From Mailhella massiliensis (GTDB lineage: Bacteria > Desulfobacterota > Desulfovibrionia > Desulfovibrionales > Desulfovibrionaceae), in contig NZ_LT706943.1 of the NCBI RefSeq assembly GCF_900155525.1, positions 1 to 64,000 on the forward strand: DNA of 64,000 nt. Reading direction: 5' to 3'. Below, one piece after another: positions 1 to 64,000 of this stretch; within the stretch, counting starts at the first letter, position 1, and each line of letters opens with the position of its first letter. Below the pieces are notes generated by a model. It was not told where the DNA came from and made no database searches. It worked only from the letters and a program-made list of their open reading frames with translations. The position numbers were made by a program, and so were the translations under genes.

Positions 1-60
1 TGGAAAGTAGCGTTTGATACGAGCAATCTGTTCATGAGAAAGATAAAAAAGTTCCTTCAT
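1..60 (-). CDS. IS5-family-like transposase, N-terminal fragment (cut by window edge)
   Basis: The reverse strand reads an ATG at 60 followed by MKELFYLSHEQIARIKRYFP, open to the window edge. This matches the usual start of IS5-family DDE transposases, which begin with a short 'LSxEQxxRIxPFFP' segment. A GGAGG ribosome binding site lies about 4-8 bases upstream of the ATG. Only 20 residues are visible, so neither the catalytic core nor the integrity of the gene can be judged. It faces away from the downstream TRAP operon. Confidence 0.65.
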   Translation of the reverse strand, partial: MKELFYLSHEQIARIKRYFP

Positions 61-124
61 GGCATCCTCCCTATGCCGACAATAAGAACTTCTTATCCTT
101 TTGGCAAGTAATGAGTCCTGAGCC
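1..124 (-). mobile_element. Probable terminal part of an IS5-like insertion sequence
   Basis: The transposase fragment is followed outward by a short leader. The reverse strand around 124-105 reads GGCTCAGGACTCATTACTTG, which looks like an IS terminal repeat. The exact end, the other inverted repeat and any target duplication lie outside the window or cannot be confirmed, so the boundary at about 124 is an estimate. Confidence 0.35.
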
Positions 125-130
125 TAGTAT
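101..130 (+). promoter_or_regulatory. Candidate sigma-70 promoter of the TAXI-TRAP operon
   Basis: TTGGCA at 101-106 and TAGTAT at 125-130 are separated by 18 bases, upstream of the solute-binding protein gene starting at 216. The -35 half appears to lie inside the IS-like end and the -10 at or beyond its junction. This is a sequence match only. Confidence 0.35.
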
Positions 131-215
131 AAAAATATTTGTTTTGATTTTCACAATCTTCCGGCGCTAATAGTACACCATGGTCAAACCTTCATTTCCA
201 CCACGGAGACTGCCC

Positions 216-1199
216 ATGTTGAAGCACATCGTCGCAACCCTCGGAATCCTTGCCTGCGGTACGCTGAACGCTCAGGCCGCCGAACGCTTTGAAATCACGG
301 CAGGTATTTTCGGCGGGACGCAGTATCAGTACTGCTTCGCCCTTTCGGAAATCTTCAAGCAGCAGGCCCCCCAGTTCGAGCTTCTGCCCGTGGAGACGAC
401 GGGTTCCCCCGCCAGCCTCATCAAGGCTTCCCAGAAGCCTGCGAAGACCGTGTTCGCCACGAGCACCACGTCGTTCGTGGACGCCGTGCAGGGCAACAGC
501 CCGTACCCCAGGGCCATGAAGAACGTCAAGCTCATCGGTTTCGTCACGCAGAACGTGCAGACGCTCATCACCTACGAGGACGATATCAGGAGCGTTGACG
601 ACATGAGCGGCAAGCGCTTCATCACCACCAGCATCATGTCTTCCAGCGGCAGGCATTTCTGGAACATCCTGAAGCGCGCCATCCCGAACAGCGACAAGAT
701 GAAGCCTACCTACGCCAACTGGACGGCGGTGCAGAACGGCCTTCTCGACGGTACGGCCGACGTGGGCGCCCTCGGCATCACCACCTGCGCCGACGGCCCG
801 TGGATGCCCATTCCCGCCTATGCGGAAATCGTGGCCTCCCGCGGTGCGCCCCACTTCATCAGCGTGGACGAAAAGTTCATGAAGGAAGCCACCGAAGCGG
901 AAAAGATGCTGTACATTCCCGTGCTCATGCCCAAGGGCAGCATTGCGGAAAATGTTCCGGACCGTGACATCATGACCTGGGAAGAACGTCTCGGTATCGG
1001 CGGCTTTGACGAAACTCCCGACGAACTGGCCTACGCCATCGCCAAAATGCTCTGCGAACAGCAGGAAGAATTCACCAAGTACACCCCCGTGGGCAAGGCC
1101 ATGTCCGTCAACGTGACGGTTCCTTCCAGGGAATTCTTCAAGGATGAGGACATACACCCCGGCGCTCTCCGTTACTACAAGGAAAAGGGTCTCCGCTAA
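216..1199 (+). CDS. TAXI-family TRAP transporter solute-binding protein
   Basis: This is a periplasmic substrate receptor for a TRAP (sodium- or proton-coupled) transporter. The ATG at 216 is preferred over the one at 180 because it has GGAG at 205-208 and begins a clean signal peptide (MLKHIVATLGILACG... cleaved after AQA). The mature protein starts ERFEITAGIFGGTQYQYCFA. The G-G-T-x-Y pattern and the later segment on the effect of the protein's own binding domain resemble TAXI (TRAP-associated extracytoplasmic immunogenic) receptors. Length 327 aa is normal. The fused permease follows 61 bases downstream, with a hairpin in the gap. The ligand is unknown; linked redox genes suggest an organic acid. 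Confidence 0.85.
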   Translation: MLKHIVATLGILACGTLNAQAAERFEITAGIFGGTQYQYCFALSEIFKQQAPQFELLPVETTGSPASLIKASQKPAKTVFATSTTSFVDAVQGNSPYPRAMKNVKLIGFVTQNVQTLITYEDDIRSVDDMSGKRFITTSIMSSSGRHFWNILKRAIPNSDKMKPTYANWTAVQNGLLDGTADVGALGITTCADGPWMPIPAYAEIVASRGAPHFISVDEKFMKEATEAEKMLYIPVLMPKGSIAENVPDRDIMTWEERLGIGGFDETPDELAYAIAKMLCEQQEEFTKYTPVGKAMSVNVTVPSREFFKDEDIHPGALRYYKEKGLR

Positions 1200-1206
1200 G
1201 GCCAAG

Positions 1207-1230
1207 GGCGGGGAGTTCCGCTTCCCCGCC
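1207..1230 (+). promoter_or_regulatory. Intergenic hairpin between binding protein and permease
   Basis: An 8-base perfect stem (1207-1214 with 1223-1230) has an 8-base loop and no U-run after it. It probably stabilises the upstream message or partly attenuates, giving more binding protein than permease, as is common in transporter operons. Confidence 0.4.
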
Positions 1231-1260
1231 CCCCCTCAGTAAAAAGACAGGAGCGCTGTT

Positions 1261-3180
1261 ATGAAACTGTTTGATAAGTACGTCGTCGCCATCATGACGG
1301 TGCTGGGTTCTCTGATGATTCTCTATCACATGATCTACACCCAGTCCGTTCTTCTGGAGCCTACGCAGCACCAGAATCTTCACATCATGTTTGCGCTTTC
1401 CCTTGTGTATCTCATGTCGTTCAGCAAGGCGAAAAGCATTCCTCAGAAACTGATCGCCCTTTGCCTGCTCGGCCTCTCCATATATTCCACTTCCTATATT
1501 TTCATTGAATACAGCGAACTGCAGGAAATCCGCGGCCCCATAGGAATGCTCACCGATCAGGATGTGATCGTCGGCACGCTGCTTGTGCTGCTCTGCATCG
1601 AAGCTTCCCGCCGGGCTTTCGGACTGGCCTTCCCCCTGGTGGCCGTCTGCTTCATTCTGTACTGCTACTTTGGCCATAAGCTTCCCGGGGCCATAGCCGC
1701 CCCGGAAATCAGCTATACGGAAATGATCACCACCTTCGTCATGGGGCTTTCCGGCGGTCTTTACGGCAGCACGCTCAGCGTAAGCGCCAACTACATCTTC
1801 CTTTTCGTGGTGTTCGGTTCGCTTCTGTCCGCCACGGGCGCGAGTCAGTTCTTCAACCGTGTGGGTGCTGCGGCAGGCCGCAAGCTGGCCGGCGGTCCCG
1901 CCATTTCGGCCGTGATTTCCAGTGCCCTCGTGGGTTCCATCACCGGCAGTTCCCTGGCCAACGTGGTCACGACGGGCACCTTCACCATTCCGCTCATGAA
2001 GAAGGCCGGCTACAAGCCTCATCAGGCGGGCGCCATCGAGGCCGCGGCCTCCACGGGCGGACAGATCATGCCCCCCGTCATGGGCGCAACGGCCTTCGTT
2101 CTGGCGGAAATGGCCAGCACCCCGTATGTGGAAGTCATGACGGCGGCCTTCTTCCCCGCGCTTCTGTACTTCCTTTCCATCGGCATCTACGCGCAGCTTC
2201 AGGCCAAGAAGCTCCGCATCGATTCCTCGTCCCTGTTCACCGATGTGTACACCAGAAAGCAGTTCTTCCGGGAAGCGCCTCTGTTCCTCGGCCCGCTCGG
2301 CATCATCATGCTGCTTCTGTTCCTCGGCTTCTCGCCCATGTTCACCGTGTTCTGGGCCGTTGTGGCGCTTCTCGGCATCAACGCCCTCGCGCTGCTGCGT
2401 GAGGGCAGGATCAAGGAAGCCATACCCGCTCTTATTCCCGAACTGCGCGACGGCGCCGTGACCGGTTCCAAAATCGCCGTGACCTGCGCCGTGCTCGGTC
2501 CCATCGTGGCCGTGATGACCAAGACCTCTCTGGGCATCCGCATTCCTTCCATCATCAACCTGCTCTGCGACGGCAACGTGCTCATCGCGCTCGTCATCAC
2601 CGCGCTGGTGTGCATCCTGCTCGGCATGGGCGTTCCTACTCTCGCCGCCTATCTCATGGTGGCCATGGTGGGCGTACCTGCGCTGGTCAACCTGGGCGTT
2701 CCGGTGCTTGCCGCGCACATGTATGTGTTCATCTTCGCCGTATTCTCCAGCATCACGCCTCCCGTGGCCACGGCGGCCATACCGGCGGCAGGCATAGCGG
2801 AAGCGCCCTACATGGTCACGGCGTTTGAAGCGTTCAAGGTGGGATTCGTGGCCTTCATCATTCCCTTCTTCTGCGTGTTCGCCCCCGAGATCATGCTGGG
2901 CCAGACCGATGCCGGCATCTTCGTGAGCATCATCGCCTTCCTGTGGGTGCTCGTGGCCGTACTCATGATCAGCATGAGCATCTGCGGCTTCACGTTCATG
3001 CCCATCAGTATGCCCGCAAGGTTCGTCACCTTCGGCATCGGCATTCTCATGGTGGCGTGCGCCTTCTTCCGTTCCCTCTGGCTGCTTCTTCCGGCCCTGG
3101 GGCTCAGCGTGGCGTTCTTCATCCATCAGTTCATGGCGTACAAGTCACTTTCCTCCGCGGACTCCCGTACTGCGGTCTGA
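1261..3180 (+). CDS. TRAP transporter permease, fused 4TM-12TM type
   Basis: This inner-membrane permease of the TAXI-type TRAP system has 639 aa. Hydrophobic segments run through the whole length. About four at the N-terminus correspond to the small DctQ part, and the rest form the DctM-like part with glycine-rich re-entrant sequences such as SGGLYGSTLSVSANY and GSITGSSLANVVTTGTF. The segment GGQIMPPVMGATAFVLAE is typical of fused TAXI permeases. AGGAG lies 9 bases before the ATG. It is co-directional with the receptor and the flavoprotein (21-base gap), so one operon is likely. Confidence 0.88.
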   Translation: MKLFDKYVVAIMTVLGSLMILYHMIYTQSVLLEPTQHQNLHIMFALSLVYLMSFSKAKSIPQKLIALCLLGLSIYSTSYIFIEYSELQEIRGPIGMLTDQDVIVGTLLVLLCIEASRRAFGLAFPLVAVCFILYCYFGHKLPGAIAAPEISYTEMITTFVMGLSGGLYGSTLSVSANYIFLFVVFGSLLSATGASQFFNRVGAAAGRKLAGGPAISAVISSALVGSITGSSLANVVTTGTFTIPLMKKAGYKPHQAGAIEAAASTGGQIMPPVMGATAFVLAEMASTPYVEVMTAAFFPALLYFLSIGIYAQLQAKKLRIDSSSLFTDVYTRKQFFREAPLFLGPLGIIMLLLFLGFSPMFTVFWAVVALLGINALALLREGRIKEAIPALIPELRDGAVTGSKIAVTCAVLGPIVAVMTKTSLGIRIPSIINLLCDGNVLIALVITALVCILLGMGVPTLAAYLMVAMVGVPALVNLGVPVLAAHMYVFIFAVFSSITPPVATAAIPAAGIAEAPYMVTAFEAFKVGFVAFIIPFFCVFAPEIMLGQTDAGIFVSIIAFLWVLVAVLMISMSICGFTFMPISMPARFVTFGIGILMVACAFFRSLWLLLPALGLSVAFFIHQFMAYKSLSSADSRTAV

Positions 3181-3201
3181 CCTTCAATACCAGGAGAGAT
3201 T

Positions 3202-4848
3202 ATGTCTGCATTGAAAACCCCCATTCATTTCCACGAGACCGACGTACTGGTTCTCGGTGGAGGCGCCAGCGGCTGCGGTGCGGCTATAGCGGCGCGGGAA
3301 GCCGGCAAACGTACGTTGATGGTTGACAAGGGAAAGCTGGAAAGCTGCGGCTGCATCGGCGGCGGCAACGACCACTTCATGGGCGTTCTGAACACGGATG
3401 CGCCTTTCGACACCGTCGACGACATGGTGAAGTTCTACAGCAGCCCCACCAACGGCCTGCTGCCCGAAACCGTGCGTCAGTGGGGCGAAGCCATGCCCCA
3501 CATGATAGAATGGCTTACGGACGTGGGCGTACAGTTCCGCAGGAAGGAAGACGGCGGCTACCTGCGCACGCAGGGCTTCGGCCAGCCCGGCAGGTGGTGG
3601 ATACTCATCCGCGACGGGCAGTTCATGAAGCCCCTCATCGCGAAGAAGATCCGCGAGATGGGCGTGGACGTGGTGGACAACGTCATGATCACGCGGCTCA
3701 TCGTCAAGGAAGGCCGCATGGTCGGCGCCATGGGCTACAATGTGCTCGACGGGGAATTTCATGTGTTCCGCGCCGCCTCGACGGTACTCGCCCTCGGCCC
3801 GCGGGCGACGCGGGTCTCCACCAATTCCACGCGGAATCCCTTCAACGCGCAGTTCCCCAGCCACAACACCGGTTCCCACTATATTCTCGCCTACGAGGCA
3901 GGGGCGCGCATCGCCTGCCTGGATACCCGGCAGACGGCCACCGTGCTTCCCAAGAGCTTCGGCTGTCCCGGCATGAACGGCCTTACCGGCGAAGGCGGCG
4001 CGGCCCTGAACTACAAGGACGAACGCTTTATGGGCAAGTACCACCCCATGCGCGAGCAGGCGCCGCGTCACCTTTTCGTGCAGGGCCTCGTCAGAGAGCA
4101 GATCGCCGGTTACGGCCCGCCTTTCTATATGGATACCCGTTCTCTCTGCCACGAAAGTCAGAGAGTGCTTTCCGAAGAACTCATGCCCGGCGACAAGGCC
4201 ACCTGGAAGGAATATTCCGAGCAGAAGGGCGTGGACCTGTACAACAAGCTCATGGAAGTGGAAATCGGCGATCTTGCTCTGGAAGGCATGGTCATGCGCG
4301 ATGAAAACTTTGAAAGCTCCATTCCCGGTCTGTTCGTCGGTACCGGCTTCCATGCCTTCTCCGGGGCCATGTGCGGCGGGTACGCCGCCGGTCGCCATGC
4401 TGCGGAAAAGGCGGCGAAGGTTTCCTCCGTGCCCGCAGTGTCGGAAGAGGAAGCGGAACAGGAACGCGTCCGCGTGCTGGCTCCTCTCCATTCCGACGGC
4501 GGAACTCACTATCAGCAGTTTGAAAGCGCCATCCGCCAGGTGATGGATTACTACATGGGGTATGTGCGCAACGAACGCGGTATGCTTCAGGCCATGGACA
4601 GCCTGGCCCGCATCGAGGCCCTCAAGGGAGATCTCGTCGCGGACAACTGGCATGAGCTCATGCGTACCCATGAGGCGCTCACGCTTCTTGAAATGTGCAA
4701 GCTTGCCACGCTGGCCAGCATAGAACACCGGGAAACTTCTCCCAGCACCATCTACATGCGTTCGGACTATCCCGACCCCGATCCTGCGCTGAACAGACTC
4801 ATGGTGACGGAAAAGGTGGATGGAAAGCCCCACATTTTCTGGCAGTGA
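3202..4848 (+). CDS. FAD-dependent oxidoreductase, fumarate reductase/succinate dehydrogenase flavoprotein family
   Basis: A 548-aa soluble flavoprotein with an N-terminal dinucleotide-binding motif (VLGGGASGCGAAIAAREAGK, residues ~14-33) and the C-terminal FAD-binding strand GLFVGTGFHAFSGAMCGGYAAGRHAAE (~377-405). There is no signal peptide, so it is cytoplasmic. The family reduces or oxidises C=C bonds or related groups. The segment CGCIGGGNDHFMG near residue 50 replaces the usual SGGxS/T region and is cysteine-rich. It lies between a TRAP permease and a GltD-like Fe-S protein, which suggests it acts on the imported compound with electrons from the next gene product. The substrate cannot be named. 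Distant similarity to AprA-type flavoproteins is possible but was not demonstrable here. Confidence 0.8.
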   Translation: MSALKTPIHFHETDVLVLGGGASGCGAAIAAREAGKRTLMVDKGKLESCGCIGGGNDHFMGVLNTDAPFDTVDDMVKFYSSPTNGLLPETVRQWGEAMPHMIEWLTDVGVQFRRKEDGGYLRTQGFGQPGRWWILIRDGQFMKPLIAKKIREMGVDVVDNVMITRLIVKEGRMVGAMGYNVLDGEFHVFRAASTVLALGPRATRVSTNSTRNPFNAQFPSHNTGSHYILAYEAGARIACLDTRQTATVLPKSFGCPGMNGLTGEGGAALNYKDERFMGKYHPMREQAPRHLFVQGLVREQIAGYGPPFYMDTRSLCHESQRVLSEELMPGDKATWKEYSEQKGVDLYNKLMEVEIGDLALEGMVMRDENFESSIPGLFVGTGFHAFSGAMCGGYAAGRHAAEKAAKVSSVPAVSEEEAEQERVRVLAPLHSDGGTHYQQFESAIRQVMDYYMGYVRNERGMLQAMDSLARIEALKGDLVADNWHELMRTHEALTLLEMCKLATLASIEHRETSPSTIYMRSDYPDPDPALNRLMVTEKVDGKPHIFWQ

Positions 4849-4906
4849 CGCCGTAATCTCTTCCCCTTCCGCAAGCGCGCATCCGGTTTCTGCCGCCGGT
4901 CCCGCA

Positions 4907-4933
4907 GCCTTTCCGCTCTTTTGGCGGAAAGGC
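4907..4933 (+). promoter_or_regulatory. Hairpin between flavoprotein and GltD-like genes
   Basis: A 10-base perfect stem (4907-4916 with 4924-4933) has a 7-base loop in the 149-base gap. No U-tract follows, so it is more likely an RNA-stability or attenuation element than a terminator. Confidence 0.35.
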
Positions 4934-4997
4934 GGGGGCGGGGTTTGCCCGGAGAGCCGCCTGCAGCAAAAACGCTCTAACCTCAGAGGATGACAAC

Positions 4998-6671
4998 ATG
5001 CCGCCAAGATATAGTAAGGAACTGAAAAAGCTGGTTGTCTCAGGATATCAGAAGCGTCAGGGCAGAACGTCGCCCTGCGAGGCGTACTGCCCGGCGGGAA
5101 ACAGAATTCAGGCCGTGGAAACCCTGCTCAAGGACGGCAGACCGGAACAGGCTCATGCCGTGCTTCTGAGCCGCAATCCCTTCCCCGGCGTCACCGGCCG
5201 CGTATGCACGCATCCCTGCGAACTCAAGTGCAACCGCCGCAAATATGATGAAGGCGTTTCCATTCGTGCGCTGGAACGTTTTGCCGCCGATACTCCCATG
5301 ATTTCCCGTCTGACGCCCCTTGCCGATACCGGCAGAAAGGTGGCCGTCATCGGTTCCGGCCCCGCCGGCATGACCTGCGCCTATTTTCTCCGTCTTCTCG
5401 GTCATGACGTGACGGTGTTCGAGGCCGCCGCCGTGCTGGGCGGCGCGCCGCGCATGTCCGTACCCGATTTCCGCCTGCCCAAGAACGTGGTGGACAGAGA
5501 AACGGGGCATGTCCTTTCCCTCGGAATAGCCGCCCATACCAATGTGGATGTGGGCCGTGACGTGAGCATGGCGGACATCATGAAGACCCATGACGCCGCA
5601 GTGGTGGCCGTGGGCAACCGCGGGGAAAGACTGCTCAATATTCCCGGCAGGGAGAATCTCGTTCCCGCAGTGAGCTTCCTTGCCGCGAGCAATCTTGCGC
5701 GGCAGAGCCTGGAAGGCAGGGACGTGGTGGTTCTCGGCGGCGGCGGCGTGGCCTTCGACTGCGCCTTCACGGCAAAACGCCTTCGTGCCGCCTCCGTCAG
5801 CCTCGTGTTCCCGGAAAAGAGCGACGCCATCAAGGCCCCGGAGGAAGAAGTAGCCCAGGCGGGAGAGGAAGGCATTGCCCTGCATTCCTCCTATCTGGCG
5901 CAGAGCGCGGAAGGCGGCACCGTCAGAGCAAAGGGGCTTGAGAGCTTTTCCTTCAGCGAAAGCGGCGAGCTTCTTGCCGAGTACCGGGAAGGGGACGAGC
6001 TTGCCCTGAATGCCGACGTGGTGATCTGTGCAAGCGGCCTGCTGCCCGGTACGGATTTTCTGGCGGAGCTGGCGCCGGAAAAGAATGCGCGCGGCCACCT
6101 GGTGGTGAACGATTTTCAGGAAACCTCCGTTGCGGGCCTGTTTGCGGCGGGCGACATCGTCACCGGGCCTTCCACCGTGGCTTCGGCCATCGGCAGCGGA
6201 AGGAATGCGGCCATAGGCGTGCACTGCCGCCTTGCGGGACTTCGACAGATGCCCGAAATTTCCTTCGAGGAAAAGGAAGACGGTACGCTCCGCCTTGCGG
6301 TGGGTGGCCCCGCCCTCAAGGAGCAGCAGCATGTGGTTCTGTTTGAGGAAATAGAGAACCCCTCCTATCATGAACACGCTCCCCGTCAGGCGACGGGGCG
6401 GTACGCCGCCGCGCATCTTCTGCCCTTCGAGGAAATCGATCTCGGCCTTACGGCCGAGCAGGCACAGGCCGAGGCCTCCCGCTGTATGCACTGCGGGCAC
6501 TGCATCGACTGCGGGACGTGCGTGGAGCGCTGCCCCAACTATATTCTGGAAAGAAACGAGGACGGGCCGTTCGTCCGTTATCCCGAGGAATGCTGGCATT
6601 GCGCCTGCTGCCGCATAGGCTGCCCCACGGGCGCCATAGCCATAGAATTCCCCATCACCATGCTGGTGTGA
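4998..6671 (+). CDS. GltD-like NAD(P)H oxidoreductase with C-terminal 4Fe-4S domain
   Basis: A 557-aa flavin/Fe-S protein related to the glutamate synthase small subunit. The N-terminal cysteine-rich helical domain (CEAYCPAGN ... GRVCTHPCELKCNR, ~26-77) binds Fe-S clusters. An FAD Rossmann motif GSGPAGMTCAYFLRLLG lies near 117-133, and an NAD(P) motif VVLGGGGVAFDCAF near 242. The C-terminus carries two ferredoxin-like clusters (CMHCGHCIDCGTCVERCP and CWHCACCRIGCP). There is no glutaminase or GltB partner nearby, so amino acid synthesis is unlikely. The family passes electrons from NAD(P)H to partner enzymes, and the flavoprotein immediately upstream is the obvious candidate (inference). Confidence 0.85.
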   Translation: MPPRYSKELKKLVVSGYQKRQGRTSPCEAYCPAGNRIQAVETLLKDGRPEQAHAVLLSRNPFPGVTGRVCTHPCELKCNRRKYDEGVSIRALERFAADTPMISRLTPLADTGRKVAVIGSGPAGMTCAYFLRLLGHDVTVFEAAAVLGGAPRMSVPDFRLPKNVVDRETGHVLSLGIAAHTNVDVGRDVSMADIMKTHDAAVVAVGNRGERLLNIPGRENLVPAVSFLAASNLARQSLEGRDVVVLGGGGVAFDCAFTAKRLRAASVSLVFPEKSDAIKAPEEEVAQAGEEGIALHSSYLAQSAEGGTVRAKGLESFSFSESGELLAEYREGDELALNADVVICASGLLPGTDFLAELAPEKNARGHLVVNDFQETSVAGLFAAGDIVTGPSTVASAIGSGRNAAIGVHCRLAGLRQMPEISFEEKEDGTLRLAVGGPALKEQQHVVLFEEIENPSYHEHAPRQATGRYAAAHLLPFEEIDLGLTAEQAQAEASRCMHCGHCIDCGTCVERCPNYILERNEDGPFVRYPEECWHCACCRIGCPTGAIAIEFPITMLV

Positions 6672-6690
6672 TGACGCCGTGGTGATCTTC

Positions 6691-6725
6691 GTCCTCAGGC
6701 GGCGCGCCGCCTGAGGACGTTTCAT
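6691..6725 (+). terminator. Probable terminator of the TAXI-TRAP/redox operon
   Basis: A perfect 28-base palindrome (6691-6718, GTCCTCAGGCGGCG and its complement) is followed by GTTTCATTT. The stem is very strong and the U-run is imperfect. It sits 20 bases after the GltD-like stop codon. Confidence 0.6.
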
Positions 6726-6815
6726 TTCCTCCTTCCTGCCTTGTGAGACGGAAGTCGACGGACAGTCTCTCCCTCTCTGCGGGAATATTTCCGCCCCCCG
6801 GCACAGGATGCGATC

Positions 6816-8030
6816 ATGCGAACACTTCCTCCCAAATGGATTCTTCCGGCGCTTCTGGCCCTGTACAGTCTCAACTTCATGGATCGTTCCGTGCTTGCCG
6901 TCGTCGGAGAAGCCATGAAGACGGACATGGGTTTTTCCGACGCGGAACTCGGACTTCTTCATTCCGTTCTGCTCATCACCCTCATTTTCGTTATTTTTCC
7001 GGGCGCCGTCATGAACGACGTCTGGAAGAGAAGAAAGTTCATCGCCCTCTGCGCCGCGGTGTGGAGCATGGCCATGGCGGGCACGGCCATGGCCGGGAGT
7101 TTTCTCTCCCTCTGCTGCGCCCGCATCTTCGCCAGCGCCAATGAAGGCAGTACGGGCTCGGGCGGAACGGCCTGGCTTTCGCAGTATTATCCCGCCTCGA
7201 AGCGTGCCCGCGTACTCGGCATGTTTCAGATGGGGGCTCCGCTCGGCATGGCTCTGGGAACCCTTCTCGGGGGTGCGGTGCTTTCGCTCACGGGCAACTG
7301 GCGGTACTGCTTTTTCCTCTTCATCATACCGGCGCTTGTTCTGGCCTTTGTGGTGTACCGCCTGCCCGATGAGCAGCGACCCGCAGGCAGGGACTATCTT
7401 TCGGGCATTCCCGTTCTTCTGAAAAAGCGCACGCTGGTCATAACGGCATGTGCAGGGGGCTTTTTCTGCATCATCAAGTATGCCTGGCAGTCCTGGCTGC
7501 CGGTGCTGCTCATGCGCACCTATTTTGTGGAACCTTCCACCGCGGCGCTTCTGAGCGCCTGCTTTCTGCTGGCCGGGGCGTGCGGTCCCTGTCTCGGCGG
7601 CATGTTCGCCGATTTCTGGGGAGCCCGTTCTCCGGGCGGAAGAGTGAAGGCAGCCGCGGTGTGTATGCTGCTCATTTTATGCACGAAACTTGTGTTCTAT
7701 ATCTGCGTGGGCAGGATATCTCTCTGGGCGATCTGTCTTCTGGGAATGCTGGACAGCGTCATTCTCATGATGCCCATTCCTCTTTACTTCAGCATCACGC
7801 AGGACGTGGTGGAAGACAGGTATCGCGGCGGCATGACGGGTCTGCTCGGCACCATGATGTTTCTTTTCGGCGGCGCGTGGGGGCCTCTGCTCACCGGATT
7901 TCTTTCCGACGTTCTGGGCGGCGGAGGGCAGGGACTGCTGTACGCCATGGCGCTTCTTCAGGTGTTCGCCTTCCTTGCCTTCCTGTGTTATCTTTTTGAG
8001 ATAAAAACATATCTGAAGGAAAAGGTCTGA
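6816..8030 (+). CDS. Major facilitator superfamily transporter
   Basis: A 404-aa inner-membrane protein with about 12 hydrophobic segments. The opening LYSLNFMDRSVLAVVGEAMK and the loop following TM2 (NDVWKRRKFI) match the MFS A-motif region of organic-anion/proton symporters. The segment YYPASKRARVLGMFQMGAPLG is typical of TM5 in the anion-cation symporter group. It is separated from the redox operon by a strong hairpin but reads in the same direction. It may bring in or export a compound related to the TAXI system; the substrate is unknown. Confidence 0.8.
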   Translation: MRTLPPKWILPALLALYSLNFMDRSVLAVVGEAMKTDMGFSDAELGLLHSVLLITLIFVIFPGAVMNDVWKRRKFIALCAAVWSMAMAGTAMAGSFLSLCCARIFASANEGSTGSGGTAWLSQYYPASKRARVLGMFQMGAPLGMALGTLLGGAVLSLTGNWRYCFFLFIIPALVLAFVVYRLPDEQRPAGRDYLSGIPVLLKKRTLVITACAGGFFCIIKYAWQSWLPVLLMRTYFVEPSTAALLSACFLLAGACGPCLGGMFADFWGARSPGGRVKAAAVCMLLILCTKLVFYICVGRISLWAICLLGMLDSVILMMPIPLYFSITQDVVEDRYRGGMTGLLGTMMFLFGGAWGPLLTGFLSDVLGGGGQGLLYAMALLQVFAFLAFLCYLFEIKTYLKEKV

Positions 8031-8061
8031 ACGGCGCGCCGGCCTTCCTGCATGAGGCATG

Positions 8062-8096
8062 AAAAAAGGAGAGTTCCCGGCGGAACTCTCCTTTTT
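8062..8096. terminator. Bidirectional terminator between MFS and PFL genes
   Basis: A perfect stem AAAAGGAGAGTTCC / GGAACTCTCCTTTT with a 4-base loop has A-rich and T-rich flanks, so it can stop transcription from both the + strand MFS gene and the - strand PFL gene. Confidence 0.85.
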
Positions 8097-8130
8097 CTGC
8101 ACAGAGGGCGTGAAGAAGCGGCCGGAACGG

Positions 8131-9501
8131 CTAGTTCTTCAGGCTGTGGATGGGGGCGGGAATACGGCCGCCGAGATTGATGAAGGCCGAGGCGTCGCCC
8201 CTGTTCACGGGAATGATCTTGGCCTGACCGAGCAGACCGCCGAAGATGGCGGTTTCGCCCACGTCCTTGCCGGGCACGGGAATGACGCGCACGGCCGTGG
8301 TCTTGGTATTGATCATGCCGATGGCCATTTCGTCGGCAATGAGGCCGGAAATGGTGGTGGCGGGAGTATCGCCGGGAATGGCGATCATGTCGAGGCCCAC
8401 GGAGCAGACGCTGGTCATGGCCTCAAGCTTTTCCATGGTGAGCGCGCCGGAATTGGCCGCCGCTTCGATGCTGGAGTCTTCCGAAACGGGAATGAAGGCG
8501 CCGGAAAGCCCGCCCACATGGGAGGAGGCGAACACGCCGCCCTTCTTCACCGCATCGTTGAGCATGGCGAGCACGGCGGTGGAACCGGGCGCGCCGATGG
8601 AGGAAAGGCCCACGCTCTGGAAGATTTCACCCACGGAGTCGCCCACGGCGGGGGTGGGGGCGAGGGAAAGGTCGGCCACGCCGAAGGGCAGGTTCATGCG
8701 GTCGGCCACTTCCTTGCCGATGAGTTCGCCCACGCGGGTGACCTTGTAGGCCGTGGACTTGATGACCTCGGCCACGTCGCTCAGGGTGAGGCTTTCATGG
8801 GTGGCCTTGGCGCGGTCGATGGCCTTCTTCACCACGCCGGGGCCGGAAACGCCCACATTGATGACCACGTCCGGTTCGCCTATGCCGAGATAGGCCCCGG
8901 CCATGAAGGGCACGTCCTGGGGGATGTTGGCGAACACCACGAGCTTGGCGCAGCCTATGCCGTCGCGGTCCTTCGTGGCGTCGGCCACTTTGAGTATCTG
9001 GCGGCCCATGAGAGCCACGGCGTCCATGTTGATGCCCGCCTTGGAGGAGGCCACGTTGATGGAGGAGCACACGCGGTCGGTGGTGGCGAGGGCTTCGGGC
9101 AGGGCGTCGATGAGGGCGCGGTCGCCCGGGGTCATGCCCTTTTCCACCAGTGCGCCGAAGCCGCCGAGAAAGTCGACGCCGGCTTCCTTGGCCGCTTCGT
9201 CGAGCATCTGGCAGGCGCGCACCATCTGGTCGGCGTTGAAGCCTGCGCCCACCACGCCCATGGGGCTGATGCTGATGCGCTTGTTCACCACGGGAATGCC
9301 GTATCTTGCGCCCACTTCGTTGCAGGTTTCCACCAGATGGGCGGCATATTTGGCGATTTTGGCGCGCACCTTGTAGGAGAATACGTCGAAATCGTGGCTG
9401 ACGCAGTCGAAAAGACTGATGCCGAGGGTAACGGTACGAACATCGAGATGTTCGTTGCGGAGCATGTTGATAGTGCTGAGCACTTCGCGTTCAGTAAGCA
9501 T
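8131..9501 (-). CDS. PFL family protein (UPF0210/DUF711)
   Basis: A 456-aa protein starting [30 protein letters not shown], the conserved start of the UPF0210 family, which is structurally related to pyruvate formate-lyase-like barrels. Gly/Asp-rich conserved stretches such as [10 protein letters not shown] and [21 protein letters not shown] are present, and the length is typical. The biochemical role is not established. The gene almost always pairs with a small ACT-domain protein, and here that gene lies 20 bases upstream on the same strand. No radical-enzyme glycine motif is evident. Confidence 0.85.
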
Positions 9502-9521
9502 GGGGCAGACCTGTGTGCGGG

Positions 9522-10085
9522 TTAGACGATGGGTACGCGATGAATGGCTTCGAAAATGTCCTGATGCTGGATGCTGATGGACAGCCCCACATTGCGGGCC
9601 TTGGCCTGAAGCATCTGGCGGAACGCATTGCGGTTGATGGAGAGCGGAAGCGCCACTTCAAAGACCAGCACGCATTCATCGGTGTCTTCGCTTACGCGGA
9701 TGGCCTTGAGGTTTTCAATGTTCACCTTCTGCTCGGCAAAGATGCCGGATATCATGGCAATGATTTCCGGCTGGTCGGAACCGTTCACCGTGACTACGAA
9801 GGGTTCGGTTTCTTCCGTGCTGGAGAAGGTATCCGGCTCGAAGGTGCGGGCGGAAACGGTGAGATCCATGTTGCGGGCCTCGAGGTTGAGGCTCACCACG
9901 CGCTGGATGTCTTCCTCGGTCACGTCTTCGGGGGCGGAGACGATGAAGATGGAGGCGAACTGGCCCTTAAGGATGGTCTGGCTCAGTTCTTCGATGTTGC
10001 ACTTTTCCTTGGACAGAGCGCTGGAGATGGCGTAGACCACGCCCGGACAGTCGCGCCCGATGACAGAAATGACAATATGGTTCAC
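9522..10085 (-). CDS. ACT domain protein (UPF0237/GcvR-like)
   Basis: The GTG at 10085 is chosen because GAGG lies 5 bases upstream and the protein then begins [24 protein letters not shown], an intact ACT fold. An upstream ATG at 10190 would add 35 non-conserved residues. The product (187 aa) has two ACT domains: ~1-80, and ~95-170 with [24 protein letters not shown] domains bind amino acids and regulate partners. The partner is probably the adjacent PFL-family protein, as the two genes form a conserved pair in bacteria. Confidence 0.8.
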
Positions 10086-10268
10086 GGTCGCCTCGATGCA
10101 AAGAGGGTTGCCGCCCCGTGCCGGAAGCGGCGCGCGAGCGTAATCGTGGGAAATGAGAAAAGGATAGACGGGAACGTCGAGAAGCGTCAAGCGCTGTTTG
10201 GCGCTCCATCCGTGTTCAAAGATGTAAAACGCGGCTTTTCCGGTCTGTTTTCGTCGCCTTCCGGGCGT

Positions 10269-10958
10269 TCAGCGGCCGGGGTGGGAACGCCGCCACTGCC
10301 AGGGCGGCGTGGGGCCCGCATCCTGCCACAGGCCGAGGCGCTGCTTCTGCGCCATGGCTTCTTCCAGCTTCCAGGTATTGCAGAAGCCTTCGGTGCAGAA
10401 ATAGTCGTACACCCAGGCCATGCCCGCCTGTATCTGCCGCTGATTGACGGAACGCTCGTCGATGCCGTTTCCCTCGCAGAGATAGACCAGGGCGACGGAA
10501 CGGTTCTGGTCGTCTTCGTACAGGGTTTTGATGCGTATGTCCTGCCCGGCCATGAGGCGCTGAAGATGCTCGCGGGATTCCCTGCCGAACTTCTGGCTGC
10601 TTTCCGGTGCGTCCACGCCGTAAAGGCGCACGCGGAGGATGCGCTTTTTTTCATCCCTGAGTTCGAAGCTGTCGCCGTCGATGGCGCGGGCGAGCCTGTA
10701 CGGGCGATCGGCGGATGCGGAAGCGCGGGGCGCTTCCCTTCGCTGCGCCTTGGGTTCTTCCGTGCGCGAGGACTCGGCCGTTTTGACCGGAGCTTCCTTT
10801 TTCTGGGCGGGAACGGCGGAGCCTGTGCTTGCGGGCCTGCCGGAGGTGCCCACATAGGCGGCCGTCATGAGAAGCACGCACAATACGGCGACTTCCAGCC
10901 CGTAGAAGCTGGAACCTTTGCGTTTGCGGGGAGAGAAGATTTTCCTGCGCTTTTTCAT
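10269..10958 (-). CDS. Membrane-anchored thermonuclease-like protein (SNase domain)
   Basis: A 229-aa protein. A basic N-terminus (KKRRKIFSPRKRKG) and one membrane segment (YGLEVAVLCVLLMTAAYVGT, ~19-38) are followed by a Ser/Glu-rich linker. A staphylococcal nuclease domain then runs from ~83. It shows the ligand/catalytic pattern DGDSFEL, then RVRLYGVDAPESSQKFGRES, then LYEDDQNRSVALVYL. The Arg and Asp positions expected for Ca-dependent cleavage are present (R in RLYGVDAPE and in NRSVALV). It would face the periplasm. The start overlaps the dxs stop by 4 bases, so the two are translationally coupled. Confidence 0.8.
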   Translation of the reverse strand: MKKRRKIFSPRKRKGSSFYGLEVAVLCVLLMTAAYVGTSGRPASTGSAVPAQKKEAPVKTAESSRTEEPKAQRREAPRASASADRPYRLARAIDGDSFELRDEKKRILRVRLYGVDAPESSQKFGRESREHLQRLMAGQDIRIKTLYEDDQNRSVALVYLCEGNGIDERSVNQRQIQAGMAWVYDYFCTEGFCNTWKLEEAMAQKQRLGLWQDAGPTPPWQWRRSHPGR

Positions 10959-12904
10959 GAAGGTCTGGCCGGAGTTGCGGGCAGAAGTTCTTCCAGCGCC
11001 GAGAGAATGCCGGGGACGTTGAGGCCCACGTCCGCGCGCAGACGGCGCAGAGGCCCGTGGGGAAGGAAGCGGTCCGGCAGGCCCAGGCGGCGGATTTTCA
11101 CTTTTCCGAGGGCATCGTGATCGGCCAGAAGTTCCAGCACTGCGGAGGAGAAGCCGCCCAGAAGGGTGTTTTCCTCCACGAGGAGCATGGCGTCGTTTTC
11201 TTCGGCCAGAGCGAGAATCTGCGCTTCGGGCAGGGGCTTGACCCAGCAGGCGTCGAAGACGGAGGCGAGAACGCCGGTTTTTTCCGCTGCGAGCAGGGCT
11301 GCCTCAACGCAGGGCACGGCCCGCTGACCGGCCGCGAGAATGCACACGCGCACATTCCCCTGCAGAAGCAGTTCGCCTCTGCCGGGAGCGGGGTAGCCGG
11401 GACCGGTCTTGGGCAGATGGTCCGCCATGGCGTAGCGCGCAGGGTCGAGCTTCCGGCCCGAGCCGCGGGGATAGCGCAGCGCCGCAGGCTGCGGCAGACC
11501 GACGGCCAGGGCAAGGGCGTCGCGCAGGGCGTCCTCGTCGCGCGGTGCGGCGAGGGAGAGGTTGGGCACGCTTCTCAGCCATGAAAGATCGAAGGCTCCG
11601 TGATGGGTGGGGCCGTCTTCTCCCACGAGACCGGCTCTGTCGAGGCAGAGCGTCACGGGCAGGTTCTGCAGGCATACGTCGTGGATGATCTGGTCGAAGG
11701 CCCGCTGCATGAAGGTGGAATAAATGGCCACCACGGGGTGATAACCGCGCGAGGCGAGGCCGGCGGCGAAGGTGACGGCGTGTTCCTCGCATATGCCCAC
11801 GTCGACGAAGCGGTCCGGGAAGCGTTCATGAAAATCCTGCAGTCCCGTTCCGTCGGGCATGGCGGCGGTAATGGCGAAAAGCTGCGGGTTGTCTTCGGCA
11901 AGCGCGCAGAGCGCGTCGCCGAAGGCGCGGCTGAACCCCGGGCCGGAGGGCTTCCAGCCGCTGGGCTGCGGAGGCGTGCTGATTTCGTCGGGAACGGAGG
12001 CGGAAATGCCGTGGAAGTGGGAGGGATCGTGCTCGGCGGGCGAATAGCCCTTGCCCTTGCGCGTGCGGATGTGCAGAAGCACGGGCATGTCCAGTTCCTT
12101 GGCCGCCTGAAGATGTCTTTCCAGTTGAAGGATGTCGTGGCCGTTGATGGGACCTATGTAGTTGAACTGGAAGGCTTCGAACAGCATCCCCGGCGTGAAG
12201 AAGGATTTGAAGCTGACTTCGCCCTTTTTTATGATGTCCACGATGCTTTCGCCCTTGGGAAGGCGGGAAAGCACGCGCCCCACATGCTGCTTGATGTGCA
12301 TGACCGTGCTGTGGGAGAGGTTGCGGCTGAGAAAGCGGGAAAGCGCGCCCGTATTCTCGGAAATGGACATTTTGTTGTCATTCAGGATGACGATGAGCCG
12401 TTTGCCCATGCCGCCCGCCTGATTCAGCGCTTCCAGCGCCATGCCGCCGCCGAGCGCGCCGTCGCCGATGACGGCCACCACATGTTCCTTTCCTCCTCTG
12501 AGGTCGCGCGCCGTGGCCATGCCGAGGGCTGCGGAAATGGAGGTGGAGGCGTGCCCCACGCCGAAATAGTCATAGGGGCTTTCCGTACGGTTGGGAAAGC
12601 CGGAAATGCCGCCGTAGCGGCGCAGCGTGTCGAAGCGCTCCGCACGGCCGGTAAGAAGCTTCCAGGGGTAGCTCTGATGTCCCACGTCCCACACGATGGG
12701 ATCGCGGGCCGGGTCGAAACAGGAAAGCAGGGCTATGGTCAGCTCCACCACGCCCAGGGAGGGGGCCAGATGCCCGCCGTTCTTCGTGACCACGCGGATG
12801 ATGGTGTCGCGCAGTTCCTGCGCCAGCGCCAGCTTGAGCGAGAGGGAGAGCCCGGGGATGTCCTCGGGAAGATGCAGGCTGGAAAGCAGGGGGGTGTCGG
12901 TCAT
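10955..12904 (-). CDS. dxs: 1-deoxy-D-xylulose-5-phosphate synthase
   Basis: This thiamine-diphosphate enzyme makes DXP from pyruvate and glyceraldehyde 3-phosphate, the first step of the MEP isoprenoid pathway. The 649 aa have the expected order: the N-terminal ThDP domain with WDVGHQSYPWKLLTGR and GDGALGGGMALEALNQ...NDNKMSIS, a pyrimidine-binding domain with DVGICEEHAVTFAAGLA and LDRAGLVGEDGPTHHGAFD, and the transketolase C-domain. It lies 16 bases after ispA, and ispG is in the same window, so three isoprenoid genes are close together. Confidence 0.97.
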   Translation of the reverse strand: MTDTPLLSSLHLPEDIPGLSLSLKLALAQELRDTIIRVVTKNGGHLAPSLGVVELTIALLSCFDPARDPIVWDVGHQSYPWKLLTGRAERFDTLRRYGGISGFPNRTESPYDYFGVGHASTSISAALGMATARDLRGGKEHVVAVIGDGALGGGMALEALNQAGGMGKRLIVILNDNKMSISENTGALSRFLSRNLSHSTVMHIKQHVGRVLSRLPKGESIVDIIKKGEVSFKSFFTPGMLFEAFQFNYIGPINGHDILQLERHLQAAKELDMPVLLHIRTRKGKGYSPAEHDPSHFHGISASVPDEISTPPQPSGWKPSGPGFSRAFGDALCALAEDNPQLFAITAAMPDGTGLQDFHERFPDRFVDVGICEEHAVTFAAGLASRGYHPVVAIYSTFMQRAFDQIIHDVCLQNLPVTLCLDRAGLVGEDGPTHHGAFDLSWLRSVPNLSLAAPRDEDALRDALALAVGLPQPAALRYPRGSGRKLDPARYAMADHLPKTGPGYPAPGRGELLLQGNVRVCILAAGQRAVPCVEAALLAAEKTGVLASVFDACWVKPLPEAQILALAEENDAMLLVEENTLLGGFSSAVLELLADHDALGKVKIRRLGLPDRFLPHGPLRRLRADVGLNVPGILSALEELLPATPARPS

Positions 12905-12920
12905 GGGATCTCTTGGCGGG

Positions 12921-13802
12921 CTAGTGGGTGCGGTTGACGAGTTTCTGAGAGGTTTCGCGGAGGAAATCGGCGTCGGGACCGGAAAAAACGCCTGCTATGG
13001 CCGCTTCGGCGGCGGCGCAGTGCTTTTTCGCCCGCTCTCTCGCGCCTTCCAGCCCGAGCAGGGAAGGCCAGGTGGCCTTGGCGCTTTTTTCGTCGTGCCG
13101 TACTTCTTTGCCCACCGTGGCTTCATCTCCCACGACGTCGAGTATATCATCGGTTATCTGAAACGCAATGCCCAGTTCGCAGCCGTAAAGGCGTGCCGCT
13201 TCCCGCTGTGCGGCCGTGGCTCCGGCAAGCACAGCGCCGCATTCGCAGGCGTTGAAGAGAAGCGCGCCGGTTTTTTTCTCGTTGAGAACGCGCAGCTCAT
13301 CCAGCGAAAGGCGCTTGCCTTCCCCGAGAAGATCCAGCATCTGCCCGCCCGCCATGCCTGCGGCGCCCGCAGCATCCGCCGTGAGACGCACGGCTTCCAG
13401 CAGGCGCTCAGCCGGAACAGCGGCGCAGGCCATGTGACTGAAGGCGTTGGTAAGCAGCGCGTCGCCCGCAAGAATGGCGGTGGCTTCGTCGAAGGCCTTG
13501 TGGCAGGTGGGGCAGCCGCGGCGCAGATCGTCGTCGTCCATGGCGGGCAGATCGTCGTGGATGAGCGAATAGGTGTGAATCATTTCCAGCCCCGCCGCAA
13601 AGGGCAGGAGCGCCTCGGTGAGTTCATCGGCCTTTTCGGGCGCGCAGGCGCGCGCCACGCAGAGGCAGAGCACGGGACGCAGGCGTTTGCCTCCGGCAAG
13701 CAGACTGTAGCGCATGGCGCTGGAGAGGCGGTGCGGAATATCCTCCGAAAGGAAGGAGGAACTGAGGTACTGTTCTATTCTGCTGCGAAGATCTGCGGGC
13801 AT
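12921..13802 (-). CDS. ispA: Farnesyl/geranyl diphosphate synthase (polyprenyl synthetase)
   Basis: A 293-aa class I prenyltransferase. The first Asp-rich motif is HDDLPAMDDDDLRRG (~79-93) and the second is ITDDILDVVGDEATVGKE (~218-235). The LLAGGKRLRP motif near the N-terminus binds IPP. Length and motifs fit a short-chain (C15-type) synthase; chain length cannot be proved from sequence alone. It is upstream of dxs with a 16-base gap in the same operon. Confidence 0.92.
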   Translation of the reverse strand: MPADLRSRIEQYLSSSFLSEDIPHRLSSAMRYSLLAGGKRLRPVLCLCVARACAPEKADELTEALLPFAAGLEMIHTYSLIHDDLPAMDDDDLRRGCPTCHKAFDEATAILAGDALLTNAFSHMACAAVPAERLLEAVRLTADAAGAAGMAGGQMLDLLGEGKRLSLDELRVLNEKKTGALLFNACECGAVLAGATAAQREAARLYGCELGIAFQITDDILDVVGDEATVGKEVRHDEKSAKATWPSLLGLEGARERAKKHCAAAEAAIAGVFSGPDADFLRETSQKLVNRTH

Positions 13803-13867
13803 ATATCCCCCTGTAGTGCCTCCCGGAAGGGCGGCGGAGAAAACGGGAGACGCGTGTTTTCAAAGCC

Positions 13868-13917
13868 CGCGCATCCTCCCCCGTGCACGGCGCGGCGCGA
13901 AGGATGCGCGTTTTTTT
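13868..13917 (+). terminator. Terminator-like hairpin oriented on the + strand with no + gene before it
   Basis: The 10-base stem CGCGCATCCT (13868-13877) pairs with 13901-13910 and is followed directly by seven T residues (13911-13917). It lies in the 234-base gap between xseB and ispA, both on the - strand. Confidence 0.45.
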
Positions 13918-14036
13918 ACGCGTATCAGTCCGAAAGATACGCAAGACGGCTCTTTCGCGCAAGTCGGTGAAGGCCGGACAAACGCTTTTTTCTGCGCGGG
14001 GGACTTCCTGCGGGGAGATATCAAAGGGCTGTTGCG

Positions 14037-14267
14037 TTACTCTTCTTCTCCGTCGCGCCCTGCAAAAGGTTCCGTGCCTTTTTCGGTGCAGAGCCGGATG
14101 TCGTGGCGCGCCTTTTCCAGCTGGCGGCGACAGGCGGCGGCATGGGCCAGGCCTTCCTTGTACAGGGTCACGCTTTCTTCCAGGGGGCTTTCGCCGGTTT
14201 CCAGTGTCGCCACGATGGCCTGAAGCCGGGCGAGCCGTTCCTCAAAGGTGGGTTCTTTCTTTTTCAT
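14037..14267 (-). CDS. xseB: Exodeoxyribonuclease VII small subunit
   Basis: A 76-aa helical protein with the family signature FEERLARLQAIVATLETGE...SVTLYKEGLAHAAACRRQLEKA. XseB assembles with XseA into a processive single-strand DNA exonuclease. xseA lies close upstream on the same strand, separated by an M23 peptidase gene; the xseB start overlaps the peptidase stop by 4 bases. Confidence 0.93.
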   Translation of the reverse strand: MKKKEPTFEERLARLQAIVATLETGESPLEESVTLYKEGLAHAAACRRQLEKARHDIRLCTEKGTEPFAGRDGEEE

Positions 14268-15172
14268 CGTAGGTTCCGGGCCGCCGGGGCCTTTTGCGGT
14301 TGGTCGAAAATGCTGCGGGAGGGGCCGCCCACGAGCCTGGGCGGATCGCTGAGAAGGGGCATGGCGTCCACGGCCACGCCCTGAACGAGCAGGCCGAAAT
14401 GCAGGTGCGGGCCCGTAACGCGGCCGGTGGAGCCGGAACGGCCTATGACCTGCCCCTTCTTCACGGTGTCGCCCGCCCTTACGGAAAAGGCGGAAAGGTG
14501 CGCGTAGGTGCTGACGACGCCCTGCCCGTGGTCGATATACACCATGTTGCCGCCGAAATACTGCTTTTCCGCCAGAAGTACCACGCCGTCCGCCGCAGCG
14601 GCGACCTGCGCCCCTTCGGCGCTGCGCATGTCCGTGCCCTTGTGCGGGGCGCGGGGCTTGCCGTTGAAGACCCTGCGGCCGCCGAAGGGGCTGGTGATGC
14701 CGCCGGGCACGGGGCGGTGCAGCGGCAGCGTCCAGCGCTTTTCCGTGCGGACGGCAAGGGCCTTCCGGCTGCGCTCAGAGTCGCGGGCAATCTGTTCCCG
14801 TACCTCGCGCGGAGGTTCGACGTATTTGGGTTCCACCTTGAGAATGCTTTTCGGCCATGCCACCGGTACGGCGGAGAGGGAAAATTCCCTGCTTCTGCCT
14901 TCCGCTTCAATGCGCACCTTGTGGTTGCCCTTTGCGTCGATGGGCATGGCGAGAAGCGCTTCCGCCTTCCACAGCGAGGGGGCCTGCTCCACGGCGGCGA
15001 CGCGGAGCGTTTCGCCCCGCCAGAGGAAGGTCGCTTCAAAGGGAGCGCTGGCGGTGACGGCCACGGGGAAGGCGTGCCCCTGACTTACCTTTGCGGGTAC
15101 GGAGAAGTCGGCCGCCCGGGCGAGGGCGGGGAGCAGAAGAACGGCGATGAGAAGAGAAAGAAGGCGTTTCAT
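14264..15172 (-). CDS. Secreted M23-family metallopeptidase (LytM/gametolysin type)
   Basis: A 302-aa envelope protein with a cleavable signal peptide (KRLLSLLIAVLLLPALARA). An Ig-like region (~22-100) and a charged linker precede the M23 domain (~165-280). Zinc ligands are visible as H-K-G-T-D near the start (PHKGTDMRS) and H-L-H-F-G at the end (TGPHLHFG), with the catalytic-side His in YAHLSAF. All core residues are present, so it is probably an active peptidoglycan endopeptidase. It is translationally coupled to xseB. Confidence 0.9.
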   Translation of the reverse strand: MKRLLSLLIAVLLLPALARAADFSVPAKVSQGHAFPVAVTASAPFEATFLWRGETLRVAAVEQAPSLWKAEALLAMPIDAKGNHKVRIEAEGRSREFSLSAVPVAWPKSILKVEPKYVEPPREVREQIARDSERSRKALAVRTEKRWTLPLHRPVPGGITSPFGGRRVFNGKPRAPHKGTDMRSAEGAQVAAAADGVVLLAEKQYFGGNMVYIDHGQGVVSTYAHLSAFSVRAGDTVKKGQVIGRSGSTGRVTGPHLHFGLLVQGVAVDAMPLLSDPPRLVGGPSRSIFDQPQKAPAARNLR

Positions 15173-15210
15173 GCAGGTTCCTTGTATGCCGCAAGGGCGG
15201 AGCTTCGGCG

Positions 15211-16635
15211 TTATTCCGGCAGGGGGGCGTGCCCGGCTCCGTCGTCCTGCCGGGGCGAGGGCTCCACTGCGGTCACGGTGCCGAGAACACGGCCGTCGGC
15301 AAGAATGACGGAAAGGGGGCGGCCCGGCGCCGTCTGCGATACGGAACGCAGAAACGCTCCCGTATCATCGCAGGCCATGGCATAGCCCCGCCGGAGCGGT
15401 TCGAAGGGATCGAGGGCCTGAAGGCGCAGCTCCATGCGGGAAAGTGTCTGTTCCCCGGCAAGGCCTATGGTACGGCGCAGCGCGTCGAGAGGGGCGGAGG
15501 CGCGTTCCGCCGCCCTTTCCGCATGCTGGAGGCGGGTTTCTCCCGCGCCGGAGAGGCGGAGGGAAAGCGCCTCCACAAGGCTTTCATATCGGCCGAGAGA
15601 GGCTTTTGCCGCGGCATCCATGCGGAGCACGGCGTCATGGAGCTTTTCCTCCTGGCGGCGCAGGCGTGCCTGAGGGGAAAGAAGCGCGAGCGCGCGGGAG
15701 GCGTGTTCAAGGCGCATGGCAAGCATGGCGGTTCTGCGGGAAAACGCCAGCTGAAGGGCGCTTTCCAGTCCGTCCACATGCTGGATGAGAACATGGCGTT
15801 CCTGCCACAGAAGCTGGGCCGTATGGCTGGGAGTGGCGGCGGAGAAATCTGCCGTGAAGTCGGTGATGCTGTGGTCGATTTCGTGCCCTATGCCCGCAAG
15901 CACGGGGATGGGGCAGCGGTACACGGCCCTTGCCACGCGTTCATCGTTGAAGGCCCAGAGATCCTGTACGGAGCCGCCGCCGCGGATGAGCACCACCACC
16001 TCGGCCCAGGCTTCTCTGCCCGCCCTGTCTATCGCCTCCGCAATGCGGGGCGGAGCTTCCTCTCCCTGCACGGGAACGGGAAGAATGCGTATTTCCGCGC
16101 CGAGGCCCCGTGTGGAGCTTATGCGGATGAAATCGCGTATGGCGGCCCCTCCCGGAGCGGTGATGACGGCCACGCGGCGCGGTTCCCGGGGAATGGGGCG
16201 CTTGCGGGCGGCGTCGAACAGCCCTTCGGCGGCGAGTTTTCTCTTGAGCGCTTCAAATTCCTGATGCCACAGGCCGAGCCCTTCCGCCTGCCCGAGATCG
16301 ACGATCATCTGATACTGGCCGCGCGCCCCGTACACCGTGAGTCTTCCCGCACAGATGACGGTCTGCCCGTTTTCCATGCTGCGGGCAAGGCTGGGCCGGG
16401 GGCCGTCCTCCCATACCTCGCCGGTGAGCGGGTCGAAGGCTTCCTCCTTCTGCTGGTTTCGGAACCATACGCAGTTGAGAAGGAAATCGTCCTCCTTCAG
16501 GGAAAAGTAGACATGGCCGGAGGAGGGGCGGGAAAGGTTGGTCACCTCGCCCCGTACCCAGACATACGGAAAGCGGCCTTCCACCGCCTGCCGCACCTGT
16601 TCCGTCACCTGTCGTACGCTGAGGATGGCGCTCAT
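15211..16635 (-). CDS. xseA: Exodeoxyribonuclease VII large subunit
   Basis: A 474-aa catalytic subunit. The N-terminal OB-fold (VTEQVRQAVEGRFPYVWVRGEVTNLSRPSSGHVYFSLKED, ~9-48) is followed by the catalytic domain with VAVITAPGGAAIRDF, VVLIRGGGSVQDLWAFNDE and GIGHEIDHSITDF (~160-260), then a long coiled-coil-rich region. It works with XseB (14037-14267). Confidence 0.95.
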   Translation of the reverse strand: MSAILSVRQVTEQVRQAVEGRFPYVWVRGEVTNLSRPSSGHVYFSLKEDDFLLNCVWFRNQQKEEAFDPLTGEVWEDGPRPSLARSMENGQTVICAGRLTVYGARGQYQMIVDLGQAEGLGLWHQEFEALKRKLAAEGLFDAARKRPIPREPRRVAVITAPGGAAIRDFIRISSTRGLGAEIRILPVPVQGEEAPPRIAEAIDRAGREAWAEVVVLIRGGGSVQDLWAFNDERVARAVYRCPIPVLAGIGHEIDHSITDFTADFSAATPSHTAQLLWQERHVLIQHVDGLESALQLAFSRRTAMLAMRLEHASRALALLSPQARLRRQEEKLHDAVLRMDAAAKASLGRYESLVEALSLRLSGAGETRLQHAERAAERASAPLDALRRTIGLAGEQTLSRMELRLQALDPFEPLRRGYAMACDDTGAFLRSVSQTAPGRPLSVILADGRVLGTVTAVEPSPRQDDGAGHAPLPE

Positions 16636-16830
16636 GTCTCTGGTCTCCGCTTCCTGAACCGGGCCGTTTCGCCGCGAATGGGGGTCGGGCTCCCTGCTTC
16701 CTTACAGGAAGGAAGCACAGGGCCGGGGCTTGAAACAGGGAAAAGCTCCGGCGGCCCCGCACGCGGCGCGCAATCTGTGCAAGTCGCGTTTTCGCCGCAG
16801 GGCGCGGACGGAGCTTTTCAAAAACATCGC

Positions 16831-16894
16831 CCGGCGGAGGAGGCATGCCTCCTCCGCCGGAAGGCAGGTTCCCGGAACGGAACCGTTCCGGGAA
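16831..16894 (-). terminator. Tandem perfect palindromes downstream of proS
   Basis: Two perfect palindromes lie just after the proS stop. One is 26 bases at 16869-16894 (TTCCCGGAACGG with its complement). The other is 30 bases at 16831-16860 (CCGGCGGAGGAGGCA with its complement), followed on the - strand by GCGATGTTTTTG. The second probably ends proS transcription. The 16636-16830 remainder holds the xseA leader and no gene. Confidence 0.55.
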
Positions 16895-16899
16895 AGGAA

Positions 16900-18639
16900 T
16901 CATCGCTTCCAGCTGTCCAGCACGGACTGATACCAGGCGGGGAAGGCCTGTTCGAAGCTGTCTGCGGGAAGGGTGGACTTTTCGCCGGTGCGGCGGTTCT
17001 TCACTTCCACCACGCCCTGGGCAAGCCCCTTGCCGCCCACGGTCACCTGCACGGGCAGGCCGATGAGGTCGGCGTCCTTGAACTTCACGCCGGGGCGTTC
17101 TTCGCGGTCGTCGTACAGGGTTTCCAGTCCCTGGGCGGCAAGGAAGGCGTCGATGGCGTCGCACTTTCCGGCCACGTCGGCATTCTTCGGATCGAGGCAG
17201 ACGAGGTGCACGTCGAAGGGAGCGAGCTGGGGCGGGAACATGATGCCGTGCTCATCGAAGTTCTGTTCGATGCAGGCGGCCACCACGCGGGAAACGCCGA
17301 TGCCGTAGCAGCCCATGATCATGAGCTTTTCCTTGCCGTTTTCATCGAGGAACACCGCGTGCAGAGCTTCGCTGTACTTGGTGCCGAGCTTGAAGATGTG
17401 GCCCACTTCGATGCCGCGCTTGATTTCCAGCGGACGGCCGCAGCAGGGGCAGGGGTCTCCGGCAACGGCGTTGCGCAGATCCGCCCATTCGATGGGCAGG
17501 GTCACGTCGCGCACAAGGCTCATGTGGAGCACATGGGTGTCGGCCTTGTTGGCGCCGGCGATCCAGTCGTTGGCGGCCATGAGTTCCTTGTCGGCATAGA
17601 TTTTTTCCACGCCCTTGAGGCCGACGGGGCCGGCGAAGCCCACGGGAGCGCCGGTCATTTCCTTCACCTGTTCGGGAGTGGCGAACACGATGTCGTCGGC
17701 GTCGATGAGGTGGGCGAGCTTGATTTCGTTGAGTTCGCGGTCGCCGCGCAGAAGCACGGCCACGGGCTTGCCGTCGGCCATGAAGAGCAGCGTCTTGACG
17801 AGCTTGTCCGCACCGATGCCGAGGAAGGAGCACAGCTCCTCAATGGTGTGCTGCGCGGGGGTGTCCACTTCTTCCATGGCGGGGCAGGGCGTTTCGTCCT
17901 GCGTGAACACGGTGTTGATGGGCGCGCGTTCCACGTTGGCGGCCCAGGTGCATTCCGGCCAGTTGGTGCAGGCGGCTATGGAATCTTCGCCGGTTTCGGC
18001 AAGCACCATGAATTCATGGGAGAAGTTGCCGCCGATGGCGCCGGAGTCGGCTTCCACGGGGCGGAAATCCAGGCCCATGCTGCTGAATATCTTGTGATAG
18101 GCCTCCTTCATGGAGGCGTAGCTTGCGTTGGCCGCCTCGTCGCTCACGTCGAAGGAGTAGCCGTCCTTCATGAGGAATTCGCGGCCGCGCATGAGGCCGA
18201 AGCGCGGGCGCACCTCGTCGCGGAACTTGGTCTGAATCTGATAGAGGTTCAGGGGCAGCTGGCGGTAGGACTTCACCTCGCCGCGCAGAAGGTCGGTCAT
18301 GACTTCTTCATGGGTGGGGCCGAGGCAGTAGTCGCGGTCGTGCCTGTCCTGGAAGCGCAGAAGTTCCTTGCCGTACTTCTTCCAGCGGCCGGATTCCTCC
18401 CAGAGTTCCGCAGGCTGCACCATGGGCAGCAGCACTTCAATGGCGCCCGCGGCGTTCATTTCACGGCGGACAATGTCCTTGGCCTTGTCCAGGGTGCGCA
18501 GCCCCAGCGGCAGCCAGGTGTAAATGCCGCTCGTAAGCTTGCGGATCATGCCCGCGCGTACCAGCAGCTTGTGGCTGACCACTTCGGCGTCGGCAGGGGC
18601 TTCCTTCAGGGTGGGGATGTAGTAACGGCTCCAGCGCAT
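16900..18639 (-). CDS. proS: Prolyl-tRNA synthetase, bacterial type
   Basis: A 579-aa class II synthetase that charges tRNA-Pro. The start at 18639 gives [23 protein letters not shown], the conserved bacterial beginning; a further upstream in-frame start would overlap ispG. Class II motifs are clear: motif 2 around [15 protein letters not shown] and [25 protein letters not shown], and motif 3 around [17 protein letters not shown]. Between them an editing (INS) domain runs from ~225 to ~400. The anticodon-binding domain is C-terminal. It lies 10 bases after ispG. Confidence 0.97.
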
Positions 18640-18649
18640 AGAGGATCCT

Positions 18650-19738
18650 TCAGTCGTTAGGGGTAAGAAGTTTGTCGAGTTCTTCAAGAAAAGCCGCAAG
18701 CAGCGCCTCCTGCCCGTTGACGGAGCGGAGTATTTCGCCCTTGCGGAAAATGACGCCCTTGTCGCGCCCGCCGGCAAGGCCTATGTCCGCCTCGCGGGCT
18801 TCTCCCGGGCCGTTGACCACGCAGCCCATGACCGCAATCTTGAGCCGGCTCTTTGCGGCATGGGGGTGGGACTGCACATATTCCTCGACCCTTTCGGCCA
18901 TGCCGATGAGGTCGATTTCCGTGCGGCCGCAGGTAGGGCAGGACACGATTTCCGGCCCCCGGCTGCGAAGTCCCGTGGCACGCAGGATTTCCCAGGCCAC
19001 GGCCGCTTCCCGCACAGGGTCGGCCGTAAGGGAGACGCGTATGGTATCGCCTATGCCTTCAAAAAGCAAAAGGCCGAGCCCCACCGCGGATTTCACGGTG
19101 CCGCGCATGGGCGTGCCCGCTTCGGTGACGCCGAGATGCAGCGGATAGTCCGCGCGGGCGGCCATGAGCCGGTAGGCGGCTATGGTATCGGCCACGGAGG
19201 AGGACTTGAGCGAAACCTTGATGTCGTAGAAGCCGCGTTTTTCCAGCATACGCACATGGGAAAGGGCGCTTTCCACCAGCGCTTCGGGCGTGGGGCCGCC
19301 GTAGCGTTCCAGAAGGTCCCTTTCCACGGAGCCGCTGTTGACGCCCACACGGATGACGGAGCCGCAGGCCTTTGCGGCGGCGGCGAGGTTGTCCACCGGC
19401 TTTTCGCCCCCGATGTTGCCGGGGTTGATGCGGAGTCCCCTGAGCCCTGCGTCGAGCGCGGCCAGAGCCAGGCGGTAATCGAAGTGGATATCGGCCACCA
19501 GCGGTACGGGCGAGGAGGCGGCTATGGTTTTGAGCGCGGCCGCCGCCTTTTCGTCGGGCACGGCAAGGCGCACGATTTCACAGCCCGCCGCATGGAGGCG
19601 GCGTATCTGTTCCAGCGTGGCTCCGGCGTCTCTCGTGTCGGTGTTGGTCATGCTCTGCACCACGACTGGAGCGCCGCCGCCGATGCGGACGTCGCCTATG
19701 CTGAGCTGCCGGGTGCGGCTTCTGTGGGGAGCGTTCAT
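18650..19738 (-). CDS. ispG: 4-hydroxy-3-methylbut-2-en-1-yl diphosphate synthase
   Basis: This penultimate MEP-pathway enzyme is a 4Fe-4S protein. The 362 aa begin with the family pattern [28 protein letters not shown] and a TIM barrel. The C-terminal cluster ligands are SCPTCGR (two Cys) and [11 protein letters not shown] (third Cys plus Glu). The start overlaps the rarD stop by 4 bases, indicating coupling. Electrons would come from ferredoxin or flavodoxin. Confidence 0.97.
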
Positions 19739-20655
19739 GGCTTCTCCTTGATGCTGCGCAGATGGTGTATCGCGTCATACGTGTAGATGGCAAGGGCCAG
19801 CCAGATGACGGGGAAGGAGATCATGTCGGAAGGCTTCATGCTTTCTCCGAGCACGGTGATGGCCAGAAGAAAGGCGATGGAGGGGCTCACGTACTGAAGT
19901 ATGCCGATGGTGGCCAGCGTGACGTGGCGGGCGGCATAGCCGAAAAGAAGAAGGGGCATACCGGTGAAGGCTATGGTGCAGATGAGAAGCACGGGACGCA
20001 TGGGGCCGTAGCCGACAATGGCGAATCCGGGTTCGGTGAAGCCCAGCCAGAGCACGGCCGCGGGCATGAGCATGAGCGCCTGCACGAAAAGGCTCGGCGC
20101 GGCGTCCATGCGAAGGGTTTTCTGCACATAGCCGTACAGGGCGAAGGAAAGGGCCAGGGTGAAACCTATCCACGGAATGCGCCCGTAGGCGATGACGCTT
20201 GCCGCCACGCCGCAGAAGGCCAGAGCTATGGCCGCGCCCTGCGGCCGGGAAAGTTTTTCGCCGAGCAGTACGCGCCCCATGAGCACGTTGAGAAGCGGGG
20301 TGATGAAGTATCCGAGGGAGGATTCCACGATCTGCCCGGTGGTGACGGCAAAAAGGTAGATGGTCCAGTTCAGACCGAGCATCACGGCGGCGAAGAACAG
20401 GGAAACGAGGGTACGCCTGTTCTGGAAGGCGTTTTTCACGGCGTGCATGTGTCCTTCCGCAAGAAGGACGATGCCGAGGAACGCCACCGTCCATATCATG
20501 CGGTGCGCCATGATGGAAACGGGATTCAGCGTGCCGAGCAGGGGCCAGAACAGGACGGCGAAGCCCCAGAGAAGGTGTGCGGAAAGTCCCGCGCCGGTTC
20601 CCGCGCAGGAGGCGGAACATTCATGGGAACGGAAGGGCAGAGAAAAGTGCATCAT
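19735..20655 (-). CDS. rarD: RarD/EamA-family membrane transporter
   Basis: A 306-aa inner-membrane protein with about ten hydrophobic helices in two EamA halves. The RarD signature segments HLLWGFAVLFWPLL, LNWTIYLFAVTTGQIVESSLGYFITPLLNVLMG and LATIGILQYVSPSIAFLLAI are present. The double ATG at 20655/20652 gives the normal family length; no strong ribosome binding site is seen, so the start is tentative. The substrate of RarD is not settled. It heads a rarD-ispG-proS operon. Confidence 0.85.
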   Translation of the reverse strand: MMHFSLPFRSHECSASCAGTGAGLSAHLLWGFAVLFWPLLGTLNPVSIMAHRMIWTVAFLGIVLLAEGHMHAVKNAFQNRRTLVSLFFAAVMLGLNWTIYLFAVTTGQIVESSLGYFITPLLNVLMGRVLLGEKLSRPQGAAIALAFCGVAASVIAYGRIPWIGFTLALSFALYGYVQKTLRMDAAPSLFVQALMLMPAAVLWLGFTEPGFAIVGYGPMRPVLLICTIAFTGMPLLLFGYAARHVTLATIGILQYVSPSIAFLLAITVLGESMKPSDMISFPVIWLALAIYTYDAIHHLRSIKEKP

Positions 20656-20745
20656 GGGAAGGGCTGTCGAGGTTTTCCGCCGCCCGGAGCCGGAAGCCCG
20701 GGCAGGCGCGCCGGAAAAGCAGGGAAGCGCCGTGCGCCTGTATGG

Positions 20746-20782
20746 AGCAGTCCGCCCTTCCTCGGGGGAAGAGCGGACTGCT
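20746..20782 (-). promoter_or_regulatory. Stable hairpin between SLOG-like gene and rarD
   Basis: The 10-base stem AGCAGTCCGC (20746-20755) pairs with 20773-20782 and has inner pairing; no U-run follows on either strand. It is probably a transcript-end or stability element. Confidence 0.35.
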
Positions 20783-20849
20783 GCGGGAAAGACTGCATGT
20801 GCAGGGAAGGCTTCGGGACGGACCGGAGCAGCCGGTCCCCGGGCCTTTC

Positions 20850-21404
20850 CTAGCGGTTGAAGGAACGGGCGTACAGTTCCACGATGGCCCTGCGGCCGTT
20901 GGCTTCCAGGAAGCGGGTGCCCGTGGCGGTGAAGCGGGAATGCTTGATGACGGGATCGTCCTTCTTCACCCATTCGTCGTTGATCCAGCGGAACCAGGCA
21001 TCGCGCTTCTGGTCGAACACGAGCAGGGGCTTGTTGCACAGCTTGGCGAATTCCGCGCCCCAGCCGGTGCCGCCCCTGACGGTCTTGTCATCCTGGATTT
21101 CACCGACGACGAGCACTTCGCTGCCGCTGCTCACCTGCCAGCAGATGGACTGGAGGACCTTGCGGAACAGAGGAGCGCGGGTGTATTCGCGGCCCATGAG
21201 GCGGGAAACATACGTCATGCTGACGTCTTTGAGCGCCAGTTCGTCCTGAGTGAGCACGCGGACACCGCGCGTACGCTCTATCTGATGGCCTTCAAAGCTG
21301 TAGTTGACTTCTTCGATGCCCCATGCTTCGGCCTGGGCCCCAAAGAACTGCTCCGCGCCGGCTGCGCCGCCGCTGAAGAGAACGCACTGTTTCGGATCAA
21401 GCAT
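20850..21404 (-). CDS. Hypothetical protein with SLOG/Rossmann-like features
   Basis: A 184-aa soluble protein with no signal or membrane segment. It opens CVLFSGGAAGAEQFFGAQAEAWG, a Gly-rich loop after a strand. Later it has SGSEVLVVGEIQDD and GGTGWGAEFAKLCNKPLLVFDQ, resembling the nucleotide-binding loop plus GT(x)W(x)AE(x)A(x)KP(x)xVFD pattern of SLOG/LOG proteins. This suggests a nucleotide-sensing or nucleotide-processing role, but no family assignment is secure. An upstream purine-rich site supports the ATG at 21404. Confidence 0.6.
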   Translation of the reverse strand: MLDPKQCVLFSGGAAGAEQFFGAQAEAWGIEEVNYSFEGHQIERTRGVRVLTQDELALKDVSMTYVSRLMGREYTRAPLFRKVLQSICWQVSSGSEVLVVGEIQDDKTVRGGTGWGAEFAKLCNKPLLVFDQKRDAWFRWINDEWVKKDDPVIKHSRFTATGTRFLEANGRRAIVELYARSFNR

Positions 21405-21461
21405 CTGGTCCTCCCAGAATAGATAGTGTTGCTGAAAAGGGTAAATATGGCCCGGAACGGC

Positions 21462-21953
21462 TCAGTACGCGGGTTCGACCCTGCGGGAACCCGTGGCGCT
21501 CACGACGACGCGTACTCTCTGACCGGGGGTGATGTAGGGATCGCTGCCCTGAACGATGACTTCCTCGGCACCGCCGTTGTCGTAACGCACGGTGATCTGA
21601 AGTCCCGTCTGCCGGGAGGCGAGATTGCCCGCCCCCGCCCCGGCTGCGCCGCCGAGAAGAGCTCCGCCCACGGTGGCCAGGGTGCGCCCGCTTCCGCTGC
21701 CTATGGTGCTGCCGATCACCCCGCCCGCCACGGCGCCGATGACGGCGCCCACGGTCTGCTTCGTGTCGGACTGGCTGTTGATGTTCACTTCCTGCACGTT
21801 GGTGGCGGTACCGTAGTAGACGCTGAAGGACTGGCGGGCTTCGCCTGCATTATAGTCGTAACCGCCCAGATGAGGCCCGCAGCCGGGCAGGACGGGCAGC
21901 GTTGCGACCATGGCCGCGGCCAGAAGAAAGGCCGCCGGTGAGCGAAAATGCAT
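21462..21953 (-). CDS. Glycine-zipper outer-membrane lipoprotein (SlyB-like)
   Basis: A 163-aa precursor with a lipoprotein signal peptide ending in the lipobox LPGC (Cys ~25). The glycine zipper 2TM region (TVGAVIGAVAGGVIGSTIGSGSG... GALLGGAAGAGAGNLAS, ~68-108) has small residues at four-residue spacing. A basic C-terminal beta region ends VRVVVSATGSRRVEPAY. This architecture matches the SlyB/YmgG-like family of envelope proteins. No function beyond envelope integrity can be assigned. Confidence 0.8.
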   Translation of the reverse strand: MHFRSPAAFLLAAAMVATLPVLPGCGPHLGGYDYNAGEARQSFSVYYGTATNVQEVNINSQSDTKQTVGAVIGAVAGGVIGSTIGSGSGRTLATVGGALLGGAAGAGAGNLASRQTGLQITVRYDNGGAEEVIVQGSDPYITPGQRVRVVVSATGSRRVEPAY

Positions 21954-22136
21954 AAAAGCCTCCTGTGGGGCAGGTTGGAAGCAAGAATGGCTCCATCATA
22001 ACCAGCTTGTGTGGAATGTCCAGTTAAGATGAAGCCGTATCTGTAAGGGAAAGCCTGCAGCGCAGGGCTTTTTTTCAGGGAAGGGCGAGGCTGAGGGAAA
22101 GGCGCTTTCCGAAGCGCGGGCGCGGGGCCTTTTAAA

Positions 22137-22160
22137 TGAAAAACCCCGGCGAACCGGGGA
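22137..22160 (-). terminator. Terminator of the RRM protein gene
   Basis: On the - strand CCCCGG-TTCG-CCGGGG is followed by TTTTTCATTT, a classic short tetraloop terminator 28 bases past the stop. Confidence 0.85.
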
Positions 22161-22188
22161 GTGAAAAGCTGCTGATCAGCCCGGGCTA

Positions 22189-22452
22189 TCAGTAGCGGGG
22201 GCGGGGAGCGCGAGGCTTCGCTTCATTGACACGCAGGGTACGGCCGCCGAAGCTGGTGTTGTCCAGAGCTTCAATGGCGGCGGCTGCGGCGGGATCTTCC
22301 ATTTCAACAAAACCAAAACCACGGGCACGGCCGGTTTCACGGTCGTTCACCAGTTTTACGGAGAGCACGGCGCCGTAAGGGGCGAAAAGATTCTGAACCT
22401 GCTCTTCGGTGGCGGACCAGGGAAGATTCCCGACATAAATAGACTTGGCCAT
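22189..22452 (-). CDS. RNA-binding protein, single RRM domain
   Basis: An 87-aa protein that is almost entirely one RNA recognition motif: RNP2 IYVGNL at the start and RNP1 RARGFGFVEM near residue 43, with the small C-terminal tail EAKPRAPRPRY. The ATG at 22452 gives MAKSIYVGNLPWSATEEQV, the usual start of bacterial Rbp proteins. Such proteins are often cold- or stress-induced RNA chaperones. A long AT-rich leader and a promoter lie upstream, and a terminator follows, so it is monocistronic. Confidence 0.9.
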   Translation of the reverse strand: MAKSIYVGNLPWSATEEQVQNLFAPYGAVLSVKLVNDRETGRARGFGFVEMEDPAAAAAIEALDNTSFGGRTLRVNEAKPRAPRPRY

Positions 22453-22536
22453 GAGAAAAACCTCACACAAAAGAAATCTAAAACCCACACCCTGCTCCGG
22501 CAAACCGATTGCCCAGAGTGTCTCTCCTGTCTATCA

Positions 22537-22565
22537 GGTATGCCCCAACGGAAAAAGCAAGTCAA
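22537..22565 (-). promoter_or_regulatory. Candidate promoter and leader of the RRM gene
   Basis: On the - strand TTGACT (22565-22560) and CATACC (22542-22537) are 17 bases apart. This gives a leader of about 80 bases before the ATG at 22452. The whole 22453-22750 gap is AT-rich compared with its neighbours and contains no gene; such leaders are common for cold-regulated RNA-binding proteins. Confidence 0.5.
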
Positions 22566-22750
22566 TGCGTATTTGGTATTTTTTTCTCATTTATCAGGGG
22601 GGATGGAAGAATTTTTTTTGATACTGCCTGCTCCGCGTTGCGCTTCCCTGAAAAAAAGAAAGGAAATAAGGCAAGTGATATCATACGGATATCTTTTTAA
22701 AGCCGCGCAACATAAGAAAAGGGAGCGTTTTGCCGCGTTTTTTTGCGGAA

Positions 22751-24811
22751 TCAGGCCTGCCTGCGCTTGAAGAGCTTTTCGAGGTCGGCCTTTTCCAGGG
22801 TTACGGCGCAGGGCCTGCCGTGGGGACAGAAATCCGGTTCTTCGGTACGCAGCCACTGCCGCACGAGCTGCATGGCGTCGTCGGGGCTGAGGTGCTGCCC
22901 CGCGCGTATGGCCGTGGCGCAGGCGTGATGTATCCATACGGAGGTGAGGTCGTCCACCCGGCCGGAAAGCGCTTCCCGCAGGAAGGCGGAAGCGTCGGAA
23001 CGCTCCATTTCCGGGGGCATGGCCCGTACCGAGAGACGGTTGCCCCGGCAGGAGGCTTCAAAGCCGAGCCGGGTCAGCGTCTGTTCCAGTTCCAGAAAGC
23101 GTTCCTTTTCCGCAGGGTGCAGATCCATTTCCAGGGGAACCAGCAGGGGACGCGCCACCCCCCGCGAGCCGTTTTCACGGAATTTTTCGTAGAAAATGCG
23201 TTCGTGCATGGCGTGCTGATCGAGAAGAAGCAGCGTATCGTCGTTCTGCGAGAGCACAAGATAGGTGCGCGCCACCTGTCCCAGATAACGGAAACCCTGA
23301 AGCGGGGAAACGTCCGGGCGGGAAGATTCCTTTACCGGTTCGGGTTCAGCCTCGGCCTCCAGTTTGAGGGGAACGGAATCCTTGTTTTCCGGCAGCAGGC
23401 GTTCCCGGGCGGGCAGAGGCTTTTCCGCTGTTTCGTCCTTTTTCCGTGCAGAAGGCGCAGCCGGGGAAGGTGCAGGCATGGGCTGCGCTGCGGCAGGCGG
23501 TGTGCTGTTTGCCGGATGGGCGGGGTTGGGGAGTCCGGTACGGAAGTCCCGCTCGGGCATGAAGGGTTCGCACAGGCTGTTCTTGACGAACACGACTTCC
23601 TCTTCGGGCAGAGGTTGAGGTTTTTGCCGCTTCGGCATGACGCGCACGGCGTCGGCCTCGCCCCAGAAACCCAGCGGACGGACCGGGCGTTCCGCCTGTG
23701 CGGGAGCGCTTTTGGCTGCGGGCGCGGAGAAAAGCGCGGACGGGGGAGTGGGAGAAGGCTCTTCAAAGCGCTCCGCAAAGCGTTCCGAGGCAAGAGGAAC
23801 ACCGGCAAGAGCGTGGTTCACGGCGCGCAGTACCGCCGAGAACACGGCCTGTTCGTCGCGGAAGCGTACCTCGTTCTTGGCAGGGTGTACGTTCACGTCC
23901 ACCTCGGGAGCGGGAAGATCGAGAAAGAGCACGGTCTGCGGGTAGTCGCGGCTGGTGAGCCTGCCCTGATAGGCCTGCCGCACGGCGCGCATGAGCAGCT
24001 TGTCGTTCACGGCGCGGCCGTTGACGTAGAAGAGCATTCTGTCGGCACGGGGCTGCGAGGAGCGGGGGTCGGACGTAAGGCCGTAAAGATGCATGTCCGA
24101 CACATGAATATCGAAGGGGCGCAGCGCGTCCACAATGGCGGGGGGCCACAGCACCCCCATGCGCCGGGCAAGGTTCTGTCCCGCCTCGAAACGTATGACT
24201 TCCCGGCCTCCGGCCTTCAGGGTGAAGCCTGCGTCCGTACGGGCAAGGGCGATGCGGGTAAAGAGTTCCTGCGCCTTTTTCTGTTCCGTGGCCGGGCTTT
24301 TCAGGAACTTGAGGCGCGCGGGAATGTTGGAGAAGAGTTCGGCCACTTCCACCAGCGTGCCCTGATTGAGCGCTGCGGGAAAAACGGGCTTCATGGCGCC
24401 GTAGACGACTTCGATGCAGGCCGCCTCGCCCGTGCTGCCGTCTTCTTCCTGCGGGGCGGATATCATGCGGAAGCGGGATACGGAGGCGATGCTGGGCAGG
24501 GCCTCGCCCCGGAAGCCGTAGGAATCGATGTTCAGAAGGTCGCCCATGTCGGCAATCTTGCTGGTGGCATGGCGGGTAACGGCAAGCTCGAGCTGGTCGG
24601 CCCCTATGCCCCGGCCGTTGTCCGTGACGCGGATCAGGGTCTGGCCGCCGTTTTCCAGTTCCACGGTGATGCTGGTGGCACCGGCGTCGAGGCTGTTTTC
24701 CACAAGTTCCTTGACGACACTGGCCGGGCGTTCCACCACTTCGCCTGCGGCGATCTGGTTGGAAAGTTCCGGCGGCAGCAGGCGTATGGTCTTTTGGGGG
24801 GAAGTGTTCAT
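22751..24811 (-). CDS. mutL: DNA mismatch repair protein MutL
   Basis: A 686-aa MutL. The GHKL ATPase part (1-~330) has NQIAAGEVVERPASVVKELVENSLDAG, TDNGRGI and GFRGEALPSIASVS. A Pro/Ala-rich linker (~340-480) leads to the C-terminal dimerisation domain. This contains DQHAMHERIFYE, which fits the DQHA(X)2E(X)4E endonuclease motif of MutL proteins from bacteria without MutH. It should nick DNA itself and act with MutS. The gap 24812-25032 contains no gene. Confidence 0.95.
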   Translation of the reverse strand: MNTSPQKTIRLLPPELSNQIAAGEVVERPASVVKELVENSLDAGATSITVELENGGQTLIRVTDNGRGIGADQLELAVTRHATSKIADMGDLLNIDSYGFRGEALPSIASVSRFRMISAPQEEDGSTGEAACIEVVYGAMKPVFPAALNQGTLVEVAELFSNIPARLKFLKSPATEQKKAQELFTRIALARTDAGFTLKAGGREVIRFEAGQNLARRMGVLWPPAIVDALRPFDIHVSDMHLYGLTSDPRSSQPRADRMLFYVNGRAVNDKLLMRAVRQAYQGRLTSRDYPQTVLFLDLPAPEVDVNVHPAKNEVRFRDEQAVFSAVLRAVNHALAGVPLASERFAERFEEPSPTPPSALFSAPAAKSAPAQAERPVRPLGFWGEADAVRVMPKRQKPQPLPEEEVVFVKNSLCEPFMPERDFRTGLPNPAHPANSTPPAAAQPMPAPSPAAPSARKKDETAEKPLPARERLLPENKDSVPLKLEAEAEPEPVKESSRPDVSPLQGFRYLGQVARTYLVLSQNDDTLLLLDQHAMHERIFYEKFRENGSRGVARPLLVPLEMDLHPAEKERFLELEQTLTRLGFEASCRGNRLSVRAMPPEMERSDASAFLREALSGRVDDLTSVWIHHACATAIRAGQHLSPDDAMQLVRQWLRTEEPDFCPHGRPCAVTLEKADLEKLFKRRQA

Positions 24812-25032
24812 GCGAACCTCGGGAAGGATGTGACGGCACGGCGGAATGCTTGTCTATTTTTCGGATGAATCATGAGAAAGTCAAGGAAGGGGAGTCTGCG
24901 GTGCGGCCTTGTCTTCGGGGGCGGGCGCCCTATGCAGGGAAAAGCATGGCGCAGCCCGAAGACCGGAGCGGTGAGGGACAGGGAAGAGGGGAAGACGGCC
25001 GGAAGGGCGCGTCAGACGGGAGAGCGGACCTT

Positions 25033-25704
25033 TCAGGCCGAGGGGGAACGCTTTGCCCGCGGATTCTGCACGCCCATGCGGAGCATACGGAAGTAAAGCT
25101 CGCGTCCCACCCAGGCATCGGTGGCGGCGTATTTGATCTGCTGGGGAGTGAGCTCGTGGTTTTCCCAGTTGGAGCATTGGGCGCTTTTGCTGATGCGGAA
25201 CCCCAGAAGGTTGGCGGCAAGGGTACGCAGGCCCTGAGCCTGAATGCCCCTGGCCCGGGCCATGACGGCCAGATCCACCACGCCGTCGGCCGTGAAGGGA
25301 TGGATGCGGGCAAGCGCCTTCATGTCGTCGTGAATGGCTACGCCGACCTTCAGCACACGGGGGGAGGAAAGCAGTTCGGCAATGTCTTCGCTGAAGGGCA
25401 GATGCGTAAGCTGTATGAGATAGGCCGTTTCCGCCGTGGCAAGCTGTATGAGCGCGGGGCGGCAGGTTTTGCCCTTGGTGAAGGTGGGGCGTGTTTCCGT
25501 ATCGAAGCCGAGCACAGGCTCCTGCCGGAGCACGTTCAGCGCTTCTGCAAGGGTTTGCTCGTCCTGTACCAGCACCACGGGGCCTTCCCATGCCTGAATG
25601 GGCAGGAGATTGATTTCCTCCTTGCTCAGGCACGGCTGAAGAACAACAGGCGAAAGCGCCTGCTTTTTGGACCTGCGGGAAGGGGAAACGGTATCGACGG
25701 GCAT
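25033..25704 (-). CDS. 3'-5' exonuclease, DEDDy/RNase D-like
   Basis: A 223-aa protein with the DEDDy exonuclease pattern: FDTETRP (Exo I, D and E), VGVAIHDDMKAL (Exo II) and KYAATDAWVGRELY (Exo III, Y and D). No HRDC domain is present, so it is a short RNase D-like or WRN-exo-like single-domain enzyme. The ATG at 25704 with AAGG upstream gives MPVDTVSPSRRSKK. It may trim structured RNA or DNA; the substrate is uncertain. Confidence 0.85.
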   Translation of the reverse strand: MPVDTVSPSRRSKKQALSPVVLQPCLSKEEINLLPIQAWEGPVVLVQDEQTLAEALNVLRQEPVLGFDTETRPTFTKGKTCRPALIQLATAETAYLIQLTHLPFSEDIAELLSSPRVLKVGVAIHDDMKALARIHPFTADGVVDLAVMARARGIQAQGLRTLAANLLGFRISKSAQCSNWENHELTPQQIKYAATDAWVGRELYFRMLRMGVQNPRAKRSPSA

Positions 25705-25891
25705 AATTAAACCTTGCTTGCAAGCCTTATCATGGAAAAACCGGGGGGGCAAGATGCCCGCAGCGGCATGGGAAGGGGAAAAAGAGGCTGTTTTTCCCCT
25801 TCCCGGCCGTCCGTCGCGGCGAAAAGGCGGAAGAAGGGCGCTTTTCACGACGCAGACGTGCCGGCGGGGCGGAAATCCACGTCGGAAACAG

Positions 25892-25920
25892 GCGCTTTTG
25901 CAGACGGCTTGCAAAAGCGC
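25892..25920. promoter_or_regulatory. Strong hairpin in the exonuclease leader
   Basis: The 11-base perfect stem GCGCTTTTGCA (25892-25902) pairs with 25910-25920, with a 7-base loop. It lies in the 302-base gap 25705-26006, which contains no gene. The other structure in the gap is the mnmE terminator. Confidence 0.35.
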
Positions 25921-25965
25921 GCCGATACCGCGCAGTCCATGGTCGTTTCTGTCTTTTTCGAGGGG

Positions 25966-25995
25966 GAAAACAAAGGCCCGGCGCGGGGCCGGGCC
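25966..25995 (-). terminator. Terminator of the ccm-mnmE operon
   Basis: On the - strand GGCCCGGC-CCCGC-GCCGGGCC is followed by TTTGTTTT, 11 bases after the mnmE stop. Confidence 0.75.
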
Positions 25996-26006
25996 AGGGA
26001 AAGGCA

Positions 26007-27416
26007 TTACTTGCCGATGCAGAAGGAATCGAAGATGGCGTTCAGCGTATCTTCCGTACTGTTCAGGCCCGTGATGTCCGCAAGATGGGCGGAGGCGGCT
26101 TCGAGATGAATGCTGCAAAGATCGGGCGGCACGGAAAGGGCGATGGCCGCATCGAGCTCCTCCAGCGCGTGAAGCGCCTTGCGGAGCTGGTTCGCCTGAC
26201 GGAGGTTCGGGGCTGTTTCCCCTTCCTGCGGCGTCTCATCGGCAAGGCAGAGGGCGCGGACGGCCGCGCACAGCTCGTCTATGCCTGTTCCTTCGCGTGC
26301 GGAAACGGGCATGAGGCGCGCGCCGTGGAAGCTTTCCAGACCGGGGGGCGGGGGCGTCAGATCGGCCTTGTTCCATACCGCGATGCAGCGCTGCGGCCCG
26401 AGAGCATGAATCAGTGCCTTTTCCGCCTCGAAGGCGGCCGGAGCGTCGCCTTCCGCCGCACGGGTGCCGTCCAGCACGATGAGCACGCAGCGCGCATTTT
26501 CGGCCAGTTCGCGCCCGCGGCGCATTCCCTCAAGTTCTATGCTGTCTTCGCTGTTTTCCCGCAGGCCTGCCGTATCCACAAGGCGCACCGGCAGCCCCGC
26601 GAGCGTGGTCATTTCTTCCAGATAGTCGCGCGTGGTGCCCGGCTTTTCCGTGACGATGGCCCGGGGCCTGCCGAGGAAGGCGTTCATCAGGCTGGATTTG
26701 CCCGCGTTCACCTGCCCGGCCAGCACCACAAGCGCGCCTTCGCGCCAGCAGCGGGCGCGTTCGTACCCTGCAAGGAGCGCGTGTATGCCCTGCGCCACTT
26801 CCCGCGTGATGGCGGAAAATTCCTGCGGGGGCAGGCATTCGCCTTCTTCTTCGGGAAAGTCGATGGCAAGGCATACCCTCTGCCGCAGGTATTCCAGCCT
26901 GTCGCGCAGGGCCTGAACCTTGCGGCCGAGCAGACCGTCGAGCTTGGCGGAAGCAAGGTACACGCCCTCGCGCGAGGGCGCGGCGATGAGTTCCGCCACG
27001 GCCTCGGCCTGGGAAAGATCCATGCGGCCGTTCAGGAAGGCGCGGCGGGTGAATTCGCCCCGTTCCGCCATGCGCGCCCCCCGGGAAAGCACGGATTCGA
27101 GCAGGGCGGAAAGCACGGCGACGCCGCCGTGCCCCTGTATTTCGGCGCAGTCTTCTCCGGTAAAGGAGTGCGGAGCCTTGAAGAAGACGACAAGCGCCTC
27201 GTCGGCCTCGCGGTTCTGCGCGTCCAGTATGCGTCCGTGATGCAGCATACGCGGGGTGAAATCGCGGAAGGACGGCGCGGAGGGCCGGAACAGGGAAAGA
27301 AGAATGTCGTGAGCCTTCGGCCCCGATATGCGTATGACGCCCACGCCGCCCGCGCCCGGGGCGGTGGCTATGGCCGCAATGGTGTCGGCATCGGCTCGGA
27401 AGTGGCCTTCGCTCAT
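26007..27416 (-). CDS. mnmE: tRNA uridine-5-carboxymethylaminomethyl modification GTPase
   Basis: A 469-aa enzyme that with MnmG modifies wobble U34 of tRNAs. The N-terminal tetrahydrofolate-binding domain starts DTIAAIATAPGAGGVGVIRISG. The G domain has GQVNAGKSSLMNAFLG (G1), TTRDY, DTAGLRE and NKAD. The C-terminus ends FDSFCIGK, the required CxGK Cys. Its start overlaps the TPR gene stop by 4 bases, so it is translated with the cytochrome c maturation operon. Confidence 0.97.
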   Translation of the reverse strand: MSEGHFRADADTIAAIATAPGAGGVGVIRISGPKAHDILLSLFRPSAPSFRDFTPRMLHHGRILDAQNREADEALVVFFKAPHSFTGEDCAEIQGHGGVAVLSALLESVLSRGARMAERGEFTRRAFLNGRMDLSQAEAVAELIAAPSREGVYLASAKLDGLLGRKVQALRDRLEYLRQRVCLAIDFPEEEGECLPPQEFSAITREVAQGIHALLAGYERARCWREGALVVLAGQVNAGKSSLMNAFLGRPRAIVTEKPGTTRDYLEEMTTLAGLPVRLVDTAGLRENSEDSIELEGMRRGRELAENARCVLIVLDGTRAAEGDAPAAFEAEKALIHALGPQRCIAVWNKADLTPPPPGLESFHGARLMPVSAREGTGIDELCAAVRALCLADETPQEGETAPNLRQANQLRKALHALEELDAAIALSVPPDLCSIHLEAASAHLADITGLNSTEDTLNAIFDSFCIGK

Positions 27417-27988
27417 TTTTCCAGCTCCGCGCGGATCATGGAGGAGAGGGCCGGATCTTCGCAGATTTTTGCCGCGACTTCGTAGTTTTCGCGGGCCTTC
27501 GCCTCCTCGTTCATATGATAGCGGTAAATGACGGCGAGGCTGTAGCGGGTGGCGGCGTCGTCCTTCAGATGGAGGGAGCGTTCAAGGCTCTCCGCGGCTT
27601 CCTTCCATTTTTCCTCACGGGCGAGCAGAACGCCCATAAGGTAGGCCGGGCGATGATCGGAAGGCGCGGCCACGCCCGCGCGTTCGGCCATGTTCCGCGC
27701 CGCATCGTTGTCGCCCCGTTCGGCGAACAGGCTCGCAAGGTGCAGCAGCGTATCCACGTCGTTGGGGTTGCTCTGCAGCTTCTGCATGAGCGCCATGACG
27801 GCCTCATGTTCCGGCGAATCGGCCTGCACCTCGGCAGGGGCCTGCGCCGGGGAAGCCTGTGCCGCGGGGCGGGTGTTCTGACGGACGAGAGGATGGTCGC
27901 CCATGCGCCAGGCCAGAGAAAGGGCGAACATCGCGCCTATTCCCAGAGCGAGCGCACCGAGCACGATACGGCGGGAGGCTTCAGTCAT
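27413..27988 (-). CDS. TPR protein, CcmI/NrfG-like cytochrome c biogenesis factor
   Basis: A 191-aa protein with one N-terminal membrane helix (VLGALALGIGAMFALSLAW, ~9-27) and a periplasmic TPR region (~65-180: DVDTLLHLASLFAERGDNDAARN..., YLMGVLLAREEKWKEAAESLERSL, YSLAVIYRYHMNEEAKAREN). Placed directly after ccmD, it resembles the TPR half of CcmI, which holds apocytochromes. No CcmG or CcmH thioredoxin genes accompany it. Confidence 0.8.
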   Translation of the reverse strand: MTEASRRIVLGALALGIGAMFALSLAWRMGDHPLVRQNTRPAAQASPAQAPAEVQADSPEHEAVMALMQKLQSNPNDVDTLLHLASLFAERGDNDAARNMAERAGVAAPSDHRPAYLMGVLLAREEKWKEAAESLERSLHLKDDAATRYSLAVIYRYHMNEEAKARENYEVAAKICEDPALSSMIRAELEK

Positions 27989-28115
27989 GATCGGCCTCCC
28001 ACTGAGCCATACGGCGTTCCAGCCTTTTCTGTTCTGCGGCCAGGAAGGCCGTGTAAAGCCCCAGTCCTATCCAGAGCGCGGCGTTGGCCGCCATGAGCCA
28101 GGTAACAGCAGTCAT
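27981..28115 (-). CDS. ccmD: CcmD-like small heme exporter protein
   Basis: A 44-aa protein: MTAVTWLMAANAALWIGL..., then a basic, amphipathic tail (AAEQKRLERRMAQWEADHD). A single membrane helix followed by a charged tail is the CcmD pattern, and the gene lies between ccmC and the TPR gene as in ccm operons. Its end overlaps the TPR gene start by 8 bases. In other systems CcmD promotes release of holo-CcmE from the CcmABC complex. Confidence 0.75.
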   Translation of the reverse strand: MTAVTWLMAANAALWIGLGLYTAFLAAEQKRLERRMAQWEADHD

Positions 28116-28143
28116 AGGATATCTCCCGCCTTCCGGCGCGGTA

Positions 28144-28842
28144 TCAGTGTTGTTCGTTTTCCGATTCTTCCATCATACGTTCGAAGAAGAGTTCATCCAG
28201 CCTGCGGGAAAGGAGCCGCTGCCTGTAGCGCAGAAGGAGCATGGCGAGCCAGATGAAGAAAAAGCTCATGACGCAGGCCGCCACGGTGACGGCCATTTCC
28301 GGTTCCAGTCCGCCGCCCTGCGAGGCGAAGACGGAAGGGTGGATGGAACGCCACAGCCTTGCCGAGAAGAAGACCAGCGGAACATCGAGAAAGCCCGCAA
28401 TGGACACCACGGCGCAGAGGGAGGCGCGGCGTCCTTCCGGCATGGGCATGGAGCGCAGCGCCATGCAGCCGGCGTAGATGAACCACAGGATGAGCGCCGT
28501 GGTCAGGCGGGGGTCCCACGTCCACCACACCCCCCAGGAATGCCGTCCCCAGATGGAACCGGTCACCAGCGTGAGGGTGCAGAAGAGCATACCGATTTCC
28601 ACGGCGGAGGCGGAAAGCAGATCGTATTTCACCTTGCCGCTTTTAAGGTAGGCAATGCCCGCAATGCAGGAAACGCCGAAGCTGATGAGTCCCCACCAGG
28701 CCAGGGGCAGGTGGATGTAGAAGATTTTCTGAACAAGTCCCATGACCTGTTCTTCCGGGGCGTACACATAGATGAGCCACTGGCAGAAGGCCAGGGCAAG
28801 GGCGCCGAGAACGGCGAACAACGCGGTGGGGGAACGCTTCAT
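28144..28842 (-). CDS. ccmC: Heme exporter protein CcmC
   Basis: A 232-aa protein with six membrane segments. The heme-handling tryptophan-rich segment HSWGVWWTWDPRLTT (~106-120) is present. His residues flank it on the periplasmic side (FYIHLPLAW), as expected for axial heme ligands. CcmC attaches heme to CcmE. Its start overlaps the ccmB stop by one base. Confidence 0.95.
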   Translation of the reverse strand: MKRSPTALFAVLGALALAFCQWLIYVYAPEEQVMGLVQKIFYIHLPLAWWGLISFGVSCIAGIAYLKSGKVKYDLLSASAVEIGMLFCTLTLVTGSIWGRHSWGVWWTWDPRLTTALILWFIYAGCMALRSMPMPEGRRASLCAVVSIAGFLDVPLVFFSARLWRSIHPSVFASQGGGLEPEMAVTVAACVMSFFFIWLAMLLLRYRQRLLSRRLDELFFERMMEESENEQH

Positions 28843-29522
28843 CAGTCATCTCCGCTGTAGACGAAGGGGAAAAGCAGAAGGCCGGCGGCAAGAAACAGCC
28901 CGTCGAAGGCGGCGGCAAGGCCCAGCCATCGGGAGGCGTCTTCCATCATGGGTTCCGGGTCCAGCCCCATGGAGGCGAGGCGTACTCCGGCAAGGAGCAT
29001 GGGCACGAGCAGGGGGAAAAGTACGATGGAAAGCAGAGATTCCCTCCCGGAACGGCCCACGGAAAGCGCGCCGAGCAGGGAACCCGACGCGGCCATGCCC
29101 GCATTGCCGAGGGCTATGCCCGCAAGCGCGGGAAGCCATCCCGGCCCGAGATGCTGGCCGAGAAAGACGAATACGGAGGGAATGAACACGCACTGCGCCG
29201 CGGTGAGCAGCAGAAAACCCGCCATGGCCTTGCCCAGCCATACGGCCTGCACCGGCGCGGGAAGCAGCACCAGGCCGATGCGGGCCTGCGCGGTTTCCTC
29301 CACGGCGTAGAGCATGTTGAAGATGAGCACCTGACAGAAGGCCGAGGCCAGCCAGAACATGGCTGCGGCCGCCTGCGGGCTGAGTCTGTCGCCCGCGTTC
29401 AGGGAAAGGCTGAACAGGAATACGAGCAGAAGCCCCAGAAGCAGGGCCTGAAGAAGACCCGCCCCCCGGGCGAGTATGAGTTTCAGATCCTTCCGGTAGA
29501 CGGCAAGGGCGCATTTCAGCAC
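28842..29522 (-). CDS. ccmB: Heme exporter ABC permease CcmB
   Basis: The GTG at 29522 is chosen (GGAGG 6 bases upstream), giving 226 aa beginning VLKCALAVYRKDLKLILARG, the normal CcmB start; it overlaps the end of ccmA by 7 bases. Six hydrophobic segments follow, with the conserved EETAQARIGLVLLPAPVQAVWLGK. With CcmA it forms the ATP-driven module that releases holo-CcmE. Confidence 0.92.
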   Translation of the reverse strand: MLKCALAVYRKDLKLILARGAGLLQALLLGLLLVFLFSLSLNAGDRLSPQAAAAMFWLASAFCQVLIFNMLYAVEETAQARIGLVLLPAPVQAVWLGKAMAGFLLLTAAQCVFIPSVFVFLGQHLGPGWLPALAGIALGNAGMAASGSLLGALSVGRSGRESLLSIVLFPLLVPMLLAGVRLASMGLDPEPMMEDASRWLGLAAAFDGLFLAAGLLLFPFVYSGDD

Positions 29523-30154
29523 AAGACGCCTCCTTCGCTTTTCGTCAGCGAACGTGCCTCCAGCGTGAGAACGGCGTCGGCATGGGGGGCGTCTTCCGCA
29601 AGGTCGTGGCTTATCCACAGTACGGCGGCCCCGCGGCCGCGCGCTTCAAGCATGAGTTCCATGAGCATTCTCCGGGAGGAAACGTCGAGCCCCGTGGCGG
29701 GTTCGTCCAGCAGAATGAGCATGGGCTCGGCAAGGAGAAGCCGCGCAAGGTTGAGGCGCTGCGCCATGCCCCGGGAAAAGACGCCCGCCCGCTCATGGGC
29801 GTGCCGGGCAAGTCCCACGCGCGCGAGGGCGTTTTTCGCCCTTTCCTCCGCATGGTCCAGTCCTGCGGCGCGCGCCCAGAAAAGCAGGTTCTCCTCGGCG
29901 TCCAGTCCGGGGTAGAGAAAGGTGGCATGGGCCATGTAGCCCAGCCTTTCTTCCGGCACACGGCGCGTTACCGTGCCTGCGTCCGGCCGGGTGAGTCCGG
30001 CCATGATGCGCATGAGCGTGGATTTGCCCGCGCCGTTGGCCCCCGCAAGAAGGGAAAGGGTGCCGGGCATGAGAGACACATTCACACGGCGGAAGAGAAG
30101 CCTCGGCCCGAAGGCCTTGGCCACGTCGGTAAGTTCCAGAAGTGCGCCGTCCAT
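29516..30154 (-). CDS. ccmA: Heme exporter ATP-binding protein CcmA
   Basis: A 212-aa ABC ATPase: Walker A GANGAGKSTLMRI (~37-49), signature FSRGMAQRLNLARLLL (the LSGGQ-like position is degenerate, SRGMAQ), Walker B LILLDEPATGLD, and a switch His in WISHDL. It pairs with CcmB, whose gene overlaps the end of this one. ccmF ends one base before the ATG. Confidence 0.95.
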   Translation of the reverse strand: MDGALLELTDVAKAFGPRLLFRRVNVSLMPGTLSLLAGANGAGKSTLMRIMAGLTRPDAGTVTRRVPEERLGYMAHATFLYPGLDAEENLLFWARAAGLDHAEERAKNALARVGLARHAHERAGVFSRGMAQRLNLARLLLAEPMLILLDEPATGLDVSSRRMLMELMLEARGRGAAVLWISHDLAEDAPHADAVLTLEARSLTKSEGGVLC

Positions 30155-30155
30155 C

Positions 30156-32057
30156 TCAGTCTTCCGCGCTCTGATTTTCCGGACGACGTCTGCGTCCCAG
30201 GGCTATGAAAGGGGCGAGGCTCATGAGCGCGCCACCTATCCACAGCCAGTTCACGAGCGGGTTGGAACTCATGCGGAGCACCGCGCGGCCGCCGTTGATG
30301 CCGAGAAGCGTGACGTAGAATTCGCTTCCCAGAGAGGGATAGGTGGTGGCTTCGGAAAAGGCGGAACTCGGGAACTTGTCGTACAGACGGCGCTGCGGCG
30401 ATATGGTGCCGATGACCTTGCCGTCCGAAGCGAGCTGCAGTTCCGCTTCGATGAATTCGAACGTGGCGTCTCTGCCTTCATAAAGGTTCAGAAGCGTCAC
30501 TTCATACTGCCCGACCCGGGCGACGCCGCCCCTGGCAAGTTCCATTTCCACTTCCTGCTTGTAGGGGCCGGAAAAGGAGATGCCGAGGGCCACGAGGGCC
30601 AGACTTGCATGAACGATGCAGGCCATGAGCGAGGGCCGCCAGGCACGCACGGATTTTTCCATGAACAGCAGACCCATGCTCACCAGCAGGGCCGTGCTCA
30701 GCGAGGCGGACATGAGCGGCAGCGCCTGCGTGACGCCCGCGCGCCAGTAGATGACGAGCGCGCCGCAGAAGGCCGCGGCCACGATGACGAGCCTGCGCCA
30801 GTTGCGCGTGCCGCCCTGCCAGCGTATCCACGGGCAGATGAGAAGCAGCGCGAGAAGCACCGTGAAGAGCGGCAGGCATACGCTGTTGTAGAAGTGCTGG
30901 TCGAGCCCCATGGAACGGTCCGACCAGAGCGTGCTGATGACGGGCCAGAGCGTGGCGAGAAGAATGATGAGGCCGATGGCCATGAGCAGCCACACCGTCA
31001 TGACCACGAAGCCCTCGCGCGTTTCCAGTCCGCCGAGTTCCTTCGCGTTCTCATCCTTCGCCAGAAGGGAGATCACGCTGATGATGAGCAGAAAAGCCAG
31101 CACGAAGAAGAGCAGATAGGGGCCCGTGCCGTTGCCGCCGAAGGCGTGCACGGAATTGACCACCCCGCCGCGCACCAGATAGGTGGCGAAGAAGGCCGAA
31201 ACCGTGGTGAGGCTCATGAGGAAGATGTTCACGCGGTGCAGTTTGCCGCGCCGCGTTTCCATAAGGCAGGTGTGCAGGGCGGCCGTGCCGATGAGCCAGG
31301 GCAGGAGCGAGGCGTTTTCCACGGGGTCCCATGCCCAGTAGCCGCCCCAGCCCAGTTCCATGTAGGCCCACCAGCCGCCGAGTACGATGCCCGCCGTGAG
31401 GAAGAGCCAGCCGGTAAGGGTGAAGGGACGGGCCACCTCTATCCAGTGCATGGGGTCCTTCTGCGTGCTCATGGCCTGCGCCAGAGCGAGGCAGCCGGGA
31501 ATGACGAAGCCGCCGTAGCCCAGAAAGAGCAGCGGCGGGTGAAAGATCATGCCCGGGTTCTGGAGCAGGGGATTCAGGCCGTAGCCGTCCGCCGGAGCGG
31601 GAAGACTGCGCAGGAAGGGATTGCTCCAGGTGGAGAGCAGAAGACCGAAAAAGGCCATGACGGCAAGGAAGAAGACCAGAAACCAGCTTTTCGTTTCGGC
31701 GGAAAGGGAACGGTAGGTGCGCGTGAAGAGAAAGGCCGTGCCGCATACCGAAACCATGAGCGCCCAGAAAAGCAGGGAGCCTTCATGCCCGCCCCAGAAG
31801 GCTGTGCAGCGGTAGAACAGGGAAAGCGCCCTGTCGGTATAGTTCGCCACATAGTCCAGAGAGAAGTCGCTGATCACGAGCGCATACATGAGAATGCCGG
31901 AAGAGACAAGAAGGCAGAGGGAACCGGCGGCCTGCGCGTATTCGAGCCAGCGCAGTTCGGAAGTTTTGCCCTGCCAGAGCTGCGCCGTGCCGACGGCGCC
32001 TCCGGCCAGGGAGAAAAACAGGGTGGCGAGCAGACAGATATAGGCGGCAAGATACAT
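30156..32057 (-). CDS. ccmF: Cytochrome c heme lyase CcmF
   Basis: A 633-aa polytopic membrane protein. The heme-binding tryptophan motif WGGYWAWDPVENASLLPWL lies near 235-253, and conserved His residues are on both sides. CcmF passes heme from CcmE to apocytochrome Cys-X-X-Cys-His sites. TTCAGGAGA precedes the ATG. It is transcribed with ccmE upstream. Confidence 0.95.
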   Translation of the reverse strand: MYLAAYICLLATLFFSLAGGAVGTAQLWQGKTSELRWLEYAQAAGSLCLLVSSGILMYALVISDFSLDYVANYTDRALSLFYRCTAFWGGHEGSLLFWALMVSVCGTAFLFTRTYRSLSAETKSWFLVFFLAVMAFFGLLLSTWSNPFLRSLPAPADGYGLNPLLQNPGMIFHPPLLFLGYGGFVIPGCLALAQAMSTQKDPMHWIEVARPFTLTGWLFLTAGIVLGGWWAYMELGWGGYWAWDPVENASLLPWLIGTAALHTCLMETRRGKLHRVNIFLMSLTTVSAFFATYLVRGGVVNSVHAFGGNGTGPYLLFFVLAFLLIISVISLLAKDENAKELGGLETREGFVVMTVWLLMAIGLIILLATLWPVISTLWSDRSMGLDQHFYNSVCLPLFTVLLALLLICPWIRWQGGTRNWRRLVIVAAAFCGALVIYWRAGVTQALPLMSASLSTALLVSMGLLFMEKSVRAWRPSLMACIVHASLALVALGISFSGPYKQEVEMELARGGVARVGQYEVTLLNLYEGRDATFEFIEAELQLASDGKVIGTISPQRRLYDKFPSSAFSEATTYPSLGSEFYVTLLGINGGRAVLRMSSNPLVNWLWIGGALMSLAPFIALGRRRRPENQSAED

Positions 32058-32132
32058 GGCGTCTCCTGAAAAGCGGGATCGCGGGCTGAAAGGGCCTCAA
32101 AAAAACGCGCGTATGGGGCGCGTTTTTATGGT

Positions 32133-32546
32133 TCAGGCCTTTTCCCTGTTGCTTTTTTCATACTTGGAAGGGCACTTGGTCATGAGCGTTTTGGCCGTGA
32201 AGTCCGCGCCTTCCATGCGGCCCTCCACAATTACTTCCGCGCCCTTGTCGAAGGTGTCGGGCAGAACGCCGCGGTAGTGCACGCGGATACCCTTGTCGGG
32301 ATGTTCCAGATCAAGCAGCGTGAAGCTTGCGCCGAGCCCGTTTTCAGGCTTGACGATGTCTCCCGCCGCCACGCCGAACAGCCTTGCGGACTTCAGCTTT
32401 TCCGAAGGCATGGCCACGGCTTCCGAGACGTTGAGGTGATACATGGTCCCTTCGGAAAGGGCCGACCACAGCATGAAACCCGCCCCTCCGGCGAAAAGGG
32501 CGAACGCGGCAAGGTATATGGAAAGGTTCTTCTTTTTCGTCGACAT
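32133..32546 (-). CDS. ccmE: Cytochrome c maturation heme chaperone CcmE, CXXXY type
   Basis: A 137-aa protein with a TM anchor (IYLAAFALFAGGAGFMLWSAL) and an OB-fold periplasmic domain. AGGAGG sits upstream of ATG 32546. In most CcmE proteins heme binds covalently to His in HXXXY; here the position is K-C-P-S-K-Y, so Cys replaces His (C~124). This variant is described in Desulfovibrio and archaea with natural Ccm systems lacking CcmG/CcmH (Goddard and colleagues). Function in heme relay is therefore expected, with a changed linkage. Confidence 0.92.
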   Translation of the reverse strand: MSTKKKNLSIYLAAFALFAGGAGFMLWSALSEGTMYHLNVSEAVAMPSEKLKSARLFGVAAGDIVKPENGLGASFTLLDLEHPDKGIRVHYRGVLPDTFDKGAEVIVEGRMEGADFTAKTLMTKCPSKYEKSNREKA

Positions 32547-32687
32547 GTCGCCTCCTGGGCTATGAGCATCGTTCAGCCGGCGGCTGTTTTCAGTGACGTG
32601 AGTCACAGGGAAAAACAGGGGCCGGGCCCTGTTGCTTCCTGTCCCGGAAGGACTCTGACAGATTTATTCCCGTCTTGCAAGTAGGAA

Positions 32688-33752
32688 TTATTCCTGTTTA
32701 TCGCTCTGCGTATTTTCCACTCTGGCGGAGGCCGTCGTCCTGGCGCGGCGGCTCCGGGCCACGGCACGCAGATCGGCGGCAAGGTCGCTTTCGTCCACGA
32801 TTTCACGGCCGAGCAGTTCTTCCATTACGTCTTCCAGAGAAATGACGCCCGCAAGGCCGCCGAATTCGTCGAGCACGGCGAAAAGATGCTGACGGCGTTC
32901 CAGAAATTCCGTGAGCACCTTGTCGAGCGTGAGCGATTCGAGCACGAAGTGCACGGGCTGCATGATTTCTCCGAGCCTCATCTCTCCGTCGTCCGCATCG
33001 CGGTGCAGCACCACGTCGCGCCGGAGCACGAGGCCCACGATGTCTTCGTTGTCCTCGGCATAGACGGGGATGCGGCTGAAGTTCCAGAAGGAGGGGATGG
33101 CGTAGGCCTGCTCCACGGTACAGTCTTCCGGCAGGGAAAAGACCACGGTGCGCGGGGTCATCACGTCGTGCACGCGCTTCTGGTCCAGCGCAAGAATGTT
33201 GCGGATGGCGGTTTCCTCATAGCTCTGGATGACGCCTGCCTGCCGCGAGATGCGGGCCATGGCGTTGATGTCGTCTTCCGTGGCTTCGGGGCCGGATTCC
33301 TTGGGCGTGATGAGCTTCGTGATCTGGCCGGAAAGCCAGGTGGCCGGGCGGAGAATGACGGTCATGATAAAGAGCGGGAAGGCCAGAAGGCGGCCCAGTA
33401 TCCCGGGGTAGGAGACGCCCAGCGTTTTGGGAATGATTTCCCCGAAAAGCAGCACGAGCACGGTGAACAGCGCCGCGAAATAGGGCATGTTTTCCGCACC
33501 GAGGGCGCCTGCGGCCAGGGCGCCCGCAAGGGATGCGCCCGCCGTGTTGGCGATGGTGTTCAGGGTGAGGATGGCGGAGATGGGCTGATCCACGTTGGAG
33601 CGCATGTGATAGAGAAGTCTGCCGGCGCGGGAGCCGGATTCCTTCATCTTTTCAAGCGTGGTCCACGGAATGGAATAGAGCATGGCCTCCATGGTGGAAC
33701 AGAGGGCGGAGATGGAAAGTGCCAGAACGACGGTGATGATGAGCGCGGTCAT
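32688..33752 (-). CDS. CNNM/HlyC-type CBS-domain membrane protein
   Basis: The ATG at 33752 gives MTALIITVVLALSISALCSTMEAML, the DUF21/CNNM start, and a 354-aa product. The membrane DUF21 domain (~1-150) with four hydrophobic segments precedes two CBS domains (~180-310, e.g. VMTPRTVVFSLPEDCTVEQA and LEEVMEEL-type end). The usual C-terminal CorC/HlyC domain is missing; the protein ends in a basic tail. Members are linked to Mg or Co efflux, but the role here is not established. No strong ribosome binding site was seen. Confidence 0.8.
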   Translation of the reverse strand: MTALIITVVLALSISALCSTMEAMLYSIPWTTLEKMKESGSRAGRLLYHMRSNVDQPISAILTLNTIANTAGASLAGALAAGALGAENMPYFAALFTVLVLLFGEIIPKTLGVSYPGILGRLLAFPLFIMTVILRPATWLSGQITKLITPKESGPEATEDDINAMARISRQAGVIQSYEETAIRNILALDQKRVHDVMTPRTVVFSLPEDCTVEQAYAIPSFWNFSRIPVYAEDNEDIVGLVLRRDVVLHRDADDGEMRLGEIMQPVHFVLESLTLDKVLTEFLERRQHLFAVLDEFGGLAGVISLEDVMEELLGREIVDESDLAADLRAVARSRRARTTASARVENTQSDKQE

Positions 33753-33894
33753 GATACGGGCCGGGGTTATAAGGTTGACGGAATACGATGGTAGCCGAAG
33801 AATGCCGCTCCGGCAATGGCGGAGACGTTCCCGCAGCAGGGAAATGCGGTCGCTCCGGGGCACAGGCCGGGAGAGTGCCGGATGTCTGCCTTGC

Positions 33895-34290
33895 TCAGGG
33901 CAGAGGCTCCATGGAACAGTTGACGCAAAGCCCCTTTCGGGCCAGGCAGGTGCTGCCCCAGGCGTACATGGCTTCCAGCACGGGGCGTATGGTTCTGCCG
34001 AATTCCGTAAGCGAATATTCCACACGCGGGGGAATGACGGGAAAGATTTCCCTGTGTACGAGCCCGTCCCTTTCCAGTTCGCGGAGCTGCTGGGTGAGCA
34101 TTTTCGGCGTGGCTCCGGGGACGGTGCGGCGCAGTTCGGAAAAGCGCATGGGGCCGGAGATGAGCTTCCATAAAATAAGCGTCTTGTATTTGCCGCCGAT
34201 CATGCCGAGAGTGGCTTCCACGGGGCAGTGCAGTTCTGCGGCGGAGGGAAGGTCGCCGCCGTGTGCACGGCAGCCTTTCGCGTCGTTCAT
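33895..34290 (-). CDS. HxlR-family transcriptional regulator
   Basis: A 131-aa winged-helix protein with the HxlR core: CPVEATLGMIGGKYKTLILWKLI, MRFSELRRTVPGATPKMLTQQLRELERDGLVHRE, VEYSLTEFGRTI. Cysteines occur at the N-terminus (C7, C22) and as LCVNC near the end, which may allow metal or redox sensing. It is divergent from copZ-copA with a 138-base shared region, suggesting it controls that operon. This is inferred from position, not shown. Confidence 0.85.
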   Translation of the reverse strand: MNDAKGCRAHGGDLPSAAELHCPVEATLGMIGGKYKTLILWKLISGPMRFSELRRTVPGATPKMLTQQLRELERDGLVHREIFPVIPPRVEYSLTEFGRTIRPVLEAMYAWGSTCLARKGLCVNCSMEPLP

Positions 34291-34306
34291 AACGGTATCC
34301 TTTCAG

Positions 34307-34328
34307 GTACTATCTATCAAAAAAGTAC
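34307..34328. promoter_or_regulatory. Candidate HxlR operator (inverted repeat)
   Basis: GTACT at 34307-34311 and AGTAC at 34324-34328 form an inverted repeat with a 12-base centre in the hxlR-copZ intergenic region. HxlR-family sites such as those of YodB are built from TACT ... AGTA half-sites. Minus-strand TTGACT (34375-34370) and TATGGA (34352-34347) give a possible hxlR promoter next to it. Confidence 0.5.
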
Positions 34329-34428
34329 ATTCTTGCGAATAGCATATCCATAGCTGTAAAAGAAAGGCAAGTCAACGAAAACGCGGCGGGCCGCGTCTTG
34401 TCCGCCCCGATACGAGGAGAATACAGCC

Positions 34429-34638
34429 ATGAAGAAAGTCATGACCATTGAAGGAATGCGTTGCCCCCACTGCTCGGCCAATGTGGAAAAGGCTCTGAGC
34501 GCCGTTTCCGGCGTTTCCGCCGTGACGGTGGATCTTGCCGCCAAAACCGCCGTCATGGAAGCGGCGGAGAATGTGTCCGACGAAGAACTCAGAAAGGCCG
34601 TGGACGACCTCGGCTTCCAGGTGGTGGACATCCGCTAG
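34429..34638 (+). CDS. copZ: Copper chaperone, heavy-metal-associated domain
   Basis: A 69-aa single HMA domain with the metal site GMRCPHCS (two Cys, ~9-16) and the ferredoxin-like beta-alpha-beta fold, ending GFQVVDIR. AGGAG precedes the ATG. It lies 249 bases before the copper ATPase with a stem-loop between them. Its likely role is delivery of Cu(I) to the ATPase or buffering; other soft metals are possible. Confidence 0.9.
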   Translation: MKKVMTIEGMRCPHCSANVEKALSAVSGVSAVTVDLAAKTAVMEAAENVSDEELRKAVDDLGFQVVDIR

Positions 34639-34660
34639 GATGAGAAATCGTTTTCCGGGC

Positions 34661-34697
34661 CGAGCGTGCCGCCTCCTTTGAGGAAGCGGCACGCTCG
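34661..34697 (+). promoter_or_regulatory. Hairpin between copZ and copA
   Basis: The 12-base perfect stem CGAGCGTGCCGC (34661-34672) pairs with 34686-34697 and has a 13-base loop. No U-run follows. It probably acts as an attenuator or a 3' stabiliser of copZ message, letting copZ exceed copA. Confidence 0.5.
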
Positions 34698-34887
34698 ACC
34701 GGAGCCGTTTCCGGCAGAAAGGGCGGAAGCATGTCTTTCCGCCCCCGGGATGTTTTGTCCCCATGGCCGGATCGGAACATACAGAATACCCATGCTGAGG
34801 GGCCCGTCCGTACCCCGTTCGTGCAACGGGAAGGACGGCGCGGCGGCAAGACCCGCCCGGAAAGGCCCGCAGAAAAAGGCAGGACTT

Positions 34888-37179
34888 ATGGAAAAATGCC
34901 CCGATATTCTCAGGTTCCGCATAGAAGGCATGGCCTGCGGGGCCTGCTCCGCCCGTTCCCAGAGAGCGCTGAACGCCATGGAGCACATCGACAGCGCCAC
35001 GGTGAGTCTGGCCGACGGTACCGCGCAGATACGTCCGGCGGAAGGCGCGCTCGAGGGAGGACTTGAGCCCTTCATCGAGGAAGTGACGGAGCGCGTGCAC
35101 CGGCTGGGGTTCACCGCGTCCTACCTCCCTCCCGACGCCGATGAACACGACCTGTGGGAAAGCGAACAGGAAAAGACCCGGGCGGATCTGGCCCTGCGTC
35201 GACGCCGCCTTTTTACGGAATTTCTTTTTGCCGTGCCGCTGGTGTTCGTGGCCATGGGAAGTCACTGGGGCCTGCCCCTGCCTTCCTTCCTCGACATGCA
35301 CGAAAGCCCCCTTGTCTTCGCGCTGTTTCAACTGTTTCTGACGCTGCCCGTCATCTGGTCGGGCCGTGATTTTTACCGGCACGGCATACCGCTTCTTCTG
35401 CGGGGCGCGCCGAATATGGATTCCCTGGTGGCCATGGGCACGGGGGCCGCGCTTCTCTACAGCCTGTGGAGCACCTTCGAGATAGCCTTTGCCGTCACGC
35501 CGGAGACCGTGCACGCGGGCGTTTCAGGCCTGTACTACGAATCCGCGGGTATGCTCATCGCCCTCATTTCTCTCGGCAAGTACATGGAGGCCGTGTCGCG
35601 CACGCGCACTTCCGAAGCCATACGAGGCCTTATGGAGCTGACGCCGGAACAGGTGGAGCGCGTGCTTGAGGACGGAAGTGTCAGGGAAATTCCCGTGCGT
35701 GCCGTCATGCCCGGCGACAGGCTGCTCATCAAGCCCGGCGCCCGCATTCCCGTGGACGGCGAGGTGGCGGAAGGCTCCTCCTCTCTCGACATGTCCAGCC
35801 TCACGGGCGAATCCCTTCCCGTGGAAGTGGCGGCGGGGGATGAAGTGAACGCGGGCACCCTGAACATAAGCGGTTCCTTCGTCATGGAAGCAAAGCGCGT
35901 AGGCGCGGATACGGCCCTTGCCCGCATCATTCATCTGGTACGCGAAGCGCAGGGTTCCAAGGCTCCCATCGCAGGCATGGCCGACCGCATCAGTCTTTAT
36001 TTCGTGCCTGCCGTCATTGCCGTGGCCGTGCTGGCCGCCCTTCTGTGGCTCTTTGCCGGGCATCTGCCCTTCGGGGAGGCGCTTCGCGTCTTTGTTTCCG
36101 TGCTGGTGGTGGCCTGTCCCTGTGCGCTGGGCCTTGCCACGCCCATGTCCATCATGGTGGCCACGGGGCGCGGCGCGCAGCTCGGCGTGCTCATGAAGAA
36201 CGGCACCGCGCTGGAACACTCCGGCCGTCTCGACACGCTGGTGTTCGACAAGACGGGCACGCTTACGGAAGGCCGTCCCCGCCTCATGAGCCTTTATGCC
36301 GAAGACATGGCGGAAGAGGAGGCCCTTGCCCTTGCCGCATCCCTTGAAGCCGTTTCCGAGCATCCCCTTGCCCGGGCCGTGCTGGAAGGCGCGCGGGAAA
36401 GAGGCGTTTCTCCTTCCGCCGTGGAAGGCTTCCGCGCCCTCGGAGGTCAGGGCGTGACGGGCACGGTGAACGGCCGTGCGCTCTATCTCGGCAACGAAAG
36501 TCTGCTTGAGGAAAACGGCGTGGCTCTTTCCTCCGAATGGAAGGCACGTCTGACGGCTCTGGCCGATGAAGGGCGCACCCCGCTTCTGCTCGCCGCGGAC
36601 GGCAGGATCGTCGCCATGCTCGGCGTGGCCGATCCCCTGCGGGAGGAAACGCCCGGCGTCATTTCCGATTTGCGCGCCATGGGCTGCCGCGTCATGATGC
36701 TGAGCGGCGACAATGAACGTACCGCCCGGGCGGTGGCCGCAAAGGCGGGCATCGACGAGGTGGTGGCCGGAGTACGGCCCGATGGCAAGGAAAAGGTCAT
36801 TGCCGCTCTTCAGGCGGAAGGCCGCCTGGTGGGCATGGTGGGCGACGGCATCAACGATGCTCCCGCTCTGGCCCGCGCCCATGTGGGCATGGCCATGGGC
36901 TCCGGTATCGACGTGGCCATGGAAGCGGGGGATGTGGTGCTTCTCTGCGGCATTTCCGGCGTGAAGACGGCCCTTGCTCTGGGCCGCGCCACACTTTCCA
37001 ACATACGCCTCAGTCTCTTCTGGGCGTTTGCCTACAATATTCTTCTTGTCCCCGTGGCGGCCGGCGTGCTGCTTCTTTTCGGCGGGCCCGCCATGTCGCC
37101 CATGCTTGCGGGGGCGGCCATGTCTCTTTCCTCGGTGTCCGTGGTGCTCAACGCCCTGCGCCTGAGAACGTTCCGGTAA
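34888..37179 (+). CDS. copA: Copper-translocating P1B-type ATPase
   Basis: The ATG at 34888 (AGGCAGGA upstream) gives a 763-aa protein. It starts with one HMA domain (EGMACGACSARSQ), then transmembrane helices, the actuator TGES (SLTGESLPVEV), the CPC metal site in TM6 (VACPCALGLATP), phosphorylation site DKTGTLTEG, SEHPLARAV (HP locus) and GDGINDAPALA. This is a Cu(I)-type exporter. It is downstream of copZ and divergent from an HxlR regulator. Confidence 0.95.
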   Translation: MEKCPDILRFRIEGMACGACSARSQRALNAMEHIDSATVSLADGTAQIRPAEGALEGGLEPFIEEVTERVHRLGFTASYLPPDADEHDLWESEQEKTRADLALRRRRLFTEFLFAVPLVFVAMGSHWGLPLPSFLDMHESPLVFALFQLFLTLPVIWSGRDFYRHGIPLLLRGAPNMDSLVAMGTGAALLYSLWSTFEIAFAVTPETVHAGVSGLYYESAGMLIALISLGKYMEAVSRTRTSEAIRGLMELTPEQVERVLEDGSVREIPVRAVMPGDRLLIKPGARIPVDGEVAEGSSSLDMSSLTGESLPVEVAAGDEVNAGTLNISGSFVMEAKRVGADTALARIIHLVREAQGSKAPIAGMADRISLYFVPAVIAVAVLAALLWLFAGHLPFGEALRVFVSVLVVACPCALGLATPMSIMVATGRGAQLGVLMKNGTALEHSGRLDTLVFDKTGTLTEGRPRLMSLYAEDMAEEEALALAASLEAVSEHPLARAVLEGARERGVSPSAVEGFRALGGQGVTGTVNGRALYLGNESLLEENGVALSSEWKARLTALADEGRTPLLLAADGRIVAMLGVADPLREETPGVISDLRAMGCRVMMLSGDNERTARAVAAKAGIDEVVAGVRPDGKEKVIAALQAEGRLVGMVGDGINDAPALARAHVGMAMGSGIDVAMEAGDVVLLCGISGVKTALALGRATLSNIRLSLFWAFAYNILLVPVAAGVLLLFGGPAMSPMLAGAAMSLSSVSVVLNALRLRTFR

Positions 37180-37217
37180 CGCATACGGCCGGAGTCTTGT
37201 TCTTCCCGGCATGAAGA

Positions 37218-37252
37218 AAGGCCCGCCCGGCAGCAGCCGGACGGGCCTTTTG
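37218..37252. terminator. Bidirectional terminator between copA and lon
   Basis: The stem AAAGGCCCG...CCGGC pairs with GCCGG...CGGGCCTTT with one internal mismatch and a 4-base loop, with A/T runs on both flanks. It separates the convergent copA and lon genes. Confidence 0.85.
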
Positions 37253-37269
37253 GTATATGCGGTTCCCCG

Positions 37270-39705
37270 CTACAGCACGGCTCCGCCGAGATCCTGACTG
37301 AGGCTGCGGGAAGCCCGCAGGGAGTGGATCAGGGCGTGGGTGTCCTCGCCGGAGAAGATTTCCTCCTTCGAGGCGAGAAGTGCGAGGGGAAGAACCTCGT
37401 CCGCATCGCGTACGAAGCGCACGTCCAGCGTCTTGAGGATTTCTTCCGGTACGTCCTTGAGGTCCTTTTCGTTGTCGGCGGGCACAAGCACCGTCTTCAT
37501 GCCGGAGCGGCTTGCGGCAAGCAGCTTTTCCCGGAGTCCGCCTATGGCCAGCACGCGGCCGCGCAGGGTGATTTCCCCCGTCATGCACACATCGTCGCGT
37601 ACGGGAATGCCGAGCAGCGCGGAGGAAAGGGCCGTGGCCAGCGTGATGCCTGCGGAAGGCCCATCCTTGGGCACGGCCCCTTCGGGAACGTGCACATGGA
37701 TGTCGATATCCTTGTAGAAGTCGGGCCGCAGGCCGAGCAGGCTGGAACGGGAACGGATGTAGGAGAAGGCCGCATGGGCGGATTCCTTCATCACCTCGCC
37801 GAGCTTGCCCGTGACCTGAATCTTGCCGTTGCCGGGCATGACCACGGTTTCGATGTAAAGAATGTCGCCCCCTGCTCCGGTATAGGCAAGCCCTGCGGCC
37901 ACGCCCGCCTGCGGATGGTTTTCCTTCTCGTCGTAGCGGTATTTCTTCACGCCGAGGAAGTCTTCCAGATCCCTGGCCTCTATGGATACGCAGAGGGAGG
38001 AATCGTCCGCATCCACAAGGCGTATGGCCGTCTTGCGGCACAGCGCGGCTATCTGCCTCTCCAGATTGCGCACGCCCGATTCCCGGGTGTAGGAGCGGAT
38101 GATATCGAGCAGAGCCTCGTCGGAAAGATTCATGTTTTCCGCCTTGAGTCCGTGCAGCTTCCATTGGCGCGGCAGCAGAAAATCCCGTGCGATATGCACC
38201 TTTTCGCCTTCCAGATAGCTGGAAAGCTCGAGTACCTCCATACGGTCGAGAAGCGGAGCGGGAATGCTCTGCATGGAATTGGCCGTAGTGATGAAGAAGA
38301 CCTGCGAAAGGTCGTAGTCCATATCGAGGTAATGGTCGTTGAAGGAGCAGTTCTGTTCGGGGTCCAGCACTTCCAGCAGGGCGGAAGCGGGGTCGCCTCT
38401 GAAATCCACCGTCATCTTGTCGATTTCATCGAGACAGAAGAGGGGATTGTTGTACTTTGCCCGCTTGAGCGCCATGATGATCTTGCCGGGCAGGGCGCCG
38501 ATGTAGGTACGCCGGTGTCCGCGTATTTCGGCCTCGTCGCGCACGCCGCCCAGGGAAATGCGCACGAACTCGCGGCCCGTGGCCTCGGCTATGGACTTGG
38601 CAAGAGAGGTCTTGCCTACGCCGGGAGGCCCCACAAGGCAGAGGATGGGCCCCTTGAGGGAACCGGAAAGCTTCTGCACCGCGAGGTATTCCAGAATGCG
38701 GGTCTTGGCCTTTTCCAGCCCGAAGTGTCCGCCGTCGAGCACGGAACGGGCCTTTGCAAGGTCGATGTCCACGGGCTTGAGCTCGTTCCAGGGCAGGTCG
38801 ATGATCCAGTCCACATAGTTTCTGGCCACCACATATTCCGAGGAGGCCGGAGGCATCTGACGCAGCTTGCGGACCTCGCGCAGGGCGCGTTCGCGGGCCT
38901 CTTCAGGCATGTTCTTGGCCTTGAGCTTTTCCTCAAGTTCCACGATTTCCGCCTGAATGTCGTCGTGCCCCAGTTCCTTGTTGATGGCCTTGAGCTGCTC
39001 GGTGAGGTAGTATTCCTTCTGGTTCTGTTCCATCTGCGCCTTGACGCGGCTCTTGATGGTCTTGTCCACGCCGGAGGCGATGAGTTCGCCCCCCAGGTAT
39101 TCGTACACCTGGCGCAGGCGCTTGCCCTGATCCAGCGTTTCCAGAATGGCCTGCTTGTGCAGGTAGTCCACCTTGAGGCAGGGAGCCACGGCGTCGGCCA
39201 GCGTGCCCGGATCGTCGAGCAGCGCAAAGGCGGCGAGCTGTTCGGGAGTGATGCGGCGGTTCTGACGACATGCTTCGGAAAGCGAGTCCTGCAGAGCCTC
39301 CACCACGGCGGGAAGCTCGGCGTCCTCTTCCATGGATTCCTCCACGCGCACGGTGCGCAGGCGGGGGAAGGCGCGGTCGCCGAAGGCGGAACTCGCGTTC
39401 AGGGGCAGCCAGGTGGCGCGGTACAGGCCTTCGCACACGAGCTTGATGGTATTGTCCTGAAGGCGGTCGGCGCGCAGCACGCGGCTGACCACGCCCATCT
39501 GGAACAGGTCGGAAAGGCCGGGGCGTTCGATGGCGGCGCTTGTCTGCGCCACCAGAAATATCTGCTTGTCGTATTCGGTGACGGCGCTGTTGATGGCGCT
39601 CACCGAAGCCGAACGCCCGACATGGAACGTCATCACGGCATGAGGGAACATCACTACTTCACGCAGGGTAATGATGGGCAATTCCAGCGGAGTCTGTTCA
39701 GCCAT
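37270..39705 (-). CDS. lon: ATP-dependent protease Lon
   Basis: An 811-aa LonA. The start at 39705 gives [22 protein letters not shown] with a GAGG site upstream. The order is a substrate-binding N-domain, the AAA+ domain with P-loop [19 protein letters not shown] (~365) and the sensor region, then the Ser-Lys protease domain with [14 protein letters not shown] (catalytic Ser) and the Lys within [19 protein letters not shown]. It follows clpX by 115 bases and precedes a terminator. Confidence 0.97.
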
Positions 39706-39726
39706 AGAGATCCTCAATGTTCCCGG

Positions 39727-39770
39727 TATGCAATTGCGTCCCTGCCCGGCCGGAGGGCCGGGAAGCAGGA
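39727..39770 (-). promoter_or_regulatory. Long hairpin between clpX and lon
   Basis: A GC-rich stem-loop (TTGCGT...GGCCGGG on both arms, a few mismatches) lies between the clpX stop and the lon start with no clear U-run. It may partially end clpX transcription. Confidence 0.35.
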
Positions 39771-39820
39771 ACGCAACTGCCGGGGCCGGGGAATCTCCCC
39801 GGGAAAAACGGTTCCACCCT

Positions 39821-41044
39821 TTACGCGGCGTGCGTAAGGATGGGCTTGTCCGTACCCTCGATGACGCCCCGGGTGATGACGCACTCGGTCACGTCCTTGA
39901 GGGTGGGAAGTTCGTACATGATGTCGAGCATCACGTTTTCCAGCACGTTGCGGAGACCGCGCGCGCCCGTCTTGTTTTCCAGGGCCTTCTCGGCCACGGC
40001 GCGAAGGGCCTCTTCTTCAAAGCGCAGGGTCACGCCGTCGAGCTCGAAGAGCTTCTGATACTGCTTGACCAGAGCGTTCTTCGGTTCGGTCATGACGCGC
40101 AGCAGATCGTCCACGCTGAGCTCTTCCACATGGGTGATGACCGGAATACGACCGATGAATTCGGGAATAAGCCCGAACTGCACGAGATCGGTGGGCACCA
40201 CCTGATCGAGAAGCTCGCCTATGCGGTGTTCGCTCTTTTTCTCGATATGCGCGCCGAAGCCCATGCTGGTTCCGCGCGAACGCGATTCCACCAGCTTTTC
40301 CAGCCCGATGAAGGCGCCGCCCATGATGAACAGGATGTTCGAGGTATCCATGCGGATGAACTCCTGCTGCGGGTGCTTGCGCCCGCCCTTGGGCGGAATG
40401 TTGGCCACCGTGCCTTCGATGATCTTCAAAAGAGCCTGCTGCACGCCTTCGCCGGACACGTCGCGGGTGATGGACGGTCCGTCGGCCTTGCGCGAAATCT
40501 TGTCGATTTCGTCGATATAGATAATGCCCTTGCAGGCGGCGTCAAGGTCGTAGTCGGCGTTCTGAAGAAGCTGCACGAGGATGTTTTCCACGTCTTCGCC
40601 CACATAGCCGGCTTCGGTAAGGGTGGTGGCGTCGGCAATGGCGAAGGGCACCTTGAGCACGCGGGCCAGCGTGCGGGCGAGCAGCGTCTTGCCGCTGCCC
40701 GAGGGGCCGAGCAGAAGAATGTTGCTCTTTTCAAGCTCCACGCCTTCGATGGCTCCGGCATGGAATACGCGCTTGTAGTGGTTGTGCACGGCCACGGAAA
40801 GGATTTTCTTGGCCCTTTCCTGACCGATGACGTAATCGTCGAGCCGGGCCTTGATCTGCTGAGGGGTGAGCAGTTCGCCGGCTTCCACACCGCTTTCCCT
40901 GTGGTCCTGCTCCGCCATGATTTCGGCGCAGGCGGCCACGCAGGCATCGCAGATGCACACTTCGCCCTGAGTCACGAAGTGGCGCACTTCGGAGCCGCTC
41001 TTTCCGCAGAAGGAGCAGTGCATTTCTTTCTGTTCGTCGCTCAT
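39821..41044 (-). CDS. clpX: ATP-dependent Clp protease ATP-binding subunit ClpX
   Basis: A 407-aa unfoldase. The N-terminal zinc-binding domain has [11 protein letters not shown]...CICDAC. The AAA+ domain has [18 protein letters not shown] (Walker A), a DEIDKIS Walker B, and the pore-loop-containing segments. The ATG at 41044 overlaps the clpP stop by 4 bases, as in many genomes. Confidence 0.98.
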
Positions 41045-41652
41045 GCCTGCTGACCTGCCTTGTCCGCCACGTCGCGGCGGGTGGTGAGAATGCGGTCGAT
41101 GAGCCCGAACTTGAGGGCTTCCTCGGCGGACATGAAGTTGTCGCGTTCCGTGGCTGCGGCGATGCGCGAGACGCTGTTGCCGGTGTTTTCCGCAAGGATG
41201 CGGTTCAGGTTCTTCTTGAGGCGCAGGCCTTCGCGTACATGGATGTCCATGTCCGTGATCTGGCCCTGCACGCCGGCGGAAGGCTGATGGATCATGATGC
41301 GGCTGTTGGGCAGGCTGTAGCGCATCCCCCTGGCGCCCCCGGCAAGAAGGAAGGCTCCCATGCTGGCGGCCTGGCCGATGCACAGTGTGGCCACGGGGGG
41401 AGCGATGAACTGCATGGTGTCGTAAATGGCCATGCCCGCAGTGACCGACCCGCCGGGGCTGTTGATGTACAGGCTTATTTCCTTTTCAGGATCCTGCGAT
41501 TCCAGAAAAAGCAGCTGGGCGCAGATAAGCGAGGCCGTGGCGTCGTTGACCTCGTCGCACAGAAGAACGATGCGGTCCTTGAGCAGACGGGAGTAGATGT
41601 CGTACGAGCGTTCTCCGCGTCCGGTGGATTCGATGACAAAGGGAATAGTCAC
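41041..41652 (-). CDS. clpP: ATP-dependent Clp protease proteolytic subunit ClpP
   Basis: A 203-aa serine protease. The catalytic Ser is in [14 protein letters not shown], His in [12 protein letters not shown], and Asp lies later in the sequence. Seven-subunit rings pair with ClpX. The gene lies downstream of tig, with AAGGAG upstream of the ATG. Confidence 0.98.
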
Positions 41653-41668
41653 GTCTGGGCTCCTTAAG

Positions 41669-41705
41669 AAAGGAAATCCCCGGCCGTGAAGCCGGGGAAT
41701 CCTTT
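41669..41705 (-). terminator. Hairpin between tig and clpP
   Basis: On the - strand the stem AAAGGA-TCCCCGGC / GCCGGGGA-TCCTTT with a short loop is followed by CTTAAGG. It can act as a tig terminator or attenuator and sits directly before the clpP ribosome binding site. Confidence 0.6.
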
Positions 41706-41714
41706 CCTGATTCG

Positions 41715-43028
41715 TTATTCGGCCTTGGCTTCGGCGGGAGCGACCTTCTGGGCCTTGTCGAACATGAGGCTCATGGCCTTGCTGTTCAGCATACGGTCCT
41801 GAATGTCGTTGACGGCGCCGTTCTGATACAGGGCTTCGCGCAGCTTGCGGAAGTCCTGCTTGTATTCACGGGCCATCTGCATGATCTGCATGTCCACTTC
41901 CTGAGCGGAAACCTCAAGCTTTTCGCGGCGGGCGAGAGCGGTAAGGAACACCTGCACGCGGGCGCGTTCTTCGCCGCGGGCGCGGACTTCGCCTTCCATG
42001 TTCTTGAGGCTTTCGTCGATGGCGGCCTTGTCCAGGCCCTGCTGGCCGAGATATTCGCGTATCTCGTTTTCGTATTCAACCTGCTGATTTTTGACCACGG
42101 CTTCGGGCAGGGGGAATTCCTGGCCTTCCAGCACGGAAGCCATGAGCTTCTGCTCGGCGGCGCTGCGGGCGGAAGCAGCCTTGTTGTGGTTCGCCTGATC
42201 GGTGATCATCTTCTTCAGCGCGGCCAGATCAGGGAAGCCCAGCTTCTTGGCGTAGTCTTCGTCGAGTTCGGGCAGAATTTCGCGGCTGATTCTGATGAGC
42301 TTCACGCTCAGGTTCACGGTCTTGCCGCGCAGGCTTTCGTCAATATGGTCTTCGGGGCAGACCATGGTGCCGGTGCCTTCCTCACCCGTATGCAGGCTGC
42401 GGATGATGTTGTCGAGTTCGGAAAGTTCCTTGCCTTCGGCGGGTTCGGAAAGCTGGATGCTGTAGTTTTCCACCTTCATGCCGGGCACGCTCTTGCCGTC
42501 CACTTCGCCGTCCACGTCGATGGTGACGATGTCGCCGTTTTCAGGAAGGCGTTCTTCCTTCACTTCTTCCAGCGTGGCGGTGCTCTTCAGCAGGCGCTTG
42601 GTGAAGGCTTCCACTTCTTCTTCGGTGGCTTCGGAGGAATCCATTTCCACGGTGAGGGCGGAAAGGTCTTCGGGGAGCTTGATGTCGTCGGGCAGGGTTT
42701 CAAAGGAGAAGGAGAAGCAGAAGTCCTTGCCGCGGACGATCTGATCGCCGTTGTAGTCCAGGCGGGAGAGGGGCTTGATGTCCTCTTCCTTCAGAATGTC
42801 GGCCACGCGGCGTTCCACCAGCGTTTCGGAAGCGCGGGAGAGCACTTCCCCGGCAAAGCGCTTTTCAATGACGGACACGGGAGCCTTGCCCTTGCGGAAG
42901 CCGGGCAGCGTGACGGAAGCGCCTACTTCACGGGCGGCGGCGTTGAGAGCGGCATTGACCTCCTCGGCCGGGACGGTCACGCTGATTTTGCGGGAGACGG
43001 GGGAAACGACTTCGATGCTGTGAGCCAT
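41715..43028 (-). CDS. tig: Trigger factor
   Basis: A 437-aa ribosome-associated chaperone and prolyl isomerase. The start at 43028 gives [24 protein letters not shown], with AAGGAG upstream. The ribosome-binding domain has [10 protein letters not shown]. The PPIase-domain segment ([23 protein letters not shown]) and a helical C-domain follow. It heads the tig-clpP-clpX-lon block. Confidence 0.96.
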
Positions 43029-43094
43029 ATCGGTAAAACTCCTTATGAATGATCTGCCCGGCCTTGCCGGAAGGCAGAGAAATGGCGCAAAAAA

Positions 43095-43179
43095 TGGTGC
43101 GAGAGGAGAGGCTTGAACTCTCAAGGATTGCTCCGCTGGATCCTAAATCCAGTGCGTATGCCAGTTTCGCCACTCTCGC
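43095..43179 (-). tRNA. tRNA-Leu (anticodon UAG)
   Basis: The reverse strand from 43179 starts GCGAGAG and ends CTCTCGC plus discriminator A and encoded CCA at 43097-43095. The anticodon stem-loop reads CTGGA-TTTAGGA-TCCAG, giving UAG, a leucine tRNA. The length of 85 and a long variable arm fit tRNA-Leu. Confidence 0.95.
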
Positions 43180-43189
43180 ACGCAAGAGC

Positions 43190-43217
43190 CATATATACTG
43201 CAAGGCGAAGAATTTAA
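43190..43217 (-). promoter_or_regulatory. Candidate promoter of tRNA-Leu
   Basis: On the - strand TTAAAT (43217-43212) and TATATG (43195-43190) are 16 bases apart, just upstream of the tRNA start at 43179. Confidence 0.45.
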
Positions 43218-43429
43218 CACAGCTTCGCGCCGGAAGCAAGAGCCTGCACCGCCCCCCGGCACTATGCCTCTTCCGTTTCCTTCCCGTACCCGGCAGAGGA
43301 GGCGCTTCGTCCGGCCTCTTTTTCCCGTGACCGGAAGCGGCGGCGGAAAAATTGCGCCCTTGAGAGGAAGGGCCCGCCCGGAACGCTGTACGCTCCCGGC
43401 AGGCCCTTCCGGCGGAGAGAGGAGATGGT

Positions 43430-43792
43430 TTACGCGGCGTAGAGCTTTTCTCTGAGCCATTCCTTCATGGGGTCGGAAGGCATGAACACACCCTTCAGCG
43501 TGCCGAATTCCTTGTGGAAATCATTTTCCAGTTCCTTGGGCAGCGGGGAAACCCACAAATCTTCCGTGGCTTCGGAATTGCGCATCACGAGGCGCAGAGT
43601 GGGCTGCTCGGTCCAGTTGTCGAGCACGAAATAATGGGCGAAGTCGTCCTTGGAACGCACGGGAGGATGTTCGGCGCGCCAGTCGTTGTTGCCCCATTCA
43701 AGGTAAAGAGTCACGGCATCGGCGGGGTCAAGATTCCATTCTATGGGAAGACGGCTGAAAGCCTTGAGCTGTTCGGAGGTATTGTACTGCAT
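43430..43792 (-). CDS. Small conserved protein, possibly DVU0772 family
   Basis: A 120-aa acidic, soluble protein with no signal peptide and no membrane segment. It begins MQYNTSEQLKAFSRLPIEWNL, is rich in W, D and N, and has an AAGGAG ribosome binding site. The opening resembles a protein family described from Desulfovibrio vulgaris (DVU0772); this is from memory and should be confirmed. No function is assignable. The gene stands alone with structured flanks. Confidence 0.55.
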   Translation of the reverse strand: MQYNTSEQLKAFSRLPIEWNLDPADAVTLYLEWGNNDWRAEHPPVRSKDDFAHYFVLDNWTEQPTLRLVMRNSEATEDLWVSPLPKELENDFHKEFGTLKGVFMPSDPMKEWLREKLYAA

Positions 43793-44109
43793 GGTCGTCT
43801 CCTTGTGTGGGGCGTGCCCGGGTGGCGGAAGCGCCGTGCCGGAAGCATCGCTGTTGAAGACAGTATGCGTATGAAAGCCCTTCTTGTCAAGAATGATTCC
43901 TAATAAGAAAAGAATTTTTTAAAAAATATTTTTAAGTATCAATAATTTCAATATGTTTTATTTACTTTTGCTGAGTCTCTCCTCTCTTATCAGAGAAAAG
44001 ATGCCATAAAATAAAAAATATTTATATATCAATATATTATACTGGTTATTCAAAAAATTATGTTTATCGAGCCATGGCGTACATATCCGCCGGCTTATCG
44101 TAAGACCGT
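43793..44109. other. AT-rich intergenic stretch with no recognisable gene
   Basis: This gap upstream of the small conserved gene becomes very AT-rich from about 43905 to 44090, unlike the GC-rich surroundings. It contains no credible gene on either strand. It probably holds the promoter of the small conserved gene and possibly foreign or decayed DNA. Confidence 0.5.
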
Positions 44110-44149
44110 AAAAAAAGCGCCTCTCCGGTTTCAGAGAGGCGCTTTTTTT
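44110..44149 (-). terminator. Terminator of the dapA operon
   Basis: The stem GCGCCTCTC / GAGAGGCGC with a 6-7 base loop is flanked by A and T runs of 6-7 bases, placed 20 bases after the dapA stop. A + strand reading also fits, so it may be bidirectional. Confidence 0.9.
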
Positions 44150-44169
44150 ACGAAAATGAGGCGACGAAA

Positions 44170-45045
44170 TCAGATTCTGCCGTAGGAGGCAAGCACTTCG
44201 CGCAGCAGTTTCACCGTATTGTCGGAGGGCTGGCAGAGGGGCAGACGCACCTCGGAGCCCATGCGGCCCATGAGGGCAAGCGCGGTCTTGCAGGGGATGG
44301 GGTTGCTTTCCACGAACATGGCGCGGTTCATGGGTTCCAGGGCGAAGTGCAGGCGGCGTGCTTCCGCGTAGTCGCCGCGTTCGCACGCAGCGGTGAGGGC
44401 GCTCATCATGTCGGGCAGCACGTTGGCGGTGACGGAAATGACGCCCTTGCCGCCCACGGCGTAGGTGGGAAGCACGGTGAAGTCGTCGCCGGACAGGAGA
44501 ATGTAGTCTTCGGGGCACTGCTCAAGGATGTTGGAAATCTGCACCAGGTTGGCGGTGGCTTCCTTGCAGCCGATGACGTGCTCGAGTTCGCGGGCCATGC
44601 GGGCCTGGGTTGCGGGCAGCACGTTGGAACCGGTGCGGCCGGGCACGTTGTACACGAACATGGGCAGGGCCACTTCGTCGTTGATGGCCTTGAAGTGCTG
44701 GAAGATACCTTCCTGCGTGGGCTTGTTGTAGTAGGGAGAGATGAGCAGAGCGGCATCGGCCCCGGCGTTTTTGGCGAAGCGGGTGAGGCTGATGGCCTCT
44801 ACCGTATTATTGGAACCGGCCCCGGCGATGACGGGCACGCGGCCCTTCACCTGGTCGATGCAGATGCGGATGGCGGATTCGTGTTCCGCGTGGCTCATGG
44901 TGGCGGATTCGCCGGTGGTGCCGCAGGGCACCACGCCGTTCACACCCTGTTCAATCTGCCATTCGATATGGGCGCGGTAGGCTTCTTCGTCGATGGTACC
45001 GTTCTTGAACGGGGTAAGCAGAGCAGTTATCGTTCCGTGAAACAT
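44170..45045 (-). CDS. dapA: 4-hydroxy-tetrahydrodipicolinate synthase
   Basis: This 291-aa TIM-barrel lyase condenses pyruvate with aspartate semialdehyde for lysine and peptidoglycan synthesis. The Schiff-base Lys is in VIGCKEATAN. GTTGESATMSHAEH and VYNVPGRTGSN (catalytic Tyr) are present. It lies 62 bases after dapF and ends the operon. Confidence 0.97.
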   Translation of the reverse strand: MFHGTITALLTPFKNGTIDEEAYRAHIEWQIEQGVNGVVPCGTTGESATMSHAEHESAIRICIDQVKGRVPVIAGAGSNNTVEAISLTRFAKNAGADAALLISPYYNKPTQEGIFQHFKAINDEVALPMFVYNVPGRTGSNVLPATQARMARELEHVIGCKEATANLVQISNILEQCPEDYILLSGDDFTVLPTYAVGGKGVISVTANVLPDMMSALTAACERGDYAEARRLHFALEPMNRAMFVESNPIPCKTALALMGRMGSEVRLPLCQPSDNTVKLLREVLASYGRI

Positions 45046-45107
45046 GCTTTTCTCCGAGCGGGATATGATGGATGAAAAAAATTTCCAGACGACTGGGCCC
45101 CGGACGG

Positions 45108-45944
45108 TCAGAATTTCAAAAGGCTGAACTGGGAGGGGTCGATGACGCCTGTGAAGACGCGGGCCACGGCGCCGGACAGGAAGACGGAATCGCCTGCAAG
45201 TTCAATGCCCAAGAGTTCCTTACCTGAAGTAGTGACATTGACGCTGCAATCCGTCAAGCCAAGTGCATGAGCGATACAAGTGGAGGCCGCCGCGCCGGTG
45301 CCGCAGGCCAGGGTTTCCCCTTCCACGCCGCGTTCGTAGGTGCGTACATGAATGGCGTCCCTGCCGATGACGGTGATGAAGTTCACGTTGGTGCCTCTGG
45401 GGGCGAAGTGCTCATGGTAGCGGAACAGACGGCCGAGGTGTTCCACGTCCACCGTGTCGCAGTCGTCGCAGAGGATGACGGCATGGGGAACTCCGGTGTT
45501 CACGAAGTGCACGTCCCAGGTCTTGCCGTCCGCTTCAAGGGGGGTATGCAGCACCATGCCCTCGGGATGCGTGAGCTCCACGCGGGAACGCATGTTTTCC
45601 ACGTCCACGTCGGCATGGATGAGCCCTGCGTCCGTGCCGAAGCACATGCTTCTGCCCGCAAGGCCGAGGTTCACGGCAAGCCATGAGGCGCAGCGCGAGG
45701 CGTTGCCGCACATTTCCGCGCGGGAGCCGTCGGCATTGTAGAAGTGCCAGATGAAGTCGCCTTCCCGCCCTTCGGGAGTCGTGTCGAGAAAGAGCAGTCC
45801 GTCGGCTCCGATGCCCGTCTTGCGGCGGCACAAAAGTTCGGCCCAGGCCGCCATTTCGGGAACGCTCACCTTCGCTTCCCTGTTGTCGATGAAGATGAAA
45901 TCGTTGCCGCAGCCGTGCATCTTGTGAAAATGAATGTCTCTCAT
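45108..45944 (-). CDS. dapF: Diaminopimelate epimerase
   Basis: A 278-aa enzyme interconverting LL- and meso-DAP. The two catalytic cysteines are in the near-repeat segments EMCGNASRCASW (~75-86) and LACGTGAAASTC (~213-224). The N-terminus has FHKMHGCGNDFIFID. It is downstream of nrnA with a hairpin in the 33-base gap. Confidence 0.97.
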   Translation of the reverse strand: MRDIHFHKMHGCGNDFIFIDNREAKVSVPEMAAWAELLCRRKTGIGADGLLFLDTTPEGREGDFIWHFYNADGSRAEMCGNASRCASWLAVNLGLAGRSMCFGTDAGLIHADVDVENMRSRVELTHPEGMVLHTPLEADGKTWDVHFVNTGVPHAVILCDDCDTVDVEHLGRLFRYHEHFAPRGTNVNFITVIGRDAIHVRTYERGVEGETLACGTGAAASTCIAHALGLTDCSVNVTTSGKELLGIELAGDSVFLSGAVARVFTGVIDPSQFSLLKF

Positions 45945-45950
45945 GGATGT

Positions 45951-45972
45951 TGCCGGGCGGAGGGCCGCCCGG
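45951..45972 (-). promoter_or_regulatory. Hairpin between nrnA and dapF
   Basis: The stem GCCGGGCGG / CCGCCCGGC with a 3-base loop in the 33-base gap has no U-run, so it is a stability or attenuation element. Confidence 0.35.
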
Positions 45973-45977
45973 CCCTT

Positions 45978-46976
45978 TTACTGAAGGCGGTTCCAGACGA
46001 ACCGGATATAGGGTTGCATGACGGTGAGGGCCTTTTCTGCCTCGAGCGGAAGAGTGGCTCCGGCAGCATTGCGGTGCCCGCCGCCTCCGAACTGGGCGGC
46101 CACGTCGCGCACGTTGTCCTTGCCGGAGGAACGCAGACTGGCCTTGGTCTGTACCTTGCCGTTCTTTTCCTCTTCGCGCAGCACGAGCGCCACGCGCACC
46201 CCGGAAAGACGGCGGAGCTGTTCCACGAAGCCTTCGGTATCGTCGCGGGTGGCGTTGCATTCGCGCAGGGTGTCGAGGGTGATGAGCGCCGCGGCGAGCC
46301 GGCCTTCCTCCAGAATGAGGGCGTCCCGCATGAGGCGTCCCCACAGGCGCAGGCGCGTTTCGCTCCAGTTATTTTCCATGCATTCGCGCAGGCGCGCGAT
46401 GTTCAGGCCTTCTTCCGCCATTTCCGCCACAAGTCGCAGGGCGCCGGCGGTGGTGTTGCCGTAGCTGAAATTGCCCGTATCGGCGGATATGGCCACATAC
46501 AGAGCCTCGGCCAGAGCGCCGTTCAGAGGAGCGCGCAGAGCCTTGGCCACCATGGCTATCATTTCTCCCGTGGCCGACATGGAAGGCTCGACCCAGTTGG
46601 CCTCCGTCCCGAAGAGCGGGTTGGCGAGGTGATGGTCGATGTTCACGCTGGGCACACGATCGAGCAGGGGCTGTATGACTTCGCCGAGGCGTGCCCTGTC
46701 GCCGCAGTCGAGACAGGCCACAAGGTCGGGCTCGCAGGGCAGGCTTTCCAGGCTGGAAAGCACGGGACCGGGCAGGGTGAGAAAGCGCAGGCGTTCGGGC
46801 AGGCCGTCCTCATTGAAGACGAGCGCGTCCACGCCTGTGGAACGCAGCGCCCAGGCAAGGGCGAGGCAGGAACCCATGGCGTCGGGATCGGGGTTGGTAT
46901 GGGCAGCGATGAGCACGCGCCTGTGCTTTCTGAGCGCAGAGAGCAGTTCTTCGGGAACGGAATGTTCAGTCGTCAT
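45978..46976 (-). CDS. nrnA: DHH-family bifunctional oligoribonuclease/PAP phosphatase
   Basis: A 332-aa DHH/DHHA1 phosphoesterase that degrades short RNAs and pAp. Motifs: AHTNPDPDAMGS (first Asp pair), DHHLANPL (DHH, ~104-111), and a DHHA1 end with GGGGHRNAAGATL. The ATG at 46976 overlaps the DUF503 stop by 11 bases. Confidence 0.92.
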   Translation of the reverse strand: MTTEHSVPEELLSALRKHRRVLIAAHTNPDPDAMGSCLALAWALRSTGVDALVFNEDGLPERLRFLTLPGPVLSSLESLPCEPDLVACLDCGDRARLGEVIQPLLDRVPSVNIDHHLANPLFGTEANWVEPSMSATGEMIAMVAKALRAPLNGALAEALYVAISADTGNFSYGNTTAGALRLVAEMAEEGLNIARLRECMENNWSETRLRLWGRLMRDALILEEGRLAAALITLDTLRECNATRDDTEGFVEQLRRLSGVRVALVLREEEKNGKVQTKASLRSSGKDNVRDVAAQFGGGGHRNAAGATLPLEAEKALTVMQPYIRFVWNRLQ

Positions 46977-47256
46977 AGAAAAACTCAAGGTCGCTGTAGA
47001 CCATTTCTTCTTCGCATACGGCTTCCATCATGAGCAGGCATTTGTCCATGCGCGACTGCATGTGTCTTTCGCTGTTGCTGATGGAAACCACCTGAAGCCG
47101 GAGCCTCACCAGGGATTCCTCGGTGCCGGCTTCGGCGATGGCCACGTTGAAGGTGTTGCGCACCTTCTGCTTCAGGCTGTTGGCCACGCGGCGCTTCCCC
47201 TTGAGGGAATCGTTGCCGTGCAGCGCGTATTCCACGGTGAGAACGCCGATGACCAT
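46966..47256 (-). CDS. DUF503 (YlxP-like) small protein
   Basis: A 96-aa protein matching the DUF503 start MVIGVLTVEYALHGNDSLKGKRRVANSLKQKVRNTFNV. In many bacteria this family lies with infB, rbfA and nrnA, suggesting a ribosome-linked role. Here it is next to nrnA but rbfA and infB are not in the window. Confidence 0.85.
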   Translation of the reverse strand: MVIGVLTVEYALHGNDSLKGKRRVANSLKQKVRNTFNVAIAEAGTEESLVRLRLQVVSISNSERHMQSRMDKCLLMMEAVCEEEMVYSDLEFFYDD

Positions 47257-47270
47257 GCCGGGCCGCCTTG

Positions 47271-48479
47271 TCAGGAGCGATAGTCGGAGTTGAGGGAAAC
47301 GTAGCCGTGGGAAAGGTCGGAGGCGAGCAGGCGGGATTCTCCCGGGCCGTCGCCGAGCACCACATCCAGGGGAAGATCCACCGCCTTGAGCGGCTCTTCC
47401 AGAAGCGCGTCGAAGTCAAGGTCGGTGGGGCGGCCGTCGCGGAACAGCTCCACGCCGCAGAGCGTTACGCGAAGAGCCATGGGATCGAAGGCGACGCCCG
47501 CACGTCCGGCGGCGGCGACGATGCGGCCCCAGTTGGGATCGCGTCCGAACATGGCCGTCTTCACCAGCTGGGAATGGCCGATGGTGCGCGCCACCTTTTC
47601 GGCGTCGGCATCGCAGGCTGCGCCCGTGACGTGAATGTGCATGACCTTGGTTGCGCCTTCGCCGTCCTTCACCAGCATGTAGGCAAGCTCGCCCAGCACT
47701 TCGGTGAGCGCCGCTTCCAGAACGGGAATTTCCTCTTCGGCCACGGTGACGCCGGAAGCGCCGTTGGCAAGGCCGTAGAGAGAGTCATTGGTGGAGGTGT
47801 CGCCGTCCACGCTCACGCGGTTGAAGGTTGCGTCGGCCGCACGGCGGAACATGTCGCGCCAGGCGGCAGGATCGACCTTCGCGTCGCACATGACGAGGGA
47901 AAGCATGGTGGCCATGTTGGGGCATATCATGCCCGCGCCCTTGGCCACGCCCGCGAGAAGTACGGTGCCGCCCCTGAGCGAAAGCTCGCGCCCCGCCATC
48001 TTGGGGAAGGCGTCGGTGGTCATCATGGCGCGGGCGAGTCCTTCCAGATCCACTTTTCCCAGAGATTCCACCAGCGCGGGAACGGCGGCGGCCCACTTGT
48101 CCATGTCCATCTGCGCGCCGATCACGCCCGTGGAGGCGGGGAGAAGACTTTCGGAAGATACCTTTTCTCCGGCCCTGCCGAGCGCTTCGCTTACCATGTC
48201 GAGGGTACGCAGGCAGTTTTCCCGGCCCTGTTCGCCGGTGCAGGCGTTGGCCTGGCCGGAATTGAACAGCACGCCGTGCACGCCCGCATCGGCACAGGCG
48301 GCTATGTGTTCCTCGGAAACGAGCACGGGAGCGGCCCGGAAGAGATTGGTGGTGAACACGCCCGCAGCGGTGGCGGGGGCGGTGCTGAATACGAGGGAAA
48401 GATCGTTGCGGTCGAGATGTTTGCCCCGGAAATCGGCGTTCGCCGCACCGAGACGGAAGCCCTGAGGTATCTGGATCAT
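47271..48479 (-). CDS. argJ: Bifunctional glutamate N-acetyltransferase/amino-acid acetyltransferase
   Basis: A 402-aa enzyme of arginine synthesis; it recycles acetyl from acetylornithine to glutamate. The start at 48479 gives MIQIPQGFRLGAANADFRGKHLD. The self-cleavage threonine is in PNMATMLSLV (between alpha and beta subunits). SNDSLYGLANG, a highly conserved region, is present. It heads the argJ-DUF503-nrnA-dapF-dapA run. Confidence 0.95.
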   Translation of the reverse strand: MIQIPQGFRLGAANADFRGKHLDRNDLSLVFSTAPATAAGVFTTNLFRAAPVLVSEEHIAACADAGVHGVLFNSGQANACTGEQGRENCLRTLDMVSEALGRAGEKVSSESLLPASTGVIGAQMDMDKWAAAVPALVESLGKVDLEGLARAMMTTDAFPKMAGRELSLRGGTVLLAGVAKGAGMICPNMATMLSLVMCDAKVDPAAWRDMFRRAADATFNRVSVDGDTSTNDSLYGLANGASGVTVAEEEIPVLEAALTEVLGELAYMLVKDGEGATKVMHIHVTGAACDADAEKVARTIGHSQLVKTAMFGRDPNWGRIVAAAGRAGVAFDPMALRVTLCGVELFRDGRPTDLDFDALLEEPLKAVDLPLDVVLGDGPGESRLLASDLSHGYVSLNSDYRS

Positions 48480-48843
48480 GGGAAGTTCTCCGTTCCTTTG
48501 GAATGCGCTTTCAATCTGCCACACTTGCCGTTGCCGTGCAAGGGCGCGCGGGGAGGAGCAGCCTGTTACCTGTGGAAAAAACAGCGGAAAATTCCCGCTG
48601 TTCAGAAAAAGAAAATGAGCCGTGCGTTTATTTTTTCTACCGGGCTGAGCGGATTACGCGGGCTGTTCCGGCCCGTTTCCGATTGATGGGCGCGGCGTGT
48701 GCAGTGACAGGAGCTTCGGGGGCGTGGTTGCATCCTGTCCTGCCTGCCGCGAGTTCGCGAGGTTCCTTCCCGGGAAGTTAATGAAAAAGAGTCGCCGCGT
48801 TTTGTGCGGCGACTCCGGAGGGAATTTGCCCGAGGTGTGTTCT
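48480..48843. other. Intergenic region upstream of argJ, with one terminator
   Basis: A 364-base stretch with no credible gene. It contains the argJ leader and, at 48784-48815, the terminator of the TRAP operon. Confidence 0.6.
48784..48815 (-). terminator. Terminator of the TRAP operon (dctP end)
   Basis: On the - strand GAGTCGCCGC-loop-GCGGCGACTC is followed by TTTTTCAT, 29 bases after the dctP stop. Confidence 0.85.
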
Positions 48844-49848
48844 TTACTTTTTGGCGGCGGCTACACGTGCAGCTTCGGCCTTGAGTTCATTGAGCAGGGT
48901 GACGTCGATCTTGGGGAATTCCTTGTAGAGTTCGCTGGTGTTCTTGCGGAGCATGGCGATCTCTTCTTCTGTCGGGGTGTAGATGCTCAGATTTTTTTCC
49001 TTGATGGCCTGCATGCTTTCCGCTTCGTCTTCCAGCACGTTTTTACGCTGCTCCTGCACATAGAGATCGATAGCTTCCTGGAAAACGGCCTTGTCTTCGG
49101 CCGGGAGCTTGTTCCACCATCTGGTGGAAGTGTAGATGATCTGGGGCAGATAGGTATGCTGGGTGAAGACTACGGACTTGCACACTTCGTCCCACTTGCC
49201 CTTGACGAGGTAGGTGATGTCGACGTCCACACCGTCGATGACGCCCTGCTGAAGGCCGGTGTAGACTTCGGAGCCGGGCATGGGAGTGGGGTTCATGCCC
49301 ATGGCCTTGAGAACGGCGATGTGCACGGGAGAGGAGGAGGCGCGCACCTTGACGCCCTTGAGTTCCGCGAGGCTGTGCACGGGCTTGTTGAGATAGATGT
49401 TGCGGTAGCTGTAACGGACGAAGGTAAGGGGCGTGACGGCCTTGTTGGCAGCGGCGGCCAGAATCTTCTTGCCTACGGGGCCGCTCAGCACTTCATCGGC
49501 GGTGTCTGCATCGGGGAAGATGTAGCCGAGGTCGAACATGGCGAATATGGGCATGAAGTTGCTGAGGTTGGAAGGGCCTTCCACGAGGAAGTGCACCGTG
49601 CCGAGCTGCATGCCCTGATAGGCGCTTTCCATGGTACCGAGTTTGAACTGGTCGTAGATGTCCACACGGTACTTGCCGTTGGTCTTTTCCTCAATGAAGT
49701 TTTTCATGGTGACCAGCGAACGGCAGAGAGCCATGGAGGAAGCCGCATGCGTGGTGATTTTGACGGGAATGGGCGCCGCCTGGGCGGGAGTGAAGCTCAG
49801 AAGGCCGACAAGCGCACACAGACAGGAGAGACGGAACAGACGGTTCAT
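48844..49848 (-). CDS. dctP: TRAP transporter solute-binding protein, DctP family
   Basis: A 334-aa periplasmic receptor. The signal peptide is MNRLFRLSCLCALVGLLSFTPAQA. The mature domain has the DctP arrangement (IPVKITTHAASSMALCRSL..., KGVKVRASSSPVHIAVLKAMGMNPTPMPGSEVYTGLQQGVIDGVD), including the Arg and the GxVxGVE/D segment that bind carboxylates in this family. The C-terminus is helical. It is the third gene of dctQ-dctM-dctP. The ligand is an organic acid by family; the exact one is unknown. Confidence 0.92.
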   Translation of the reverse strand: MNRLFRLSCLCALVGLLSFTPAQAAPIPVKITTHAASSMALCRSLVTMKNFIEEKTNGKYRVDIYDQFKLGTMESAYQGMQLGTVHFLVEGPSNLSNFMPIFAMFDLGYIFPDADTADEVLSGPVGKKILAAAANKAVTPLTFVRYSYRNIYLNKPVHSLAELKGVKVRASSSPVHIAVLKAMGMNPTPMPGSEVYTGLQQGVIDGVDVDITYLVKGKWDEVCKSVVFTQHTYLPQIIYTSTRWWNKLPAEDKAVFQEAIDLYVQEQRKNVLEDEAESMQAIKEKNLSIYTPTEEEIAMLRKNTSELYKEFPKIDVTLLNELKAEAARVAAAKK

Positions 49849-49870
49849 AAAGGACTCCTTGCGACGGATG

Positions 49871-51145
49871 TTATTTGACCAGACAGAGGGAAAGCCAAGG
49901 GACATAGGCGATGATGTAATATACGATGACCATGGCGGCAATGTAGGGCAGAATCGCCTTGCTGAGCTGCGCGAAGGAAATGTCGCCGATGGCGCAGCCT
50001 ACATAGAGGTTCATGCCCACGGGCGGCGTGATGTTGCCGAGAACCACGCCGTAGGCGATGAGCACGCCGAACTGTATGGGATCCATGCCTGCCTGTACCA
50101 TCATAGGCAGGAGTATGGGCGTCATGATGAGCACGATGGCTACGGACTCCATGAAGGTTCCCAGGATGATGAGCAGCGTGACGATGAGGAACATGAGCAC
50201 ATGCTTGTTGGTGGTAATGCCGTTCAGAAGGTCGGCGACCACGGCGTCGGCGTTGAAGTACACGAGGATGATGCCGAGCGCCCCTGCCGCGGTGATGACG
50301 AAGAACATCATGCCCGTGGTCTTGGCGGTGGAGTAGAGAATGTCCTGAAATTTTTTCCAGGTCATGGTCTTGGTAATGAAGGTTTCCGCAAGCAGGGCGT
50401 AGACCACGGCCACCACACCGGCTTCCGTGGGGGTGGTGATGCCCGTATAGATGCCGCCCAGGACGATGACGGGAACCATGAGAGCCCACTTGGCTTCCCA
50501 TACGGCGGCGAGGCGTTCCTTTGCTCCGGCGCGCACGGATTTGAGGCCGTAGCCCTTCTTGGCGGCTATGATCATGCTGGTTCCCATGAAGGCCAGCATG
50601 GTGAGAATGCCGGTGGGAATGACCGCAATGAACAGGTCGCCGATGGAAACACCTGCGGTCGCGCCGTAGATGATGAGTACGGTGCTCGGGGGAATGAGGG
50701 CGCCCAGCGTTCCCGAGGCGGTGTTGACGGCGGTGGAGAAGTTGCGCGGATAGCCTTCCTTCTGCATGGCGGGGATCATGATGCCGCCGATGGCCGCCGT
50801 GGTGGCGGGCGGCGAACCACAGAGGGAACCGTAGAAGGCGCATGCCAGCACGGAAACGAGGGAAAGGCCGCCCGTGATGTGTCCTACGAGAGTTTTGGCG
50901 AGCTTGAGCAGAGCTTCAGCCATGGAACCGCGCTGCATGATGTCGCCTGCACAGATGAAGAAGGGCAGGGCGAGCAGCGGGAAGGAATCGAAGGTGGTGT
51001 AGAGCTTCTGGGTGAAAAGCGCATAGGGGAGATCACCGACGAAGATGGCGGCAAGCACGGCGAGACCTATGGCTGCGCCTATGTGCAGGGTGAGGGCAAG
51101 CCCTACGATCAGTACCCAGAACATGGTGACAAGAACAGGATCCAT
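49871..51145 (-). CDS. dctM: TRAP transporter large permease, DctM family
   Basis: A 424-aa protein with about 12 membrane helices. It has the typical PPATTAAIGGIMIPAMQKEGYPRNFSTAVNTASGTLGALIPPST and IPTGILTMLAFMGTSM segments. The ATG at 51145 is supported by AAAGGAG upstream. It works with the DctQ (51156-51647) and DctP proteins in Na+-coupled uptake. Confidence 0.93.
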   Translation of the reverse strand: MDPVLVTMFWVLIVGLALTLHIGAAIGLAVLAAIFVGDLPYALFTQKLYTTFDSFPLLALPFFICAGDIMQRGSMAEALLKLAKTLVGHITGGLSLVSVLACAFYGSLCGSPPATTAAIGGIMIPAMQKEGYPRNFSTAVNTASGTLGALIPPSTVLIIYGATAGVSIGDLFIAVIPTGILTMLAFMGTSMIIAAKKGYGLKSVRAGAKERLAAVWEAKWALMVPVIVLGGIYTGITTPTEAGVVAVVYALLAETFITKTMTWKKFQDILYSTAKTTGMMFFVITAAGALGIILVYFNADAVVADLLNGITTNKHVLMFLIVTLLIILGTFMESVAIVLIMTPILLPMMVQAGMDPIQFGVLIAYGVVLGNITPPVGMNLYVGCAIGDISFAQLSKAILPYIAAMVIVYYIIAYVPWLSLCLVK

Positions 51146-51155
51146 AGGTACTCCT

Positions 51156-51647
51156 TTATTCCGTTCCGCCGGTGTTCTTTTTTCCGGCGATGGTCTGCAC
51201 AAACAGCAGAACGGCATAGAAAGTCATGAGAACGAAGCCCAGCGGAATAGGAATCCAGGTAATCCAGACTTCCATGTTGATGCTGGAGGCATACTGCTCC
51301 ATGTCTTTGACTTCCAGCATCATGTCGTAGGAAAGATAGGCACATGCGGCGCAGTAGAAGATGGAGCAGGCGTGCGCGAGAATGTTGAAGAATTTTTTCA
51401 TCCTGGGGCCGGAGAAGCTGAGTGCCACGTCTACGCGAAGATGACTGTCGCTTCTCATGGTGAGAGCGGCCCCTGCATAGGCGAGGGCTATAAACAGAAA
51501 GCGGCAGATTTCTTCCGGCCAGCTCAGGGCGTAGTTGAAGCAGTAGCGGCAGACGACCTGAAGAAAGGCGATGATGATGAGCATGGCGAGCAGGAAATTG
51601 CCCGCGTATCCCGTAACGGTGTCCAGAATGCGCAGAAGTTTGTTCAT
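51156..51647 (-). CDS. dctQ: TRAP transporter small permease, DctQ family
   Basis: A 163-aa protein with four hydrophobic segments. The start FLLAMLIIIAFLQVVCRYCFNYALSWPEEICRFLFIALAYAGAAL carries the DctQ signature VxxRYxFxxxxxWxEE. Its stop lies 10 bases before the dctM start, and it is 12 bases after the Fe-S flavoprotein gene. Confidence 0.92.
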   Translation of the reverse strand: MNKLLRILDTVTGYAGNFLLAMLIIIAFLQVVCRYCFNYALSWPEEICRFLFIALAYAGAALTMRSDSHLRVDVALSFSGPRMKKFFNILAHACSIFYCAACAYLSYDMMLEVKDMEQYASSINMEVWITWIPIPLGFVLMTFYAVLLFVQTIAGKKNTGGTE

Positions 51648-51659
51648 GCAGCCTCCTTG

Positions 51660-52331
51660 TCAATCGGCATCGGAGCCGGCAAGCCTGCGCCCCAGCTCCA
51701 TCGCGCGCTGGCAGTCAAGGGGGAACACTTCTTCATGACGTCGTTTTTTCTCGGCGCCGTCATAGAGTTCCATGTAAAATTTGCTGTAGTCGCGTACCTG
51801 CATGGTGTCGGTGCAGAGGAGCGTTTCGCAGTTTCCGAATACTCTCTGCATGAAATAGGCGGACTGATCGACGACATACAGGGAAAAGTCTTCAGGAAAT
51901 GGAGGATTGCGTTTTTTCAGCTCTGTGTCCGAAATGTTCATGGTGTAGAGCAGAGCTGTTTTTATGTTTCTGTCGAAGAGAGAGCGCTTTTTTTCATAGC
52001 ATGTGAGCGGAAAGAGCATACGCTCCATGAAGGCGCGCATTGATGAGGATTCCGTATAGAAATAAATGGGGCTGCCGAGCAGGATCACGTCGGCGCTGAG
52101 GGCCTCTTCGATGTACGGGGTGATGGCGTCGTTCAGTACACAGCGGCCGGTACGCGGGAGATTCCGGCTTTTGCACATCAGGCAGCTTTTGCATCCGCTG
52201 AAGGCAATGTCGTAAAGATGGACCAGGGAAGTTTCGGCCCCCGCTTCTTCCGCGCCTTTCAGGGCGTGCGTCAGCAGTGTTGCCGTATTGAAGTTTTTAC
52301 GGGGGCTTCCGTTGAATGCGATAACCTTCAT
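51660..52331 (-). CDS. Flavodoxin-like Fe-S flavoprotein (NADPH-dependent FMN reductase family)
   Basis: A 223-aa protein starting MKVIAFNGSPRKNFNTATLL, the FMN phosphate-binding start of the flavodoxin fold. A cysteine run GCKSCLMCKSRN...GRC (CX2CX2C plus a later Cys) marks the iron-sulfur flavoprotein group. LLGSPIYFYTESSSMRAFMERM is the FMN loop. It is the first gene before dctQ and likely supplies electrons in the linked pathway (inference). Confidence 0.85.
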   Translation of the reverse strand: MKVIAFNGSPRKNFNTATLLTHALKGAEEAGAETSLVHLYDIAFSGCKSCLMCKSRNLPRTGRCVLNDAITPYIEEALSADVILLGSPIYFYTESSSMRAFMERMLFPLTCYEKKRSLFDRNIKTALLYTMNISDTELKKRNPPFPEDFSLYVVDQSAYFMQRVFGNCETLLCTDTMQVRDYSKFYMELYDGAEKKRRHEEVFPLDCQRAMELGRRLAGSDAD

Positions 52332-52370
52332 GTTCTACCTCTGATCAGTCCGGGCATGCCGGGTATCTAG

Positions 52371-52402
52371 GGGGGAGAGCCCCCTCTGGGGCTCCTCCCC
52401 GG
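52371..52402 (-). promoter_or_regulatory. GC-rich hairpin between first amidohydrolase and the flavoprotein gene
   Basis: The stem GGGGAGGAGCCCC / GGGGCTCTCCCC with a small mismatch lies in the 76-base gap; no U-run follows. It may separate the expression levels of the two parts of the operon. Confidence 0.4.
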
Positions 52403-52407
52403 AGTCG

Positions 52408-53283
52408 TCAGGCTGACGGCAGGTCAAGTCCCAGGAGCTTGGCCGCGTTCTTCCAGAGGAACTTTTCCTTGGGAATGGGCAGCCACGGACGATCCAGAGA
52501 TTCACGCAGAGCCTGACCCACGCCTCTGATGGGGTAGGAGCTGGCGAAGAGCACCTGATCCTGAAGCATATGGTTGTACATGAGGATCTGATCGTCCACG
52601 GTGTTGATGAAGGGGAAGTAGAAATAGCTGTCGGGCAGAGAGTAGATGTTGGGGTAGCGCACCATGATGGCCATGAATTCCACCAGCTTGGGATAGCAGG
52701 AGTGCGGTACCACGATGTTCAGTCTGGGACAGGCTATGGCGATGTCCTCGATGTCCTTCGGTTCGTTCCAGCTTGTGTCGTTGCCGCAGAGCCAGTTCAG
52801 GGTGATGACCAGCGTCATTTTCTCCTCTTCCACCGCACGGTAAAAGTCCATAAGGCAGGGATCGTTGACGCGGTAGCACTTGTCGAGCCAGAAAGGCTCC
52901 ACGCAGATGCCCTTCATGCCGAGGCTCTTCATGCGGCGTACCTGGGCGAGGGCGTCGGGCGCGGTGGGATCAAGGGCGGGCATCCCCATGAATCGACCGG
53001 GGTACAGGTTCATGAAGTCGAGGATTTCTTCAGGAGTGACATTGCCGGATCCTACGGAGTCGGTTTTGGTGAAGCGCCCGACGATGACGCCGAGGTCGAT
53101 GCCCGCCTCGTCAAGTTCCGCCATGAACTGACCGTAATCGCCGGTCTTGGCGGAAATGACGGGTTCCCGGCCCTCAGCCATGAGGGCGAAGGCTCCGGAG
53201 CTGGGCGGATTGTTCCAGGCTTTGAACAGGCCGGTTTCCCGGAAGCTCTTGAAGGGGGGACGGATGCGGAAGTCGATGATCAT
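52408..53283 (-). CDS. Divergent amidohydrolase-fold protein, paralogue 1 (RxR in place of HxH)
   Basis: A 291-aa TIM-barrel protein resembling amidohydrolase family 2 (ACMSD-like decarboxylases and hydrolases). The start at 53283 gives MIIDFRIRPPFKSF. Metal residues expected in the family are changed: the first-strand HxH is R6-x-R8, the mid-barrel His site reads LVITLNW, and the late Asp site is LFASSYPIRG. A His remains in VVPHSCYPKL. It is therefore probably not a normal metal hydrolase. It lies 117 bases after paralogue 2 and before the flavoprotein/TRAP genes. Confidence 0.8.
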   Translation of the reverse strand: MIIDFRIRPPFKSFRETGLFKAWNNPPSSGAFALMAEGREPVISAKTGDYGQFMAELDEAGIDLGVIVGRFTKTDSVGSGNVTPEEILDFMNLYPGRFMGMPALDPTAPDALAQVRRMKSLGMKGICVEPFWLDKCYRVNDPCLMDFYRAVEEEKMTLVITLNWLCGNDTSWNEPKDIEDIAIACPRLNIVVPHSCYPKLVEFMAIMVRYPNIYSLPDSYFYFPFINTVDDQILMYNHMLQDQVLFASSYPIRGVGQALRESLDRPWLPIPKEKFLWKNAAKLLGLDLPSA

Positions 53284-53400
53284 AAGGCGCTCCTTGATGA
53301 TGGTAACTGGAATGATCTGACAAGTGGCGGCCGAACGCGGAAAAGAGGAGCCTTGTCCGCAAGGCACGGCCGGTCGTCATGGAGACGGAAGGGGCGTGCT

Positions 53401-54264
53401 TCAGGATATTTGAAGATGCAGCAGTTTGGCCCCGTTTTTCCAGAAGAATTTTTCTTTCGGGCCGGGGAGCCATTGTCCCTGTTCCAAGGAAAGCTCCACG
53501 GCTTGTCCGAAGCCGCGGATGGGGTAGGAACTGCCGAACAGAACCTGATCCTGGAGCATGTGATTGTACATGATACGCTGCTCCTTAGCCGTGTTGATGA
53601 ACGGAAAGTAAAAATAGCAGTCGGGGATGAGGTAGATGTTGGGGTAGCGTACGGCGATGGCCATGAGTTCCGTGAGCAGCGGCCAGCATGCGTGGGTGAT
53701 GAGTATGGGCATGGCGGGGCAGGCCATGGCTATCTGTTCCACATGATAGGGCGAGTTCCACTTCGTGCTTTCGCCGCAGTTGAAGTTCAGCGTGGTGGTG
53801 AAGAGCAGCCCCAGGGATTCGATTTTCTTGTAGAGGGGGAACAGACGGCTGTCGTTGAGAAAGAGGGGTTCGGAACTCCAGAAGGGTTCTATACATATCC
53901 CCACCATGCCCATGGCGGCGGCACGTTCGATCTGTTCCATGGCATCGGAAGCCAGAGGATCGACGGCGGGCATTCCCGCGAATCTTCCCGGATACTTTTT
54001 CATGATGCTCAGGAGATCATCTGCCGTAACATTGCCTCTCCCCTTGTCATGAACCTTAGTCATGCGTCCGATGATGACGCTTATATCAATACCGGCATCC
54101 GTCATTTCCTTGACGAATAAATCCATATCACCGTCCATGGAAGGAGTTTTTATTCTTCCTTCCCACTGGTTACGGTAAGGCGAATTCGGATTTTCCCAAA
54201 CTTCAAATGCGCCGGACCTGAGATAGCTTTCAATCGGTGGTCTTACCCTGAAATCAATAATCAT
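53401..54264 (-). CDS. Divergent amidohydrolase-fold protein, paralogue 2 (RxR in place of HxH)
   Basis: A 287-aa sister of the gene at 52408-53283. It shares MIIDFRVRPP, EPFW, ITHACWPLL (retained His) and LFGSSYPIRGFGQA; the HxH and Asp positions are again R-x-R and S. The start at 54264 is downstream of a -24/-12 promoter match (54346-54361). An in-frame extension upstream to 54504 would be hydrophobic and unlike its sisters and is rejected. It is probably the first gene of the operon that leads to dctP. Confidence 0.8.
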   Translation of the reverse strand: MIIDFRVRPPIESYLRSGAFEVWENPNSPYRNQWEGRIKTPSMDGDMDLFVKEMTDAGIDISVIIGRMTKVHDKGRGNVTADDLLSIMKKYPGRFAGMPAVDPLASDAMEQIERAAAMGMVGICIEPFWSSEPLFLNDSRLFPLYKKIESLGLLFTTTLNFNCGESTKWNSPYHVEQIAMACPAMPILITHACWPLLTELMAIAVRYPNIYLIPDCYFYFPFINTAKEQRIMYNHMLQDQVLFGSSYPIRGFGQAVELSLEQGQWLPGPKEKFFWKNGAKLLHLQIS

Positions 54265-54345
54265 GGCTTCATCCTGATATGTGCATGTTGAAGGCAAAAA
54301 TTCCATGAATATGGAATAGACGGTATCTGTTATGTTTTTATTCTT

Positions 54346-54361
54346 TGCAAGAAACATGCCA
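54346..54361 (-). promoter_or_regulatory. Sigma-54 promoter of the amidohydrolase/TRAP operon
   Basis: The - strand reads TGGCATGTTTCTTGCA, with the GG and GC dinucleotides at the standard -24/-12 spacing of RpoN promoters. It is about 80 bases before paralogue 2's ATG and next to a sigma-54 activator gene on the other strand. Confidence 0.75.
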
Positions 54362-54643
54362 TATTGAAAAGCCGATGAAGTCCGAAAGGATTCGCGTGAA
54401 AAGAACCTGAGACAGGCCAGAAAAGTTTTTTTTCTTTTCATGAGGGGAAAAAAGAGCAGAGATGATGTTGTCAGGAGAAAAAGAGTGAGGTAATATTGCA
54501 TCACTTTAAAAAGATGAAAACAAATATAACTATTTGGTAATAAAGAATAAAAAAAATAAATTTTTTATTTGTGCCCTTTTTCATAAGCTGAAAAGCATCA
54601 GGGCATCTGTTTGCATTTATATTAAAAAATATAATATTTCAAT

Positions 54644-54660
54644 AGATTATTTAATAATCT
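54644..54660. repeat. Perfect palindrome in the divergent region
   Basis: AGATTATT-T-AATAATCT forms a perfect 17-base inverted repeat 75 bases upstream of the activator ATG. It may be an operator or a binding site of the activator; an AT-rich palindrome by chance is also possible. Confidence 0.4.
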
Positions 54661-54734
54661 AAAATGTTCAACTTTCGTATTATGATGCATAAAAGCCTCA
54701 AATGAAGGAACGGCTTTGAATCTGGAGGACCGCC

Positions 54735-56150
54735 ATGGATATGATCGAGGATTTTTTTGCCCGGAATCTGGAAATGCTGAAAACTCTGGCCGACGATCAG
54801 AGCGTGGGGGTATGGATCAACTCCGCCGACGGAGAGATTCTGTATGCGAGCCGGGGGGTCCGGGATCAGTACGGCGTCGATCCCGAGCAGCTTCTCGGGC
54901 ATAATGCCACCTATCTTGTGGAAAGAGGTCTTGCCAGCAGTCAGGGCCTGCTTGAGACGCTCCGTACCCGGGAGATAGGCAGGGCGGTATGCACCACGCA
55001 GATCGGGCGCAAGGTGTCCATCACCTGCTATCCGTTTTTTCGGGAGAACGGAAAGCTGTGGCGGATCATAGGCATCAGCAGAAGCCTGGAGGATACGGCA
55101 GAAGCGCGAAAGGAAGAGGAGCTTGAGGAAGAGAGTTCTTCCCGCATACGAATAGAGGAGAAGCTGAAGGAACCCTTCATTGCCGTGAGCAGTCAGATGC
55201 GGACCATCATGGACTCTCTGGAAAGGCTGGGACAGAGCGACGCCACCGTCATGATCCGAGGAGAGTCGGGCGTCGGCAAGGACGGCATAGCCTACAGGCT
55301 GCACAAGTTCAGCCGTCGGGCCGAACAGCCCTATGTGGTGATAAACTGCGCGACCATTCCTGAAAATCTTATAGAATCCGAGCTGTTCGGTTATGAGAAG
55401 GGCGCGTTTACCAATGCCACATCATCCAAGATGGGGCTTTTTGAAATGGCTAATCACGGTACCATCTTTCTGGACGAGGTGGGGGATATGCCGCTTGCCG
55501 TTCAGGTCAAGCTGCTGCGCTGCATTCAGAACAGGCAGATTCTGCGGGTGGGCGGCAAAAAGATGATAAACCTCGACGTGCGCTTCATTACGGCCACCAA
55601 TCAGCCTGTGGAGGAAATGGTTGCCGCCGGGAAGTTCAGAGAGGATCTTTATTATCGCCTCAACGTCATAAAGCTGATGATTCCCCCGCTGCGGGAACGA
55701 TATCAGGATATTATGCCGCTTGCGAGGCATTTCCTGCGGAATTTCAACAAGAAATACAGCACAGACAAGCAGTTTTCCAAGGCGGTACAGCGTATTTTTC
55801 ATGCCTATTCATGGCCGGGCAATGTCAGAGAGCTGGAAAACACCGTGGAACACGCGGTGGCGCTCTGTCCGTTTGCCATCATAGGGCCGCAGTTTGTGCC
55901 CCAGTACATTACTGATGCACTGAAAAGAGAGGGAGAAGGGGGAGAAGTCATGACCCTGAAGGAGGCGACGGAGGCGTGCGAGAAGAAGCTTCTTGCGGAG
56001 GTGATGCTGCGATATCCTTCCAGCAGAAAGGCTGCACAGGTTCTGGGGTGCGATCAGACCACGGTGCTTCGCAAGCTGAAGAAGTACGGTCTGACCTATG
56101 AAAGCCCTGACCCCGGTGAGAACAGGAAGTTTTTCCAGATGGGGCTGTAG
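54735..56150 (+). CDS. Sigma-54-dependent transcriptional activator, PAS-AAA-Fis
   Basis: A 471-aa bacterial enhancer-binding protein. The N-terminal PAS-like sensor (~10-120) is followed by the AAA+ domain: Walker A GESGVGKDGIA (~175), loop 1 GAFTNA (~223-228, canonical GAFTGA has Gly at position 5), and Walker B GTIFLDEVGDM. The C-terminal Fis-type HTH (SSRKAAQVLGCDQTTVLRKLKKYGL) binds DNA. It should activate the RpoN promoters at 54346-54361 and possibly 61434-61449. A ligand could be sensed by the PAS domain. Confidence 0.92.
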   Translation: MDMIEDFFARNLEMLKTLADDQSVGVWINSADGEILYASRGVRDQYGVDPEQLLGHNATYLVERGLASSQGLLETLRTREIGRAVCTTQIGRKVSITCYPFFRENGKLWRIIGISRSLEDTAEARKEEELEEESSSRIRIEEKLKEPFIAVSSQMRTIMDSLERLGQSDATVMIRGESGVGKDGIAYRLHKFSRRAEQPYVVINCATIPENLIESELFGYEKGAFTNATSSKMGLFEMANHGTIFLDEVGDMPLAVQVKLLRCIQNRQILRVGGKKMINLDVRFITATNQPVEEMVAAGKFREDLYYRLNVIKLMIPPLRERYQDIMPLARHFLRNFNKKYSTDKQFSKAVQRIFHAYSWPGNVRELENTVEHAVALCPFAIIGPQFVPQYITDALKREGEGGEVMTLKEATEACEKKLLAEVMLRYPSSRKAAQVLGCDQTTVLRKLKKYGLTYESPDPGENRKFFQMGL

Positions 56151-56178
56151 GGGGGCGATCCGAAGGCCGCCCCGTACC
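56146..56178. terminator. Hairpin between the convergent activator and nitroreductase genes
   Basis: The stem GGGGGCG / CGCCCC with a 9-base loop lies in the 28-base gap between two stop codons. There is no long U-run. Confidence 0.4.
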
Positions 56179-56994
56179 TCAGAGCGTGTTGTCGTCGTTG
56201 AAAAGCACGGGAGGGTGCTCTCGCGGGGGCAGACGCTTGTAGCGGATGGCCGGATAGCCGGCCATGAGGGCGCCAGAGGCGGCGTATCCCTCGGGAAGGC
56301 GGAGTTCTTTCAGATAATGGTCTCGGGCGATCTGAATGACGCTTCCGGCCCAGCATGAGCCGATGCCCCGAGTGAGCAGGGTGAGCTCCAGCTGAGTGAT
56401 GGCGATGGCGCAGTCAGTGGGACCCCAGGGAGCTCCGACGGGAGTCATGGCTACAATAAGACACGGCGCGCCCCGCAGGAGACTGTCGCGACCTTCCACG
56501 GCGTTGTCGTAATGACTGCGCAGTCGTTTCGTACCGCCCTGTTCGTAGTAGGGGAGAAGTTCCTTCCGCAGGCGTTCCAGCCTTTCCGGATCGTCGATGA
56601 TCTTCCAGCACAGCGTTCTCATGTTGGAGGCGGAAGGTGCACTGGCCGTATCGGCCAGAGCTTCCAGAAGCAGCTTCCGTTCCGGTTTCCGGCGGGAAAA
56701 GCAGCCTGTGGACCGTCTGCCTCTGAGCAGGTCGGCAAGCTGGCTGGAGGACGGACAGGGCGCGGCTTCGGGGAGGTGTTCGCCGGTCAGGCCGTCCAGG
56801 CTTACGGCAAAGGAAGGGCATACGGACAGGCAATGCCCGCAGTGCATGCACAGTTCGATCTTGTCTTTTCGTATGTTCATGCTGCCTGTTACGGGATCTT
56901 TTTCAAAAATGAAGCGACGGCAGGCTTTTTCGCACAGGCCGCATCCGATGCATCGTTCCGGGTTGATGCTGAGAAAGAAAGAGTTTTTTTTCAT
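56179..56994 (-). CDS. Ferredoxin-nitroreductase fusion protein
   Basis: A 271-aa protein. The N-terminal two-cluster ferredoxin domain (CIGCGLCEKAC and CMHCGHCLSVCP) is followed by a nitroreductase-like FMN domain (~85-260: RGRRSTGCFSRRKPERKLLLEAL, ASNMRT, LTLLTRGIGSCWAGSV). AGGAGA lies before the ATG at 56994. It is the last gene of an operon with mmgE/prpD-like, amidohydrolase and OYE genes; it may reduce a C=C or N-O bond or pass electrons. Confidence 0.85.
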   Translation of the reverse strand: MKKNSFFLSINPERCIGCGLCEKACRRFIFEKDPVTGSMNIRKDKIELCMHCGHCLSVCPSFAVSLDGLTGEHLPEAAPCPSSSQLADLLRGRRSTGCFSRRKPERKLLLEALADTASAPSASNMRTLCWKIIDDPERLERLRKELLPYYEQGGTKRLRSHYDNAVEGRDSLLRGAPCLIVAMTPVGAPWGPTDCAIAITQLELTLLTRGIGSCWAGSVIQIARDHYLKELRLPEGYAASGALMAGYPAIRYKRLPPREHPPVLFNDDNTL

Positions 56995-57131
56995 GCGGTC
57001 TCCTGAGAGGCGGAAGCGGGCGGTATTCATGCCGCCCGCTTTTCGCGGGAAAGAGGTGGCGGATTTCCGGGCGTCCGTGCCGGGCAGAGGTCGCTGCGGG
57101 GAGGCGACCTCTGCCGTGTTTTCCGTGCGTG

Positions 57132-58541
57132 TCAGGCCGGAGTGAGCCGGTCTGCATCCGTGAGGCCGGGGGACGCTTCCGGCAGCATGAGCTGAACGAG
57201 GTCGGCGGAGTCCTGGAGATGCTCCAGGCGGTGAACCGTTTCCGAAAGTTTCTGCAGGCGTTTTTTTGAGATCGGATACAGGGAGGCGGCAGCACACATG
57301 GCCAGCTTCCGTTCCACTTCCATGAGGCTGAGCGGAGCTTCCCATGAGCCTTTCAGTCTGCGGCACACCCCGCTGTATTCCCTGCCGTTGTTCATGACGG
57401 CCGTCATGGTGACGGGCACCATGGAGGCTGCGGGAACGGAGGCATCCACCGAGAGCTGCACTTTGCGGGCAAGCTCCCGGATCTCGGGGTTGCGCACGCC
57501 TTCGGGGGAGAAGTCTTCCAGACCGGCAGTACCTTTTGCCAGCCCCAGAGCTCCGCACCATGCGGCGCTGAGTATGCTCTCGACCACGGGGTTGCCCGTG
57601 ATGTCATCGTAGCTCTTGCCGGAAACGCGCCAGGCGACTTCCGGCATGGCGATGTGCACGGAGCGTATCTGATGGTGATCGATTCCTTTCTCGTGGAGCA
57701 TGATGCCCGCCTCCAGCGCGCCGACCGCATCCCTGGCGCAGGGAAAAGGCTTGAGGCCGATGTGCAGCATGTCCCATTCCGTGCCGAGATCCCGGACGAT
57801 GGCCTCCCGATCATAGTCGTTGTTTTCATAGAGCGGCATATAGCCGTAGGGACCTTCCAGCACATGAACCGGCCCGGTGATTCCTTTGAGGGCCAGCTGA
57901 CAGGCCGTGATGCCGCAACGCACGGCAAAGCCCGGGTGCATACGCTTGACGAGAGCGCCGTCGACATTGGACTGCAGGGTGGATGCCGTCTGGGCGTAGG
58001 CTATGCCGTATGCGGCCGAAAGCTGCTCCACGTTCAGTCCCATGAGCTTGCCCGCAACGGTTGCGGCGCCGAAAGAAGCGAGCGTTCCCGTGCGGTTGAA
58101 ACGAAGCGGAGCATGGATGCTCCGGCCGATGCGTCCCATGACCTCGGCGCCGAGCGTGAGAGCGGTGATGAGCCTTTCGCCGCAGACGTTTCCCAGCTGT
58201 TCCGCCACGGCAAGACCGGCGGCCAGACAGGTGCAGTGCGTATGGGCGATGGCCTTGTCGTGGGTGTCGTCGAAGTCCAGCGCCTGAAAGAGGGTGGCAT
58301 TGACCATGCCGGCATGGATGGCGGGAATTTTTCCCCCGAAGACCAGCACCGTGGCCTGCTCCGCACCACCCGTTTCCAGCGCCCATTGAGCCAGTTCGCG
58401 GCAGCCGGGTGCGGCGGCTCCGGCCAGACCGCATGCCAGCGTGTCGAGGATCAGATACTTGTCATGTTTCACGACCTCTGCAGGCAGGTCGCAGAAATTC
58501 CTGTTGACGACGAAGTTGGCAATTTCCTTGATGGCGTCCAT
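57132..58541 (-). CDS. MmgE/PrpD family protein
   Basis: A 469-aa all-alpha domain protein of the 2-methylcitrate dehydratase/cis-aconitate decarboxylase/iminodisuccinate epimerase group (DTLACGLAGAAAPGC, DFDDTHDKAIAHTHCTC, LKPFPCARDAVGALEAG). No propionate genes (prpB/C) are nearby, so the activity is more likely isomerisation, dehydration or decarboxylation of another organic acid. It lies 11 bases after amidohydrolase paralogue 3. Confidence 0.85.
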   Translation of the reverse strand: MDAIKEIANFVVNRNFCDLPAEVVKHDKYLILDTLACGLAGAAAPGCRELAQWALETGGAEQATVLVFGGKIPAIHAGMVNATLFQALDFDDTHDKAIAHTHCTCLAAGLAVAEQLGNVCGERLITALTLGAEVMGRIGRSIHAPLRFNRTGTLASFGAATVAGKLMGLNVEQLSAAYGIAYAQTASTLQSNVDGALVKRMHPGFAVRCGITACQLALKGITGPVHVLEGPYGYMPLYENNDYDREAIVRDLGTEWDMLHIGLKPFPCARDAVGALEAGIMLHEKGIDHHQIRSVHIAMPEVAWRVSGKSYDDITGNPVVESILSAAWCGALGLAKGTAGLEDFSPEGVRNPEIRELARKVQLSVDASVPAASMVPVTMTAVMNNGREYSGVCRRLKGSWEAPLSLMEVERKLAMCAAASLYPISKKRLQKLSETVHRLEHLQDSADLVQLMLPEASPGLTDADRLTPA

Positions 58542-58552
58542 GGCAGCTTCCG

Positions 58553-59413
58553 TCAGAGATTGAGAAGGCGGGCCGCGTTGTCATACATGGTGAGCTGCAG
58601 GGCTTCCGTCGTGAAGGGCAGGGCTTTCCACAGTTCTATGCTCTGGGCGATGCCCCGCACGGGGTAGGAACTGGCGAAGAGTACGCGGTGACGCAGGAAG
58701 GTGTTGACGGTATGCACGAAGTTTTCCGCTCCGAACATGCCGGGCAGGTAGACATAGCAGTCCGGGATGAGCCAGATGTTGGTGTGCATCATGGCGACGC
58801 CGGTCATGAGTTCGAGATAGGGCCAGCAGGCGTGGGGCACAACGATTTTCAGCCGGGGAAAGGTCTGAGCCACATGCTGGACATGGATGGGGTGTGTATA
58901 GGTGAGATCCTTGACGTAAAGCCCGCTCTGCATGATGGACACGATCATTCCGTGATCCTGGCAGTACTGGTAGACCCTGTCGATGACGGGATCATCGGCG
59001 TAGAGGGGCGGCGTGCTGAAGCTGGGGTCGATGCAGACACCGGTAAATCCCTGGGAACGGCGCAGTTCCAGTTCTTCCATCACATGGGGATCACGGGGTT
59101 CCACAGCGGCGAAGGGGAAGAACGCCCCCGGGTGTTCCCGTGACAGCATCAGGGCGTCGTCGTTGGTGGTGGAGGTGTGTGAGGTACCTATCTCACTGAC
59201 TCTGCCCATGAGAACGGCCGCTTTCACGTCGGCTTCCCTGAGTTCCTCAAGAAGGAGCGGAACGGAGCGTTGCTCGGCCGAGGGAATGGGCCTGCGGCCT
59301 GCGGTGGTGAACATTTCTTCCGTCGGATCCTCCGGAGCGTTCCAGCAGCTTCCAAAGATTCCCAGGGAAAGATTGCCTGCATAGGGCGGACGGACACGGA
59401 AATCGATAATCAT
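58553..59413 (-). CDS. Divergent amidohydrolase-fold protein, paralogue 3 (RxR in place of HxH)
   Basis: A 286-aa protein related to the two paralogues at 52.4-54.3 kb but more diverged. It shares MIIDFRVRPP, VVPHACWPYLEL and LFASSYPVRGIAQS; the mid-barrel His is also missing (MIVSIMQSG). The retained pattern in all three suggests a specific non-metal or altered-metal role rather than decay. Start 59413; 70 bases after the OYE gene and 11 bases before the PrpD-like gene. Confidence 0.8.
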   Translation of the reverse strand: MIIDFRVRPPYAGNLSLGIFGSCWNAPEDPTEEMFTTAGRRPIPSAEQRSVPLLLEELREADVKAAVLMGRVSEIGTSHTSTTNDDALMLSREHPGAFFPFAAVEPRDPHVMEELELRRSQGFTGVCIDPSFSTPPLYADDPVIDRVYQYCQDHGMIVSIMQSGLYVKDLTYTHPIHVQHVAQTFPRLKIVVPHACWPYLELMTGVAMMHTNIWLIPDCYVYLPGMFGAENFVHTVNTFLRHRVLFASSYPVRGIAQSIELWKALPFTTEALQLTMYDNAARLLNL

Positions 59414-59483
59414 AAGGGCCTCCCTGTGGTTGCATGAAAGGGGGCGGCGGAGGCTTTCGCGTCCGCCGCAGGGGTTCTTCACA

Positions 59484-61388
59484 TCAGAGGGCGCAGGCGC
59501 ACAGGAATCCTTCGCGCGTGGCATCCTGTATCCTGCGGGGAGCCTGAGCGTCGCCTATGACATGGACATGACCGAAGGTTTTCTGAAGGGGTTCAAGCAG
59601 AGACTGGTCGGAGCGATATCCCGCCGCGATGATCACCGTATCGGCAGGGTATGTTTCGCCGTGGCTGATGACGCCGCAGGATTCGATGGCGGAGATGGCG
59701 GCGCCCGTGCAGACCTGCACATGACAGCGTTCGAGCTCTTCCCTGATATGGCCGATGAAGGTGGCTCCGCAGTCGCGGGCGATGGCCCCGGCCATTTCGA
59801 GAATGGAGACCTGACGGCCTTTTTCCGCAAGAAAGAGCGCCGTTTCCACACCGACGAGTCCGCCGCCGATGATGACGACTTTTTCTCCGGTACGGACGCT
59901 GCCTGCCAACACGTCTTCCGCCATCACCACCAGGGGCAGATTCACGCCCGGAATGGGGGGCAGGCTCTGCCGCGCGCCGGTGGCAAGCACGACGTGGTCG
60001 GGGCTGTACTTCTGAACGTCCCCGGGCGTGAGTATGCGTTCGGACACGATCTGCACGCCCAGCTTTTTCATCTGGCCATGCAGGTATTCACGATACAGAA
60101 GAAAGGAAGCCTTTTCCGGCGGGGCCGCAACAATGCCGAGCTTTCCGCCGGAGGCGGGATCGGGATCGCACAAGGTGACGGCATGGCCGCGCAGAGCTGC
60201 GACCCGGGCGCATTCCATGCCGGCGGGACCGCCGCCGATGATCACGACGCGTCCCGGACGGGGGCTTTTTTCCACGTTGCGTTCCGCTTCAAAGGAACAT
60301 CGGGCGTTGACCAGGCATTCCGCCGCCCTGCCGGACATGATGCCGTCCGCGCAGCCCTGATTGCAGGCGACGCAGTAGCGGATTTCTTCATCACGGCCGT
60401 CCTTCATTTTCAGGATGAAATCCTCATCGGCCAGAAGCCCTCTGCCGATGGCCACCATATCGGCCTTGCCCGAGGTGACGATGTCTCTGACGAGGGCGGC
60501 GCTGTTCAGCCTTCCGGCGACGATGACGGGCACATGCAGGTTCTGTTTCAGCTCCTGCGCGTAGGGAAGGAGAAAGCCCCTTTTGACGAACATGGGCTGT
60601 ATGCTCCATTGCAGGGCGTCGTAGCTGCCGGCGGAAAGGCTGACGGCGCTTATGCCCGCTTCTTCCGCCATTCGGCAGATGGTCCGGACTTCCTCGAAAT
60701 GCAGGCCGTCTTCCAGAAATTCCTCGGCCGAGATGCGTATGGTGACGGGCACGCGGTCCGAAGCTTCCCTAAGAAGGGAACGAAGCACGCGCATGGGAAA
60801 ACGGCAGCGGTTTTCCAGTGATCCGCCGAAGGCGTCGGTTCTTTTGTTGCTGTGGGGGGAAAGAAAGCTGTGCAGCAGGTAGCCGTGGGCGAAATGAACT
60901 TCGATGAGGTCAAACCCCGCCGCCATGGCCCGCCGCGCGCCGAGAATGAATTTCTGCTCCAGTTCATCCATGTCCTTTTCCGAGACTTCCCTCGGGTGGC
61001 TGTTCACCACGGCGCAGGGCAGGGCGGAAGGCGCGAGAGGAGTAAGCCCGGTTACGGCCTCGGAAGCCTGTCTGCCCGCATGGTAAAGCTGTGCTCCCAT
61101 GCGGCCGCCCGCGTCATGAACGGCGCTGCAGAGCTTTTCCAGACCGGGGAGAAAGCTATTGTCCCAGATGCCTATCTGGGAGGGGAGTCCCGATCCTTCG
61201 GGTGAGATGGAGATGGAACCGGTCATGATGATGGCGGCCTCCTTTTCCGCCCGTTCCCGGAAAAAGCGGATGAGGCGTTCGCTGACGCAGCCGCCTTTGT
61301 GGGCCATTCCGTTTTCCATGGGAGCCATCATGAAGCGGTTTTTCAGAGTAAGGGGTCCGATGCTTAGGGGGGAGAAAAGGTCAGTCAT
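59484..61388 (-). CDS. OYE-family FAD/FMN/4Fe-4S oxidoreductase (2,4-dienoyl-CoA reductase-like)
   Basis: A 634-aa protein: an OYE TIM barrel (1-~340, with AHGYLLHSFLSPHSNKRTDAFGGS), an Fe-S site CVACNQGC...CLVNARC, an FAD motif VVIIGGGPAGMECARVAAL and an NAD(P) motif VVIIGGGLVGVETALFL. This is the FadH/trimethylamine-dehydrogenase-like arrangement that reduces activated C=C bonds. The ATG at 61388 lies downstream of a -24/-12 promoter match. It is the first gene of the OYE-amidohydrolase-PrpD-nitroreductase operon. Confidence 0.9.
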   Translation of the reverse strand: MTDLFSPLSIGPLTLKNRFMMAPMENGMAHKGGCVSERLIRFFRERAEKEAAIIMTGSISISPEGSGLPSQIGIWDNSFLPGLEKLCSAVHDAGGRMGAQLYHAGRQASEAVTGLTPLAPSALPCAVVNSHPREVSEKDMDELEQKFILGARRAMAAGFDLIEVHFAHGYLLHSFLSPHSNKRTDAFGGSLENRCRFPMRVLRSLLREASDRVPVTIRISAEEFLEDGLHFEEVRTICRMAEEAGISAVSLSAGSYDALQWSIQPMFVKRGFLLPYAQELKQNLHVPVIVAGRLNSAALVRDIVTSGKADMVAIGRGLLADEDFILKMKDGRDEEIRYCVACNQGCADGIMSGRAAECLVNARCSFEAERNVEKSPRPGRVVIIGGGPAGMECARVAALRGHAVTLCDPDPASGGKLGIVAAPPEKASFLLYREYLHGQMKKLGVQIVSERILTPGDVQKYSPDHVVLATGARQSLPPIPGVNLPLVVMAEDVLAGSVRTGEKVVIIGGGLVGVETALFLAEKGRQVSILEMAGAIARDCGATFIGHIREELERCHVQVCTGAAISAIESCGVISHGETYPADTVIIAAGYRSDQSLLEPLQKTFGHVHVIGDAQAPRRIQDATREGFLCACAL

Positions 61389-61433
61389 GGAATTTCCTTG
61401 GTAACTGGTGGAAGGGAATACACTTTTTTCAGA

Positions 61434-61449
61434 TGCATTTTTCATGCCA
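61434..61449 (-). promoter_or_regulatory. Second sigma-54 promoter, upstream of the OYE operon
   Basis: The - strand reads TGGCATGAAAAATGCA with correct -24/-12 spacing (the -12 half is ATGCA rather than TTGCA). It ends 46 bases before the ATG at 61388. A perfect inverted repeat CCGGAAG-AAAAGA-CTTCCGG at 61481-61500, about 40 bases further upstream, is a possible activator site. Confidence 0.6.
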
Positions 61450-61521
61450 AAACAGGAGAAAATTCCTTCTGAAAATAAGGCCGGAAGAAAAGACTTCCGG
61501 GAAAAGGGCGAGAGGCTTGCC

Positions 61522-61550
61522 TTGCGCGTCCTTTCCGGCCGTGCTACTCT
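61522..61550 (+). promoter_or_regulatory. Candidate sigma-70 promoter of lepB
   Basis: TTGCGC (61522-61527) and TACTCT (61545-61550) are 17 bases apart, with lepB starting at 61644. It is divergent from the OYE promoter. Confidence 0.5.
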
Positions 61551-61643
61551 GCGCTCGTTCGTCTTTTTTTCGACCCCCTCAACCTCGGCCTTTGCGCCCT
61601 GCATGTTTCTATGTCCGAATATTCAAGCAAGAAAGGCGGTTCC

Positions 61644-62225
61644 ATGATCCGCGAGTATGGCGAAGCGCTGCTCACCGCGGTGATTCTGGCGGTCATCATC
61701 CGTACTTTCGTTCTTCAGGCCTATACCATTCCCTCCGGTTCCATGCTTCAGACCGTACAGATCGGCGACTATGTGCTGGTCAACAAGTTCGTGTACGGGG
61801 TGAAGATTCCCTTCACCGACAAGTATCTTTTCCGCGGGAGCGATCCTCAGATCGGGGACATCATCGTGTTCAAGTATCCCAAGGACCCGGATACCGACTT
61901 CATCAAGCGCGTGGTGGGCCTTCCCGGCGACGTGGTGGAAATGCGCAACAAGCAGTTCTACAGAAACGGCGAGCCGGTAAAGGAAGACTACATCCAGCAG
62001 CTTTATCCCAACGTCATCGGCAGACTCGACAACGTGGGGCCCTTCACCGTGCCGGAGGACAGCTACTTCGTCATGGGCGACAACCGCGATAATTCCGACG
62101 ACTCCCGCGACTGGGGCCCCGTGCCGCGTTCCTACATTCACGGCAAGGCCTGGCGCATCTACTGGTCGTGGGATGCCAACACCCATACGCCGCGCCTCGG
62201 CCGTCTGGGCAAACTCGTTCAGTAG
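61644..62225 (+). CDS. lepB: Signal peptidase I
   Basis: A 193-aa membrane serine protease that cleaves signal peptides. One N-terminal membrane helix is followed by the catalytic Ser in IPSGSMLQT and Lys in DFIKRVVGLPGD; MGDNRDNSDDSRDWG is the conserved box E. The ATG at 61644 has AAAGGCGG upstream; an in-frame ATG at 61611 would add 11 residues and has no such site. Confidence 0.94.
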   Translation: MIREYGEALLTAVILAVIIRTFVLQAYTIPSGSMLQTVQIGDYVLVNKFVYGVKIPFTDKYLFRGSDPQIGDIIVFKYPKDPDTDFIKRVVGLPGDVVEMRNKQFYRNGEPVKEDYIQQLYPNVIGRLDNVGPFTVPEDSYFVMGDNRDNSDDSRDWGPVPRSYIHGKAWRIYWSWDANTHTPRLGRLGKLVQ

Positions 62226-62247
62226 CGCCTTTTCGCCCGAGTGTTTT

Positions 62248-62285
62248 CCCGTCACGGCGTTTTTTCGCCGTGACGGGTGCTTTTT
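62248..62285 (+). terminator. Terminator after lepB
   Basis: The stem CCCGTCACGGCG / CGCCGTGACGGG with a short T-rich loop is followed by TGCTTTTT, 23 bases past the lepB stop. Confidence 0.8.
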
Positions 62286-62325
62286 CCCTTCGGGGACGTT
62301 TCGTTTTTAACAGAAGGAAATATCC

Positions 62326-62931
62326 GTGCAGCGTATTCCCGAACCTTTGAAGAATCTTGTGGACCAGCTCGCCCGTCTCCCCGGATTCGGGCCGAAGTCC
62401 GCCATGCGCGCAGCCATGACGCTGCTCAAGTGGCCCGAGACGGAAGTGCGCAGACTGGGCAAGGGCGTGTACGAGCTGCGCGACACGCTGCATCTGTGCA
62501 GCCGTTGCGGCGGCCTTTCGGATTCCGATCCCTGCCCCATCTGCGCGGACAAGGAGCGTGACGAAAGCGAACTCTGCCTTGTGGCGGAGTGGGACAGTAT
62601 GCTCACCATGGAAGAGGGCAACTTCTACCGGGGCTATTACATGATTCTGGGCGGCCTTTTGGCGCCGCTGGATCACAGCCCCGCGGAAATGCTGGAAATG
62701 GAGCGCCTGCGCTCCCGGCTTGCCGAAGGCAGGGTGAAGGAGCTCATTCTTGCCCTGGGGGCCACGGCGGAAGCCGAGGCCACGGCCACCTACGTCAAGG
62801 ATCAGGTGAACGCCCGCTTTCCCGACGTGCGCGTCACCCGTCTCGCCCAGGGCATCCCGCTGGGGGCGGAAGTAAAATACATGGACAGGGAAACCCTGCG
62901 CCAGTCCCTGCGCTACCGTCAGGCCCTGTAG
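62326..62931 (+). CDS. recR: Recombination protein RecR
   Basis: A 201-aa protein with GTG start (AGAAGGAA upstream). The HhH segment LARLPGFGPKSAMRAAM, zinc site CSRCGGLSDSDPCPIC and the Toprim domain (LCLVAEWDSMLTMEEG...) are all present. It acts with RecF/RecO in gap repair. Confidence 0.96.
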   Translation: MQRIPEPLKNLVDQLARLPGFGPKSAMRAAMTLLKWPETEVRRLGKGVYELRDTLHLCSRCGGLSDSDPCPICADKERDESELCLVAEWDSMLTMEEGNFYRGYYMILGGLLAPLDHSPAEMLEMERLRSRLAEGRVKELILALGATAEAEATATYVKDQVNARFPDVRVTRLAQGIPLGAEVKYMDRETLRQSLRYRQAL

Positions 62932-63048
62932 GGCGGAGCGTTTTTGCGCTTTCCGCCCCGGGCGGAAAGAACGGACACGGCCGGAGAGCGGAGCAGTATG
63001 GGACGGCTTCGTACCGGCCCCCTGAGACCACAACATCACGGAGGCATC

Positions 63049-63255
63049 ATGGCCTTTTATTTTGCGCCGCGTGAGGCGAGAACCACCCTTTTGTGCCCGG
63101 AATGCGGAGCGCCGCTGGATATACGCCGTACCTGCCATGAGGCGTACATGCAGTGTTCCTCCTGCCGCCGCACCTTCAAGATCAATCAGTTCATCAGCCA
63201 GATGGACGAGGTGATGGAAGAATTCCTCGAACGGCTGTACGCGGATCGCGTGTAG
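63049..63255 (+). CDS. Small zinc-ribbon protein
   Basis: A 68-aa protein with two CXXC pairs (CPECG and CSSC, ~16-38) forming a probable zinc ribbon and a helical acidic C-terminus (QFISQMDEVMEEFLERLY). The start 63049 has a GGAGG site. It has no recognised function; it might bind nucleic acids or a partner protein. It lies between recR and a membrane protein gene. Confidence 0.7.
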   Translation: MAFYFAPREARTTLLCPECGAPLDIRRTCHEAYMQCSSCRRTFKINQFISQMDEVMEEFLERLYADRV

Positions 63256-63270
63256 CATTCCCGCCGGAGA

Positions 63271-63290
63271 CCGCCCCTCCGGGGCGGATT
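63271..63290 (+). terminator. Weak hairpin after the zinc-ribbon gene
   Basis: CCGCCCC-TCC-GGGGCGG then ATTTCCCC. The stem is short and the U-run poor. Confidence 0.35.
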
Positions 63291-63308
63291 TCCCCAGAAG
63301 GAGCGATT

Positions 63309-64000
63309 ATGAGTTTCCGCCGTCATGTTTTTGCGGCGTTTCAGCCCATGGTGGACATCGCCCTGTTCATTCTGGTGAACACGGCGCTGTTTTTCGCCGC
63401 AAGGCTTGCGCTTTTGTATTTTCTTCTGCCCGACATCACCGAAAAAGGGCATATCCCCCACGCGCTGTACATAGGGCTCAAGTTCGATGCCCGCATGGCC
63501 GTGTTCATGACCCTGCCGCTGGCCTTCTGCCTGCTCTGGCCGAGGCTGGAAAGAGCCGTTTCGCGAGAAGGTTCCTCCCTGCCGCGCAAAGTGCTGTGCC
63601 TGCTGACGGGGATCATGGCCGCCGGGGCCATGCTCATTCATATTTTCGACTTCGGTTTCTTCTTCTATCTTCATCAGCATATCGACATGGGGGCGAAAGT
63701 CTTTCTGGAAGACCCGTCGGAATCCGTGCGCATGGTATGGCAGAGTTACCCCGTGGTGCTCATCACCGCGGCCTTTGCCGCCTGCGTTGCCTTGTATGTA
63801 TGGCTTTTTTCGGCCTTTCTGCGTTCCCATGCCCCCTTCCCCATCCGTCCGAAAACGGGCGGCGAAGGGTGCAGCCGCAAGTGGCGCGCCTTCATCACGG
63901 TTTCTTCCCTCGTCATGCTCTTCATCGTGGGGTACGGGCAGATAAGCTCCAATTTCTTCCCCCTGCGCTGGAGCAACGCCTACTTCAGTTCCGACAAGAA
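63309..64000 (+). CDS. LTA synthase/phosphoglycerol-transferase-like membrane protein, N-terminal part
   Basis: A membrane protein open to the window end (about 230 residues seen), with an AGAAGGAG ribosome binding site. It has about five hydrophobic segments and the sequences LKFDARMAVFMTLPLAFCLLW, FDFGFFFYLHQHIDMG and FPLRWSNAYFSSDK, which resemble the membrane part of LTA synthase/MdoB-type sulfatase-fold enzymes. The catalytic domain lies beyond the window. Confidence 0.75.
   Translation, partial: MSFRRHVFAAFQPMVDIALFILVNTALFFAARLALLYFLLPDITEKGHIPHALYIGLKFDARMAVFMTLPLAFCLLWPRLERAVSREGSSLPRKVLCLLTGIMAAGAMLIHIFDFGFFFYLHQHIDMGAKVFLEDPSESVRMVWQSYPVVLITAAFAACVALYVWLFSAFLRSHAPFPIRPKTGGEGCSRKWRAFITVSSLVMLFIVGYGQISSNFFPLRWSNAYFSSDK

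Follow-up and report, generated by a model that had tools for sequence, protein, structure and literature searches.

The closest described relative of the proteins studied here is BB4693 of Bordetella bronchiseptica (PDB 3irs and 3k4w), a TIM-barrel protein that has the same R-x-R start and the same retained histidine as three proteins encoded in the window, i.e., the whole 64,000-nucleotide stretch of DNA analysed here, and that carries Thr-Ala-Tyr-Pro where the aspartate motif would stand. An R-x-R profile matched 3irs with 345 bits, the next PDB sequence reaching 79, and the model of one window protein, RxR3, compared with 3irs at Z 30.7. In our tree the nearest kin of BB4693 are members from Methylobacterium nodulans and Cupriavidus, not the window's subclade. 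Neither a function for BB4693 nor any study of the R-x-R branch was found in the literature searched.

ACMSD, the gamma-resorcylate and 5-carboxyvanillate decarboxylases and LigJ share the fold (Z ~20), the Amidohydro_2 family (PF04909) and an aligned beta-6 histidine with the R-x-R proteins. The usual metal ligands of ACMSD-type Amidohydro_2 enzymes are a beta-1 H-x-H (or E-x-H), a beta-5 histidine and a beta-8 aspartate, while the beta-6 histidine is the general base; in contrast, these metal-ligand residues are missing from the matching R-x-R columns. Lactonase-type proteins of COG3618 share the fold as well (2ffi and 4i6k at Z ~20), but were not among the PDB sequence matches of the R-x-R profile at E 1e-6. 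LigI (PDC lactonase) and 4-sulfomuconolactone hydrolase are precedents on the same fold for metal-free chemistry and for sulfite as a leaving group. IslA and HpsG, which are gene-cluster neighbours of R-x-R genes, are glycyl-radical enzymes of a different family and not relatives.

Genes of the window

The three R-x-R genes, which lie near one another in the genome of a gut bacterium, are open reading frames whose products begin with MIIDFR(I/V)RPP, as the sequence-only reading had described, and each exceeds the curated PF04909 cut-off of 26.4 bits; no NCBIfam model matched any of them. Genes were called with a codon-usage gene finder; longest-ORF calling misframed GC-rich loci. For RxR1 the gene finder gave a later start, at 54138, and the MIIDF start at 54264 is favoured because the R-x-R segment is conserved. 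The features are as follows.

48844..49905, minus strand: TRAP solute-binding protein (DctP); NF037995 201 bits, above cut-off
49871..51145, minus strand: TRAP large permease (DctM); TIGR00786 397 bits, above cut-off
51156..51647, minus strand: putative TRAP small permease (DctQ), a 163-aa ORF named by its position between the large permease and the flavoprotein
51660..52331, minus strand: FMN-reductase / flavodoxin-like protein; PF03358 64 bits
52408..53283, minus strand: RxR2, R-x-R amidohydrolase-fold protein, 291 aa; PF04909 55.1 bits; 54% identity to RxR1
53401..54264, minus strand: RxR1, R-x-R amidohydrolase-fold protein, 287 aa; PF04909 64.5 bits; 3irs 112.6 bits
54346..54361, minus strand: sigma-54-type -24/-12 site before RxR1; exact match to TGGCAYRN4TTGCW
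54735..56150, plus strand: PAS / sigma-54 activator / HTH regulator; PF00158 226 bits, PF13426, PF18024
56179..57030, minus strand: ferredoxin-nitroreductase fusion; PF00881 and 4Fe-4S domains
57132..58541, minus strand: MmgE/PrpD-family protein; PF03972 210 bits, PF19305 78 bits
58553..59413, minus strand: RxR3, R-x-R amidohydrolase-fold protein, 286 aa; PF04909 92.5 bits; closest PDB sequence 3irs, 150 bits
59484..61388, minus strand: old-yellow-enzyme-type flavin/Fe-S reductase (OYE), 634 aa; PF00724 251 bits; start from the gene finder
61434..61449, minus strand: sigma-54-type -24/-12 site before the OYE gene; one mismatch

These genes form two runs, each preceded by a sigma-54-type site, and such sites also precede the same two genes in the related loci L025 and L026. 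The best NCBIfam match of the OYE gene was BaiCD at 490 bits, under that model's cut-off of 825. When the window DctP was compared with PDB sequences, an isethionate-binding DctP ranked third with 134 bits, and the scores point to no clear specificity. No known desulfonating enzyme of the IslA/HpsG, SsuD, SuyAB or Xsc type was present among the scanned window neighbours, and the radical enzymes found in the window's genome all lie on other contigs. The TRAP, OYE, PrpD and nitroreductase genes to which the sequence-only reading had pointed are present. The more informative neighbourhoods were those of relatives, which point to organosulfonates or sulfite.

Active-site columns and the R-x-R clade

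When the three proteins were aligned with H-x-H proteins, the beta-1 positions were occupied by R6 and R8 (RxR1 numbering) in all of them, the beta-5 histidine column held Thr in RxR1 and RxR2 and Met in RxR3, and the beta-8 aspartate column held Ser, with the beta-6 histidine retained throughout. The changes first read from the three translations, i.e., R-x-R for H-x-H, a missing mid-barrel histidine, Ser for the late aspartate and one shared histidine, are therefore all borne out. They extend to a wider alignment, in which the four ligand columns hold R, R, T/M/S/Q/A and A/S/G/T in 132/132 R-x-R proteins, the two arginines being invariant by construction, as rows were picked by their R.R motif. 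The beta-5 histidine and the beta-8 aspartate each occur in 0/132, in comparison to 132/132 for the beta-6 histidine and 129/132 for R67; Asp4 and Pro248 are likewise invariant (132/132 each), and Asn209 and Asn277 nearly so (126/132 and 130/132). In six H-x-H controls, both the beta-5 histidine and the beta-8 aspartate were present in 6/6 and the first beta-1 histidine was aligned in 6/6, while the second was aligned in only 3/6 because a gap was placed beside it. The replacements sit in matching columns of the H-x-H proteins, which rules out shifted or misaligned ligands; misalignment is also ruled out against the PDB relatives for beta-5, beta-6 (where the histidine aligned with a histidine of 3s4t) and beta-8, in alignments that do not reach beta-1.

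The usual metal-ligand residues are replaced in this branch, and from these columns its proteins are probably metal-free. The secondary structure assigned to an AlphaFold2 model of RxR3 (mean pLDDT 75.7) puts R6, R8, R71, H194 and S248/S249 beside strands 1, 2, 6 and 8, with residues 12-49 and 73-80 at low confidence and strand 8 barely marked.

The replacements had been taken for a peculiarity of three clustered paralogues, a view that does not hold, since the window's genome encodes at least 15 R-x-R proteins and related genomes up to 23, among the matches listed, and 3irs is a solved member. Among those listed for the window's genome, 15/15 high-scoring profile matches are R-x-R by sequence. 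A quick SH-aLRT tree with 138 rows, in which branches are long and 32 forks stay open, joined the R-x-R proteins and BB4693 in one clade (support 99) and put six H-x-H rows outside it; 5/24 H-x-H rows were included, ten unclassified Amidohydro_2 rows were left out, and there are no intermediate types. RxR1 and RxR2 are sister genes, and RxR3 is more distant. The changes in the three proteins thus represent one shared ancestral change rather than three events. As to the suggestion that identical changes in three paralogues mark a selected role and not decay, the paralogues are not independent witnesses, but the replacements persist throughout a broad clade, in keeping with a selected role, and intact ORFs together with columns conserved in 132 proteins rule out pseudogenes.

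Sulfonate and sulfite genes near R-x-R genes

Sulfur genes were found within 5 kb of 38/129 R-x-R genes in comparison to 0/24 H-x-H genes, the latter a small control set that includes orthologous loci; at the remaining 91/129 R-x-R loci, none of the listed sulfur genes lies that close. Loci in related genomes are not independent, so that Fisher values are overstated. The 129 include one gene (L214) that is H-x-H by tree and alignment, and 13 Amidohydro_2 rows were left unclassified in this count; three of these (L151, L193 and L200) have R-x-R sequences and were used in the tree.

In Desulfovibrionales, at least 34/55 IslA/HpsG-type radical enzymes have an R-x-R gene within 5 kb, vs 2.6 expected; the tally left out 10/65 radical-enzyme matches below a 1000-bit cut-off, and its control list of 36 Amidohydro_2 matches contains at least one that was later found to be R-x-R (L193). 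All of the radical enzymes tested (9/9) pass NF048011, and five compared with the PDB had 7kq3 (isethionate sulfite-lyase) or 5ymr as the nearest entry. In an isethionate-type cluster of the window's own genome, an R-x-R gene comes 27 bp after the activase gene, and the adjoining binding protein is isethionate-type (441 bits vs 178 for the next). A sample of the phylum, with six candidates scored per genome and R-x-R checked in the 30 loci returned, contained 13 genomes with both an R-x-R gene and a radical enzyme, 5 with R-x-R alone, 7 with the radical enzyme alone and 369 with neither; thus no R-x-R gene was found in 7/20 radical-enzyme genomes. PMC8667426 lists HMPREF0179_00649, described as a 'predicted amidohydrolase', among the genes of the IslAB cluster of Bilophila.

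Elsewhere, SsuD lies beside R-x-R genes in Aliarcobacter, Azospirillum and two Methylocystis plasmids, and sulfite exporter genes lie beside them in Methylobacterium and Cupriavidus; the SsuD and exporter contexts are on proteobacterial plasmids. Plasmid regions of Cupriavidus and Paraburkholderia were unannotated and were read by our own gene calls. Such sulfur-linked contexts recur in separate branches of the R-x-R tree. The M. nodulans and Cupriavidus loci also contain fumarase and fumarate-reductase-type genes, which would be expected if sulfosuccinate gave fumarate and sulfite. No sulfonate gene was seen in the R-x-R plasmid loci of Hydrogenophaga, Desulfolutivibrio and Caballeronia. TauE/SafE was dropped as a genus-wide partner due to weak enrichment: 8/81 listed TauE matches, all from genomes for which an R-x-R gene is listed too, lie near one, vs 2.8 expected, and most of these belong to one orthologous cluster. 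In the genus, dsrA was found in 12/19 genomes, aprA above cut-off in 0/19 and sat in 0/19; one genome has an aprA-like match under the cut-off, and 7/19 have no dsrA match, one of them rated 100% complete. These contexts make up a new link between the R-x-R branch and sulfonate or sulfite genes.

Candidate functions

We tentatively favour the reading that the BB4693/3irs branch is a metal-free group of Amidohydro_2 proteins with an arginine pocket and a histidine that works in organosulfonate or sulfite pathways, most likely as sulfite lyases. Arg6, Arg8 and Arg67 would form an anion pocket instead of a metal site and grip the sulfonate group, and the retained beta-6 histidine, as acid/base, would shift a proton while sulfite departs. 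Such an elimination could convert a beta-sulfo acid or carbonyl compound to an alkene, followed by reduction by OYE or hydration by a hydratase; alternatively, a carbonyl-bisulfite adduct could be resolved into an aldehyde or ketone and free sulfite, a step that may be useful beside SsuD, IslA or HpsG. In the window, both gene runs may form one sigma-54 regulon, in which TRAP uptake would feed RxR1, RxR2 and RxR3, OYE and PrpD would act on the carbon product, and the released sulfite would be handed to Dsr. Sulfite elimination, held by arginine and catalysed by histidine, appears the likeliest chemistry, with a carboxylate lyase or isomerase almost equally likely. Against the sulfonate reading, two sub-reactions must be assumed, the window cluster has no listed sulfur gene, and its DctP singles out no sulfonate binder. 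In addition, since IslA, HpsG and SsuD already release sulfite, a second desulfonase is not obviously needed.

It is quite possible that the branch instead comprises metal-free lyases, isomerases or hydratases for ordinary carboxylates, in which the three arginines bind a carboxylate, sulfonate contexts belong to only some subclades, and the OYE/PrpD/TRAP clusters of the window serve to break down di- or tricarboxylic acids or enoates. Of the 129 R-x-R genes, 69 have a TRAP gene within 5 kb and 39 have an OYE gene within that distance, the latter close to the total for the listed sulfur genes combined (38); tripartite tricarboxylate binding proteins and fumarase occur near several loci, and PrpD is present in the window. 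This would leave unexplained the IslA/HpsG-type radical enzymes, SsuD and sulfite exporters that recur in separate branches of the tree, when such genes are near none of the 24 H-x-H controls. That every usual metal-ligand column is changed, that members accompany enzymes as different as a radical lyase, SsuD and OYE, and that tandem pairs such as RxR1/RxR2 occur would also suit an accessory anion-binding protein, i.e., a sensor, chaperone or neighbour-enzyme partner on an old enzyme fold. We regard this as unlikely: the invariant general-base histidine and the invariant or nearly invariant Asp4, Pro248, Asn209 and Asn277 give the pocket a catalytic appearance, and no single partner enzyme is common to all members. 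Least probable, in our view, is a metal site relocated to the retained histidine and other conserved acids. Neither His191 nor Asp4 varies, and the Asp of a PDxY motif is common, yet all four usual ligand columns are changed in 132/132 proteins, two of them to arginine, and the PDxY aspartate is missing in four aligned members of the window's genome beside radical enzymes (L010, L011, L013 and L019).

A bolder form of the sulfonate reading, which we consider doubtful, is that this widespread branch constitutes a new class of sulfite lyase, in which three arginines would hold the sulfonate and one histidine would drive a retro-addition, so that sulfite leaves with no need for radicals, oxygen, flavin or metal. 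In the window's genus the class would have expanded to up to 23 copies in a single genome, many with their own transporter or sigma-54 switch, harvesting sulfite from many sulfonates in a Dsr bacterium in which no sulfate-activation gene was found.

Should the sulfonate link prove correct, it would provide a function for a structurally solved, uncharacterised branch of a famous superfamily and add a metal-free way of handling C-S bonds, and it would indicate which genes to examine when looking for organosulfonates that are as yet unrecognised sources of gut H2S. Even on the weaker reading, this would be a metal-free amidohydrolase branch whose Arg-Arg-Arg-His pocket represents an active site rebuilt without metal, and to label these genes 'metal-dependent amidohydrolase' would mislead.

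The three proteins and the R-x-R branch

The three open reading frames described in the sequence-only reading were all present as described, and Pfam assigned each of them to Amidohydro_2:

53401-54264, minus strand: RxR1, Amidohydro_2 by Pfam
52408-53283, minus strand: RxR2, Amidohydro_2 by Pfam
58553-59413, minus strand: RxR3, Amidohydro_2 by Pfam

An NCBIfam search with the three proteins returned no model that gives a name. RxR1 is about 54% identical to RxR2 and about 33% to RxR3. Alignment of all three bore out the reported replacement of H-x-H by R-x-R at beta-1, the absence of the beta-5 His (the column is Thr, Thr or Met), the late Asp-to-Ser change at beta-8 and the retained beta-6 His. 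In ACMSD-type enzymes the metal is bound by the residues in the beta-1, beta-5 and beta-8 columns, and the beta-6 His is the base. The AlphaFold2 model of RxR3 positions R6/R8, R71, H194 and S248/S249 just past strands 1, 2, 6 and 8, where the active site of such barrels is usually located. We consider it very probable that the usual metal ligands are truly absent from the RxR proteins.

The window's genome contains 22 Amidohydro_2 matches; 15 of its Amidohydro_2 proteins, scoring high with an R-x-R protein profile among the matches listed, are R-x-R by sequence, and four others (L182, L183 and two in L184) are plainly H-x-H. Same-genus relatives carry up to at least 23 R-x-R copies per genome among the matches listed. 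In a 138-row tree, a branch with a support of 99 (quick SH-aLRT) split 132 R-x-R proteins, including the solved Bordetella bronchiseptica protein BB4693 (PDB 3irs), from six H-x-H proteins. The same structure was the best PDB match of the R-x-R sequence profile (345 bits vs 79 for the next) and the top PDB match of the RxR3 model (Z 30.7, next 24.7). In the alignment, R67 (RxR1 numbering) was present in 129 of the 132 R-x-R proteins and the beta-6 His in all; the beta-5 His and beta-8 Asp each occurred in 0/132, compared with 6/6 H-x-H proteins. R6 and R8, at 132/132, are invariant by choice, as rows were selected with the R.R motif. The simplest reading of these sequences is that the R-x-R change was one early event, since maintained. 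The residue changes from which a new role for three paralogues had been proposed are correct but not local: as judged from the tree and the 15 proteins in the genome, they belong to a wide branch in which the customary metal-binding residues are missing.

Other Amidohydro_2 proteins (L133, L134, L068, L069 and L071-L074) have a beta-1 motif that is neither H-x-H nor R-x-R, and those of Pseudosulfitobacter and Sulfitobacter with such a motif adjoin AMP-binding and amidase genes. At L024 of the window's genome (G000:C28:947000-950500), two similar 109-aa Amidohydro_2 frames lie ~2 kb apart, one match containing an internal TAG; this is probably a tandem duplication, because long frames on the opposite strand are nearly repeated.

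Gene runs and neighbourhoods

The TRAP, OYE (old-yellow-enzyme-type reductase), PrpD (MmgE/PrpD-family) and nitroreductase neighbours previously noted all lie in two same-strand runs: OYE, RxR3, PrpD and ferredoxin-nitroreductase in one, and RxR1, RxR2, FMN reductase and TRAP Q, M and P in the other. A sigma-54 activator gene stands between them on the opposite strand. A known desulfonating enzyme was not found in the window's cluster. The counterparts of the two runs in a relative, G009, are on different contigs (L160, L162), and the runs are therefore separable modules. A search for sigma-54-type sites (TGGCAYRN4TTGCW, at most one mismatch) found two in the window, an unremarkable number since 2.2 are expected by chance; each is located just upstream of a run's first gene, and loci L025 and L026 have sites before the same genes. 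Such sites occurred in 19/29 scanned R-x-R loci vs 2/9 loci without R-x-R.

Seventeen plasmid regions were fetched, 11 of which contain an R-x-R gene, and in eight of these 11 a sulfonate- or sulfite-related gene lies within 8 kb of it; none was found within that distance in the other three. The R-x-R genes of Aliarcobacter, Azospirillum and two plasmids of Methylocystis are accompanied by SsuD together with sulfonate-transport, SfnG or MsuE genes; those of Methylobacterium nodulans (two loci) and M. bullatum by a molybdopterin oxidoreductase and an exporter gene whose annotation reads sulfite exporter, sulfate exporter or YeiH; and that of Cupriavidus by TauE/SafE. A cytochrome c adjoins the oxidoreductase in two of the three Methylobacterium loci, and the pair may constitute a sulfite dehydrogenase. 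The annotation of the six regions without R-x-R held no such genes (one of them, L074, is unannotated). On the M. nodulans and Cupriavidus sp. P-10 plasmids (L061, L065), R-x-R occurs with fumarase, fumarate-reductase-type and sulfite-exporter genes, a candidate sulfosuccinate cluster.

Among 41 relatives, 34 of 55 radical enzymes (IslA/HpsG-type glycyl-radical enzymes) over the cut-off had an R-x-R gene no more than 5 kb away, vs a random expectation of 2.6; for other Amidohydro_2 matches, 0/36 lay within 5 kb of a radical enzyme and one within 10 kb. From gene predictions made for this analysis, a sulfur gene (radical enzyme, TauE, YeiH, molybdopterin oxidoreductase or SsuD) was detected within 5 kb of 38/129 R-x-R vs 0/24 H-x-H genes, with none at the remaining 91 R-x-R genes. 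The corresponding values were 39/129 vs 0/24 for OYE, 69/129 vs 3/24 for TRAP and 41/129 vs 1/24 for sigma-54 regulators. The 91 R-x-R genes lacking a sulfur neighbour count against the association, as does the weak enrichment of TauE alone within the genus (8/81 near R-x-R vs 2.8 expected, among the matches listed). Across 394 genomes of the phylum besides the window's own, 13 had both R-x-R and radical enzyme, 5 only R-x-R, 7 only the radical enzyme and 369 neither; in other genera of the order, 3 had both and 19 neither (R-x-R among the matches listed). Three same-genus genomes (G002, G003, G010) had a radical-enzyme match and no R-x-R among the matches listed. On the tree, radical-enzyme neighbours turn up in two distinct clades; SsuD and exporter neighbours share a third, and exporters also occur in a fourth, alongside the nearest kin of BB4693. 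These counts represent strong associations rather than exact probabilities, because related loci are not independent.

Radical-enzyme partners and sulfite physiology

The R-x-R neighbour in Desulfovibrionales is a glycyl-radical enzyme, and 9/9 tested pass the NF048011 cut-off. The name of this model (sulfopropanediol dehydratase) looks too narrow, since it also accepts isethionate sulfite-lyases: the passing enzymes of L118 and L106 are nearest PDB 7kq3, an isethionate sulfite-lyase (1529 and 1519 bits, vs 1223 and 1211 for the HpsG structure 6lon). Those of L205, L178 and L105 are nearest 5ymr, an isethionate lyase that was deposited as formate acetyltransferase; 7kq3 and 6lon score 20 to 95 bits lower. 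L106, the isethionate-type cluster of the window's genome, encodes on one strand TRAP binding protein, TRAP permease, radical enzyme, activase, R-x-R (27 bp after the activase) and sigma-54 regulator; the closest match of this binding protein is 8t9t, an isethionate-binding DctP, which scored 441 bits against 178 for the runner-up. In Table 1 of PMC8667426, the last gene listed for the Bilophila wadsworthia IslAB microcompartment cluster, HMPREF0179_00649, is a 'predicted amidohydrolase'.

Both modules of the window's genus recur in a second genus of the family, with R-x-R adjoining a radical enzyme in L205 (G030:C156) and OYE genes in L201 (G030:C72). R-x-R genes of the window's genus adjoin an SsuABC-like transporter in L167 and L176.

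Within the genus, dsrA was detected in 12/19 genomes, sat in 0/19 and aprA over the cut-off in 0/19 (one match, in G012, fell below it). The dsrA of the window's genome (G000:C19:84514-85776) is on the same contig, beyond the window's end. Other genomes of the order searched had dsrA and sat in 12/12 and aprA over the cut-off in 11/12, the twelfth having aprA split in two pieces. The seven genus genomes in which dsrA was not found include G007 and G013, rated 100% and 96% complete. The gene set of the genus fits a sulfite respirer that needs sulfite from another source, as Bilophila is described in passages of PMC8397734 and PMC8667426.

Proposed chemistry

Three Arg and one His without metal ligands would make proton transfer beside a bound oxyanion the natural chemistry, and sulfite could be lost by retro-addition. 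A route from sulfosuccinate to fumarate would fit the fumarase and fumarate-reductase neighbours, an alkene product would fit the OYE neighbours, and carbonyl-bisulfite adducts as substrates would fit the SsuD, IslA and HpsG neighbours. On our rough estimates, sulfite elimination as the reaction is a tentative proposal, somewhat against the odds, and there is about an even chance that the window's own three proteins act on sulfonates. The neighbours listed could also reflect carboxylate metabolism, which for the window's subclade is almost as likely as sulfite loss. For the R-x-R family as a whole, a tie to sulfonate and sulfite pathways is probable, and this link appears to be new as far as our searches of the open-access literature show.
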